Assembly (NCBI GenBank): GCA_964023205.1
Contig: OZ026850.1
Location: forward strand, 3,184,368 to 3,248,367
Length of the DNA stretch: 64,000 bases
Source of the DNA: Lutraria lutraria
Lineage: Eukaryota; Mollusca; Bivalvia; Venerida; Mactridae
Direction: 5' to 3'
Shown: one piece after another, positions 1 through 64,000 of the stretch
Layout: the number at the start of each line of letters is the position of its first letter
How positions within the stretch are numbered: position 1 is the first letter of the stretch
Position numbers and translations under genes: made by a program
The notes under the pieces: model-generated
What the model was told of the DNA's origin: nothing
The model's input: the letters and a program-made list of their open reading frames with translations, nothing else
Databases searched by the model: none

Positions 1-586
1 TTTGATAGTCTACTTCTTTCCATAAATACTTTTAAGCAACAAAAGACAATAATGTTATTGTTTGATAAATTTCCTTGCTCCACGGTACGCTCCCTTTTAT
101 TTCCCAGCATTATAATAGTTATGTGTTCTTCCTTCTATTGTGATCAATTAATTGAGTTACCGACTTCTCCCACAGTTTGTCAATCTGTAATATTCTTTTA
201 TATTTTGGGCTGTTTTCATTCATCCCTTTACTGCTATATATTTAACTTGGACCTCAAATATCATCAGTTCTCAAGTCTCACCGATCTGTTCTTAGCCCTC
301 AAATCTCAGTTCTCGAAATCACTCTTATGAATCAGAGTGCGCAATATTTTGCTCATGATTGTGACTATATCTTCTCAAGATCAGCTCTTGAAATATTATC
401 GCTATTCAGAGATTGTTGATGCTATCAGGACCATTGGGCCTTTTTGCCATTTTATGGGATTGTTTAGTTGAAGTTCTTAAGAAATATTTGCATAACCATA
501 TTATTGGATGTTTTAAGTAAAATAATGGATCATTGTAGCAAACATAATACTCCAATCCATATTCACTATTAGAAATAATTTTTCAG

Positions 587-3500
587 ATTCTGTCTGAACT
601 CAATAATCATTGTGGAAACGATGGTATCACTGACTTACCTGCATTAATATATGCAGCCAGTCATATGGATATTGATGAAGAAATGCAGAAGCATTTTAAT
701 GAAACTATAAAAATGTGGTATGAAAATGATCAAGAAGTTAAGGTGGAAGTGATGAAATTACGTGATGAACTTGGTGAAGTTAATGAAAAGGTGACAGAAA
801 TTGCTACAAATGTAAGCGGAATCAAGAGACACTACGAAGGTACATTGAATTTCCTATTAGTCAATATTTTATTCATACAGTCATGTTGGGAAATACTAGT
901 TTATAATGTATATATGAAGTGTTATGAAAGGGTTTCTTAGGTAAAGACATACCTGCACACCAGGTTATTTTATAATATTGGTGTAGTGAAGTTCAGAGGT
1001 AAATCTTCAGATGTACATGTATATATGTTGAACAATTTTACGTCAATCTTTTATAAAGGCAGCCTGCTAAGCACAATTTGTATTTACTTCGGGACTAAAC
1101 TTTCAAACCCTGACTGAGATTCATGTCTCATGTGATGTTTTGATTGAAGAAACAATGTCCAAGTCAATTTTGTGTGGATAGGCTTTTGCTATTATTTTCG
1201 AGTAGAGCAAGATAAGTAATGGTGTAGAATCCAGGTAAACGGAAAACTGGATGTGTTTTAAATGACTGGAATACAGTTGAAGACTGGTGTAGAAAATATT
1301 GACTCCTTCTCTACTTGCATGACTGTTATCAGAAATGATTTGTATAATATAATGAATTTGTGATTTTTTAAAAAGATATAATGTATGTCACCAAAACTTG
1401 ATACGTGTATCTGAGGTTAATCTGTATTATCACATTTTGTACTTGTTCCTGTATTGTCATTAGATTTTATCAGTTTAATTAACATTTTCGTTGACATATT
1501 CACAGCATTGATAAATTTGTCAGTTAATAAACAACTTGAATTGTATAACAATTATTTGGAATCCAATTTCAGACGGAGAACAAACAATTTATAAACGAGT
1601 GAAAGGAAATGAGAGAAAACCAAATATAGATGATGCTTCAGGTATATTTTATTCAACATCGAGTCATTTAAATATTCCTAAAATAATGAAACTAGACAAG
1701 AATAACAGCTAGAGCCATGAAACTTTCTAAGAATAATTGTCAGCATGTGAACTTTGTACTTTGATGCACATTTAATGGAGATCACTTGGGTTATTGTCCC
1801 TGATTAAGCAAAAAATGACATTTTTGGACTTGTGTGGATTGTAACTTTACAGTTTTACTCCAAGAATCATTCAAGAATATTTTTCTACTGAGATCAGCTG
1901 ACTAAGGGCCATTTATTAAGACAAAAGTTAGCAGACAACTGTTTATTGCTTTAGTTTTTCTTTACCCACTTTAAAATATACATAATTCTGTCTTGAAGCT
2001 ATATGTTAAATTCACAAGCACATGTACTGATCTTACCATCTCCACGTGTTAAAATTATCTAGAGTCTTTAAGGATAACCGACCCTAATACAAACAAATTT
2101 AATGACAATGAACAAAGTTATAGCTAACTGATACTTATAAAATGTGACATTCAAATATAACTTATTAAATATTTACTTTCAACCATGCAACATTTTAATA
2201 TGTTGCACCCGAATCAGTTATATTTGACTTTATATCATAAAGGAAGGTAATATTACTAACTAGTTCTCTCCCTTTTCTATGATTAAAAATGCCAAAATTA
2301 CACAATTCAGAAAAAAGCTCGTGGTAAATGATTTATAAATGATTCATTCTACATAGGCAATGAAAATAAACAAGAGTTTAATGGTCAGAAATGAATGCTT
2401 GCATTAGGGTCTGTAATCCTTAATGTGACAGACCATTTTTTTACTTCAGAATTCTATTGTACCAAAACAGCAGAATGTGGGGCATCCGTGTCCTACTTCT
2501 CGTTATTAAATAGTTAACTATTTATTTGAAATATGGATCAGAATATCTATGTATCACCCTCTAAATGGTTTTTAACAACCAAAGGATATATGTGGGACCT
2601 TTCTCTTCTATGTGGTAAATGTTTGTAACTTCATTTTTATTACCTCCCTGAAAGACTATCCGCTGAATTGATCAGGCTCTATAGTTACTTAAGTGTCTCT
2701 TTTTGTACATTTTTAGAAGTATTTCCTATTGAATTAATATTCGAAAACATGTGATATAGGTAATTGAAATCTATATAGTATTGATCAATATTAAAACAAT
2801 AATATCATTTTCAGATATCAGAGAAAATCTTATAAGAATTTATCAGGAAGATTGTTCGACCTTGTCAGTGTCTCCTTTGTTTGAAGATGAGACTGCTGAA
2901 CTTTTAAAAATCTACCAGAACCCAACAATGTTTCGGGTAAGTTATAACACAGAGCAAAGGAAAGAAAACAGTAAACATGAAAACCAAGAAGAACAAACAA
3001 TAGAAGATAAAAATAATATAACATCTTATCAAGGTATATTTGTCAAGGAAGACCGTCTGTGTAAGAATATTTACATTACCGGAGATGCGGGTGTGGGGAA
3101 AACATCATTATGTAAACGGATGTGTCTGTTATGGTGTAAATCAAAATCAAATGACCAAATTGAAGGCAAATGTGACGATAAAACTGGTGGTCGTTTAAAA
3201 GCTGACGTACAATACATGTCTAGATTTGATTTTGTATTTTATGTGACCCTACGTGACACTGATTTAATCGATATTAATGCTATGATTGTTGAACAGTTGT
3301 TTTATACAGATAATCATAAAGAAAATGATGAAATGTACAAGCGCATAAAAAATATTCTGATGAACAATGACTGCCTCGTAATATTGGACGGTTTTGATGA
3401 ATGGACGCCTAAGACGGTTGAAAAGGGGAAATGTGACAAACCCTCGTGCAAAGCTTCTGAGAAATGTGTATTTCTGACAACTTGTAGACCCTACAAAATT

Positions 3501-5537
3501 AGTAAGATAAGATTGTTGCCGACTCAGATAGATCAGCAAGTTCAGATTACTGGTATTGACACTTCGCATGATTATGTTGAATATTTGTTAAAGGATATGA
3601 ATGAGACGAATCATGACTTCAAAGATCCAGACGAATTCATAAATGATGTAAGCGAATGTAAGCTTACCGAGTTACTATGTATTCCGATGATTGCCTCACA
3701 TCTGGTGGTTCTGTGGTGTGATAGAAAGCTGACTGAAATGTCTCAAGCACATATTTATTCCCATATACTAGACATGCTTTTTGAAAGAGCTGAAAAAAGA
3801 AAGGTCAATATTCCAAAATCACCAGGAGAAGAATTTCAACTACCAGATTCACTTGCAGAGTTTATGTATTTACAACAACATGCTCCTTTATTGCATAAAT
3901 TATGTTTACTTTCATTTAAATCATTGTTTAACAAAGACAAAATGGCTGCAAATCTTGTATTTTCTAAACAGCAGTTGACGTCTGAACCATATAAATTGTC
4001 CGATGAAGAAAGTGATTTTCTGTGTCAAATTGGCATTTTGTCAAAACATAAGGTGACAGGGCGTTATTTGAAACAAAAGCAAAAACTATCATTTATTCAT
4101 AAGAGTTATATTGAATTTTTAGCTGCATTTTTTTTATCTTCATTCGACAAAAATAACTCTTTTGATGAAATTGTTAAGGGATGGACCTGTGTAAATGATG
4201 TTGTACAATATGAAAACTTCTTTCTCTTTCTATCTGGATTTTCCTGGGAAAAGATGAATACTTTGCTTGAGAAAATGTACCAATCATTGTCAGATTATTT
4301 TCATTTATGTAGAATATGTATATTTCATTATCAGGATGTGTTTTATTACAATGATAATTACATGGAACAGATTAAGTCACTACAAAGCTTGATTGTCAAA
4401 TGTTTCCGCTTGGTCAGAAAATACGATGAACAAGATTGTAAACTTCCTATTGAAGATATTATTTTCCCATGTGATTCAGATCTTTATGTAGATGGTGATC
4501 AGATTAATGCTTTGAATGAACTCATAAGGTTAAATACAACATCCATAAAATCAATACATTCTTATGATTATTATCAAGACTTTGATGAAATCCGTTGTCT
4601 GCAATATTTAAGTATACAAGAAGTGTCGTCTTATGATTATATACAGTTCATCGAGTGCATGCTACGGAATAATGCAACACTGCACACTGTTAATATACAA
4701 CACTATGATATTTGTGGACTATTCATGCCATTACCACCATTGATAAGTCTCCATAATCTGACAACATTGTCTCTGGCTAGTGTTGAAGTGCCACATAGCA
4801 GTTTACATGATCTAGTGACATTTCTGTCTGACAATGTTCGCATTGAAAATATATGTTTATCTGATGTGTCTTGTTCCGATCATGAAAGGTTTGTTATGGA
4901 TAATTACTGTGAATTATTGACTCTAAATCTGCAACAACATACAAAACTCACTGCATTATGTCTGAATGAAGTTAATATTTCATGTAACTATGTAAACAAT
5001 TCTAGTTTACAGTCCATCACATTGTTACCATTATTTCAGAGCATTGTTAGACTTTCTTATAGTGATGTATTTAACTGCATTAAGGATTCACAACTTGAAC
5101 ATCTTTATATCAATGGCCATTATGGTTATAACTCTAATTACACAAATTCCCATTATGACATGTCAGATTACAATACAATGAAAACATTGATGTCTACAGT
5201 GAAAACTCTGTCATGTATCAAGGTACTAACACTTAAACACATGTTGTTACCTAATGATGTTTTATTAAAACTGCATCCTCATGTAAGACAAGTGAGGATA
5301 GTGCTAAAGTGTGTCACAATGAGTCGTCAATGTTTTCATTGTTTTATTGAAAGTTGTGTAAACAATAAATTTAAGATAAAAGTTATGTTATCTAGATGTC
5401 AGATTACATCAGCTGATGGAGAAACTCACAGTGTACTGTTAGAGGCGGAGTCAGTGGAATACATGTCTGAATATCTTCAATCAATATCTACAATAAACAT
5501 CACACATAAAGATGGTTCAAGCTTACACTTTCAATAA
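587..5537 (+). CDS. NLR-type immune receptor, gene 1 (5' exons outside window)
   Basis: Three exons are visible: 587-839 (after TTTTTCAG, donor GTACAT), 1573-1641, and 2815-5537 ending at TAA. Phases 0/1/1 agree, giving 1,014 codons plus stop. The exon at 587 opens ILSELNNHCGNDGITDLP, the same linker as in gene 2. The last exon has Walker A GDAGVGKTS (3081-3107), Walker B ILDGFDEW (3381-3404), TTCRPYK, HKSYIEFLAAFF, and LRR-like repeats from about 4,600 to the end. Leader, Ig and HEPN exons like those of gene 2 would lie left of position 1. The apparent start near 2781 is a TTG in the intron, not a real start. The NACHT part is almost identical to gene 2, whereas the LRR part is clearly diverged and lacks the acidic insertion. 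Confidence 0.82.
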
Positions 5538-6074
5538 ACAAGTTGTCAGTAAAATTTGATTTTGTTTTTGCAAACATTTCGTGAAACAAAAATATGATTT
5601 TAAAACAAAATTTGATGGACGCGCTAGCAAAATGAATGGAAATCACGCACTCGAAAATGGCCGTAACAACTTTTTTATTAGTGAACGGAAACATGCCATC
5701 GAACCATTCATTTTCTTAATTAAATCATTTCCTACAAGTTGAGTCATGTTTTGATGCAAATTTTTTTTGCATTTTTGTGATTTTGATGAAAACAGAAAGT
5801 CTAGTTTTCTTTTATGCCAATATATTGATTAATTTGAGTTTGTTTTACTATAAAACATTCACTAAAGACTTGTTACTTTTAAGACCCATGCAACCAGTAT
5901 ATTGTTTGAAATATGAATTACATGTATATTTGTGTAACTGATAACATTTCACACGTTTTTCCCCGTTTCTTTGTTTATTAATGTTTAATTTTGTGTAAAT
6001 ATTTATTTCATTTCTCTGTATTTTTGTGCACTGCATACACTTTTATACATGTATATTAATGTCACAACCAGATT

Positions 6075-6080
6075 AATAAA
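6075..6080 (+). terminator. Probable polyadenylation signal, NLR gene 1
   Basis: AATAAA about 540 bases after the stop codon of gene 1, followed at once by a GT-rich stretch (TTTGTGTTTG), the usual arrangement for 3' end formation. The paralogous position in gene 2 is altered, so the two genes may end differently. Confidence 0.5.
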
Positions 6081-6716
6081 ATTTGTGTTTGATAATTTCT
6101 TCTTGATTGTTATAATAAGATATATCAGAAATTTACCTCAAAATATTGCAAGATGGCTCAATGTACGAGTTCTGTGAGCAACAATAAGACATCCAGATTA
6201 TTAAACTACGGATATCTGGATATCTGCTTGATCATCGAATTCCTTTAACTGGAACCAGATTATAAAACATATACACTCATAAAATATTGATTGAAGGGTA
6301 ATGTACGTTAACTCAGTTGCATCTATCAATTGCTACAGAATAGATTATCTCCCTTGGATAGCATAGCCTTGACACAAATACGAAGTCGACGTTAGAAAGT
6401 GTTTATACCAAGTCAGGCCCGTAGGAAGCTACTTAGATTGGGGTTAATTTTAAATTAGGGGAATACTTATTTACTTAGTGCTAAAAACTCGAACTCAACC
6501 AGAACTAATATTCATAAACCAAGCAAAACGGTTCAAATTCACTCACTTGCACACACATATTTTAAGACCGACCGACATACAGGCAATTCATTTACACATT
6601 CAAGCAGTCAGTCAAATAGTTACTCATAATCTTAAATACATCCTCGCTCGGTCAGACACAAACTCGCACATTTACTATCAAGTTTGCAGTTGTCGCTTTC
6701 AGAATGTACGTAGATG

Positions 6717-6897
6717 TACAATCAAACCTGTTCTAGCGGTCATCTCTGAATAAAAGCCACACAGTGAATAACGGCAATTCTCTTAAAAATCATTTTAATT
6801 ATTATGAACAAAATGACCTCCGAATAAAGGCTATCTGTCAATAAAGGCCACGATTTTTCTTTTACAAAGGTGACCTTTGTTCAGAGGTTTTACTGTA
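6717..6897 (-). mobile_element. Tigger/pogo-like MITE (TACAGT...AAACCT family)
   Basis: Ends are TACAATCAAACCTG and the complement AGGTTTTACTGTA; the inside is built of degenerate phrases about GGCC and CCTTTATT. Termini of the form TACAGTnnAACCT with TA at the edge are typical of Tc1/mariner/pogo-type elements. It has no coding potential. Confidence 0.5.
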
Positions 6898-7143
6898 TCT
6901 ACAATCCTATAGGTAGGGAACATTTCTCAGTGCATTGCACATTCAATAGTTTGTTATATTTGGGAATATGTGCCTGTTGTGTGTGTTTATATCATTAGTA
7001 GGGAAAACGAAACGTTCTCGAATAATCGCTCTGATTAAATATTACTTATATCATTACACCAAAAGAATGAATTAACAACAGTGAATTATTATGAATATAT
7101 ATACGTATGTTTGAAAATACATGAATATCATTACCATAATCAT

Positions 7144-9102
7144 TTCACCATTTTCTCAGATTCGTTATCTGCATTACAGGCCCTACACAATATGAAATCT
7201 GTTATATCTTCGAACGAATCTCTCGTCTCGATATATAAACAAATGGTATTCTACTGGATCCCAGGTCACATGGGTATAAAAAGTAATGATAGAGCTGATG
7301 CAGCTGCTAAATCAGCCCTGGCATTGCCAATTTCAAACGTCAAGATTCCATACACTGATTTTAAATTTTCTATTTTTGTTGTTCGGTACGAACTATAAAG
7401 TTAATTATTTCCATTTTTCAACAATCGCTCAGTTTTCATTTTTTCTGCATACCGAACAGCTTCCATTTACCTTCCGCCTACGAACATAGTTCCAATTTTT
7501 CAATTCAATGGCATAAATACAAATTCAAATTTTACGTACATATAAGGCTATGCAATATCGTAAACGAACAATACAAAACAGTCGTAAAAAATCTAAACAA
7601 TCCTCTCCCTCGGGTTACTACAATAATTACTATCAGTACACACATTTCAAGGAAGGATGACGTCATAATACTCGTGCTGTATATGCTAATTTAGTCTGGT
7701 TCCTAGCTTCTATTGTAAACGTATAGAAGTCATCATTGAATTCATGGACGATGCGATGATAACTGGGTGTCAACCAAATATTTAAAAAAGTGGTTCATCG
7801 GGAAATTGTAATCGATTAATTTAATGCTTATAACGTGTAACTTTTTCTTCGAGCATGTCTTCATGTATGAGATATTACATTCTGCATAAGTTGAGTATAC
7901 AAAGAGGCACGTAATGTAGACTATATAATATTATGCTAATTGCTGAACTACTTTTGGTGATCAGATGCGAATCATAAACTAAAGTTCTGGAAGCACATGG
8001 AACGGGAACAACTTTAACAACTGCATAGCAGGTGTAGAAAAGCGTTAGTAGTACTTAAGTCTGCATCAAAATTATGTGCGAACTATCGTTCGGATTCAAA
8101 AACTCACCTTACAAAGAAATTCAACTTTCCTTTACAACACCCTTTACCTCAGAATACTACAATATTTACTAATATCAGTACATTCATTTCAAGGAATAAT
8201 TCACGTGCTATTTGCTAATTGCTGAACACACTTTAGGTGATCAGATGGAAATATAGTCCAAAGTACTGAAAGTACATGGAACAGGAACAACTTCAACAAT
8301 TGCATGGCGGATGTAGAAAAGCGTAGTACTTTGGTCTGCATCAACATTCATGCGCGCCGACCGTGTGAATGCTATGGAAAGCTGAACTATCGTTCAGTGC
8401 CCAAAACTCAGTCCAGTACCTCACCCTACAAAGAAATTCAACTTTTGACTGCTTTGAATTTCCGAACAACAGCAGTGCCCTCAGAGCTCTGATTAACTGT
8501 ATCCGATCTTCTTGGCAGATCTAATAGGATGCCGACATTGGTAACAAACTTCACTTTGTCAAAGCAACCCTCTGTGAATGACACCCCTCTTACAGGTCCA
8601 ATCGTCGAGAAGAAGTAATATTATCAAGATGCAGAATTGGTCAAGCTCGTTTAACTCACTCTTGGTTTCTCACCGGAGAGGATATGCCAGAATGTATTCC
8701 ATGCGGTGCACCACATTCTATCAGGTATGTTCTTGTTGACTGCATCGAGCTTCAGCCAATTCGTAGAAATCATTTTAACGTTCAAGAGATGAACACACTT
8801 TTTGAAAATTTAAAACCTGAAACCATTATCAGTTATTTAAAGGAAGTAGGACTTTTCAATAGACTCTACTACTTTTTAAACACTTCATTTTTATCAATGT
8901 TAACTATTTAGTTAACTTTTGCCATCACCATTTAATTTTAAACATATTTATGCAAGTCACCCTTCATTCACATTAATACTTTATTTTATTATATGACTTA
9001 ATTTTTATTATATCTATAGACTTCCCTTTTTAATTTTTATTGCGCGCTATGTGACCATTTGTAGTCGATGTGTCATAAAACAACACTAAACAAACAAACA
9101 AA
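7144..9102 (+). pseudogene. Decayed non-LTR retrotransposon ORF2 end (RNase H and C-terminal zinc region)
   Basis: Two coding remnants separated by about 1.1 kb of inserted or unrelated sequence. The first (7144-7375) reads FTIFSDSLSALQALHNMKS, then YWIPGHMGIKSNDRADAAAK, an RNase H fold with two catalytic Asp positions but an internal deletion. The second (about 8528-8911) reads NKLHFVKATLCE, stop, HPSYRSNRREEVILSR, then RIGQARLTHSWFLTGED and CIPCGAPHSIRYVLVDC, the conserved tail of RNase H-bearing non-LTR ORF2 proteins. A TGA at 8579 sits where Trp is expected. A 3' tail (AACA)n ends near 9102. The direct-repeat fragments at 7930-8060 and 8210-8345 lie in the inserted part. Confidence 0.7.
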
Positions 9103-9154
9103 CATGAATATCATTAATCAGACTTCATGCGAGACATTCTTGATATTTTGTGTA

Positions 9155-9392
9155 TATCGGGTTTTACGCCCCTTTTCAACAGTCAATGTCACATCAGGCG
9201 GACAGTTCACCTAACCATCGTTCATGGGAAGAAGCAGTACTAGACTCCCACCCCCCGTACGCAGTTGCCTACTTTCTCACATAAAGAGACATGGTCAGTA
9301 GCGGGGCTCCAACCCACCACGCTCTATCAGTGAGAGGTTACAGTGATTTGAAGTCAGCGACCTTAACCATTTGACCACGGAGGCGTGCCGAG
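9155..9392 (-). mobile_element. tRNA-derived SINE, minus strand
   Basis: Read on the minus strand it starts with a tRNA-like head (CCGTGGTCAAATGGTTAAGG, then GGTTGGAGCC as a B-box relic). It then has a mollusc-type body (GTACTG, GGTTAGGTGAAC) and ends in the GTTGAAAAGGGGCGTAAAAC tail. A 5'-truncated relative lies at 11903-12070 on the plus strand. Confidence 0.6.
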
Positions 9393-9519
9393 ACATCCTT
9401 GAAGTTATGAAAACAAAGTTATGTATGGGACCAATAAAGACTATTACTATTGTGTTCCATAATCAACCACTTGAATAGCACGGAATCCTGTTAGTGCCAT
9501 ATCAAATAACATCCGTCGC

Positions 9520-9705
9520 CCCCCAAAAGCGACGCACGACAACACGATGCGACAATGCGACGACGCAATACGACGGACGACAATGCGGTACAAAATGTTC
9601 TGATGTCGAATTGCCAATTTTGGCACGATATTCGTCAAATACGACACTCGACATTGCGACAATGCGATACGAAGCGCGACAATGCGATGCTACATTTGTC
9701 AAAAT
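9520..9705 (+). repeat. Degenerate GACAATGCGA minisatellite-like tract
   Basis: Phrases such as GCGACAATGCGA, ACGACAATGCGG and ACATTGCGACAATGCGATA recur irregularly across about 185 bases, with inverted relatives (ATGTCGAATTGCC). It is much richer in CpG than its surroundings. Open frames in it on both strands are by-products of the repeat. Confidence 0.55.
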
Positions 9706-9739
9706 GTCGTACCAAGTTGAACTGGTGTTCATTTAAATA

Positions 9740-10521
9740 TATACATAAATACCCATAAATTGTTACAGATTACAAATGTCGTTGAAAAATGCTTGGGATG
9801 TAGTAAAAAGGTATATTCCGTTCTGTTGGTGGTGTATTTCTTCGTGATTTCGGAGCAAAGGAGTTCTATACCTTTATTAATTTATATTATGGTAATTGTT
9901 TAAAACGTTTATTATGTTGTTATAAAACATGATCTGACGGTGTTTCAGAGTACAAATAGAATTCATGGTTAGTTGAGAGTCTGTAGGGGACCATACGCCG
10001 GTAGCCTGTGCTTAAGTCTACATTTACTTCCAATGGGCAAATGGTTTTGTTATACAATGCAGCAAAGAAGTAACTTCAAGATCCCATGCAATCGCATGTG
10101 AAAGAAGTTGATTGGCATTTGGGGAGCGACGTACGACATTTGAAATGGTACTAACATGATTCCGTAGAATAGTGCTTATTATCGATCGTAATTTGATATT
10201 CTATACTTTTATAGCTAGGAATACTTTATGACGCCTTTTAAAACATTGTTTTACAGGTTTCAAACAAAATCAATAGAGCGATATTTGTTCGGAGGCCAAA
10301 ACATGCAATAAGAAATGTAAAAACACAATCACTTCACATGTTTTTGACTTCTATTTAAAGGTAGTACGGTTAAATGTAAGTTTCCATGTATTGTAATTAA
10401 GATTGATGTAATGTATTTAATGTGAATTATGTTTAAATATCTCATAGCTAGAGTTCACAAATAAATATGGTATTACGTCTTTTGGACGCAAGCTTACAAT
10501 GATCTATTATTATGATTTTTC
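9740..10521. other. Intergenic, nothing recognised
   Basis: AT-rich sequence between the minisatellite-like tract and the first MITE-400 copy. No frame with recognisable similarity, no tRNA-like box and no clear inverted repeat was seen. Confidence 0.4.
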
Positions 10522-10866
10522 AATCATAACCACTCGGGCAATCCCGTCACTGAGAAATACGCTTCTTATATAAACATAGAGATATAGATTTTGGTTATAT
10601 GGTTTCCGGTCACTACTTTTTCAACTCTAGGCATTCGTTTTCAAGAATCATTCTCCTAATGGCAGACTTTCAAACATGTTTATTGTTGAAGATTGATCAA
10701 ATGGGCATCAGTTTCCCATTAAATGAGAAACAGGTTGTTTCCATCGTTGGATTCCCAGGGTCATTCATGATAAAAAGTAGTCCTTGACGAACAATTATAA
10801 CGATATAGCGGACAGCCTATTACGCCCGAGGCATTTTCTTTAGACAAACGCCGAGGAGTTCCGATT
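10522..10866 (+). mobile_element. About 350-400 bp MITE family, copy a
   Basis: Ends are AATC-TAACC-CTCGGGC on the left and CGCCGAGGAGTTCCGATT on the right, an imperfect 17-18 bp inverted pair. The shared interior phrases are GGTTTCCGGTCAC, TTTCAAAC, GGTTGTTTCCATCGTTGGAT and TAGACAAACGCC. Other copies: 37161-37558 (+), 45682-45976 (-), 47341-47703 (-). Ends-only relics: 48903-48972 and 54307-54382. Confidence 0.6.
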
Positions 10867-11902
10867 GATGAGTTTGCAGTTCATTCTAATACATTTGTAG
10901 TAGGTATTTCATTAAAAGCCGGACACGTACTAAAAACATCAAGTACTGCTTAATATAAATTTCTTTATGTCTTCTTTGATAACTAAATGTTTTTCCTATA
11001 TATAAATATGTATTCACGTGGTTATGCAACGCCCCAGCCCCTTAATGGGTTTATGAAGAAATTACAGTATAATACTATGTAATTTGACTGCATTTTACCG
11101 CCTTGCAGAGAAATAGCGATAACTTTGGATAAGGATTGGATCAAACCGTGTTTTAGAAGTCTCATATTGGTCATTATCCACTGGAACACCTCGGCCCATT
11201 TCGTACCTCCATCTGACCTCTGATGTTCTTGGTAGAATTATTAAGAAAAGGATTCGTATACGCCTTATATGTGTGATGAGATTTACTGCAAAGGAAATGT
11301 GATCTCTGAATAACTGAGTTCTTAAAATGGCGTCTGCCGAGGATTGTCTAGAATTATGCAGAATTGTTCACCAGACAGTGAAATCGTTCAACATTGCAAT
11401 ACACAGCAAACAACAAACAGAAGTAAGAAACTAGGAAGGCGTTTTTTTAAGGCTTTGACAAAGCCTTCCATACTTATTACTATGGAAAAAAGGTCATTTG
11501 AGGTTATTACCAAATCTCTTACTACCACGGTGAAAGGGCGGAAGTACTTCCGCGATGCGCAACGAAAAATAGTTCCATCATTTTATGAACATATACAGCG
11601 CTATTCGTCGGCTTTCATAAATTAAAACCCGTTGTTATATGTGATTTAATGTTTTGTTTATGTTTTAGGGAAGATATACTTTTATTGTTAAAAAGAAAAC
11701 AAAATCAGAATAACTCTGCACCTACCAATGCGATCAGCAGATGACCTGACCTAAATAACAAATTTCCGAAAATCAACGCAGTGTAATCATCAAATCGCTG
11801 CAATGGTTGTTTTTATAAGCAAAACAAAGTAGTCAGTTACGGTAATTCAATAAAGACGCCGAAATAACGCCGATCAATAATGCAGGTCACTTATTTCGGC
11901 CG

Positions 11903-12070
11903 ACCATGTCTCTTTATGTGAGAAAGTAGGCAGTTGCATACGGAGGATGGGAGTCTAGTACTGGTTCTTCACAGGAACGATTGTTAGGTGAACTTTCAGC
12001 CTCATGTGACTCTGACTGTTGAAATGGGGCGTAAACTCGATATAAAACAAAATATAAATACTTTTTTCGA
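11903..12070 (+). mobile_element. 5'-truncated SINE
   Basis: It shares the body and tail of the minus-strand SINE at 9155-9392: ACCATGTCTCTTTATGTGAG, then GTTAGGTGAAC, then GTTGAAATGGGGCGTAAAC. The tRNA-like head is missing. Confidence 0.55.
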
Positions 12071-12379
12071 TAGACATCGCTAATTATCACACGTTGATGT
12101 AAATTAACGTCTCTGTATAGGTATCGCTCCACCCACTACATAGGTATTAACTCCTCCTACGGCTGGTAGAATGTCTAATGTTTACGATTGATACTGGTTA
12201 TGTTATAACTGGGAATCGGATTTTAAATGGGCCCTACTTCAATCTGTTGTTTAATGTTTATTCAAAAGTGAATGAATTTATTTACGCATGTGCAGAATTT
12301 AAAGCACCGCAGCACTACATGCTTTGACACATTATAATTTATAAACCTTAGTATTATATGAGGTTGCCATTACAATGCT

Positions 12380-12605
12380 GGTACGACGGACAGTCCTAAA
12401 ATATGGACATAATGAACAATCAGTTGCGTATTCAATTTTGTATTATGGACTGTTGATTACATGTTGACATGATGAACTATCCTTATATTTTGGAGTGATG
12501 AACTGTCCGACATGTTGTCATGACGCACAGTACTAAAATATTGACATTATACACAGTCCATACATATTGGCATGATGAACCATCCTCAAATATTAACATG
12601 ATAAT
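12380..12605 (+). repeat. Degenerate tandem repeat, GACATGATGAACTGTCC phrase
   Basis: About six imperfect units of roughly 38-45 bases, each with a form of ACATnATGAACTnTCC followed by an AT-rich spacer (TAAAATATT). Related phrases (GTTGACCTGTCCGAAT) recur near 28870-29010. No coding potential. Confidence 0.5.
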
Positions 12606-12727
12606 ATATATAATTATGTCCTGAAATTATTTTGCCAACATTTCTGTACAAAGCCTTCCCATCAGTACATTCAGTGCTTTCATTTATTTAAGTTTCATAT
12701 CCAGGTTATTCCAATTACGGCATACTA

Positions 12728-12750
12728 CACATATATATATATATATATAC
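12728..12750. repeat. (AT)n microsatellite
   Basis: A run of alternating A and T just before a GTCGAGGTAAAACGTAGTCG phrase that recurs in the window. Confidence 0.8.
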
Positions 12751-13189
12751 TGGTCGAGGTAAAACGTAGTCGACCGAGACGTGCCGAATGAATCATTATC
12801 AATAATAAGCAGTTTGTTCAATCTGTCGAGTGTCGGTGTTTTTTGTCTGCTCCTTCAAAACATATGGATTATATTTAATCTGAGGCATTCACGTGTGCAA
12901 TAGGTTACACCAGGGATTTTACATTATTGTTTCTGATTATACTATTGAGACAAAGCTAGATGATGAGACGCAAACTTGGACAAGAATAAAACACGCAAAG
13001 ATGTTTTATAATAATTTGTTTACGTCGTTCGCATTGATAAGTATTCAAGCACTACATACATTGATACGCGAGATAACTAGCACAAATGTAAAATTCAATG
13101 GTTAAGTTTACGTAAATAGCGACCAGGGGGTAACACAGGAGGTACCTTTTTTGATCTTGTTCCAAAAAGATCAAATAACTTGAATATTA

Positions 13190-14560
13190 CAAATGAATAA
13201 ATCAAATTAGCAGATGGGAAAAGATAAAGCAATATTTTAAGTCAAATAGGACTTGGTCTTGAATAGAAATTATTATGCAAAGACCGTATTTAGAAACTAA
13301 CGATCTCTTAGTACAGTACAGTACAGCCCCTGAAAACCGGACATCTTCCGAACTGGGCCAAAAGTCGGGTTTTCTCAGAAATCAGGTTTTCAGAGAACTT
13401 TTGAAAAATTCAGATAATAGGACATGAACATTTTTTTGAATTTCAGGGAAATCAGGTTTCCAGGGGTTTAACTGTACCTACTTCTGTTGGTTTTATTATC
13501 AGTAAGACTAAAGGAGGACTACAATAATCTACATGTTGTTAAATATATACCAGTATGTTACTGTTGGTAGTACATTTTGTATTAAGTCTGTATCTGTCTA
13601 TCAAATATTTATGTAACTGTTTTGTTTCACCGGGAGCAATTGTGAGGTTCAGTCGGCCATACTAGTTCAAATTCCTCGTAGTTATGCTACAGATTGCCTC
13701 AAGGCGGTATATCTGTGTTTTGTCCCCGATATTTGAAATATTTTTGAGTTTGGTCGGATTTGAGAATGGGGATTTTTTTCTTCTTTTATTGTCATGATTT
13801 ATTGCATGATAGCACCTACGACTTTTTGTAGATGATCTCTACATAGAGTTAATTTACAACTTGATGTTATATAATTCATGTAAGCCCCAAATCTTATTTA
13901 CGAATTATCATAAACTCCGAAATATTACTTTTAAAGTATGCTCATAAATCAATTTTATGTCAGGAATTAATCTGCAAAGAAGTAATTATCAAAATATAAA
14001 TAAATGCTATGTCCCTAGAAGTAACTCGTGAAAATAGAAGCAACAGATCTGAGCAGAAATGTTGAATAAACACGCAAATTAAAAAATATATTTATGTAGC
14101 CTGCACGTAAACCGTCGGATTGTAGCGCGAATAACGAGTAATTTGATAGCTATATACAAAGTTGTTACTAGCGACCGCCTAATATTTTGCATTTCACATG
14201 ATCGATCGAGAGACATAAGACACAAGAACGCAGAACTTGGATACGAGCTTGTTATATTGAAATATCTACATTCTAGGTTTGATATGTTATTTCTACCATT
14301 TTTAAATGTTTTATTATTTTTAATATTACTTATGGTTTAATTACCGGATCTGTTGGAATGATAAAAAATAATTAATTAAAACTTTTTTTCTTACTGTTGT
14401 CATTGTTGCATGCCGTTGGTGGAGTACAGGAATAATGTCAGTGTTTGAATTAATAATTTGATTGGTCCACCGTTGCCTATGGTAACCGTAGAAAGTTTGG
14501 CACGTCACATGACCGATATGCATATCACTCATTTGATAGCATGAGAGAAAATCGCTGAAG
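13190..14560 (+). repeat. Promoter-module repeat, unit 1
   Basis: This stretch aligns by eye with 15970-17640, and its last part also with 17820-18150. Shared phrases include GAAACTAACGATCT, GTTGGTTTTAT, GTATATCTGTGTTTTGTCC, TTTATTGCATGATA and GCAGAACTTGGATACGAGCT. It contains two copies of the module TTTGAT...ACCG...GACCG...TCACATGA (14140-14208, 14459-14516). It was invaded by a TACAG-type MITE at 13322-13476. No gene seen inside. Confidence 0.6.
13322..13476 (+). mobile_element. TACAGT-type MITE
   Basis: Inverted ends TACAGCCCCTGAAAACC and CAGGGGTTTAACTGTA. The interior repeats the phrase AATCAGGTTTTCAG several times. Same general family as 6717-6897 but with a different internal repeat. 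Confidence 0.5.
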
Positions 14561-15969
14561 GTTTATTCTGGGAGTATGAAGTGACTATAATCGGTGTGAA
14601 TGATGTCTTAAATATGATCATGTTTGTCTGATATTATCATCAATATTAAAGCCACAATAAACTACGGGAATGGTGTAGTGTCATCCTTTGAAAATGACTT
14701 ATTAAAACACAAGTATACTTCTAACGATACCAAATAATCTTGAATGAAAATTTTACATTTCAAACTAAATTGTTCACTAAATGCCTGAGCGGAGATTGCC
14801 GTAAATTTTCCGTAAATTTTCCGATTACCAATGGATGGATAGATTACACGCAATATTCATAGCACTGCAAAATGTTTTCTTTATCTATGGAAGTTTATTT
14901 CGGCTCCTGTGACGTGCACTAACATGTGCGCACTTCAGATCATTTACTAAGTGCTTTTTGGAAACGTTCGCTGTTTTACAATTGTAAACAATGTAGTATT
15001 TTAACTGTCATTAAAAATACTACAAACGCCAAATAATGTGAGGCAAGTGTTCACTCTTATCGTTTAGGGACCTTCTTAATATCAGGAAGTTGCTATGTAT
15101 TTTTTCACACACATATTTGGGCGATTTTAAGATATATTGTGGCTTTAACGTGTAAATGGTGAAAATTGTTTTCAATGTATCAAAGAAAAAACATCATACT
15201 TCATATGAACAAAAAATATGTAGTGTGATCAAACTCTGATAGTTTGAAATTAAATAAAATCAATTAGTATGTATATGATTGAAAGTACTAAATGCTTTGC
15301 TTATTTGGTCTCTTTGATGCATAAAATTCAGAAATTGAACTTGTCCCATCAAGTATGCGAACAAATTATTCAAATGCAAACAGTATCAAATATCAGTATG
15401 TGTATAGTCCATGATAGAATGCAGTAAAGTTCCTAACGTCTTTTGGCATACATCGACCCGCTTTGGAAGTACGGAATCGACCGAGAAGTGTCGAATGGTC
15501 CCAGCACATGCGCAAACATGTTTGTTTGTCAATGAAATTAAGAGGGAAATAACCGAATGAAACGATTAATTATCGTAAGAGTAATATCACGCGTCCTCAA
15601 ATCTTGATTACTGACAGGAGGACACATTATTATTAGATATTCTGAAAACGAAGGTCATACATTGAACGGATTTAACACAACGAATGAACACTTATACTTG
15701 TATATCCGTAATGATTAAAAAGAAAAAACTTTCTTTACGTTTTTAAAAAGACTCATTCATATTCATTTACATAAACTGCTACACAAAAAGTGAATTTATG
15801 ATGAAAATCTTAACATGCTTTTGCGTATTAGAATTCAAGGTCAATCAAATCAGGGCACTATATTACATTCGTCGAAAGGATTTAAAACAAGAACGGTATT
15901 CCGAATGTCCCCAGCACCTGCGCAAAAGTTTTGTATGCTATTGTACCAAAAAAATAAAGTCAGATGATA

Positions 15970-17640
15970 AATATTACAAACGAATGAATCAAAGATCACA
16001 CAATATTTTAAATCGAATGGGACAGGGCCCTAAATGACAAATATCGTGCAAAGGCAATGACCAGAAACTAACGATCTAGTACATACTTTTGTTGGTTTTA
16101 TCATAAGTTAGAGAGGACAATAATAACTTGTTATATGTATATACTAGTGTTACTGTTGACTGTACATTTTGTTTTAAATTTGTATCACTAAGAGTGAGAT
16201 TCGGCCTACCAATCCAGTTTAAACCCCTCGCTACAAACTATTCCAAGGTAGTATATCTCAGAGAGATTGTGTTTTGTCCTCGATATTTGATATATTTTTT
16301 AGCTTGGTCGGATTTTGAAACTGTGGGATATTCTGTGTTTTTTCTAAATCATTCTTTTATTGTTATGATTTATTGCATGATATAGCAGCTACACATTGCG
16401 TTCCTTTTTATGGAATATCTTTCCATAGAATTTATTTACAATTTACTGTTGTCAGGGACATTGGCAACTTAAGATATCACGCATGACATCATTTTGTAAA
16501 TTCTGTAGCAAGTAAAACTCGAAAACCAAATAAAATACATATATAAATCATACATTTTCTGAAAGGTTAAACATTTGACTTCGGCAGGAAATAATATTGT
16601 GTTATATTTTAAAGTTAATTTTTAGATATATCCACTAGAATGTAATTGGCCTGAAAAGAATTGGTACCAATAGATATTTTTTAGAAATATGGCATCAGTA
16701 GGTAGTATAAACATGGGTGTAATAAAACTATCAGTCAAAATTGATATTTTAAAAACACGGCAGCTGTAGTTTAAATAATAAACTTTCAGAAAATATAAAC
16801 TTTATGCATGTGTTATCAGTAGATAAGAAGTTTTACTTGCTACAAAATCAGCAATTTTTGGGAAAAGTAACTGTCATGCGTTCTATTACATAGGTAATAA
16901 CTGAAGTCGCTTATATCTGTTATCTATGTCTCTGCTGTTGTATAATTCATTTGAATTCCATAAACGCCAAAATATTACTTTCAGATTATGCTCATAAATC
17001 AGTTTTATGTCAGCAATTGATCTACAAATGAGTAATAACGAAATATAAATAAATGCATCGTCAATTGAAGTTACTCATGAAAATATTAGTCTGATAAAAC
17101 TAGTCATAAACAAGACGCCACAGGTCTAAACCTTAAGCAAAAATGTAGAAAAAACACGCAAATTAAACACTTATTTGTCTAGCCTGCACGTAAACCGTTG
17201 GATTGAAGCGCGTATAACGAGTAATTTGATAACTATGTACAAAGTTGCTACTAGCGACCGCCAAATATTTTGAATTTCACATGACCGTTCGGGAGACATA
17301 ACAAACAAAGAATGCAGAACTTGGATACGAGCTTGTTATATCTACATTCTAGGTTTGTTATGTTATTTCTACCCATTTTATAAATGTTTCATTATGTTTA
17401 ATTTTACTTAAGGTTTAGTTACCGGGTATGTAAGAATAAAAACAAAACTTTCGTTTAAAATTTTGTTTTTCTTTCTGTTGTCATTGTTGCATGGTGGGTG
17501 GAGTACGGGAATAATGTTTAGTGTTTGAATTAATAATGACAAATCGTTATACATAATAATTATGATAAACAGCAATATTGATAAATAAAAAGTAAAGGTG
17601 ATTATTGGTCTAAATAAGGTAAAAACAGGCATTATCAACT
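15970..17640 (+). repeat. Promoter-module repeat, unit 2
   Basis: Direct repeat of unit 1, with a foldback element (16480-16880) inserted. It ends with the same TGCATGGTGGGTGGAGTACG and GTGTTTGAATTAATAAT phrases as unit 1 near 14405-14458. One module copy is at 17224-17287. The 14560-15970 spacer between the units shows nothing recognisable apart from a GGAAGTACGGAATCGACCGA phrase at 15466. Confidence 0.6.
16480..16880. mobile_element. Foldback MITE of about 400 bp
   Basis: Left arm CGCATGACATCATTTTGTAA, then TGTAGCAAGTAAAACT and TTTTCTGAAAGG. The right arm holds the complements CTTTCAGAAAAT, AGTTTTACTTGCTAC and TGTCATGCG. The arms are interrupted and of unequal length. No target duplication seen. 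Confidence 0.55.
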
Positions 17641-17668
17641 AGAACGGATCGGTGACTTATTAACAACT

Positions 17669-17886
17669 TAATTGATCTACCGTTGCAAATAGTGACCGTC
17701 GAATGTTCACAAGTCACATGACCAAGGGACATTAATAATAACAATTTGGTGTAGGTAAAGGTTATAATTATTGATCTAAATGGGGTATAAAACAGGCCGA
17801 ACGAATCTGCGACAAAACGATCATTTGATTGGTCTACCGTTGCCAATAGTGACCGCCGAATGTTTGCATGTGACATCATATGACCG
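17669..17886 (+). promoter_or_regulatory. Promoter-like modules upstream of NLR gene 2
   Basis: Two copies (17669-17724 and 17824-17886) of a module seen five times in the window: TTGATTGGTCTACCGTTGCC, then AATAGTGACCGCCGAATGTT, then a GTnACATGACC E-box-like site. The second copy contains ATTGG, the reverse of a CCAAT box. Related copies are at 14140, 14459 and 17224. The last lies about 0.9 kb before the first coding exon of gene 2. That position and the motif mix suggest promoter or enhancer copies; no TSS was identified. Confidence 0.4.
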
Positions 17887-18149
17887 AAAAACATTAGACG
17901 CAATTTAAACATCGAACTTAGATATCAGATTTTTACATTCAAATACATGTATCTCTATTCTCGGTTTTATTTTATTTCTAGCATTATATAAATACATTGT
18001 ATTTCATTATGGTTATTGTTTCTTCTAGTTCAATTTCTCTCTGTGTCTGTGCTAATTATAAAATGAAGTTTATTTTACTTCCGAGTTGCCGGTGGGTGAA
18101 GTGCGGCAAAAGTAAAATGATGGTTTCCTGAGTAATTGTGTTGTTACAA

Positions 18150-18798
18150 ACGTTAATGTTGATTAAAATGATCTCAATTGCAAGTATTATATTATTATCA
18201 AATAAATTATTGAGTACGTACAGTATATTTAACGGGGCCGACTTTCCGACAATAATAATTTAGTGGAGTTTGATCGATGCCACTTAGACATGTAAGAGTT
18301 GTTTCCCTTTGACCATTTTTATATCCCACTCATATCGATAGATCGGAAAATTATTGTTTTTTGGCCTGTCTGTCTGCCTGTCTGTCTGTTAGTATCAACC
18401 TTTATATATTGCCTATAAAATCAAAGCGCGTCCATCTGCAATCATCAAACTTCATAATTATTTTGGTTCCCGAAGACATCCCGTGTAGGACCTGTGGTCT
18501 GCAGGACAAAGATCCAGGTCACTCTGAGGTGTACTGAATAATAATAAAGAATATTGACATATTCTTTGCTTAAAATTGCTAGTGTCGAACCGCTTTGGTA
18601 TTGTGAGCATGCATAAATTCAGTGCAAGAACCACACTAGTTTATTGGATTCGATCTTGAATATCAACCAATATGGCTGTCTATGCATAAGGAAATATTCT
18701 AGAGCTACTTTTGCCTGTGAATAATTTGAGACTGAATATATGCAGTCTACTCAGTGAAATTTCTGTATTTGTTTTACATTTGTTTGGGATACTTTCAG
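18150..18798. other. Upstream flank of NLR gene 2
   Basis: AT-rich with a short (CTGT)n tract at 18368-18392. A 5'UTR exon of gene 2 should lie here or further left because the acceptor at 18797-18798 precedes the ATG, but I could not place it. Confidence 0.4.
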
Positions 18799-18984
18799 AT
18801 ATAACTATGGGTGTTGACATTACCACCTACAGAAGTAGGGTGGGAACGTTTGTCCCTCGAAGCGGTGCTGGAATGATGCCGGTTTTTATTGATTTTAGCA
18901 AATTGGTGAAGATGATTGGAGTTGTGATATTTATCAAAATGTTGTTGTTCCGGGCAGGTATAGAACAAAATCCTGGACCTACCA
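18799..18984 (+). CDS. NLR gene 2, first coding exon: 2A-like leader
   Basis: The exon follows a pyrimidine-rich acceptor (AG 18797-18798), has 8 nt of 5'UTR, and codes for 59 codons plus one base from ATG 18807 to donor GTAAGA at 18985. It starts MGVDITTYRSRVGTF, passes through a hydrophobic stretch (MIGVVIFIKMLLF) and ends RAGIEQNPGPT. The last eight residues before T match the 2A consensus D-[VI]-E-x-N-P-G-P, except that Gly replaces the usual Asp. In 2A peptides the ribosome fails to form the bond between the final Gly and Pro; here that pair is codons 57/58 (18975-18980), four bases before the intron. Sea urchin NLR proteins and some invertebrate non-LTR retrotransposons are known to carry N-terminal 2A-like peptides. 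Whether this Gly variant works is unknown. Confidence 0.75.
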
Positions 18985-21900
18985 GTAAGAATACATATTT
19001 GTTTTTGTTTTTAAAATGACTCAATGCTTTTTTTCATAAGCATGCTGACTGGGTATCATGTATATTTATTTTCTATGTCACACATGCACACGGCTAAAGT
19101 CATTCAATTTGCAATATGAGTTTTATGCAAATTCTTACATGAGGTTTAAAACAGCTCTTTACAATCAAATTATTCAGCCAACAATCTCGCTTAGGAAACT
19201 TGGTTATTTAAAAATCATCATATCATTTCAATGAATACTCATTGCATCTATGTTCAGAGATTAAAACTGCAGTGTAAATCTGGGTCAAATTATCATGGTA
19301 TTGTATTCGATTTATCCAGACAGTATAAAATATATCAGAATGAATGTAACATTTAATGGATGTAATGTCTGAAAATATGCGTGACAGAATGCTGGTTGAG
19401 AAATATGTGTTTTAACGACAATGTTCCAAAAGAGTGTGAGTATGATATAATATTCATAATACTCATATAGTTGAATATCCTAGAAATATGAGAGATATTA
19501 CAAATCTTTAAATACGCATATATACTAACGCATATTTTATAATATGTATAATTAAAGCTGCACCGACAATCAATTCGAAAGTTGATGATCAGACTAAGTC
19601 ACTTAGAGAACCTTGGGAACTAAACGTATCAATCGGTGGAGATGGTCCTTTTACAGTCAAGGTCATAAAGGATGGTACTGAACTCACTGGGAATGACCAT
19701 ATTGAAATCTCACACACTGCTGATTGTGTCACAGTTAAGGTCAATAAGTTGATAATGGAGGATTCTGGATCATACCGCATTGATGTGTCCAATGATATTG
19801 GTACTGGCACCTGTAGTTTTGATATGAAGGTTATTGGTAAGTGACTTAATCCTGGTGAAATTTACCATTGTCTAATAAAATGAAATTTTTATTCATATAA
19901 GTTTTGAATATCAAACTTCGGCACAAGGGACACTACTCCAGTTTAACATCTGAAAATCATTATCATCACGACATTACTCTTCATGAAGGAGATTACCTTT
20001 GATATAGTATCAAATATTTTAAAGTTAGCAAATTTTCAATGAATCATTAAACAAGACTTACTCTTGATTAAATTTTCTTTAAATAGTTAAATCCTCAATA
20101 TGTCAGTTTTGTTCACTACATTTATAATGTTTCACTCTTAATTAAGTTAAATTTATACTGTTTTATTCCCACCATTATGAACTACGCTAATATTTTGTTT
20201 TAGGTGATTACAACTTCAGATACCAGTACCTTCTAGTAGAAATAGGAACAAAAGTGTTAAGGAAACTATTTGATAGTAAGGTTGCCAACAACTTTGGGCA
20301 GTACGTGGCTACTAACCCAACTGTAAGTAATATGCTTACATCTCTGATGACTGGTAGAAATCGTAAAATAACAGTCGCACAGGAACAGTTACTACCACCT
20401 ATCAAGACAAAGCCTGTATCTTCAGATTTTGATATCACTTTGCTAACTTGCTTGTTAAGGAATGCGTGTGGTCTACGTCCTCAAAACGACCTAGTATGGA
20501 TGAATCCAATGCCCACAGACACATCAGTTGAAGCAACAATCACTAGGTTAAAAGATTGCAGGAACAAAGTGAGTACCTATATAATATCTTATGTTAATTA
20601 CTATATGATCATTTCCTTTTCTCTTATCTTAGAGCAATATCAAAACAGACATAACCCATGTAACAGCAAATTGAATTGAGTTAAATCTTTAGACGAATAA
20701 AAATTCAGTTGTCTTGTGTTAACCGAAACTTTTAAATTTCAGAAGGTGAATTAAGGGGTATTATGATTACACGCAAATGCCATTTTTGTTGTTTTTCAGT
20801 TGTCACACAGTGGAACAGTGTTGTTTCCAGAATCAGATCTCAATGATAAGTGGACAGAATTGAGTGATGTAAATATTAAATTAAATGCTATTTCCCTATT
20901 CAGTTATATTCAGATTATAATGCGGGTTCTTATTTCACAATAATAATGATTGTAATTATGGATGATTTAGAAATATGTTTTATTTCTCTTTGGAATGTGA
21001 GGTAATAATAATCTTCTTATAATGCATCAAAAGTACGGACATTGAGTTAATGCAAACTTTTCGATAGTCTACTTCTTTTCATAAAGACTTCTTTAGCAAC
21101 AATGACAATAATGCTAATGTTTGTTAAACCTCTTTATTCCACTTAACGCTCCCCTCTATTTCACATTGTAATATTCATGTGCTCTTCCTTCTTTCAGTGC
21201 TATTTTTCCTCACCTGAAGCTTGTACGAGTTCTTTTGTGATCACTTAATTGAGCTATGGATATCTCCCACTTTTTGTTAATCTGTGATAATTTTTTGGGC
21301 TATATTCATTGATCCTTTTACTGCAATCTAACTAATCTGAACCTCATATATTATCGGTATTTAAATCTCCCCATTCAATTACTAGCCCTCAAGTCTTTTC
21401 AACCTCAACCTGAAAACATTCGCTATTCAGAAATTGTTGAAGTTATCAGGACCATTGGGTCTTTTTTGCTATATTGTGAGATTGCTTAGCTGATGTTTTT
21501 AAGAAATATTTGCATGACAATATTATTGAATGTTTTAGATCAAATGATGGATCATAATAGCAAAGATAATACTACAATCCATACTCACTCATAGAAATCA
21601 TTTTTTCAAATTCTGTCCGAACTCAATAAGCATTGTGGTAAAGATAGCATCCCTGACTTGCCTTCATTAATAATTGCAGCCAGTCATATGGATATTGATG
21701 AAGAAATGCAGAAGCATTTTAATGAATCTATAAAAAGGTGGTATGAAAATGATCAGGAAGTTAAAACAGAAGTAATGAAGTTGGGAGAAAAAATTACTGC
21801 AATGGCTGAATATGTCAGCAGAAATATTTGCTTAAACTATTAACAACATATTGGGTATTTTCGATGAAATAATGTGTCATGTTAGCAAACATAATACTCC

Positions 21901-24900
21901 AATCCATATTCACTCTTAGATTCTGTCTGAACTTAATGAGCATTGTGGAAAAGATGGCTTCACTAATTTACCTACATTAACAGATGCAGCCAGTCATATG
22001 GATACTGATGTAAAATGCAAAATCATTTTCACTCTAGAAATCTTTTTTTTTAGATTCTGTCTGAACTTAATAAGCATTGTGGAAAAGATGGCTTCACTGA
22101 TTTACCTAAATTAATAGATGCAGCCCGTCATATGGATACTGATGAAAAAATGCAAAATCATTTTACTGAAACTATAAAAATGTGGTATGAAAATGATCAA
22201 GAAGTTAAGGCGGAAGTGATGAAATTACGTGATGAATTTGGTGAATTTAATGAAAAGGTGACAGAAATTGCTACAAATGTAAGCGGAATCAAGAGACACT
22301 ACGAAGGTACATTGAATTTCCTATTAGTCAATATTTTATTCATACAGTCATGTTGGGAAATACTAGTTTATAATGTATATATGAAGTGTTATGAAAGGGT
22401 TTCTTAGGTAAAGACATACCTGCACACCAGGTTATTTTATAATATTGGTGTAGTGAAGTTCAGAGGTAAATCTTCAGATGTACATGTATATATGTTGAAC
22501 AATTTTACGTCAATCTTTTATAAAGGCAGCCTGCTAAGCACAATTTGTATTTACTTCGGGACCAAACTTTCAAACCCTGACTGAGATTCATGTCTCATGT
22601 GATGTTTTGATTGAAGAAACAATGTCCAAGTCAATTTTGTGTGGATAGGCTTTTGCTATTATTTTCGAGTAGAGCAAGATAAGTAATGGTGTAGAATCCA
22701 GGTAAACGGAAAACTGGATGTGTTTTAAATGACTGGAATACAGTTGAAGACTGGTGTAGAAAATATTGACTCCTTCTCTACTTGCATGACTGTTATCAGA
22801 AATGATTTGTATAATATAATGAATTTGTGATTTTTTAAAAAGATATAATGTATGTCACCAAAACTTGATACGTGTATCTGAGGTTAATCTGTATTATCAC
22901 ATTTTGTACTTGTTCCTGTATTGTCATTAGATTTTATCAGTTTAATTAACATTTTCGTTGACATATTCACAGCATTGATAAATTTGTCAGTTAATAAACA
23001 ACTTGAATTGTATAACAATTATTTGGAATCCAATTTCAGACGGAGAACAAACAATTTATAAACGAGTGAAAGGAAATGAGAGAAAACCAAATATAGATGA
23101 TGCTTCAGGTATATTTTATTCAACATCGAGTCATTTAAATATTCCTAAAATAATGAAACTAGACAAGAATAACAGCTAGAGCCATGAAACTTTCTAAGAA
23201 TAATTGTCAGCATGTGAACTTTGTACTTTGATGCACATTTAATGGAGATCACTTGGGTTATTGTCCCTGATTAAGCAAAAAATGACATTTTTGGACTTGT
23301 GTGGATTGTAACTTTACAGTTTTACTCCAAGAATCATTCAAGAATATTTTTCTACTGAGATCAGCTGACTAAGGGCCATTTATTAAGACAAAGTTAGCAG
23401 ACAACTGTTTATTGCTTTAGTTTTTCTTTACCCACTTTAAAATATACATAATTCTGTCTTGAAGCTATATGTTAAATTCACAAGCACATGTACTGATCTT
23501 ACCATCTCCACGTGTTAAAATTATCTAGAGTCTTTAAGGATAACCGACCCTAATACAAACAAATTTAATGACAATGAACAAAGTTATAGCTAACTGATAC
23601 TTATAAAATGTGACATTCAAATATAACTTATTAAATATTTACTTTCAACCATGCAACATTTTAATATGTTGCACCCGAATCAGTTATATTTGACTTTATA
23701 TCATAAAGGAAGGTAATATTACTAACTAGTTCTCTCCCTTTTCTATGATTAAAAATGCCAAAATTACACAATTCAGAAAAAAGCTCGTGGTAAATGATTT
23801 ATAAATGATTCATTCTACATAGGCAATGAAAATAAACAAGAGTTTAATGGTCAGAAATGAATGCTTGCATTAGGGTCTGTAATCCTTAATGTGACAGACC
23901 ATTTTTTTACTTCAGAATTCTATTGTACCAAAGCAGCAGAATGTGGGGCATCCGTGTCCTACTTCTCGTTATTAAATAGTTAACTATTTATTTGAAATAT
24001 GGATCAGAATATCTATGTATCACCCTCTAAATGGTTTTTAACAACCAAAGGATATATGTGGGACCTTTCTCTTCTATGTGGTAAATGTTTGTAACTTCAT
24101 TTTTATTACCTCCCTGAAAGACTATCCGCTGAATTGATCAGGCTCTATAGTTACTTAAGTGTCTCTTTTTGTACATTTTTAGAAGTATTTCCTATTGAAT
24201 TTATATTCGAAAACATGTGATATAGGTAATTGAAATCTATATAGTATTGATCAATATTAAAACAATAATATCATTTTCAGATATCAGAGAAAATCTTATA
24301 AGAATTTATCAGGAAGATTGTTCGACCTTGTCAGTGTCTCCTTTGTTTGAAGATGAGACTGCTGAACTTTTAAAAATCTACCAGAACCCAACAATGTTTC
24401 GGGTAAGTTATAACACAGAGCAAAGGAAAGAAAACAGTAAACATGAAAACCAAGAAGAACAAACAATAGAAGATAAAAATAATATAACATCTTATCAAGG
24501 TATATTTGTCAAGGAAGACCGTCTGTGTAAGAATATTTACATTACCGGAGATGCGGGTGTGGGGAAAACATCATTATGTAAACGGATGTGTCTGTTATGG
24601 TGTAAATCAAAATCAAATGACCAAATTGAAGGCAAATGTGACGATAAAACTGGTGGTCGTTTAAAAGCTGACGTACAATACATGTCTAGATTTGATTTTG
24701 TATTTTATGTGACCCTACGTGACACTGATTTAATCGATATTAATGCTATGATTGTTGAACAGTTGTTTTATACAGATAATCATAAAGAAAATGATGAAAT
24801 GTACAAGCGCATAAAAAATATTCTGATGAACAATGACTGCCTCGTAATATTGGACGGTTTTGATGAATGGACGCCTAAGACGGTTGAAAAGGGGAAATGT

Positions 24901-27138
24901 GACAAACCCTCGTGCAAAGCTTCTGAGAAATGTGTATTTCTGACAACTTGTAGACCCTACAAAATTAGTAATATAAGATTGTTGCCGACTCAGATAGATC
25001 AGCAAGTTCAGATTACTGGTATTGACACTTCGCATGATTATGTTGAATATTTGTTAAAGGATATGAATGAGACGAATCATGACTTCAAAGATCCAGACGA
25101 ATTCATAAATGATGTAAGCGAATGTAAGCTTACCGAGTTACTATGTATTCCGATGATTGCCTCACATCTGGTGGTGCTGTGGTGTGATAGAAAGCTGACT
25201 GAAATGTCTCAAGCACATATTTATACCCATATACTAGACATGCTTTTTGAAAGAGCTGAAAAAAGAAAGGTCAATATTCCAAAATCACCAGGAGAAGAAT
25301 TTCAACTACCAGATTCACTTGCAGAGTTTATGTATTTACAACAACATGCTCCTTTATTGCATAAATTATGTTTACTTTCATTTAAATCATTGTTTAACAA
25401 AGACAAAATGGCTGCAAATCTTGTATTTTCTAAACAGCAGTTGACGTCTGAACCATATAAATTGTCCAATGAAGAAAGTGATTTTCTGTGTCAAATTGGC
25501 ATTTTGTCCAAGAATAAAGTGATAGGGCGATATTTGAAACAAAAACAAAAAATATCATTTATACATAAAAGCTATATAGAATTTCTGGCTGCATTTTTTG
25601 TATCCGTCTATGACAAATGTAACTCTTTTGATGAAATTGTGAATGAATGGACCTGTGTTGATGATGTTGTACAATATAAAAACTTCTTTCTCTTTCTTAC
25701 TGGATTTTCTTCTCAAAAAATGACAACGTTACTTGAGAAAGTTTACCAATCACTATCAGATCATTTGCATTTATGTAGAAAAAATTCTATATTTCATTAT
25801 AATCATGATGATTACCTAACACAGATCAGATCACTACAAGACATGATTGTCACATGTTTCGGGGAGGTCAGGAAATACAATGAACAAGACTGTCGACTCC
25901 TAATTGAAGATTTCTTTTTTCAATATAATTTTAAGGATGGTATAGATGACTATGATGATGGTAATTATGTTGATGATACTGATAGTGAATCTGATAATAC
26001 TGATGAAAACCAAGACATTGATGATAATAGTGTTAACGATTCTACTAATACTGATGAAAACAATGATAATGATGATGATGATGGTATGAGTGTTTTGAAA
26101 CAACTTCTATTGTTAAATACTGCATGTGTAAAATCAATACATTCAGATAATGGAAAATATTACCCAGAGTTTGATCAATTCCATTGTCTGCAATGTTTAA
26201 TTATAAAAATAGTATGGTCTCCTGATATTACAAAGTTCACTGAGTGCATGTTACAGAATAAATCAACACTACACACTGTTTGTATTGGACATGATTATTT
26301 TAAAGATAAAGTATTGATACCAGAATTACCTGTGAGAAGTCTCCATCATCTGACATCTCTGTCACTGACTAATGTTGAAATACATCCTATCAGTATGCGT
26401 AATCTGATGTCATTTCTGTCTGACAAAGTTCTCATCGAAAATATAAAATTGTCTCAAATTTCTTGGTGTGATGACTGGTGTTTCCTATTGTATCATAACT
26501 GTACATTGCCTCTAGATCTTTCAAAACATACAAAACTCACTTCATTATGTCTTGAAAAAGTTAATATTCAATGTAATAATGTAAACAATTCTAGTTTACA
26601 GTCCATCAAATTGTCACTCTTACAAATGAAAATTATTGAACTTTGTTATATTGATGTATTTAATTGTATTATTGGTTCACAACTGGAACACCTGCATATC
26701 AGTGGTTACTCTGGTGATGGTTTCGAAGATGTTCACATGTTAGAAATCAATACACTGAAAACATTGATATCTACAGTGAAAACTCTTTCTTGCATCAAAA
26801 AACTAGAACTAGCTTTCATGAAGTTACCTGATGAATTTTTAATACAACTACATCCTCATGTAACACAAGTGGAGATAGAGCTGTGTGGTGTCATGATGAG
26901 TCATCAATGCTTTCATGGTTTTATTGAAAATTGTGTTAACATTAAAGCAGAGGTAAAAGTTTGCTTAATATACTGTACGATTACATCAGTTTTTGGAGAA
27001 ACTGACTATAAACAATTATTGTACGAGTCTTGGAAATACATGTTTGAATATCTTAAGTCAAAATCTACGAAAAACATCATCTATAAAGGTGGTCTTTGCA
27101 GTGCACTTTTAGAATATGAAACAAAAAGTTGTCAGTAA
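18807..27138 (+). CDS. NLR-type immune receptor, gene 2: 2A-like leader, Ig, HEPN(DZIP3), NACHT, LRR
   Basis: Complete seven-exon model: 18807-18984, 19558-19836, 20204-20568, 20800-20868, 22054-22306, 23040-23108, 24281-27138. Every junction has GT/AG, phases agree (1,1,0,0,1,1), and the sum is 4,071 nt (1,356 aa plus stop). Domains by residue: hydrophobic leader 1-50 with 2A-like GIEQNPGP at 51-58; I-set-like Ig about 60-152; DZIP3-type HEPN about 153-297 with R272-N-K-L-S-H277; helical linker 298-404; NACHT from about 480 with Walker A GDAGVGKTS at 494-502 and Walker B ILDGFDEW at 594-601; an HKSYIEFLAAFF helical segment; then irregular LRRs to the end. By family, NACHT-LRR proteins are cytosolic ATP-driven immune sensors and HEPN domains are often RNases. 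The architecture suggests an innate sensor with a possible RNA-cleaving output, which is inference. The first in-frame ATG is 18807 (A at -3, G at +4) and an acceptor at 18797-18798 suggests an upstream 5'UTR exon. An Asp/Asn-rich insertion lies near residues 951-1006. The gene model is likely; function is not shown. Confidence 0.85.
19558..19836 (+). CDS. NLR gene 2, exon 2: immunoglobulin-like domain
   Basis: This 279-nt phase 1-1 exon codes for one Ig-like fold of about 93 residues (acceptor AG 19556-19557, donor GTAAGT at 19837). It shows the I-set pattern: W in PWELNV, then FTVKVIKDGTELTG, and the C-terminal D-S-G-S-Y-R-I-D-V-S-N-D-I-G motif that marks strand F of titin-like Ig domains. 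The canonical strand-F cysteine position is Arg/Ile here (SYRID), as in some cysteine-poor intracellular I-set domains. Phase 1-1 is typical of shuffled Ig exons, so it could have been gained as a module. Ig domains at the N-terminus of an NLR are unusual. Confidence 0.8.
20204..20868 (+). CDS. NLR gene 2, exons 3-4: DZIP3-type HEPN domain
   Basis: Exon 3 is 20204-20568 (donor GTGAGT) and exon 4 is 20800-20868 (acceptor TTTTTCAG). Together they read YQYLLVEIGTKVLRKLFDS, then SSDFDITLLTCLLRNACGL, then DTSVEATITRLKDCRNK, then LSHSGTVLFPESDLNDKW and TELSD. This is the pattern of the HEPN domain named after the E3 ligase DZIP3, common in mollusc and cnidarian innate-immunity proteins. The likely catalytic motif R-N-x3-H of HEPN RNases is present as RNKLSH. 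It is split by the 231-nt intron: RNK ends exon 3 and LSH begins exon 4. HEPN domains can be active RNases or inactive RNA-binding folds; retention of R, N and H favours the former but is not proof. Confidence 0.82.
21602..21843 (+). pseudogene. Dead linker-exon copy A of NLR gene 2
   Basis: This stretch matches the linker exons at 587-839 and 22054-22306 (HMDIDEEMQKHFNESIKRWY). The acceptor is lost: the sequence reads TTTTTTCAA where the active copies have CAG or TAG. The frame ends in TAA at 21841-21843, and the usual GTACAT donor is absent. Its 5' half and upstream intron look most like gene 1, while its 3' half has diverged. It is probably skipped. Confidence 0.65.
21920..22030 (+). pseudogene. 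Truncated linker-exon copy B of NLR gene 2
   Basis: It has a TTAG acceptor and reads ILSELNEHCGKDGFTNLP then HMDTD. After GATACTGATG it loses a block and frame and runs into intron-like sequence followed by copy C. No in-phase donor is visible. It is very like copy C in its first about 110 bases, so it is a later partial duplicate of C. Confidence 0.6.
22054..22306 (+). CDS. NLR gene 2, exon 5: charged helical linker
   Basis: The exon starts after a T-run acceptor (TTTTTTTTTAG) and ends at donor GTACAT, phase 0 in and 1 out, 84 codons plus one base. It starts ILSELNKHCGKDGFTDLP and ends in a charged helical, coiled-coil-like stretch (KAEVMKLRDEFGEFNEKVTEI). It continues the HEPN helical region and links to NACHT. 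It is the third and only intact copy of this exon in the gene; two damaged copies precede it. Its second half is nearly identical to the gene 1 exon at 587-839. Confidence 0.8.
23040..23108 (+). CDS. NLR gene 2, exon 6: short linker exon
   Basis: A 69-nt phase 1-1 mini-exon between CAATTTCAG and donor GTATAT, reading DGEQTIYKRVKGNERKPN then IDDAS. It is basic and hydrophilic with no recognised domain. It is identical at the paralogous position 1573-1641 in gene 1. Its frame only works when joined to the flanking phase-1 exons, which supports the whole model. Confidence 0.72.
24281..27138 (+). CDS. NLR gene 2, last exon: NACHT ATPase plus LRR region
   Basis: A 2,858-nt terminal exon after TCATTTTCAG. 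It codes for DIRENLIRIYQEDCSTLSV, then the NACHT domain: Walker A GDAGVGKTS (24547-24573), Walker B ILDGFDEW (24847-24870), a sensor-like TTCRPYK, then the helical segment FIHKSYIEFLAAFF. After that come irregular LRR-like units, such as LHHLTSLSLTNVEI, HTKLTSLCLEKVNI and LEHLHISG. The reading frame is open a little upstream of 24281, but that stretch is intron: it has no ATG, and the acceptor restores phase with exon 6. An acidic Asp/Asn tract (about 25918-26085) lies between the NACHT-associated helices and the LRRs. The first about 1.2 kb is nearly identical to gene 1; the remainder is diverged. Confidence 0.85.
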
Positions 27139-27194
27139 ATGTTTGACTTTGTAAACATTTCGTGTAAAAGTATGATTACGATATACAATTATGT

Positions 27195-27307
27195 CATGGG
27201 CATTTGTGGAACAGTCAAACTGTGGTCCCGCGGTGGAAGGGTGCAACAGTTTAAAATGTCACCCCGACACCGAGGGTCACAGTTTGACTGTTCAACAAAT
27301 CCCCATG
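27195..27307 (+). mobile_element. 113-bp palindromic insertion in the gene 2 3' region
   Basis: The two ends are imperfect inverted copies of about 34 bp: the left starts CATGGGCATTTGTGGAAC and continues AGTCAAACTGTGG, and the right is its reverse complement ending CAAATCCCCATG. It is absent at the paralogous site after gene 1, so it is a lineage-specific foldback element. It would form a strong hairpin in the 3'UTR of gene 2. No clear target duplication was seen. Confidence 0.6.
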
Positions 27308-27873
27308 AAATAACTGTTTTATTACCTAATGCATTATATAAATATTTTTATATTATTGTTTATTCCATATTTCCAGAAAAAAACATTCAGTAAAGACTTT
27401 TCAGATGAATGTAACCAGAATGCAGTTTGAAATATGACTTGTGATTGTTTAACACAATGTTTCGATTTGTTCATGTTCTTTTTACATCAGTATTTTACTA
27501 CATGTATTGTGTTTACTCTTTACATTATATCTCTGTGTTTTTGTGTACGGAATATACATTTATACATAGCACTATTTTTGTTTTATTTTTTTATATATTT
27601 ATGATAAGATAGATCAGAAATCTACTTCAAGATATTGCTAGATAGCTAAATGTACGTGTTCGGTGAGCAGCAATAAGACATCCAGAGATGTAAATTGTAT
27701 ATAAATTATTTAATAAAATACAGATTATAAAAATACATGTTCGTCCGTCCAAAGGTTTTGATATCTGCATGATGATACCTCTTCACACAGACCAGCTAAT
27801 AAAACATATTATACTCATAGAACATTGATTGTTAGGTAAAAAAAGTGAACTCAGCTGTATTTATCAATAAATA

Positions 27874-27928
27874 TAAACTGGTTCCCGTTGACTTGTGTGC
27901 ACTGCAACATGGAACGGGAACCAGTTTA
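27874..27928. mobile_element. 55-bp palindromic MITE with 9-bp target duplication
   Basis: Perfect 16-bp inverted termini (TAAACTGGTTCCCGTT and its complement). It is flanked by CAATAAATA (27865-27873) and CAATAAAAA (27929-27937), a 9-bp duplication with one mismatch. The paralogous block has an empty site near 6337-6345 (CAATTGCTA). Nine-base duplications are typical of Mutator-like transposases. At this length it must rely on another element's transposase. Confidence 0.75.
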
Positions 27929-28269
27929 CAATAAAAACAGAATTGATTATTTCCCTTGGATAACTTAGCCTTAACACAAATGCGATATAAAGCATTAAGA
28001 TATGTTCATACCAAGTTACTTTTCTCACTACATATTGAACAATAATGTTGGCAAAACTACCTGTAAACAATTGCTTTCTTTCAAGAGACAGAATAAATAA
28101 ATCACATTATACATAGAGTATCACTTTAGGTAGCATGCGACCTTTCCTCGATGCGACGTTAAACCCTGGAACTTTTTAAGCACTTCAAATGCTACGAAAC
28201 GTTTGATATTCCCTCATCAATTGGGCAAGCTTTCACACGAGATCTATGGTAGTGTTGTGCTAAGGTGAT

Positions 28270-28470
28270 AATTTTCAGTGCGTTTAACAACGGTTTTTAA
28301 CGATATTTCCATTGTATACAGCAGTTGGTTCACTTTAAAAACAGTTTCCCTGATTTCTCCAGATATGGAGGAAAATTGATATATTTGTCAAATTTTTATA
28401 AAAGGGTATGACCAGCCGCAAATGGGTATTCGAACCCGGATCCCTGGGTTACTAGGCCAGCGTACTTACC
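28270..28470 (-). mobile_element. SINE, minus strand
   Basis: On the minus strand it has a tRNA-like B box (GGGTTCGAATACCC, with GGCCTAGTAACCCAGGGATC before it), then TCCATATCTGGAG, and a tail matching CGTTAAA...CGTTGTTAAACGC. It lies between NLR gene 2 and the GPCR. Confidence 0.55.
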
Positions 28471-28836
28471 ATGGATGTCTCTTATAGAAATACTGGTTGT
28501 AAGAAATCGTGAACTGTCGATGATTGCAGTGGGGAATAAAAATGAAATAAGAATATTGGTTTAAAAAACTTGTTTTGAATATACATGCAGGAATTATACT
28601 CAAGTGAAACATCATATATACAGTTAAAAAGTACAAGTGAAAATGAAAATACTTTGTACATTGTACAACATATAATCAAGGCACTAGACGTATATTGCAA
28701 CTTTTTAGTGTCAATTCGAACAAATGTAATTGGATTGTAGGATTAATTATACTATGTCAATCTGTCAGAAAGAACATTGTATTACAACTGCATCGTAATC
28801 ATTTGCGAGAAAAATTACAGATAAGAAACAATATCT

Positions 28837-28842
28837 TTTATT
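28837..28842 (-). terminator. Probable polyadenylation signal of the GPCR gene
   Basis: TTTATT on the plus strand (AATAAA on the minus strand) about 180 bases past the GPCR stop codon. No other AATAAA is closer. Confidence 0.4.
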
Positions 28843-29020
28843 TCAGAACATGTAGAAAGTAATAATTGGACCGAATGTTCACCTGTCCGAATAATTGTCC
28901 ACTTTTCTGCAATATAGCGCTATGTCCAATTGTTGAACTGTCCGTATGAGTATCTACCTTTCGAAACACAAACAGATTAACATTAACTTTGTCCAGATGT
29001 TGACCTGTCCGAATTAAAGT

Positions 29021-30682
29021 CTAATTTTCGTAGCACCCACAGCATGTTAGAAAAACATTTTTGCAAGACGCTCTGAATCTTGAATCACACACGCTGTATA
29101 TGATGGGGTTAATAGCACAATTTAAAAAATACGACCTCAGGAAAAACTTATAAACAGCAAGATTATTGTCAGACAAATTTTGTACAAAGTTTCCCATAAC
29201 TTGTCGAAAAATCATCAAAAATAGATGGGGTAGAAAGCTAAGTATGAATGCGATGGTTATAACAAACATGAGAAATGCTGTTTTTCTTGCACGTGCTTGT
29301 TTCAGAAATTGAGTTCTTTTAGCAGTTCCATTACTTGAATCAGTCTGTATACTGACGACCGAGGCCAGTCGCACGAAGGCTTGAGAAATTCTGCTGCTTA
29401 TGGAAGACAGACGCTGTCGGAATTTGTTTTCATTATGGTTTGGTATACTTTCAAAGCTTGTAACGGGCGACGTCTCGTCGAACTCGACGACTTCTTTCTG
29501 ACCATCTTCTTTTTCTTCACAAATACTAACCACTATACTAACCCTATTAAGCTCATGCTCTTCATTGCTTTCGTTTTCCTCTTCTTCCATTTCATTTCCA
29601 TATTTATCATGTTCATCAATTTCTTCTATTGCATTTTTATCATTTTCGCGATCTATGTCTTCCTTTACTTTGATACCACTATCTTCCGAATCTGAATTTT
29701 GTTTTTCAAGTTCAACGTCTCCCCTTACGTCGGCGTCAATTCGTTTGATGTCTTTTAATGAATCTCTGGCTTTGCTTTCCTGGCTTTGGGTGAAACTCAG
29801 TTCGAAGTCCTTTTTATCGGTCCATGAGTCCTCCGAGTAGGCATTGTTCTTATGCGACAGCCTTTTCTTTTTCAGCTCTTTATTCTTTGTATTTACAATA
29901 TCGTATTTCGCTGTCAAATCAGGAATAACTTCTCCACTTATTCTTGAGTCAAATGCTACGGCGACTGAAGATGGAGAATTTTTATCAAACCTTTGACTCA
30001 TCTTATGCATTTTTCTTGCATGTTTCTTCACTTCGTGTCCGATAAAACAGTACAGAACAGACATGCAAATAATTTGTGTGATGAACAAAATTCCAAACAA
30101 TAATGAATTTATCATTGGATATGGTTGTCCTTGCATTCCATCCGCTGTCGAACATTCTGTTCCTGTTAGATTGAATTCTGGGATTTCAAACGTGTGTTTA
30201 CCATAAATGAAAAATGCCGGAAGAGACAACATTGCTGACAGAGCAATGGATAACAAACAAAGGTATTTGGCAACTGTGTTCTTAATCTGTTTTGCGAATG
30301 GTTTGCACACCTTCCTAAATCTGTCTATGGCGATAAAGAGCAGTATGAACGCTGAGGAACATGTACCAAATGTGTTGAAACATCGAGAACACTTGCACAG
30401 CCACAAATGACTGAAGGTGTATTGTTCAAGAACCGTTGCCACTTCAAATGGTATGGAAATACAACATGAAAACAGATCGATTGCACTAAGGCACAGAATG
30501 AAACACTTGGAATTTGATTGCTTATATCGAGTCCTGTAAATATGAATCACAAGGCTGTTGCCAAATATTCCAATAACAGAAATTGTTAGTAAGTAAACAA
30601 TGGTCGGAACAAGACGCTGTACCTCGGCACCGTTTAATTCTTCTAGAGTCACAGCATCTTCAGTGACATTCATCGCCTCCAT
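29021..30682 (-). CDS. Class A (rhodopsin-like) GPCR, intronless, long third loop
   Basis: A 553-aa single-exon frame with seven hydrophobic segments. TM1 carries FGNSLVI (G41-N42). TM3 starts after Cys96 (WLCKC), pairing with Cys177 of loop 2 (GTECS). The DRY position is D120-R121-F122. TM6 is AFILSFLPHLF, lacking the usual Trp. TM7 has N525-P-I-I-Y529, followed by a cysteine cluster suited to palmitoylation (CGC). Loop 3 is about 250 residues and rich in Glu/Asp/Lys (EEIDEHDKYGNEMEEEEN). An N-glycosylation site (NVT) lies near the N-terminus. The start is the ATG at 30682; seven upstream codons are open but begin at GTG. General features fit the peptide or amine receptor groups expanded in molluscs; the ligand cannot be named. 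A CACGTGAC box lies about 90 bases upstream. Confidence 0.9.
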   Translation of the reverse strand: MEAMNVTEDAVTLEELNGAEVQRLVPTIVYLLTISVIGIFGNSLVIHIYRTRYKQSNSKCFILCLSAIDLFSCCISIPFEVATVLEQYTFSHLWLCKCSRCFNTFGTCSSAFILLFIAIDRFRKVCKPFAKQIKNTVAKYLCLLSIALSAMLSLPAFFIYGKHTFEIPEFNLTGTECSTADGMQGQPYPMINSLLFGILFITQIICMSVLYCFIGHEVKKHARKMHKMSQRFDKNSPSSVAVAFDSRISGEVIPDLTAKYDIVNTKNKELKKKRLSHKNNAYSEDSWTDKKDFELSFTQSQESKARDSLKDIKRIDADVRGDVELEKQNSDSEDSGIKVKEDIDRENDKNAIEEIDEHDKYGNEMEEEENESNEEHELNRVSIVVSICEEKEDGQKEVVEFDETSPVTSFESIPNHNENKFRQRLSSISSRISQAFVRLASVVSIQTDSSNGTAKRTQFLKQARARKTAFLMFVITIAFILSFLPHLFLMIFRQVMGNFVQNLSDNNLAVYKFFLRSYFLNCAINPIIYSVCDSRFRASCKNVFLTCCGCYEN

Positions 30683-30703
30683 TATTATTCCGTTTTCACG
30701 CAC

Positions 30704-31875
30704 ATTAGATGAAATCGAATGAATCTTAAGTGAACAATATTCTTCCGGTTACCAAACAGACTAAAGATATCACGTGACAGTGAAATTCACAATGTTGCTA
30801 TTTTTAGATTTTTTTGAACGAGTTGGGACTTGACTCTGCGTACAATACCGAACATACAACCATTCAATTTATTTCACAGGCAGTCTTAGTTGCTAACGCA
30901 GTTTAAGAAGCCAAGACGTCAACTTGGAACACTTTACATAATGATGATTGTCGTATTTAACATCTTCTGTCAAAACGAGGAATTTTGCGGTTAATGTCGT
31001 CACCAATAAGTCACATTGGACTTGAGCTTTCTCCTCCTGAAAGTACACAAATGAGACATTATATTAAAATAAAAGCAAGAAATATCTCTTATATGTTAAA
31101 ATCCCTTGACATCGTCAATACGATTTAATCACAAACATTTTCTTTTCAAGCTAGGCCAGGCAGTTCCTTTGCCTGCTCGTGCTTTATCGACAATAATTTT
31201 CACTAATTAATTGATGTTTGAAATTAATGCTCCCAATAGGTGAGTGAAATCCAAGCAAGAAAGCCATAATTGCAATAACATGTGTACATGTATAAGGAAA
31301 GAATTTTGACAAGAATTCAATGCATGTACAATACTTATACAAATACCATATAGAACGAACGCAAGAATACGCTATAGTGTCAATATGTGCAAAACAGACA
31401 AAAGGAATGAAATATCAACAGATAGCGACAATGTGTTATCGTTTGCCAAGATACACACAATGAAGTGTGATACGAAATCACTTTTCGCAAGCAATCTTTC
31501 AGAAGTTTGCTTCTAAAGGTCACAGACTGGAGATGGAATCATTTTATACTCGACCTCTCCAAATGTTTGACATCAATTTGACTCGTGCAGACAACAGAAA
31601 TTGTCATAAGCTTTAAACAAGACGACAATGACAAAATTACATAATACCATCATTAAGTATTCGCCTGCTTTATAGCCACGTCCATATTTTAAAGTCATGA
31701 TTATCATAGGGTACGTACAGGGTCAGAACATGAAACTGCCATGACATTTGACAAAATTACATAATAACATCATTAAGCAATCGTCTGCTTTATAAACTGA
31801 AACTGTTTTATTTGCTTAAACGCCTAACTTTACTCAAATTATACTCACTGGCGTTGTACATTTAATCGAATTCAG
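30704..31875. other. Upstream flank of the GPCR
   Basis: Contains a CACGTGAC E-box near 30771 and AT-rich sequence. A 5'UTR exon of the GPCR could lie here. No coding frame with recognised content. Confidence 0.35.
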
Positions 31876-32010
31876 TACAGTCAAACCTGCAAACTAAGGC
31901 CACACTAAGATGCTTTTATTCGGAATTGACCGATAATACATGTTTGACTGTAAAGGCCACCTGTCAATCAAAGCCGTATAATGTCGTACCTTTGTTCACA
32001 GGTTTGACAT
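31876..32010 (+). mobile_element. TACAGTCAAACCTG MITE
   Basis: Inverted ends TACAGTCAAACCTGCAAACT and TTGTTCACAGGTTTGAC, with a third internal copy (TGTTTGACTGTAAAGGCC). Two elements may have fused. Confidence 0.55.
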
Positions 32011-32769
32011 TACAGTCAGCAAACATTTTAGGCGGCGAACAAAGGTCACTATATTGTATACATGTATTGGTGTAGCGAACAAAAAGAAATTCTCTGGTCA
32101 AAGATCAGTTTCGCATTATTAAACGTCACATTATAATTTTCTCAGTGACGTGCGCTTGATTAAAAAGTTCAATGGTTCGTGATGTCTTAAAAATTGAATT
32201 TTCTTTATGCTGAAAAAAAGACATTTGTTTCCGATTGAATCATTATTTTGCATAATAGTTTAAAGTGCTCCGAACAGTACAGTAATTGTATTTAAGTTCA
32301 TGCCATAACAAAGAGTTCATTTTATTTAATAAGCGTATTGCAATCTGTATTATTTGTATGCATAATTAAGTTTAAAATTCAGATAAAAGGTTCTTTAAGT
32401 ACTGTTCCTTTGACATTCAACTTACATTTATTTAAATATCTTCTAAAGTTTAACTTTTATATACATGTACATGACGTACGAATGGTATTCACAAAAATAG
32501 TACGAATAATATCAGTATTGTTTTATTGATGGCGTTAATCGAGGTTTTCATAATCTAATGTATTTTGACTAACATAATGTTTAATAATTTATAATTAAAT
32601 ACTCGACGTTTAATATTGTATTCGAATAACGATGCATTTACTTATGATCAAAACTGAGTTACGGCCACCTGTGACGAGCGGTGAACCTGTCAACAGCGGC
32701 CACGTTTTTGGCACATACTTGTTTGTTAGTGTATCCCTTGAATTGGCCATCTGTATAGTACATAAGTCA

Positions 32770-32960
32770 CTAGGTCATACACAAAAATATGTCGATTTTA
32801 CTCCATATGTGGAGACTTCGCCAGCTCCTAGTGGAATAATAAGTTAGTACTGGTTTGAATACAGTCCAGGACAACTGGTTAGGTGAACCGGCCGCCTTAT
32901 ATACACGGAACTGAAACGAAAACCAGTCTTTTAGACAACCATTGAGACCAAAAAGCGGTG
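32770..32960 (+). mobile_element. SINE body fragment
   Basis: Has the mollusc SINE body: CCATATGTGGAGACTTCGCC, TAGTACTGG, ACAGTCCAGGAC, GGTTAGGTGAACCGGCCGCC. The tRNA-like head and the usual GGCGTTAAA tail are decayed. Confidence 0.5.
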
Positions 32961-33324
32961 TCAATGCTAAGTATTCAGAAGGTTTATTTATGAAATTGAA
33001 ATATCGAGGACGTACAAACTGAAGTGTTCGCAACGCGAGGTTTTATTGTACCCGTGCGTGAAAACTGCACTCTAACATTACTTATACGCATTCATGTACG
33101 CTTTTAGTCGTGTTTAACCTATTACTCAGATAATTTGCCCCCACTTAACAACTAGTCATACTCTTGTGACTACACAAAGCACCATCTAGGTCGGGTTTGA
33201 ATGACATACAATGAACAATTAACTCAATTCAGGCAAAGATCGTATATTTTTGGACTAGTTTCAAATTCTATTTAAGTTTTGAATCTGTTTTGATTCAATT
33301 GTTTTAAACACTAAAACACTTGTA

Positions 33325-33624
33325 TACAGTAAAACCTCGGCTTTCACACGTTCTTTGGGATCTAAAATGGTTGTTATATTGATGCGGACTCATTATCAGG
33401 GTAAAGATATAAGAAATTTTAAAAACATGCAGCATTGCAATTGCGGCTGAACATAGTCAACAATGGTTACCCTTAGGATAGACATAATGTGACCGTTATA
33501 GACAGGTGATCTTTATTCGGTGGTCAATTTGTTCTAAATAATCACTGATAGGTTTTAATTCAATGGCCTTTATTCACAAAGTGGGCTTTATTTGGAGGTG
33601 ATCGCTAACACAAGTTTGACTGTA
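33325..33624 (+). mobile_element. TACAGTAAAACCTC MITE, 300 bp
   Basis: Starts TACAGTAAAACCTCGGC and ends CACAAGTTTGACTGTA. The interior has several GGCCTTTATTC and GTGATCGCTAAC phrases shared with the copies at 41162 and 54551. Confidence 0.5.
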
Positions 33625-33654
33625 TATTTTAATTATAACATAACCACATAAAAG

Positions 33655-33865
33655 AACACGAAAGAGAAAGAATGCCAGTAAATGTTAAATTGCCCCCCAC
33701 CTGTGAATTATGCGGGGTAGCTTGACAGTAGCTTGCGGACAGAAAGTGGTTACAAGGACTAAATGAAGTCCATGGAAGCTGGTTAGGATAACTTCCCGCC
33801 ACGATATAACTGAAATAATGTTGGAAAATGGCGTTAAATCCGATAAAATAGATCAATAAAGTTAC
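33655..33865 (+). mobile_element. SINE fragment
   Basis: Body and tail of a SINE: AGTCCATGGAAGCTGGTTAG, CGCCACGATATAACTGAAAT, AATGGCGTTAAATCCG. A second tail-only piece is at 35930-36010. Confidence 0.5.
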
Positions 33866-34361
33866 CATCCCCACGCAAAATGCATAAGTCTGCACCTGAA
33901 CGATGTCACGTGGTAATGAGAGTGAATCATGATATTTAATTCCATAGATCAAAATGACATAAAAGGAACACTTAACATATTATTTCATATCATTAAATTG
34001 TATAAAATTTGCGATTTCCGTCGATTAAATAACATTATAATGATATAATAACGGTTCTTTAAAAATATATATCCATCATCCTTAAAATTTCCGAAACTAT
34101 ATAATTTCCTGGTGTATTATTCCTGCAAAGTGCGTAAATTATTCACAATAGGGGTTGGTAATTTGCCCGGGATGCGATAACCTATACTTTCGACCGTAAT
34201 CATTTTAAACAATTGGCGAAGATAAGTATAAATGTCAATTTATGTCCGAAGTAGATATTATCCGAAATATAGTACATTTATACGGCGTTAAATTATAAAC
34301 AAGGCTCATGCGCTTTTTGCGAATTCAAACAAACAGTACGTGCTCTGATTCAGTAGTTTGC

Positions 34362-34575
34362 TTATGTGGACTTGTGGTCTAATGGTAACACTATGGACTA
34401 CCAACGGAAAGGCCGTGGGTTCGAGTTTTGTCTCCGTCTAAGATATTTCAGACAGGAACGCCTTTATCCACATCCCCTACTGCCGAGCCCAGTATATTTG
34501 TCCTGTGTTTAGAAATTCGCAAAAAAACTGATGAGGCGTTACACCGGGCATGACATAGAACCGTGTATATAAATT
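34362..34575 (+). mobile_element. tRNA-derived SINE, second family
   Basis: Head with an A-box-like TGGTCTAATGG and B-box-like GGGTTCGAGTTT, as in a tRNA promoter. The body CAGACAGGAACGCC...CTACTGCCGAGCCCAGTAT and GGCGTTACACCGGGCA is shared with 41598-41790. This is a SINE head, not a functional tRNA: the acceptor stem does not pair. Confidence 0.55.
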
Positions 34576-34746
34576 ACAACAATGGATTTTTTTATCTAAA
34601 CTGGGAAATAAAATACTTTAGTAGTTGCAACGATAAGGCGCAATGCCACACACTTGTATCGAGCCCTACAATACATAGATTATGTAGAGATGCCCTACGT
34701 CTGTGTGAAAAAAAACTCCAGACGCCCGTCTCAAAGACATACATTA

Positions 34747-34940
34747 TACAGTAGGACCTTAAATTTCTAATACGATTTTTGGACTGCCTAAATTGTTTGG
34801 ATTAGAGAGGTTTTCGGATAAGAAAGGTTCGGATATCAAAAAGTTTTAGCGTATTTTTTTTTTAATCGGGACCTGCAGGTGTGTTCGATTTAGAGGGAAT
34901 TTCATTATAAAAGGGTTTGGATAAGGGAGGTACGACTGTA
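34747..34940 (+). mobile_element. TACAGT-type MITE with ATCCGAA-like interior
   Basis: Ends TACAGTAGGACC and GGTACGACTGTA. The interior repeats GGATAnGnnAGGTT phrases. Similar fragments occur near 35430-35490 and 54430-54490. Confidence 0.45.
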
Positions 34941-35527
34941 TCTCTGCTAAGAGCGCAATTCAAAATCTTCAAAATATTGCTATATGTTGCTTGATAATGA
35001 AGACTTTTATCCTATCTATTGTTTTGGGAATTTTAGGTGACAGTTCAAAATAAATGACCGAAAAGTTTATCATTAGCAGGATTTTTAAGTTTTAATAAGA
35101 TATGCCTGTGAATCGTGCCCACGTCCCGCTTCTCAAGGTTGCTAAAGTAAAGAAATAAAATGAATTACAAAATTTCTTTTCTGATTAGTCTAGCTAGATT
35201 TCCTGTTTATCAGACAGTTTTATGTAAATATATATTCTAAAGTAATTATAACTACAAATAAATGGAAATGTGCTGAGTCAACTGGTTATTCTGCCACTCT
35301 TGAATCTTGCGTTTAATTTAGAAATAACATTGCCCAGATGTCGCCCGATTTCAGTGCTGATAATTATGAGAATATGAGATAAACATTACAAAAACAACAT
35401 TATCATTTCGCTTATTCATGTCTAGTTACGCGAAAACCTTACTTATAAGAATCCCCTCTTATCCAGATACTGTCTTATCCGAATCACACTCATCATGCAA
35501 CTTCTCTAGGAAAATCGACATTTTTGT

Positions 35528-35640
35528 CAAGTTGTCATAAAATGCTATCGCTTGCAATCGACTGGGCTTCGAACCCGGATATTTGGTTAACAAGTCCATC
35601 ACAGTACCCACTTGACCACGGCCGCATTATCTTTTTTGTG
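35528..35640 (-). mobile_element. SINE head fragment, minus strand
   Basis: On the minus strand it reads CGTGGTCAAGTGGGTACTGT, then GGGTTCGAAGCCC, the two internal promoter boxes of a tRNA-derived SINE. The body is missing. Confidence 0.45.
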
Positions 35641-37160
35641 AAACCAGCTGTTTGGGATACTGAACTACCTTCCATATGTAACCATATGATATCATTTTTG
35701 TCTACTCATTTTGCCATTTTGCTCATACTCCAAAATATATTTAGTTATACATGTATTTAGAATAAATAACCAATGACATTTGATGATTAAAAGTTAAGTA
35801 AAGATTGATTTTGTAATTATACAATGCAATGTTATTTATTTGTATATACTAGTATATGTTGTACATATAATGACAATGTACATTGTATACGTCAGTTCTG
35901 TTCTGTTCTGTTCTGTGAATGAAGTAAAAGGATATTGACTTTGATTTGACTTCCACGATATAACTGAAATAACGCTGAAAATGGCGTTAAATCCGAAGAA
36001 ATAATAACATTTGTCATGAATGTACATGATATGAGTGAATAAGAGGACTTTGATTTGACTTGACAAGAAAAACATCTTACTGAACAGATTGAACATGAAA
36101 CTCGTCTATTGGGTCAGGCTAATTGTCATTAATTCATTACACAAGCAATAAGCGATTGACATTTATCTTAATTCATTGACATCTTTATACCAGGCTAAGA
36201 TTTATCACACCGATAAACACGCTTTTTTAATAAACGATTGTTCGATCATGTCCAGCCATGGTCTATACACAATTCTTACATCTGACCAATAACTTTTGGT
36301 TATTTTTTAAAAATGAACAATAGTTCGACTATCCATTGCCGCCACTCGCTCGGTGCGCATGAATTTTAAGGCGGTCCTAAGTATTTTGTATTTACTAGGC
36401 AACTCTGACCCTGAATCAAAGGGCTGGAATCTCAGAGTGTAAAACGTCATATCACACTGCGTGACAGATTTAAGTCCCCTGGCACTATATGTTTCCTGTA
36501 CTCAGTATTTCGGAACCCGACATTACGAGCAAATAAATAACACGTGCATCCACAATTGTAACTTCTCAAAATCTTAAATGATTTGAACTTAACCCCTGTA
36601 TGCAAGAATAGTTCAAGAAAAATCCTTGAAAGGGAAGACCACCGTAAGTCTTGTCAGTTGAAAATTAAAACATCATTAACATCGGAACTATTTGAACTTC
36701 CTTAAAAGTAATTAAATTTCCGCGTTAAAAGGGTTAGCGTATCGCTCCGCCAATAAAAACATGTAGGTAATACCTGAAAAAGTAGTTCTGTAACAGTCGT
36801 ACAAATATTACAAACACATACTTTGACAACAATAAATGACCTAGGTTTGACGTTTTCTATGGACAACTAAGGACAGCTATTGTTGTTGATACACGAAAAA
36901 ATTAGTGTCATATGACAGATATGCATTAAATTAATTGCGAGTTTGATTTCCAAAATGCTCATCGCTTAATTGTCGCCTAATTAGTAACCGAATAACAAGA
37001 AGGCAAAAAGATTAAATGTTTGGTATAAGTCTCGATACGACATTCCGGGAATTGCTGTAAAACGATCACATAAAAATGGTGGTATGGTCACGATACATTG
37101 GGACGGCTATGAACGAACTTTATTACGAACTTAGATATACAATGTAATATCCTCGTTACC

Positions 37161-37558
37161 AATCGTAACTACTCGGGCATTTTCGTAACTATTTCTCGTA
37201 GTTACAAATTTTGGTTTTGTGGTTTCCGGTCATTACTTTTTAAACACTAGGCACTCGTTTTCTAGAATCATTCCCAGAATTACAGACTTTCAAACGTCTT
37301 AATAATTTGCGATTGATAAAATTGGCATCGTGTTCCCTTTGAAAGAGAAAAAGGTTGTTTACATCGTTGGATTCCCTGGTTAGCCATGATGGAAAGTAAA
37401 CTGGTTCCCGTTGACTTGTGTGTACAAAGCCTCTTTGGTGCACTGCACCATTGAACCAGTTTAGATGGAAAGTAGCCCTTGAACAACAAAAACAAAATGG
37501 CGGCCTGCCTTTTATGTCTGAGGCACCTTCTTTAGACAAACGCCGAGGAGTTCTGATT
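37161..37558 (+). mobile_element. MITE-400 family, copy b with nested insertion
   Basis: Left end AATCGTAACTACTCGGGC, right end CGCCGAGGAGTTCTGATT. It matches copy a along its length but is interrupted at 37397-37463 by the small palindromic element with its 9-bp duplication. The order of events is therefore readable: this repeat first, the small element later. Confidence 0.65.
37397..37463. mobile_element. 67-bp palindromic MITE, second copy, nested in another repeat
   Basis: Starts TAAACTGGTTCCCGTTGACT and ends GAACCAGTTTA. It is flanked by exact 9-bp direct repeats GATGGAAAG (37388-37396 and 37464-37472). It sits inside the 400-bp repeat at 37161-37558 and splits a phrase intact in the copies at 10522-10866 and 45682-45976. 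A decayed third copy appears near 39827-39876, and partial ends near 7996 and 8275. Confidence 0.75.
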
Positions 37559-37744
37559 GTCTCGTCTCATAAAAATGGTACCCGTTACATGAACTTAACT
37601 GATCGATAATATTCGAACTTAGCAAGAAACAACAGAAACCAGTCGAGGCATCGATAAATAATTAAATATTAATATGTTGAACGCGGTATTTTATATTAAT
37701 ATCGCTTGCATAGGTTTTAGCATAAGGAGAAAAAATTATCAACA

Positions 37745-37970
37745 AAATTGAATGTATTTTCTTTTTTTTTCATTCGGCTCTTTGTTCGTGTTTTTTACTA
37801 AAATGACTATTTCGTGGGGACATAAATTCGTTGACTTTGATTTTAGAAAAAAAAACTTATCTCTACATTTAAATTCGTGGGGATTTGATTTCGTGGGTGA
37901 GCCGACCCAAGAAATCCTCGAAATTAAATCCCCAGCGAAAATTAATGATTCCACAGTACTAAGCAGTAAC
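37745..37970 (-). mobile_element. TTTCGTGG-rich MITE, copy 1
   Basis: A 200-bp foldback-like repeat rich in TTCGTGGGGATTT and its complement, with CATTTTAGTAAAAA and GGCTC phrases. The other copies, 39065-39262 and 51232-51445, are in the opposite orientation. Ends approximate TACTGTGGAATCATTAATTT and AATACAGTA. Confidence 0.55.
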
Positions 37971-39064
37971 ATGTTATAAAACGTAAACTTCACCATTATT
38001 CTATATAAAGTTATTAAACGATTAAGGTTTGAAAGTGACACTATTTTACCTTCCTTGAAAGTTTTACTGTAAGCTATCATTTTCAAATGATGAAATCGTA
38101 GTTATATTTTATCCGTTGATAAAATATAGCCAAGGGTTAGGCTGTGCAAGAGTTAAATCGCACGTGTAAGTTAACTTGTAAGTGTTTAAACATTAACTTT
38201 TAGTATTCAACTCGTGTGAAAACGTTTTATGTTCATCGTCAAATGACATTGCACCAGGAATAAATCCATTTTAACGAAAATTTATGACTCAGCCACTGGT
38301 GCTCATGAGTACGGAAATTAGGTCCCACTTCTACGAACAAAAATTAGTAGAAACTCAATTACGGACTCCAGTGTTTTGTCTGTTAAGAAATCTTGTGTTT
38401 CTGAACAGAAATAATATTACGATTTGATTTCTTATTTACTAAGAACAAAACCTAATTCCAATAACAGACTCAAATCATTTTTATCGAAATCGAGAGGTTG
38501 AAATAGTGGGAAACTGTTACTAGACCATCTTCGTACCTTTTTAATATTACATTCTGTATTTCAAACAACAAAAACAGAGAAATGTATGATTTGATCAATA
38601 AGTTGAGTTTACACAAAACCTTTTTTGCGAATAATTGAAAAAAGTTCAAATATCCCGTAGAATAAATGCGTATCTAGGATAAGTATCGAAGAAATAACGA
38701 TAAGTGATCAATTCTGTTTTTTAAAATACATGCATCAACATTTATAGTACTATTGAACATAATTATACGTTACAAGTACAGTATTTTATAAATACATTGA
38801 TAATAACTTATAATAATGATGATATTAATATACCATGTACGTGAAACCCCCCTGATACGAAGATCGCCTTACCTCAGGGGTGTTTCTAGTTAACCGATTT
38901 ACCCCCTAATATTCCCCAAGGGGCCGCGACCCTAAACTTTTTTATTAGCCCGAGGAACATTTTATTAATACTATATCCTTTTTTTACATTTCCGTATGTT
39001 TTCAAGAGCAAAACAGACCGCGCCGACCTACCTGAGTCATTTTTTTAATGAAATTGTAATCAGA

Positions 39065-39262
39065 AACAAACAATCATTCATTTTCGTTGAGGATTTGATT
39101 TCGTGGATTTCGTGGGTTGGCTCATCCACGAAATAAAATCCCCACGAATTAAGATGCAGAGATATGGCATTTCTTTTCAAAAATCAAAATCCTCACGAAA
39201 AAGCCATTTTAGTAAAAACAACGAAAATTGAGCCGAACGAAAGAAATGAAAATACAGTATTT
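39065..39262 (+). mobile_element. TTTCGTGG-rich MITE, copy 2
   Basis: Same family: ATTTTCGTTGAGGATTTG, TCATCCACGAAATAAAATCC, GCCATTTTAGTAAAAACAAC, AATTGAGCCGAACGAAAG. It ends ATACAGTA. Confidence 0.55.
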
Positions 39263-40584
39263 GATATGTTTTCCATAACTGGATAATTTTTCTCTGTACG
39301 TCAATTTGACTATAAGACCACCCCGGTATTAAGACCATTCAATTTAGTCTCAAAGGTTAAAGGCGGCTTCAGTATCGAGGTTAACCTGATTTTTATTTTG
39401 CTCAGCATTTAGCTGATAAGCCACGCAGACGCTATATGAGCAGATTTTAATCTAGCAATTTAGTTTCACGAGACGTCAAGTTAGATCCAGTATATTCACA
39501 TCAAAAGATGTTTTGCGTGTGTGTAAGTGGCCTCTCATATCAAAAGAAATGAATGTTTCGTGCAAGCGTAAACATTATTCATGCATTTGTAGTTGTTTAC
39601 AGATAAAATGCAGGCAAAAAATGCATCACTCAGTAGTCAGGCCAGCTTTAAAAATTATTGGTTAGCAGTCGAGTGTTCGACCCATAAAAATCTCCTAACC
39701 CCAAAAATATTAATGATTTTGACACACACACAAATCCTTCTTTATTCCAGTCTTTCGACGTCAGTATATGATTACTTGTATATCGTAAACTACAATTAAA
39801 AATCAAAGTACTGAAAGTACTCATGGAAACTGAATTTTACGTTGACTTGCACTGCAACTTGGAACGGGGACTACTTTAACAATAGTTTGCATGGCGGATG
39901 TAGAAAAATGTAGTACTTTGGTCCTCAGCGAATGACTGCTATGGAAAGCTGAACTTCCAATAATGTCTACCGTTCTACCCACAGTTTAAAGTTTTGGTCC
40001 CGTAAACATAAAACATGGCTTTTATGTATCAGTTTATGCTTCAATAATCACCAAATGCAAACAAAAAATCGTTTCTTAATCAAGTTTTCTAGAGTCACAC
40101 TTAATAAGAAAATTAATGACACACGACATCGACCAAACTGCAAAATGTCTACTGATTTTAATGATGTAAATTTTATACAGTACTCGAATTATTTACATGT
40201 ATTGTAAATTGTAAAACTGCTGCTTACAGTTGACGGTTTATTGTTACACTCAGCACATGATAGTATGACACATGATAAAAGAACTATAGACAGTATGTGT
40301 TTATATAAAAACGATGTGTTGGCAATACATGTATACATGTAATAACAAAATGATAAAATGCAAAGTAAATAAACATGTATTGCGCTAAGTTAAAAGCTGT
40401 CCAAAAACAAGAGCTGCTTACAGATTTCCGTCTTAAGAAGTGAATCTTTTAATATTTTGCGTATAGCAATTTCAGTGATTTAACCTTTTGGGTGTTTAAG
40501 AGTCAAACATGTTTTATATTCTTTCTTTACGGGTCAAGACCACCCCATCATAACGGCCGTTTAATATTTTTTCAAACAATTTAT

Positions 40585-40835
40585 TGATTTCTTCGGATTT
40601 AACTCAGTTCAGTTATATCGTGACAGGTAGTTGTCCTAACCAGCTTCTCCGGGCTGCACTTAGGCCTTTACTGACCTCATTATATCTACAACCAAGCTAT
40701 ACCTGACATAATTCAGAGATGGAGGACAATTTCAAATTTGTCACGGACTGTATGAACCTCGCCCTGGATTCGAACTCATAACCTCTTGATCAGTAGACCA
40801 ACACTTCAACCACTGATTTAACCGGACAGGCTTAA
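40585..40835 (-). mobile_element. SINE, minus strand, near full length
   Basis: On the minus strand: a head with CAGTGGTTGAAGTGTTGGTC and GAGTTCGAATCCAGG, then a body with AATTATGTCAGGTATAG, and the tail TCACGATATAACTGAACTGA then GTTAAATCCGAAGAAAT. Confidence 0.55.
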
Positions 40836-41161
40836 ATCTTTCCTAAGCATTCTCACTTGATTATGAAACCAACTAAATACCAAGGGTCTAAAAGGGTCGT
40901 CTAATATCCGGGTTTTGCTGTACTTGATATCCTCGTCACGGTAATGATTTGAAACGCAATATTGGGAAAATATCTGTTTAATTTGTTTACACTCCAACGA
41001 ATTAAGAAATCAACAAACCAAGACCGACTGAATTATTACATAAATATAATTATTTATATAAGAAATCGTGACAAATCTGTGGTCTATGTAATTTCATGTT
41101 ATTTTATCTTATATTAGCAGTATATTTTCAATTTCTAGTTTAAATTTAAGAAAAAATATTT

Positions 41162-41262
41162 AAACCTGTAAACAAAGCCTATCATTGAGAAAGACATAAT
41201 ATGACCTTTAATGACAGGATGGCCTTTATTCGGAAGTGACCGCTAACATAGGTTTGATTGTA
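41162..41262 (+). mobile_element. TACAGT-type MITE, 5' truncated
   Basis: Shares AACCTGTAAACAAAGCC and GGCCTTTATTCGGAAGTGAC with the two copies at 54551-54926. It ends AGGTTTGATTGTA. Confidence 0.45.
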
Positions 41263-41597
41263 CCTATATTCAAGTTTAATGTGTCATTTATGATATAATA
41301 TGACCTGTCTGTTTTCTGTTTAAAACAAACCAGAACTTAACATATTCTTCACAAACCATCAGTCCTTTTTAGAAGCGGAAGCGATGCTGATACACCTAGT
41401 TTTCAACTTACAATCACATGACGCCTCTTATCCATACATTCGCGTTGAAAAATAGTACCACTTGCTGTATAAGTTTTGATACAAGCTAGATATATTGCAG
41501 GATTGTGCTGATTTTGAAAGCAACATTGTTTTGGCAATTTAATTGTAAAACTAACAAGTCATGACTATCCGATAGATTTTGGTATTAGTGAATCGGG

Positions 41598-41790
41598 ATG
41601 AACGGTGGTCGATTGGTAACGCGCTGAACTACTAAACGAACGGCCGAATCTCGGGTCCACCTTTCAACATTTAAGGGATGCCTTTTCAGTGTACCAATGC
41701 CAACTACCGAGTCAAGTATTGTGTTGGAAACGGGACGAGGTATGTATTGGTGCTTTACACCGAGCACGATGAAGAACCAGGAAAACCTGT
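41598..41790 (+). mobile_element. tRNA-derived SINE, second family
   Basis: Head GGTGGTCGATTGGTAACGCG with a decayed B box (TCTCGGGTCCACC), then the body TGCCAACTACCGAGTCAAGT and TGCTTTACACCGAGCACGAT shared with 34362-34575. Confidence 0.5.
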
Positions 41791-42133
41791 ATCTTATCCC
41801 CCTCTCTCATTAGGGCGGTTCGATTGGACTCTTGTAAGAAGAGAATACACCGGCTAGAAGAGCTCAGAAGAGAAATCCAATCGAACGCAATTGCAGCCGA
41901 AATGTCTGCATCCGAATATTAGGTAAACCGTCAAACTAATATTCTTTAAACCTTGTGGATAAACTAATGCACACTCTGACATTGTAAACAATGCTGTTTG
42001 GTCATGTGACAAATGTCTCTTCCATCTCTTCTAACCATCAGGCGGAACAGATAGAAGAGCTTCTAAAATTATCGAACAGTTTGGAAGAGCTCTGCCTCTT
42101 CCGGCAGCTCTTCCGTTTGACCGATCGAACCAG

Positions 42134-42135
<2 letters not shown>

Positions 42136-42191
<56 letters not shown>
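42136..42191. repeat. (CT)n microsatellite
   Basis: An uninterrupted run of CT dinucleotides of about 56 bases. It yields a false open frame of Leu-Ser repeats. Confidence 0.9.
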
Positions 42192-42193
<2 letters not shown>

Positions 42194-43334
42194 AGGGCGG
42201 CCCTATGTAATGACCATAGCTGTCAAATGCAGGGTCGTTAAACAACTGATAAACATTAGTGAATCATCTTTTAATTGCAGTCACGGTTTCAGTTACCTAC
42301 GACAGTGAGTTCTATGGCCATGTCTGAGGTTATAAAACTTGAGAACGATCTCCGAGATCAAATCTCAAAGTCTATTCTCAAAGTATCATAGTTGAACAGA
42401 TAGTGTTTATTAATGTTTAAATACATATTCAACATGAAAAACTAGACAAGATATATGAGCTTGGAGTCCGATCTCAAGTTTTATAACTTCAGAACCAGTG
42501 CTGCTGGGTAACTTACTAAATCACGTGAGATCGATCCCAAACCTGAATTAATATACAAATTGAGACTGTTAAATTATTAAAGGTAAATAATATCAGTAAA
42601 AAATTGAAACCATGTCAAAAACGTTAAAATACAAGGATAACACAAAAAAGGAAGTAAATCCTTATTTCCATTGTTGTCCTTTATAAAATTATATGTAAAT
42701 AACCAAGAAAACAACACAAATTACATTAATATGAAAAAATAATACAAATTTATCTTAGAGATAATTATTATCACAGAATAAAATTACTATCACAGAATTT
42801 ACGTCATTATCTAAGAATTAAATTACGATCATGTAGAAATTAAATTTACGAATGTATAAGGCGTATAAATATGTTTGATTCATGTTACATGCTCATTAGT
42901 AACAGGGTTGGTAGGTAAGGTAAAGGCATTTGTTTGAGCGTGCGGATTGATAAAAAGGTAAGACAGCGAATGTACCATTTATTGGACCTAAAAAAGCCTA
43001 CGATCGCTGGGAAAATTATGGAGGGCCGCGTGACAAGAAACAAACATTTTACACATGATATACAAAATGTACCAAAATGGTTTGCGGAAATTTTCAGCTT
43101 ATCTAGCATCAGACACATAGACATATCTGCTAGAATCGATATTTTTATCCATGCAATCTTGAACTATGTTTGTGACATTTTGCGGTTGCATTTATTGTTT
43201 CTCTCCCACAGGCTATTGTTCGTTTTCGTGGTGAGGGTTGTTTCAGTTTTTACAGGAAATTTTGTTAAAACTGATGTTGTTCTGGTGATACCAATATAGT
43301 GCTGTTATTTTTGTTAGTGTGTGGTGGTTGTAAT

Positions 43335-43566
43335 GTTTAATGGTGTCAAGTCTTTGCTGTTGTTTCATTTATTTCTGTTGTTGTGTGGTGATGACGTCAA
43401 TGATTATTGTAGCTATGGTAGTGCTAATGGTGACAGCACTGTTGCTTATGTTGATGTTACTGCAACACGGTCTTTTTGGCATTGGTGCTTGTGGTGGTGA
43501 TGATGATGATAGTGCCGCTGATGTTGTTGTTGTAATCATTGGTGGTGTTGCTTGCTGATGCTGCTA

Positions 43567-43605
<39 letters not shown>

Positions 43606-43765
43606 ATTTTCAGTTGTCATTGTTGTTGATGCTGTTGCTGATGTTAGTGATAGTCGTACAGCTGCATTTTAGTTGTTGTTGGTTTTTTGTAATCGTTTTG
43701 ATAGTGTTGTTATTTTTGTAATTGTTTTTGTTGGTGGTGGTGTGATAGTGTTGCTTAACAGTGGT
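43335..43765 (+). repeat. Cryptic TGN trinucleotide region
   Basis: Over 400 bases dominated by GTTGTT, GGTGGT, GATGATGAT and GCTGCTGCT runs. Open frames on both strands here are hydrophobic or Asn-rich low-complexity by-products and are not annotated as genes. Confidence 0.7.
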
Positions 43766-44489
43766 GATTACTGAACAGTGCATAAACCATAACGTGAATT
43801 TAAATATCAAAAGTCACCGAGAATTAAAAGCGCGACCCGATTTAGGATTACACATGTAATTAGATCTCTTTACGTAGTAAAAATACAAAGTTGACAAATG
43901 TTGTAGTGTTGACGAAAATGATTAAATGATCGCGATCGAGGTTGTGAAAGTTAACGATAAATAGTATACATCAGCTGTAGGTGTTCATAATGAGTAAAAC
44001 TTCTTTATGACTTCAATAAAATACTGTTCATACCCCCAGAATAAAGAAAAAATGAAGAAACAAAAAATCTACAAAAATGAAAATTTCTGTACATATACCT
44101 TGTTTAATTCAAAATATCCATTTAAAATGTCGGTCCTTGTTTCCGCGTTAATATCCCAAGGCACATTTACGTTAGACATTAACAATTTTATCTGAAGATT
44201 TTCGAGTTTACGTCTACATGCTTACACCAGTCAAACGACAATAAAACATTTATAACTTCTAAATGAATGTAGGCGAAAGATATTTTGACAAGCGGGTTAA
44301 GTCAAGCGTCCCTGATGAGTCAAGTGAAGCGCCCACTTGATCATGAACGATATCCTATGGATGTATGGTTTCATTATAAAAAAAACTTAGAACTATGACA
44401 CCTTAATAATTTATGTCTCGTGTTTCTGAAAATAACTTTTGTTTACACATACTGTACAAGCATTTATTTATTTATTTGCAATTTGTATA

Positions 44490-44676
44490 CATTCACTCAC
44501 TCGATCACTCGCTCGCTCGCACGCTCGCTCAGTCAATCAACCAGTCAATCACTCATTAATAAATTCAATCAATAAAATAATGCATCAATCAACAAATCAC
44601 TCACTCGCACATCAATCATTCATTAATTCAATCTAACAGTCAATCAGTCAGTCAGTCAGTCAGTCAGTCAGTCAGA
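44490..44676 (+). repeat. TCAN tetranucleotide tract ending in (CAGT)n
   Basis: Irregular CACTCACTCGATCACTCGCT-type repeats over 150 bases, passing into a clean (CAGT)n run at 44638-44676. Confidence 0.75.
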
Positions 44677-45216
44677 ATACGTGTCAAAGCTGTCATTGAC
44701 TAGCAACTGCAAATAAGACTTGGGAGTCACCAAACAGCATTCATTTAAAGTCCATGTACATGTATTCCTTTTTTGCCCCTCCCCCGAAAAAACATAACCT
44801 TAGCCAAAAAGAAAATATTTCAAATATACTCGTAGCTAACACTCAAATATGTAATCTGTATGCACGAGCGCACGGTATTCTGAATAAATCCACTTTTTAA
44901 AACATCAATTACTTAAACCGAATGCCTCATTAAAGTATTAAATGTTATCGCATGAAGTTTTCTACGAAATCCTGTTATGCAAATATAACTTGATATTAAA
45001 AAACGATATAGCTTTTCTTTAGTGCAATGGGCACCAATACGATTTCGTACAAGGGACCTGAATTGGTATTTTATCAAAACCGTCGACTCATGGCGTTTTG
45101 CATTTGACTTCTATGCGTACTGTTATTAATAACTTATTTTGTTATGTGCTTAATTAAGAAAACAAAATCATTTTTACCTTTAATACAATAAAATATTTGT
45201 TTAATTGCAAAATTAA

Positions 45217-45292
45217 AGGGAGGGAGAGAAAGAGAGAGAGAGGCGAAGAAAGAGAGGCGAAGAAAGAGGGAGGGAGGGAGAGGGGGGGGGGA
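45217..45292 (+). repeat. Purine (GA/GGGA) tract
   Basis: About 75 bases of almost pure purine on the plus strand (GGGAGGGAGAGAAAGAGAGA), ending in a run of G. Confidence 0.7.
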
Positions 45293-45681
45293 AACTCCGC
45301 CCCATGACACTCTTCAAGTATTAGCTACACTTGGACAGTCGCGCAAATTATGATTTACAAACGTCTTGATACAGTTGAGACCACTGGAGGTCAAGGACTC
45401 TACACAATGCTCGTTATGCCTTAAATAAACTTGCAGTATGTAAGCACTATTGAAATAAGATCACAACAATTGAACTTTGTACATGATGTTTTCTATATTT
45501 GATCTCAGTCATCGAGGAGCACCACCATGCCTCATGCTGACAAAGATTATTGTTTGTCAAATTTCAGGAAATGAAACTCTGTGACTTTTAAAAATCCTCA
45601 GGTCCAAATCAGCGCAAGCGCTGAAACAAATATACTTCAAATACACCATGAGTAAACAAAGAAGTAATAACTTATGAACTC

Positions 45682-45976
45682 AATCGGAACTCCTCGGGCG
45701 TTCGTCTAAAGAAAAGTGTCTAGGACATAATTAATAGGCAGGCCGCCATTTTGTTGTTGTTGTTCCCGGGCTACTTTCCATCATGGCTGACCTTGGGAAT
45801 ACAAAGATGGAAACAACAAGTTTCTCTTTCAATAGGAACTTGATGCCCTATCTATCAATAGCGAACGATAAACACGTTTGAAAGTCTGTAAGAATGATTT
45901 TTGAAAACGAGTATTTGAAAAAAATAGTGACCAGAAACCGCATAACCTTACATGCACTTATGTACGAGTTACGATT
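45682..45976 (-). mobile_element. MITE-400 family, copy c
   Basis: Inverse orientation to copies a and b: starts AATCGGAACTCCTCGGGCGT, contains GGCCGCCATTTTGTTGTTG and GATGGAAACAACAAGTTTCT, and ends near GAGTTACGATT. It lacks the nested palindromic element, so it shows the uninterrupted form. Confidence 0.6.
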
Positions 45977-46157
45977 GCTACGAACTATGATACGGATTGC
46001 TAGATCCAACATTCTTGTCGCACTATATCAACCAGTGTCATTTGGTGACCTTTTCTGCTTTAACGGAATCGTACATCTTGTAATAATCACCGACATTCCG
46101 CAAGCTAGGTGGGCAGAATTCTCATAATATGAAATATGTCTAGTCCAGGGTGTAATT

Positions 46158-46446
46158 CGGTCGGCGGTCATGGTCCATTGCTTGATTTGTAAGCTAGCGA
46201 TCCGGGTTCGACTCCCGGTAGCGTTAGGTCATTAGGGTCCGTTCATGAAATTTTGACAACTACATTGTATATCGATTTTCCTTCAATTGTGGAGAATTTG
46301 TCGGTTCCTAGTGGGAGGGTATGTTAATACTGGTTAGGATATAGTCCATGGAAAAAAGGTTAAGTTAACTGGTAGCGTGTATAACTGAAAAATTGTTGAA
46401 AAGCGGCGTTCAACTTGAATGAATGAATGAATGAATGAATGAATGA
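46158..46446 (+). mobile_element. Near full-length SINE with (GAAT)n tail
   Basis: Head GTCGGCGGTCATGGTCCATT and B box GGGTTCGACTCCCGG, which is intact. Body GTCGGTTCCTAGTGGGAGGG, ACTGGTTAGGATATAGTCCA. Tail TGTTGAAAAGCGGCGTTCAA then (GAAT)n at 46419-46446. This is the best-preserved copy in the window. Confidence 0.7.
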
Positions 46447-47340
46447 GGGCGGAATTCGAACCCAGAGCGATGATGAGGACCAAGTGATTTCTAGTCTGAT
46501 ACCATTACTACTCGATAATCGAGGGCCCTAGATTCGATTTAACATATGTGTACATGTGCAGTTAAATTTGAATAGACGACAATTTTTAAAAAAGTAAAAT
46601 ACTGAATCGGTAACTTTGCGGCTAACGTTGTTTATATGATACGCCAATAAAGGACGTGGTCATATTTCACCTTTCTCCTTCTAGTGGACGTCGTTCGCAG
46701 AACTGATGACGATTTGCATGTCCAAGCACTAATTTGGTTACTATGGTAAACCTTTTAAAAATATAAAATATTGATGATGTCGGCGTAATCGTTAGATCTA
46801 AAATATTTATTTTATCAGCCAAGTAAACAATTTACCCGATGAGAAATTCATTGTATAATATGAATGTATGGTAATACTAAAAGCAAATATAATGTTCCAA
46901 ATATTGTATAGTATTTGCTAAATCGGTGATACAGTAAATTTTGAATCATTCGAAAAAAATCATCTCTTAATTAATAGGTTTTACATCGACAGTATAAAGT
47001 CCGTCCTTCCGTCTCGCCGTCCGTTACTCCGTCTGTCCGGTCGGTCTTTCTTGTTTTATAACACTACAGTCAATCTTGCGTATTTAAAGACCACCATTCT
47101 GAAGAAAATTATACAGTTAATACTTTCATTTAGGGCTGTTTAAAAGCAAAGAAAACTAATACAAAATGTAGTCCCTACAAACACGTACAGCTGGTCTTTA
47201 CCCATAGTAGGAAAATTGCCATGTTTGTGGTCATGGTGTTGTGGTGTTTTCAGTGTTTACTGTTTGTTGTGGTTCTGGTGTTAGTAATGTGGTGATGTCA
47301 AGTTTCTAAAGGCGAAACTCAAAGTGCGAACGTATTTAGG

Positions 47341-47703
47341 AACGAATCCTACCTTGTGTTCTAACTAAGCGTTTGTCAAAAGAAATGTGCTTCGAACATG
47401 ATAGGCTGGCCGCCATTTTGTAGGTGTTGTTTACGGAGTACTTTCCATCAAGACTTACCCTGTGAATTCAACGATGGAAACAACCTGTTTCTCTTACAAT
47501 GGGAACTGGATACCCATTTTATCAATCGCGAACGATAAAAACGTTTGAAGGTCAGTAATTTCGAGAAGGATTCTTGAAAACGAGTACGTGTATGTAGTTT
47601 TGAAAACTTATATATATAGTGGCCGGAAAATCAAACTTTGCAACCCTACACTTAGGTACGAGGCGTATTTCTCAGTTACGGAAATGCCCGAATAGTTACG
47701 ATT
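47341..47703 (-). mobile_element. MITE-400 family, copy d
   Basis: Shares GGCCGCCATTTTGTAGGTG, GTACTTTCCATCAAG and GATGGAAACAACCTGTTTCT with copy c and ends CCCGAATAGTTACGATT. The left end is decayed. Confidence 0.55.
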
Positions 47704-48119
47704 GCTAACAAAAGTATCTTAAGAAAAGAAGTTTTTCGCCCCACTTTACCGATTTTTTTTATCACGTAACCTTAAACGTGGCAAGTTTTAGCCTTATCAT
47801 ATCATCGTGATCCACGGTAGAAGACAAAGATCGCGATTATGGCAAAGTTCTTCAGCGATTAAGTATTGTCACCAAATGTTAAATTCAAACAGACACTTGG
47901 TGTGTACGCGCTTGCTCCACCACACGCAATTATGAGTCAGGCCGACTTTCAGACATCTTGCCCGAAGGACAATGTATGAACAGGCCAATTAATTTCGAGC
48001 AAAATTCAAGTATTCAAATGCCTTAGTGCAATTGTTTATCTTTAGACAACGTCCCATCACAGAACATTCTCGAAAACCTATATAAGGACGTTGAATTGAA
48101 TTGCTTAGTTATTTGCATA

Positions 48120-48424
48120 GGCACTCGATTTCGTGATTTTTATACGTTTACAGACGTTATTTTTCAGTTTCGCCCATCAAACAACGCAAACCTGTCGAAA
48201 GAAAAATCTTCATTTTTTCCCTTATTGAGTGTATAAGCCGGGACCCACGCTTATTTGCGTCACTACCGTCAATCGAAAAGATGGCGAGTTCACTACCTTG
48301 GAGTATTTTATACACTCAATAAGGGAAAATATGAAGATGTTTCTTTCGACAGGTTTGCGTTGTTTGATGGGTGAAATTGAAAAATAACGTATGTAAACGT
48401 ATGAAAATCACGGAATCGAGTGCC
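48120..48424. mobile_element. 305-bp foldback MITE with long inverted arms
   Basis: Arms of about 115 bp (48120-48234 and 48308-48424) are inverted copies with few mismatches, starting GGCACTCGATTTCGTGATTT. The loop is about 75 bases. TA flanks both ends (48118-48119, 48425-48426), consistent with a TA target duplication as in Tc1/mariner-type insertion. The transcript would be a strong hairpin. Confidence 0.75.
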
Positions 48425-48902
48425 TATGGTTCTTTGTATAACCATATAAAATTTGGATGTTTCGGTATTTAGACATACATTTGTACATGTATACGATATC
48501 AGTTCGGTCGATTCCGTCTTATCTCCGCAGCACGTGGAAAGCCGACATTGAAATTTCCGGAAGGTAAAAATGACGATTATGGCGGCCTCGATCCATGAAA
48601 GAAATGTCTGTCAAGTTAAGTTTTTTCCTAACAACCTCCTGCTATTGTACAATGTACGGTAGAAACCAAAATATTACACTGGCTGAAGGACAATTCCGAC
48701 ATGAAAACTTTAGGCAGCCTGCGACAGACGCCATTTTAAGAACTTTATTTTTTAGCGGTAATAGTTTCTACGCAGTTATTCGGCAGTGGCGTCACAAATG
48801 TAAGACGTAGACACATAATTAATACAGCTACCTAATGCACCCGTGATTAGATGGAGGTACGGAATAGACCGAGGTGTTCCGAATGATTCGATGTGGACAG
48901 AC

Positions 48903-48972
48903 GATCGTAACTTCTCGGGCATTTCCGTGATTGGGCACTTTTTGTTAAGACAAACACCGAGGAGTTCCGATT
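48903..48972 (+). mobile_element. MITE-400 ends-only relic
   Basis: Only about 70 bases: left end ATCGTAACTTCTCGGGCATT joined to right end AAGACAAACACCGAGGAGTT, with the interior gone. A second ends-only relic is at 54307-54382, inverted. Confidence 0.5.
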
Positions 48973-50025
48973 AATCTACAGAAAGTAGGTGGAAAAAACG
49001 CGTTCTGGCCGTTCAGTTCATTTTAGCAGATCTGATGTTCGGCAGTCACACAGTGTTTACTATATTCGTTATTTCGGTCTTTGATCAACATAAACTAGAA
49101 ACTATGACGCATTCTGTTGGACTAGTATTTCAACCTAATGTCACGAGCTCTATGTTCTAAAACATACGCGATTTGGTGAACCTTAGAACGTGCATTCTTT
49201 GCGGTGCTTTGATGATAATTGGCTAATGTCAAGCTGAGCTAAGTGCTATAATTACAACAATTCACAATAGAAATCTCTTTCAAGCACTTACTTCCGAAGA
49301 CGGTCTAACCAAGAGCGTACGAGAATTCGGATAAGTTGAACCACATAAGCGTATGCCACAGTATGCGGACGATACTTTAGTTCGGCGTGCCTCGGGAATG
49401 TCCGGACATATCCGTCTGTAGTTGTAGCAAAAGAACAACGGAGACGATTCGGTTCGGTATACTTCGGATATTTCAGTTATTTGCGAAAGATTATGGACCC
49501 TGGGGATTTACGAATATCTTGTCAGTGTATTTCACGATGATAAGCGATTGGCATTGCTCGAAAATGTTCGGCAAATTCAGTGACTAACCGACTTTATGCC
49601 GATAGTTCTTCCGTTGGACGTACTCAAAACATTTAACTCGTCCATATGGCATGGCTAAACATTTGATCGCTCACTTAACCATTAATTGCGCCCTTGACTT
49701 TAGTAACTATTATTTGTATAAAAAGTGCGTTTAATTCGACTATTAAAATATGCCTCTGTGTACCAAATGACCGAGACCTTATTCATAGAATACAGTAGAA
49801 CACGGTTACTGTGTAATCCTGGAAACCTGAATTATCAGTTCATTACAACCATTCTTGACTGTATCCATAACAATTTCATAAAGAAGTACGAGTGCTCGGA
49901 AAATGAATTTATATATATTTTTTTCTCTTTGTCCGATTCTTCACTATATCGGGATCCGAGTTCACTATAATGGTCATTTGCTGTACTATATGTACCCTGA
50001 TAGAGGTGTGTCTTTTAAAATACGG

Positions 50026-50204
50026 TACAGTGCAACCTGTCCAATGCGACATCCTTTGAGAGTAGCAACATTATGTTGTTGTTGGGAGGTTGCTGCTCTA
50101 GAGAGGTTAAATAAATAGTTAAATCGCTTAGGGAAAACATGCTGTTGTTGAATTGAGGTTGTTGCTCAAGAGAGGGGACCGCTCTGGAGATGTTGCACTT
50201 TGTC
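50026..50204 (+). mobile_element. TACAGTGCAACCTGT MITE with TGTTGTTGGGAGG interior
   Basis: Starts TACAGTGCAACCTGTCC and ends near GATGTTGCACTTTGT. The interior has three degenerate units of TTGCTnnAGAGAGG. Same terminal logic as the other TACAGT elements, different interior. Confidence 0.45.
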
Positions 50205-51231
50205 ACCTTGATATTAACATTATCTTAGGGACTAAAGAAACTGTGTTTGTAATATTGATACGGTCTTTATTTTTAAAAAAGTAAGCAAAAGAAATATCGA
50301 AAGCAATTAAGTCACGCAAACAACAAGTGCTCCCAACCAACGGGGTTTGTCAGGGGGGGAAATCCTAAAAAATAAATTTTCCATGTAACCAATATATATA
50401 TATATATATATATTTCGTGACAAACCCCTTTGCTCCAAACATCAGGGATCCCTTCTATAACTCTAAACTGCCCTTTTTCATACCTCGACCGACCACCCCT
50501 AATTTAAAAACAGATTTTACTGTAAGCAAATAAATTTTTAAAACATAAAATCCGTTTTGTTGGATTTTTTTTAAATTCAGGTAAAAAATCGTGTATGACA
50601 TGAAAACATGAATTATTGCGAATTTATAAATGTGCATGTACATGTTATCTCCCCGCAGTCGACTTTGCTATGACACGCACCTACCCAAAACCAGGCGAAA
50701 GTGTTCAAAGTTAAACTCTATGGATTGTATTTATGAGGAACAATCAGTCATATGCTAAAAATTGCTGAATAAACACGATTGCTTTTAGTAAAATGAATTT
50801 GATATCATAAAGCATCATCTTAGATTTTTTATCATCGAGGTGATTCGAGATTATGCTCCCGATCCATTAATACGCTAGTAACCAGCAAATACTTGGTCCT
50901 GGTTCCCGTTACATCTTCGTACAATTGATAATTGACATCAGTGAAATGGGTACCAACTTGCTATTGTTTTAGCTGGTTAGAGGTACAGCCAGTTTCAACG
51001 GAAACTAAGCCTCCATTCTGAACACCTCGGTCAATTTCGTACGCTCATTAGACGTAGATTGTCGAGGTTTTCCAAATGATATGCTTCGTTTTTATCCACG
51101 ATTTACTAATTTGAACATCTAATCAATCAATATCATTAAATATAGGCGTTGTTAAATTGTTGTTGAGATTTGTAACCCATTAGTGTGAAGTGATATCTTT
51201 AATGTAATACATCCGTAATGCAGTCTATAAC

Positions 51232-51445
51232 GTTCTGTGGAATCATTAATTTTCGTTGGGGATTTAATTTCGTGGATTTCGTGGGTCGGCTCATCCACGA
51301 AATAAAATCTCCACGAATTTAAATGCAGAGATAAGGCACTTCTTTTCAAAAATCAAAATCCACGAATTTTTTTCCCCACGAAATAGCCATTTTAGTAAAA
51401 ACCACGAAAATTGAGCCCAACGAAAATAAATGAAAATTCAGTAGT
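51232..51445 (+). mobile_element. TTTCGTGG-rich MITE, copy 3
   Basis: The clearest copy: TACG-rich left flank, CATTAATTTTCGTTGGGGAT, TTTCGTGGATTTCGTGGGTC, GGCTCATCCACGAAATAAAA, CCATTTTAGTAAAAACCACG. Confidence 0.6.
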
Positions 51446-52049
51446 TTGCTGACGTTCCTGTTCCATGCATCCGAAAATGTTAATATTGCAAGAAATAGTA
51501 TTGGCCAATTATCACTACATGTATTTATTTGATAGTTATCTTGGATACTTTTTAAAAGACATTTTTTTCAATTTTAAAATTTGTAAGAGTTGCTGCCCTT
51601 GATGAAAAAAATAGGAAAAAATCTTAAATTACTGTAGACATTGCTCGATCGACCGGTGAACAATATTTTTATTTAATCAAATTAGATTGATACTGTTTTA
51701 TCGCATCTTTTATCATGAGTTTTAATTGAAATGGATTTTCCTTAATCTGTGAAAAATGGGTAATTCCCATAGACTTCAATACAAATTGAAAGGGAAGATA
51801 ACTCAAAGGACTTTCATTTTTTGTGAGTTTTTTTAATGTCACGGTAAATCATTTTCTGTCATGGACACCTATAAACATGATAAAAATATCGAAAATCTGT
51901 CTGCCCAATCTTTAGATAACAATTCTTGGAGTTTGGGTCGAGATATATAATACCTTAAAATAGTACAGTGATGGAACTGCCCAGAGATAGATATTTTTAA
52001 GAACAGAATTAGTAGCTACATTTGTATATAAGGGTTGAAATGCACTTTA

Positions 52050-52295
52050 TTGCCGGGTTTAACGTCGTTTTTTCAAGAATATTTCTGTTATATATGGCAC
52101 CTGAATCACCTAACAAGTTTTCCTGGACTGTATTCTAACCAGTTCTAACTTACACTTCTGCAAGGAACCGATAGCTTCTCCATATTTGGAGGAAAATCGA
52201 TGAAAGGATATGACCTGCCGCGACCGGTAATCGAACACGGATCGCCAAGCTATAAATCCAGCGCTCTGACTACTAGACCTCGATCTCAGCCACTA
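52050..52295 (-). mobile_element. SINE, minus strand, near full length
   Basis: On the minus strand: head GAGGTCTAGTAGTCAGAGCG, B-box-like GTTCGATTACCGG, body TTGCAGAAGTGTAAGTTAGA, tail AAAAACGACGTTAAACCCGG. Confidence 0.6.
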
Positions 52296-53484
52296 AAATG
52301 CACAAAGATACACAAAGGGGTAGCTAGACATGGTAAATAAATTAAAGAAGGTCCTTAGGGCAAGAGGGGAATGGTCTGCAGTGAGAGAAAAACTTACAAC
52401 ATATAATTAAAGTAGATGTCTAATTATAAGTACTTACTGAAATAAAAAGTGTCGCCTCCCAATAGCACGTGACAATCGAAACGCCCAAATTTCTCTCAGA
52501 GTCCGGAAATGCCTAATTATTACCAGGAAATTTGAAGATGTCACATAACAGAATATAGATACATAATTAATGCATTCAATATTTAAGCGTCTAAGTAGCC
52601 ATATCACAATTGCTTCATTCTGTAAAGTGTTCAAAAATCAAGTTTTTTTCACTTTTTTTATTATTATGAAGAATGAAATAGTCCACGTATATATTAGACC
52701 ACTACAGTTCATAAGTACACTCGTTATACGCGATCAACACTACAAACACCATATATATAATCACCAACATTGTAATAATTGTGTATTATATCGGCACTTA
52801 GAATGTTCAATTGGTCCAACAACGACAAGTACCACACCACTCGAACATTAGTCCTTTGTTTCTTTGTTTTCTTGCGTTGTGTGCGTTTTTTTCACATTTA
52901 GACCATGTTTAAGGACAATTGATTGACAAGAACACTGATTGATCGAAATCGGTATCACCATTCGACATTCTTCGTAAGTTATCGGGAACTTCCGTGTGCA
53001 AAGACATTTGATTGGTCAGAAACTGCATCATCATTCGGTAAACTTCGTAAGTCATCGATAAATTCCGTTCACAAGGAAAATCTCCGCGATCGGGAGACGG
53101 AATACATGAATGAATGATTGATTGTTGACTTAGTGTCCCTGTCGACACTGACCAACAAAGTACGTGGGATTTTTTAAAGATACTTATGGCGAGCTTTTGA
53201 AATGTTTTATACCTACTTATACAACATGTAGTTTATTCATTCATACTGAAACTAGCATTATATTATATTCCAAGAAAAGGAATAAAAATAAACCTATGTC
53301 ATCGCATAATTGATTACAGACGTATATAAAAGTGTTTTAATCATAATTATCTGTATCGGCAGTTTTCCTGGATTCCGTACCACTATTGGCATTGTTCTTA
53401 GCACGAAACTGTTAATTCTGCCGTATGAATTATCAGTGGTGGGGAGCAAATGTCTTCAACTGTCCTGGGGTCATTATTTCAGTG

Positions 53485-53655
53485 GTTTAAGTTTAACGCC
53501 GTTTTTTCAACGATATTTCAGTTATATAGATAATCGGTTCACCTAACAAGTGTTCCTATACTGTATTCTAACCAGTACTAACTTACCCTCCCCAAAAGGG
53601 GCCGGCAGCTTCTCTATATATGGAGGGATATTGACATTATTGTTAAATAGGTCAT
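53485..53655 (-). mobile_element. SINE body and tail, minus strand
   Basis: On the minus strand: TCCATATATAGAGAAGCTGC, GGAGGGTAAGTTAGTACTGG, CTTGTTAGGTGAACC, TGAAAAAACGGCGTTAAAC. The head is missing. Confidence 0.55.
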
Positions 53656-54550
53656 GGGTTCACGGCATATTTTTTGTGATTAACTGTTAAATAATATGTG
53701 TTTATTTTAAAATTTAAATCATAAAATATATGAATGCTTACTGAAATGTATACCTTTGTACATGTATTTCCCCGACATTTAAAGCGGGCATGTAGTAATT
53801 GTCTTTTCCGACCGTTCGTCCGTCCGTCCATCCATACCTCGGAGGTTTTATTTATAAGTAGATTTTACTGTTGAACTGTCAAGCATGCCACCGGGGGCTT
53901 ATAGGTTTATTGAATGAAGCGTCTTGTCTCTATACTAACATTCTCCTAAAGCTTATATGTAGCTTATTCACCATGAGAGAATGTGGCGGTGAAAACAACG
54001 TAAGGGAAGTGCATGTCCAAAGAGAATTGATTCGTAAATATAAACAGCATGAGGAAAAGGGCTTGTATAGTACATGTATTTGTTTCTGGCTTCCTATTTT
54101 TTCTCAGAATGGAATTTCACGCACCTTTTTAGCGCATGAATTCAACTTCCGGTTTCTGTACTAACGAGCTTTGTGGCAAACATTTAAACCAGCTGTGCAA
54201 GAAGTGAACTAAGTTGACCTTACATTGTCCAATTTCAAAGCATCGTCTTTGAAGACTTCAACGTAAACAATTGTGGTAAATCATAAAAATTTGATGCTGT
54301 CACGTCAATAGGAACTCCTCGGCGTTTGTCTAAGAAAAGTGTGTATTTCTAAGTAACGGAAATGCCCAAGGAGTTACGATTAAATGAAATATAAATTTAA
54401 GTAGTGAACAAAATGTTGAAAATTCCGGATTACGGTAATTTCTTAATCAGAGGTTTCTAGATTAGAGGTATACCACTCTACTGTACATATTATCAAATTG
54501 CTATGTGTACTCATCCTCGCTATTTTTTAAAAAATCGCTAATTAAGGAAT

Positions 54551-54926
54551 ACAGTCAAACCTGTGAAAAAAGACCAACCTTGGGAAAAACAAAATGTGGC
54601 TTTTATTGACAGGTGGCCTTTATTGACAAGTGGTCTGTATTCTGGTGTTATTCTGTTTTGAAATATATTAAATGACGATTTTTAAAACAATGGCCTTAAA
54701 TTAGCACACTTGTTGGTCTTTACTCGGAGATGGTCGCTAACACAGGTTTGATAGTCAAACCTGTGAACAAAGGCCACCCTAGGGAAAGACATATGTGGCC
54801 TTTATTGTCAGGTGAATTTTATTTAGAGGTCATTTTCTTCTAAATTATCAAGAATGTTCTTTGAAATAATGGTCTTTATTCACAGGGTGACCTTCATTCG
54901 GAGGTGGCCGCTAAAACAAGTTTGAC
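54551..54926 (+). mobile_element. Two head-to-tail TACAGTCAAACCTGTG MITEs
   Basis: Copy 1 is 54551-54752 and copy 2 is 54753-54926. They abut at CACAGGTTTGATAGTCAAAC. Both carry ACAAAGGCCACC/GACCAACC, GGGAAA, TGGCCTTTATTG and CTTTATTC phrases, and copy 2 ends AAGTTTGACTT. Confidence 0.6.
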
Positions 54927-54929
54927 TTG

Positions 54930-56400
54930 TAATGAAATATGGTAAATGATGTAAAATTTAAACATTATTATATGAATACATACCTCTTTCTGAGTATTTC
55001 ATAAAGTCATATCCTTTTGCATAAATTTCCAAAAAATAACTTGATGATAGATTAATACGTATTTATAACCACAAATTTACACGTGTAATTATATTCCTAT
55101 TATTCAAAAGTTTGATTAAAATAAATTAATTAATTAACTTATTTTCTTATGCATGCTTTTTCTGCACTGGCGATCATATATATGTTACTATACATGCACA
55201 TTGATATTGTCCTCAAACACATACCAAAATTGAATACTCTCTTTGAATGTAAAAATCGAAATTTTTATTACACGAATAAGTATTTAAGTATGAAAGGAAG
55301 GCAATCAATCCGGTATGCACTCACACAAAGGACAAATGTACGTTCCGTTTCTTCGTTAATTCAATTGTTGCGTTATTACATAATGTTTGTTTACTTTATA
55401 GATAAATGTCACACTTAAAGTGTCTGCAATGAAATTCGTTACTTAAATACGATTAATTGAGACTAATCGTTTGATACCAGATATTGTATACACCGTTTTA
55501 ATTAACACTATTGATACATATAATTACATTATAAATTAATAATAACGATTATTCTAATCTAACTTGCTACATACTTACATTTTTTCACATACGCATGGTC
55601 AATTATTCATTATTCAAAGTTAACAATATATCAAATAATACCAAGGACTAAGTCCTAAATTGATAATGCTAAAAAAATACAATTTGTATTATAATTGTAC
55701 TTAATATAAAGAACATTTTTTATTTGTATTAAAATAGCTTAAATGATAATATTACTCTTACAAATATTGTGATAAATTTTGTTAGAAAGACCAAGATTTT
55801 TTCTAAAAAAAAAATGAATTTCAAAAATCATATTTTGAACCATATAATTATTTTAGACATTGCCTTTAATAATTCATTTAATCAGTGACGTATAATACAC
55901 GTCTCTGATTTAATGTTTGTTTTTCTTGTATCAAGATACACGTGATATTTTTTATATACATTGTATAAAAATGAAATACATCCCCTAAACAATTACATAA
56001 TTGGCATTTACGTTCGTTAAATGGTATCTTATTTTATTTATGTTTTACAATAACAATCTTTATATATCTCTGATCAACAAATTATTAGTTGCCATGTGTA
56101 ACCTAAATGTATGGTGTTTTTTTTTTCGACATTATACTATTTCAGATATACTTATATATGGTTACGAAATCAAACTCACACTTTTGGCCATGGTCATGAC
56201 GAGAGTAGGACACGTGCACTTGTAATATTTCTTTTCCGAACTATGTTTATCTCAGAAATGTATTCAACGTTTACTTGGTAAAATATATCACATATGTAAT
56301 GAGGACATGCGCAAATAAATGAGACTGGGTATATTTTGTATTTTTTTATATAAAACTTGCTAACTTATCTGTCAACGAGGTAAAAGAAATGCCATAAATT
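54930..56400. other. AT-rich intergenic, nothing recognised
   Basis: Very AT-rich sequence upstream of ADRM1. No frame with recognisable content, tRNA box or inverted repeat was found. A 5'UTR exon of ADRM1 could be hidden here. Confidence 0.4.
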
Positions 56401-56539
56401 ATATTCATACTAATTTTACAGGATTTTCTTTTTGAAATTACTGATACACGATATTTTAAAAACGAGCAAATATGAAAGACACGTGACAGTCCGCGATGAC
56501 ACGGAATGTCCGGATTTTACAGGTTACTCAAAATTCAAA

Positions 56540-56740
56540 ATGGCGTCTGGTGCACTCTTCGGTAATGCGAGCGGTCGCTCTCAAAGCAAAAATCTTGTTG
56601 AATTTCGTGCAGGAAAAATGTATATGAAGGGTAAAATGGTGCATCCTGATAAAACGAAGGGTTTAGTTTATGTCTACCAGTCGGACGACTCCTTAATGCA
56701 CTTCTGTTGGAAAAATCGTACCACCGGAAGTGTTGACGAT
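56540..56740 (+). CDS. ADRM1: ADRM1/RPN13 proteasomal ubiquitin receptor, first coding exon
   Basis: ATG 56540 (context CAAAATGG) opens [20 protein letters not shown], then [40 protein letters not shown] and TTGSVDD; the donor GTAATT follows at 56741, phase 0. This is the N-terminal half of the Pru (pleckstrin-like receptor for ubiquitin) domain of RPN13. RPN13 docks on RPN2 in the 19S proteasome cap, binds ubiquitin chains and activates the deubiquitinase UCH37. Human ADRM1 has the same order ([33 protein letters not shown]). In-frame codons upstream of 56540 are open but are not conserved with the family. Translation continues at 63783. Confidence 0.93.
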
Positions 56741-56812
56741 GTAATTTGCTTTGTCATAATTATTGTCATTTTTACTTAGATCATATTTTCGTAATTCTCG
56801 ACTTTCCAGTAG

Positions 56813-56847
56813 CCCATAATCCTTTGCGACATGGTGACTTCCGGTTT
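56813..56847 (+). promoter_or_regulatory. Promoter-like 35-bp repeat, left copy
   Basis: CCCATAATCCTTTGCG resembles a ZNF143/Staf site and GACTTCCGG an ETS site. This lies 73 bases into the ADRM1 intron. An exact inverted copy sits at 63342-63376. Downstream, a GTAAGT donor at 56941 would end a non-coding first exon. Confidence 0.4.
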
Positions 56848-57382
56848 ACTTCCGTGTTTCACAACATTAGCGTTACAAGTTTACAAAACGATCACTGATA
56901 ACGATAATTCTTAATGACATAACGAACCAACTACATCGTAGGTAAGTAGTGGCTTGAAGGTATTAATTACAGTTCAAATATTTCGCTGTCATTTGTTTTA
57001 ACAATATATTACGGTCTCCAAATTCTACATTCAAGTGGGTGGGGTAAATCAACGGTATTTAATTTTTCCCTGTCTATTATTAATTTTACTGACTAAAATG
57101 AGAGGCTGTGTCTTCTAACAATGTTAAATGATGTAAAACTAAATAGCTGGATGATTTATTTTTAAAAAATCATAACAGCAGGCACAATATTATATAGAAG
57201 TTGGCATTAATTGTAAAGGTTAAGGGTATGTACTATAAGGCCTCACCTGAATTTTGTGGGTTTTGACTTGTGGTTTGTGCTCATTCCACAAAAAAAAATT
57301 ATTTTTTTTGTCTCTTTGACAATAGTGTTAATTTTTGTAAAAAATAAGTGAAATGTTAAATATTAAACTATATTATTTTCAG

Positions 57383-57657
57383 AGGATGGACATTCCGGTT
57401 CCTTCTACTACCTGTGCACCAATAATTGTTGGTGGATCAGTCGGGGCTCATTGCTAGGCGATACAATGCACAAGGGCTCTGCACCGAGATGTGTGGAAGT
57501 TGTCATGTTATTGTTTTACCGAAGGATGAGAAGCAGAATAAAAGCTGGCTGGACCAAATAAGACGGGACGTCATCTATACAGATATATGCTAATGGGAAA
57601 ACCATTCCTTTTGAGCCAGAAATTCCTTCCCGGGTTCGCTCAGCACATTTGTTGAAG
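57383..57657 (+). pseudogene. THAP-like domain, frameshifted exon
   Basis: After TATTATTTTCAG, one frame reads CTEMCGSCHVIVLPKDEKQN then KSWLDQIRRDVIYTD before a stop. A one-base shift later, the sequence reads NGKTIPFEPEIPSRVRSAHL. The order (Cys pair, LPKDE, W...IRRD, P-S-R-V-x-S-x-H) is that of the THAP zinc finger (C2CH), with Arg in place of the third Cys. A GTATAA donor follows, and a further possible exon begins at 58246. It could be a dead host THAP gene or the remains of a THAP-bearing transposase. Confidence 0.45.
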
Positions 57658-58808
57658 GTATAAATTTGCATAGCATTCTGATAAAATCATCAAAGAACTT
57701 CAGTACAAAACAACTTGAAATTGTTTCAGTTTAATTTTTAAATGTTAGTAAAAAATGTTCCAAATGAATGATACAACATATTTTATTCATCAGTTTGTCT
57801 GACTTTCTTGCTTCTATTTTAATTATATGTGCAAGGTACGAAATTGTGCCACTAAAAGTGAAATAGTGATTGAAGTTACAGTGTCAACTTTAAATTTGTG
57901 TTTTGCCAATGACTATACTTGCATTCCAATAAATGCAGTGTAAATTATCATTTTGACTGTGAATTTTACTCTATTGTATCTAGCATTGATCAAAGCAATG
58001 ATTTTGTGATAGTGTTGTTTGATGGTTGCTGATATGCTATCATTATTTGACGTTTCATGAAATCAAAATATAGTACTATATCTATTACAGGGTATTTTTC
58101 AAAGTAATTTAGTAAATAATATTTTAATTCTACAACCAGTATTAGGTCAAATAAGTGCGAAAAGAAAACAGTTAATTTGGCCTTCAAAATATTGTGTTTG
58201 GTAATTCATATTATTTGTAAAGCTTCTTTCTGTTTATTTTTCCAGGTGTACAGACTTCACCACAGTCCAATATGACTCATCTGAGTGACCAGTTCAAATA
58301 GAAAGTACAGCGATCACTACATTTCCCAAAATCATGGTTGAAGATTATGTTAAACTAGACACTTTCAATCCAGATTATAACTGCAGATGATTCTAGGTTG
58401 AGTGACTTGGAGAGGCTATTAAGGTCAAAGCAGTTGAGACTGGAAAAACATTAAGGATAGTTTGTGTTTTAGTTTTAAGGCAACCTACCAAATTGTGCTG
58501 TTTTGTCACTATGTGCAATCATGAAATCGAGAACAAAACCAACAGGTGTGAATTACTGGAGAGGAAAAGCAACCAGCACTTTAAATTAATCACCAACAAT
58601 GTATTCCAGGCAATTTCATTGTAGACGTAGTACAAACTTTTGATTCAAGTGTTGTTTTTTCAGTACTTGGATAAACATTCGGTGTTCAGAGTCAATTATT
58701 TGTGTGTAAGGTTGCATCGTAAATTTGTATTGATTTATACGTGTTTGTTAAAGATTGTTCCGAGTCAAGTGAATTGATATTAGAAATAATTAACATCACA
58801 TAGTTATT

Positions 58809-60962
58809 ATATATGGCCTGGTGCACAAATTATGGTGCATTTCCTTAAATTTGACTGTAATGGCTCAGTTTTATATAAGTTGTGTAATATTAGCTTTTAA
58901 AGGTTGACGTTTTCTTTCAGTATGTATACCTGTTATATGTTTGCCTGTAATGAATTAGCATCTAGTTTTTTCACTTTTTTAAAATCAATGCAGTTGTTGG
59001 AGTTGGAAAGTAAAGTATTATGAGACTTCTAATTCAATAAGAAAAATTAAAGCGGATTGATCTGATACCCTATATATTTAACAGGGATTTATTGGAGCGA
59101 TTTTATAGACGAAATTCGGTCATATTCCCATTGGAAAATAGTATCTTTTTTTCCCAATTCACAGACAAAAATTTCCCAATCCCCCCCCTCAGAATTTTTT
59201 TTTATCAATTTTATAAGTTCACTAACATAATTATTGCTATACATCTTCCCCAATTTTGATTAAACACTGCAAAAACTACCAATCCCAAGGGTATGGGTCA
59301 AATTCCCAAAATACTGAAAAAAAACTGTATTAAGATACACCCACAAATAGTGGAGATATTTTGAAAATCTGAAATGTGGGTAGCTGTTATGGTCTTAAAA
59401 TTACAACAACCCATATTCCCTATAGTAAGGAATTTTTTAAGCGTAGATAGAGGTATAACTCACTTCTGTGACAAAGTTCAAGTTTTTTACTTCAATATTC
59501 CATAAAATCTAATGTTTAAAAAATGTGGTTTATACTTAAAAATGCCCAAATTTAAAATACTATGAAAAAATAACACCATCATATTTTCTGGGTAACTTAC
59601 TGAAGATCTAGTCAAATCTATATTATAAATTTTTGATAAAAAATACAACAACAAAATTTCATCCCAGAGTTTGGCAGGCCTTTGAAGTTAAATCCAGTGG
59701 CCACATTAGATGTTAATCAGTGCAATTATCAAAGGTCTTAGGGAGTAAGTCCCAGAACAGTATGGGGTCCTTAGATATCATCAAAAACATGTGTCACCAA
59801 AAGTTTTATGGTCATACATTGTTTATTGCAGCTGACAAGTATGACACTTTTCAAGACTAATGTATACCATCAGATAAGATCAAATAATGATAAATCAATT
59901 GTTCATTATGATAAAACAATGTGTTTGTAAAAATGAATTGCCAAATGCAACATGAAATTTACATAAAAGACAAAATAAAACAAGAAATTATTAATTTGTG
60001 TCCTCAATTATAAGCTTATTAGCAAAATAATAATTATCTAAACTGCAAAATATCTTACTTAGAACATTTTTTTAGGTTAATTAATTAATGCTATAATTTA
60101 GTGATGAGTGAAAAGAAAGATAATTTAAACAGCAAAATAAATTAATAAGTTCATTAATTAGTGCTATAATTAAGTGATGAGTCGAACAGGTGTCAAATCA
60201 GTGTAATAAAAATGACAAAAAATAGTTTATTATAACTTTATTCTTCTAAATGTTAATAAAGATGAAGATGTGTTCTTGTTAGCTACTGAAATAATGTAAG
60301 AACTGTAAACTAAGCATGATGTAAGTACAAAAAGGGGCAGTCAATGACTTAAACTCAATACAGGACCTGCCTATCAACTGTGTAATGTCCATCCCCTTAA
60401 TGTAATATCTGTCCCCTTTCATTAAAATAAAAAAAAATGCTTTGAATATAAATTAAGAATGAAAATAACTGTTTTTGTAAGTTTTATGTCTGCATATCTG
60501 TTACGTCAGTGAATTACAGCTTTTTAATGCTAATATGGCAATAATTATATCTTTAGATTTAACACAGGAATGCTAGTTTTTTCCTGTTTATGTGTTATTT
60601 TCACCTGCTTCATATTTCTAAATAAATGATTTTCCTCATGAAAAAGACAATGTATATTGAACCAGTATGTACTGAAATAGCAAATGGTATGAAATAAGGA
60701 CAGTTGAAACTTTCTTTGTTTTCTGGTTACACATTTAAAAAGGTGTAATGCTCCTGTCAGTAATGTCTGTCCCCAATCTGTGTCTATGAACATCCAAGAA
60801 ATAATAAAAACCAGAGTGAAAGTTATCTTTTCATTACTGGGTTGTGTTTCTAGATGGTCTAGACATACTTAAAAAGTGGAAAAATACAGAAAATTCAGTA
60901 CTTTATTTTTTGGTCCTAATGCTAACTCAAAAGAACCATAATTTGTGCACCAGGCCATATAT
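58809..60962. mobile_element. 2.15-kb element with 28-bp terminal inverted repeats
   Basis: The left end ATATATGGCCTGGTGCACAA then ATTATGGT (58809-58836) is exactly inverted at 60935-60962. No coding frame of note lies inside; the content is AT-rich with a C-rich run near 59183. It looks like a non-autonomous DNA transposon in the ADRM1 intron. A target duplication cannot be separated from the palindromic ATATAT edge. Confidence 0.65.
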
Positions 60963-61783
60963 ACGAGTTGATATATAATTATAATTAAATATATAATTTT
61001 TTATACCTATGTAATGTTATTATTTTAATATATATATATGTATATCAATATGACTGCAGTTGAAATGACAAGAAAATAAAGTGTATATTTATTGATTTAA
61101 CTCTATTTAATAATCTTACTATTGAATTATAATTTCATCCCCTACTTATGGGGGAGACATTCCGTAATGTGCAATCTGCCACACTATGTTTTCTACCAAT
61201 TTATTGTGTTCTTTATGACCCTGAGTCTTCAAATTTCACTGGTTGTCTGGTGTTATGTAAATGATCACTATTGTTTTTAGGGTCATAGGTCACAGTGACT
61301 TGAAGAGCAGAAACCGGTTCCTTATTCAGTCTGTGAAATTAAGGTTTGAAATGAGGTTGTCTGAAACAGAACTTTTAGCTGCTTTTGCTATGATTTATTA
61401 ATGTAAAATTGGTTGTCTCGGACAGCTGCTAATTTTGCAGACTGCTTATTACTAACAGTCTAACATGTATGTCGGGCAATACCATTTCGTTTCATAGGGC
61501 GATCAGAAAAACACACTGCCATAATAAGGAACAGTGGAAATTATTATCTGCACGGGTTGCAAAGATATCAGTATTTGCCACCGAAAGGTGAAGAGTTAAA
61601 TGAGGAACATTCAGTAACAAACTTGATGTAAAAGTAACATATTTATTAAATATAAATTCAACCTACAAGTTAATTGAGACATTGTTCCGAATCTACAGCA
61701 TAAACATGAAGGAATCTTCTTGTGTACAATGATAGTATGTACAAACAGATTTACGAACTCAGTTCAGACAGAAATATCTGTCA

Positions 61784-61923
61784 CTAAGGGTTAATGTTCT
61801 GATAACAACACTTCATTGGCAGTTTAATGTCTGCATCATTGTCTCTACATGCTTTCTTCAGTTGGTCTGCTTTAAGGCAAGCAACACTGTTATAATCTTT
61901 CAAAACGAGTAGATGTTCTCTTT
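61784..61923 (-). CDS. Candidate terminal exon of an unidentified minus-strand gene
   Basis: On the minus strand an acceptor ATTTTCTTTCAG (61925) is followed by a 45-codon frame, REHLLVLKDYNSVACLKADQ then LKKACRDNDADIKLPMKCCY and QNINP, ending in TAG. An AATAAA on the minus strand lies near 61641-61646. The frame needs two bases from an upstream exon that I could not place. I recognise no family. It may belong to a transcript starting at the right promoter-like repeat (63376). It could equally be a chance frame. Confidence 0.3.
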
Positions 61924-61929
61924 CTGAAA

Positions 61930-63341
61930 GAAAATAAGCATACATTATAAAATGGAAGTAACAACAATGACTACAAAGTAACTAACTTGCTTTCTACCAA
62001 AAGCACTCTGTTTAATATATACAATGTGAGAAGCTCTGCCTGTTTAATTATATAATAGCTTCTTTTGATTTATGAAAATTCAATATGTGTGGCATAGGCT
62101 TGATCCCCAGTATAGACCTAAAAATATTGAAAATTTAATTCCTCAAATTGACAGTCCTTTTATTGTCATATAAATGTCAATTACATAAATACTTTTAATA
62201 CTTACAAAGTTTAATGTAAACTTTCCAATACTGAATGCGACATGCTTCGATTGCTGTTCACCAAACTACCAATAAATACACACTTCAAAGACTCTGAAAT
62301 AGGAATATCAATCATACAGCAAGCTTATTTTTCAATATAAATTTCAGTTCTCAGTTCACTGATCTCAGTTCAGTCAGTTGATCTAATGTCAAATAGATTT
62401 ACTTGCTATATCTGAGCCCATTATCTTGCGAACTAGTTTAAGTACAGAGAGATAACATACATTGTATGTTTTGTTTGCATTTAGTAATCAGGTATATATG
62501 CACAAAAAACATGGATAACAACAGGCAGCGAGCAGCGGTTCATACTAGAAACACCTGTACATCAAACACTACCTGAACTATCATGTATCTCGAAGAGTTT
62601 TCAAAAGGCAAAAAATCTGCCAGACATTCAGACTGATAAATTTAAGCTTGAAAAAATTCTGTCGGGACGAAAGGAACTCTGTCATGTGGTTAACAAGTAT
62701 AAATGCATATACATCAGATAAATAAGAAGCCGGACAACTGATTTGGTGAGAGAAGATTCTTTAACCGGCTAACACACAATCTAGCGGATCTGTATTTGTT
62801 TGATACATGTAACATACTGTGATACAATGATTATTTATAATAGTCTATGACTGTAACAGTTACGATGTGGTGTGTGAAAGTAAATTAAAAAAGAACAAGA
62901 TTCTGATTCCTACAATCTAAGTCAGTTGGCATAACCAGAGACATATCTGGCATAATGACGTATTTTTTAATGTCACTACATGTATGTTATATGCATATTA
63001 TGATTATGCCACTCGATTTTATGACTGAATATAATGAAAGCGTGCAATCAGACATCAAAATACATAAAAATACAGTAAAAATAACAGTTTTTTAAGGATA
63101 AACAAAAATTTACAAACATTTATTTACATTACCCCACCCACCGTTAACGCTTGACATCAAATTTGTTAAACGAGGTTTTGACGTTTGTAACTCTTTTAAA
63201 ACTGTAAATTGTGTGTTAACTTAACGAAATTGATAGGTATTATTAAATACTTACATTCATTACTTGTCTAATGTTCCAATCAATTAGTGTTTTAGGCTCA
63301 AATTGTAAATAACCGTTCTCTTGTTTTTCTACATGGAAACG
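61930..63341. other. ADRM1 intron, right part, nothing recognised
   Basis: AT-rich. Upstream exons of the candidate minus-strand gene would be expected here, but none could be supported. A minus-strand donor (GTAAGT; ACTTAC on plus at 63249-63254) is the only clear splice-like site. Confidence 0.35.
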
Positions 63342-63376
63342 AAACCGGAAGTCACCATGTCGCAAAGGATTATGGG
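63342..63376 (-). promoter_or_regulatory. Promoter-like 35-bp repeat, right copy (inverted)
   Basis: Exact inverse of 56813-56847. On the minus strand a GTAAGT donor follows at a similar distance (exon end about 63255). Both copies are also followed about 220-235 bases in by GTGGGTGGGGTA. The two sides therefore look like old inverted copies of one promoter plus first exon. Confidence 0.4.
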
Positions 63377-63782
63377 ATTCTGGAATAAGGCGAATGGATC
63401 TTCACTGTTATTGGACAATAGGTCATTGTAAAGGTTACCTTGATTGGTACCTTACTAATGAACCTATAGTAGTTTCTACTCTCTTGTCTGACCAAGTACC
63501 AAAACATCGATTCATTCTGGACTTTCAAGCCGGTGAATTGATGCAGCAATTTCTTTGAATTTTGTACAACCAATTTAATAAAAATATACCAGTAAGGATT
63601 AAACATTAACACTCAGAAAAAAAACGTAAATGGGGGCGTTTTGGTTGAAAAGATTGACTCATTGAGCTGATTCATGTTTAAAATTTAAACATGAATCAGC
63701 TAAATTAAATAAAATTAATAATGATCATGGTAATATTTTTGCTGAATTGGTAGTTTGTATAATTTTTTTGTTTGTTTTGTAG

Positions 63783-63899
63783 GACCTGATCATATTTCCA
63801 GAGGATATTGAGTTCAAGCATGTGAAGCAATGTACAACAGGCCGAGTGTTTGTTCTGAAGTTCAAGTCTTCAACAAGAAAGTTCTTCTTTTGGATGCAG
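63783..63899 (+). CDS. ADRM1: ADRM1/RPN13, second coding exon
   Basis: After acceptor TTTGTAG (AG 63781-63782) the exon reads [20 protein letters not shown], then [19 protein letters not shown], and stops at donor GTAACA. It is in phase 0 and joins exon 1 as [12 protein letters not shown], matching the Pru domain order in animals, including the FFWMQ end that lies next to the ubiquitin-binding loop. The rest of the gene (remaining Pru residues, linker and the UCH37-binding domain) lies right of the window. Confidence 0.93.
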
Positions 63900-64000
63900 G
63901 TAACATTTTTATTTGTAATGGTAAATTGTATGGTAATAAGTTGAAATTTAGAAGAGTTATTAACAACGCAGAAACTGATTCATTAAAAATCTGTTAAAGA

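Follow-up and report, generated by a model that had tools for sequence, protein, structure and literature searches.

A StopGo/2A-like leader exon at the N-terminus of predicted HEPN-NACHT receptors in the bivalve Lutraria lutraria

Many predicted HEPN-NACHT receptor genes of Lutraria lutraria begin with a leader exon that closes with a 2A-like (StopGo) core. An N-terminal 2A leader exon on these receptors, as the earlier note had proposed, is backed by the splice structure, by recurrence in the genome, by conservation of the core and by its presence in a second bivalve, and such a core also lies upstream of most loci of a second gene family. The leader exon is probably active in StopGo, yielding for the most part a receptor with Pro as its first residue, along with a form that stays fused to the leader.

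The leader exon in the window and its gene model

The window is a stretch of 64,000 nucleotides of L. lutraria DNA. The receptor gene that it contains has the following features.

18807..18984, plus strand: leader coding exon, 59 codons plus one base, reading MGVDITTYRSRVGTFVP...FIKMLLFRAGIEQNPGPT
18897..18956, plus strand: hydrophobic stretch SKLVKMIGVVIFIKMLLFRA preceding the core, KD19 maximum 1.94
18957..18980, plus strand: StopGo/2A core octapeptide GIEQNPGP (Gly 18975-18977, Pro 18978-18980)
19558..19836, plus strand: I-set Ig exon, phase 1-1 (PF07679, 34.5 bits)
20204..20568, plus strand: HEPN_DZIP3 exon, first part, with the R of the Rx4H site (PF18738, 83 bits)
20800..20868, plus strand: HEPN_DZIP3 exon, second part, with the H of Rx4H (CRNK/LSH)
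22054..22306, plus strand: linker exon, third of three tandem copies
23040..23108, plus strand: short linker exon
24281..27138, plus strand: C-terminal exon with NACHT (PF05729, 35.2 bits), helical and probably LRR-like parts, and the stop

The ATG of the leader exon has a strong start context and an AG 8 nt before it. It is the first ATG, at 18807, of the frame 18690-19019 (sequence MGVDITTYRSRVGTFVPRSGAGMMPVFIDFSKLVKMIGVVIFIKMLLFRAGIEQNPGPT), and the core is in frame with it. The exon ends in RAGIEQNPGPT, positions 18957-18984 encoding GIEQNPGPT plus one base, and is followed directly by a GT donor at 18985. The 2A-like motif that the earlier note had seen at the close of the first coding exon is thus real, and the hydrophobic helix described ahead of it was recovered as a hydrophobic stretch, putatively an exit-tunnel helix or a signal-anchor-like segment. 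The predicted Gly/Pro break at 18977/18978 was misplaced in that description: it lies seven bases (two codons plus one base) upstream of the exon end and not one codon.

GIEQNPGP conforms to (D/G/C/N)(V/I)ExNPGP, the form to which the StopGo core has been widened (Li et al. 2026, PMC12846837). According to that paper, StopGo nascent chains prevent formation of the Gly-Pro bond and viral cores have Gly at p12 as often as Asp; it also cites D12G variants that are functional. The Gly had been taken for a departure from the consensus; since Gly at p12 belongs to the consensus, the view of the core as a damaged motif was rejected. The paper describes motif 5 as an L-rich upstream class ending in (A/G/S)G at p12 and places it outside the classes assayed. 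By eye, the leader sequences MLLFRAG, LLIMSG and LLILAG resemble motif 5. Viral StopGo sequences with Gly at p12 (PMC12846837) share with these leaders the core G(I/V)ExNPGP and, by eye, an L-rich upstream sequence ending in AG or SG like motif 5; here, however, the motif belongs to cellular genes, is N-terminal and ends an exon. DHAV-1 2A1, with GxExNPGP, has been reported as active (PMC6249498).

In the predicted model, the leader joins the I-set exon in phase 1 and five more exons follow, with GT..AG at all junctions. The seven-exon model is open and encodes an NLR of 1356 aa. By inspection, neither of the usual disulfide cysteines is present in the Ig of the window. HEPN_DZIP3 is the N-terminal effector domain, and its Rx4H site was recognized by inspection and in the Mactra alignment. 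The tandem copies of the linker span 21580-22259; inspection showed the first to be without an AG acceptor and the second without an open frame, the third alone retaining both. The NACHT score exceeds its cut-off of 26.7. No LRR was detected in the window model by Pfam at E<=1. A fold model of the last exon, built on an alignment with 12 Mactra relatives (mean pLDDT 76, pTM 0.70), matched NLRC4 best, followed by NOD2 and NLRPs, along the whole exon (E 2.1e-22, TM about 0.3-0.4). By this model, the C-terminal part is probably LRR-like. Of the Ig-HEPN-NACHT-LRR receptor first described, the Ig, HEPN and NACHT domains therefore stand by Pfam, while the LRR has no Pfam match and is suggested by a fold model resembling NLRC4 and NOD2. 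The exons downstream of the leader encode Ig, HEPN and NACHT, and no in-frame ORF1, endonuclease or reverse transcriptase of a non-LTR retroelement was found there.

A section of a second NLR copy was seen on the plus strand of the window, with a linker exon match from position 587 and a NACHT match from 2814, the latter 98% identical to the NACHT at 24280. Its leader exon (L050, core GGIEQNPGP) lies just beyond the window edge.

Recurrence ahead of HEPN exons and in Mactra antiquata

If as many as two mismatches to the core pattern are allowed, 0.79 occurrences are expected by chance in the window. In the genome of 728.5 Mb, exact GIExNPGP occurs at 121 sites and GVExNPGP at 20 sites, with 0 reversed-pattern controls for each. 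A chance match was rejected because the 121 GIExNPGP sites stand against 0 controls and most of them precede HEPN exons.

The HEPN exon search gave 150 matches (150 of 183 candidates scored), at least two of which are pieces of one exon (C11:37.648 Mb). These were compared with 120 core sites, comprising 100 listed of the 121 GIExNPGP sites and the 20 GVExNPGP sites. For at least 106 of the 150 HEPN matches, one of these 120 exact G(I/V)ExNPGP cores lies within 15 kb upstream, on the strand of the HEPN match and at a median distance of about 790 nt. With the same cores as controls, 4 HEPN matches had a core downstream and 1 had a core on the opposite strand. Another 20 HEPN matches have a leader-exon match alone upstream, bringing the total with a leader match to 126 of 150, and for 24 of 150 neither a listed core nor a leader match was found upstream. 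Nine of the 20 were read, and an intact core was present in seven of these (the window gene, L043, L044, L045, L049, L050 and L051), including L044, in which the head of the leader is interrupted. In the other two, the core is altered (L048, GNEQNPGP) or contains a stop (L047). The exact core is absent from two further leaders of the 20, both on C18. An exact core thus lies upstream of at least 113 of the 150 HEPN matches, 106 by pattern and 7 by reading. The earlier note had described the motif on one Ig-HEPN-NACHT-LRR receptor; the motif is confirmed, but the gene is one among these many.

Ig-exon matches number 27 (57 of 57 candidates scored), with 22 on C19, 4 on C18 and 1 on C15. Some genes have two Ig exons (L027), and the Ig of L028 keeps one of the two usual cysteine positions. 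The Ig was rejected as the defining part of the family, given 27 Ig matches versus 150 HEPN matches; genes with Ig-HEPN-NACHT form one branch within the 2A family. The Ig-HEPN-NLR architecture with a 2A, put forward as new, is present in the window but is not general to the 2A family, in which the Ig is a subfamily marker.

No HEPN match was found downstream of 13 of the 120 listed core sites, eight of which are the GTPase cluster on C17 described below. Also among them are a C12 site (L007), where an element-like frame has a PHD finger, a site at C17:21.68 Mb with the same core codons as the C12 site, and the sites on C6, C8 and C14. The C14 site (16695639, plus strand) is a lone GVEPNPGP. 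At C6:23.95 Mb and C8:5.95 Mb (L002 and L003), a leader of another type was seen, with a GIEPNPGP core and ending in LLLLTQGIEPNPGPVA, which in L003 is followed by a donor-like GTGAGT. In the 8 kb beyond the C8 site, the sole long frames belong to a Gypsy-like element on the other strand, and no gene was assigned to the C6 leader within its 3 kb.

Dispersed copies of one 2A-NLR were observed on C1, C9, C11, C16, C18 (at 9.8 Mb) and C7 (L001, L004, L005, L008, L019 and L048). Five of these six are 99.4-100% identical over 2.5-3 kb, including the flank and the first intron, and the short L048 copy is 98.5-99.1% identical over 334 nt. The copies reflect a recent spread at the DNA level, perhaps with a mobile element as the vehicle. 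Additional leader matches were noted at C16:28.75 Mb and on C46.

A profile search in other species gave 343 proteins, and the best 120 of the 343 were examined by their annotated N-termini, which are possibly incomplete. Among these 120 were 14 HEPN_DZIP3 proteins of Mactra antiquata, 13 of them with NACHT listed. Exact G(I/V)ExNPGP is present near the N-terminus of 11 of the 14, and the other three (P0011, P0013 and P0014) start at possibly altered core remnants. The proteins P0005-P0007 have the head MG(I/V)DI.SYRCRIG, the same as in the Lutraria leaders. With a profile built from 13 core-free leader sequences, P0007 scored 52 bits and P0005 43 bits, and the best of 2000 shuffles of each reached about 14. 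The core columns G, N, P and G are at least 90% conserved among the aligned Mactra proteins. The motif occurred in 0 of the 106 other proteins among the best 120 of 343, which included Mercenaria, Ruditapes, Mya, Pinctada and corals. Of the other bivalve NLRs, in which the earlier note had suggested looking for the motif, those of Mactra carry it and, by annotated N-termini, the other listed relatives do not.

Conservation of the leader and its relatives

In the leader search, 150 of 160 candidates were scored and 135 matches obtained. Its query contained the core, so leaders without a core were harder to find. The core listing covers C18 in full, and on this contig 92 of the 95 leader matches have the exact core. 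A sample of 19 leaders (L039-L056 and the window) was taken from the leader search regardless of the core, and 17 of them have exact G(I/V)ExNPGP. In the 18 stop-free leaders, the pN/pS was 0.107 for the core (pS 0.647) and 0.268 for the nine residues ahead of it (pS 0.848). A first selection estimate, from 31 distinct leaders picked by the motif, had given a dN/dS of 0.033 for the core, 0.139 for the hydrophobic part and 0.211 for the head; it was discarded as circular because the copies were chosen by the core. No core was found in L037 (C4) and L038 (C9), which also came from the leader search. The former consists of tandem leader-like repeats (C4:13111000-13112200), with leader matches running from 13108474 to 13116024. 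In the repeats that were read, the 2A core is lost and no HEPN match lies nearby, and the array is decaying.

Exon features were scored in 36 motif-selected copies, some of them identical; the selection makes the core invariant by construction. A GT in phase 1 lies within 1 or 4 nt of the last Pro in 35 of the 36 copies, and 35 have a strong start context. A rough rule, which overlooks the AG of the window itself, recognized an AG and a pyrimidine-rich stretch ahead of the ATG in 33. The KD19 exceeds the cutoff of 1.6 in 35. Leaders are mostly 54-63 aa long. Lys and Arg occur inside the hydrophobic segment, making its signal function uncertain. The presence of this segment would fit a leader that is merely a signal peptide or anchor, its NPGP being a by-product without skipping. 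This explanation is very unlikely, since constraint in the 18 leaders is stronger on the core than on the hydrophobic stretch just ahead of it, the G, N, P and G columns of the core are conserved in Mactra, and the downstream domains are of cytosolic types.

Eight GVExNPGP sites lie in a second gene family at C17:22.72-22.99 Mb. In L057, an exon with a hydrophobic stretch and the core has a phase-1 donor and is joined with a long exon encoding URGCP_GTPase (257 bits) and URGCP (137 bits) domains; the two-exon model of this VLIG-type GTPase is open and encodes 1636 aa. All 8 URGCP_GTPase matches of the genome are located at C17:22.63-22.99 Mb. An exact core lies 1.6-4.7 kb upstream on the same strand in 7 of the 8 loci, one of which has a second core too, and no core was found upstream of the eighth. 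The leader sequences were read at two of the eight places, L040 and L057. Without the core, their scores with the NLR leader profile were 20.7 and 17.7 bits, versus 13.7 and 10.6 for the best of 2000 shuffles of each. A search in other species for leader-bearing VLIG relatives gave three matches, none named as bivalve. VLIG-type GTPases presumably have an immune role, as their interferon-inducible vertebrate relatives do.

Cores of the D-form, D(V/I)ExNPGP, were found at 86 sites on 20 contigs, with 1 control. They were rejected as NLR leaders, being upstream of 0 of the 150 HEPN matches. Eight D-form loci (L029-L036) were read, and several resemble non-LTR elements by eye. The domain scan of L034 gave Exo_endo_phos at 34.6 bits, above the cut-off, and Transposase_22 at 17.2 bits, below the cut-off of 22.4; scans of the L031 and L033 pieces gave nothing above the cut-off. 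L034 starts with MGVDINAWRVVIGTFVQ, and its leader resembles MGVD...GTFV. This leader scored 18.0 bits against the NLR leader profile, compared with 12.4 for the best of 2000 shuffles. The profile scores of L029, L030, L033 and L035 of the D-form, and that of L002, were no higher than those of their own shuffles. The similarity suggests that the NLR leader and one element, L034, have a common origin, in either direction. An N-terminal 2A is known from non-LTR retroelements (Odon et al. 2013) and is found in both settings here, but the D-form cores are dispersed and never precede HEPN, whereas the receptor leaders are of the G-form.

The leader exon might accordingly be a retroelement fragment that was exonised by chance and has no function. 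The dispersal of the D-form cores, the combination in L034 of an MGVD...GTFV-like leader with a downstream endonuclease domain, and the loss of the core in the leader-like C4 repeats without HEPN nearby are consistent with this. A functionless relic is disfavoured by the recurrence of the leader upstream of HEPN matches, by the retention of the exact core in C18 leaders, by the lower pN/pS of the core and by the presence of the leader in Mactra, and we regard it as extremely improbable. An origin of the leader from an element is possible, and a functionless leader is not likely. Because of the same four observations, selection on the leader exon is the best reading of the sequences.

Predicted products and relation to known systems

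From the leader sequence, we infer skipping and, with it, the ratio, location and purpose of two products from one mRNA. Once GIEQNPG has been added to the hydrophobic helix on the ribosome, the nascent chain would remodel the peptidyl transferase centre. The Gly-Pro bond would mostly stay unmade, freeing a leader of 57 residues, and translation would resume from Pro. Most of the product would be a receptor of the cytosol, Pro-Thr-(Ig)-HEPN-NACHT-LRR. A smaller share, made without skipping, would retain the leader, whose hydrophobic segment could send it to membranes as in the sea urchin NLRs. The leader would act as a portable phase-1 exon in most HEPN-NACHT genes and in the VLIG-type GTPases. 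The cytosolic form is favoured as the working form because the HEPN, NACHT and Ig domains are cytosolic in character.

Skipping may also be real but serve dosage or stress gating rather than dual targeting. The share of ribosomes that stop after the leader would then set receptor output according to elongation-factor activity or viral interference, and this would guard against autotoxic receptors with an RNase (HEPN). The RNase-type Rx4H site is kept in the HEPN domain, the window Ig, which by inspection lacks the customary disulfide cysteines, fits a place in the cytosol rather than the ER, and the core is shared by VLIG GTPases, which are cytosolic. The KD19 values above 1.6 in 35 of 36 leader copies argue in the opposite direction. 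Control via eEF2 kinase has been proposed by Roulston et al. (PMC4981915), in line with gating, but a sea urchin leader in the same report routes the unskipped form to the exocytic pathway. We give gating as the purpose somewhat less than an even chance.

The reading with a Pro-starting receptor and a leader-fused form has its nearest precedent in sea urchin SpNLR2A (Roulston et al. 2016, PMC4981915). That work already described 2A at the N-terminus of NLRs, and the earlier statement that the uncut form is routed there agrees with it. In that report, a SpNLR2A leader is about 80% active in vitro, by a qualitative estimate, and the fusion with an inactive mutant goes to the Golgi. The sea urchin and the predicted Lutraria gene models both have an N-terminal hydrophobic 2A on multigene NACHT receptors, and the sea urchin genome likewise has 2A in non-LTR elements (PMC4981915). 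The sea urchin leaders have 26 aa and D(V/I)ExNPGP, and their NLRs are described as DEATH-NACHT-LRR; by contrast, the G(I/V)ExNPGP leaders of Lutraria are longer, precede HEPN_DZIP3-NACHT, in some cases with Ig, and are also found upstream of VLIG-type GTPases.

More than 50 NACHT proteins with an N-terminal HEPN_DZIP3 have been described in Pinctada fucata, enriched on one chromosomal scaffold, with Rx4-6H kept in most (PMC9646362). The available text of that report mentions no 2A leader, and the single listed Pinctada protein, P0023 of P. imbricata, is without 2A. StopGo has been called rare in cellular genes, with the sea urchin proteins cited as an example (PMC12846837). The same paper cites a survey of eukaryotic and viral 2A that covers cellular proteomes (Rao et al. 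2025, Cell Reports 44:115822) and may include mollusc cases. For 2A on mollusc NLRs, our literature search returned the sea urchin report alone, with possible overlap in Rao et al. As far as these searches show, the bivalve host, the HEPN and Ig architectures, the Gly-core leader exon, its family-wide use and the second family are new.

With more than 100 core-bearing receptor genes, conservation in Mactra and use in a second immune-type family, cellular StopGo would become a recurrent device of invertebrate immunity. The leaders also put many natural variants of one upstream class (L-rich, with Gly at p12) on hand for activity tests, and raise the question of why immune effectors shed or retain their leader. 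Tentatively, and with more doubt than confidence, a portable StopGo leader exon, kin to the N-terminus of a non-LTR retroelement protein, may have been acquired in this bivalve lineage and put before the HEPN-NACHT and VLIG-type families, two immune-effector families that are unrelated, with much of the innate repertoire made via skipping. If so, skipping, through its dependence on the translation machinery, would couple receptor form or dose to a translational state that viruses and stress alter.

Two other features were observed in the window. An open frame of 575 aa on the minus strand (29021-30748) resembles a class A G-protein-coupled receptor by eye. Direct repeats at 14052-14304 and 17136-17380 lie 3.08 kb apart and are 87-97% alike.
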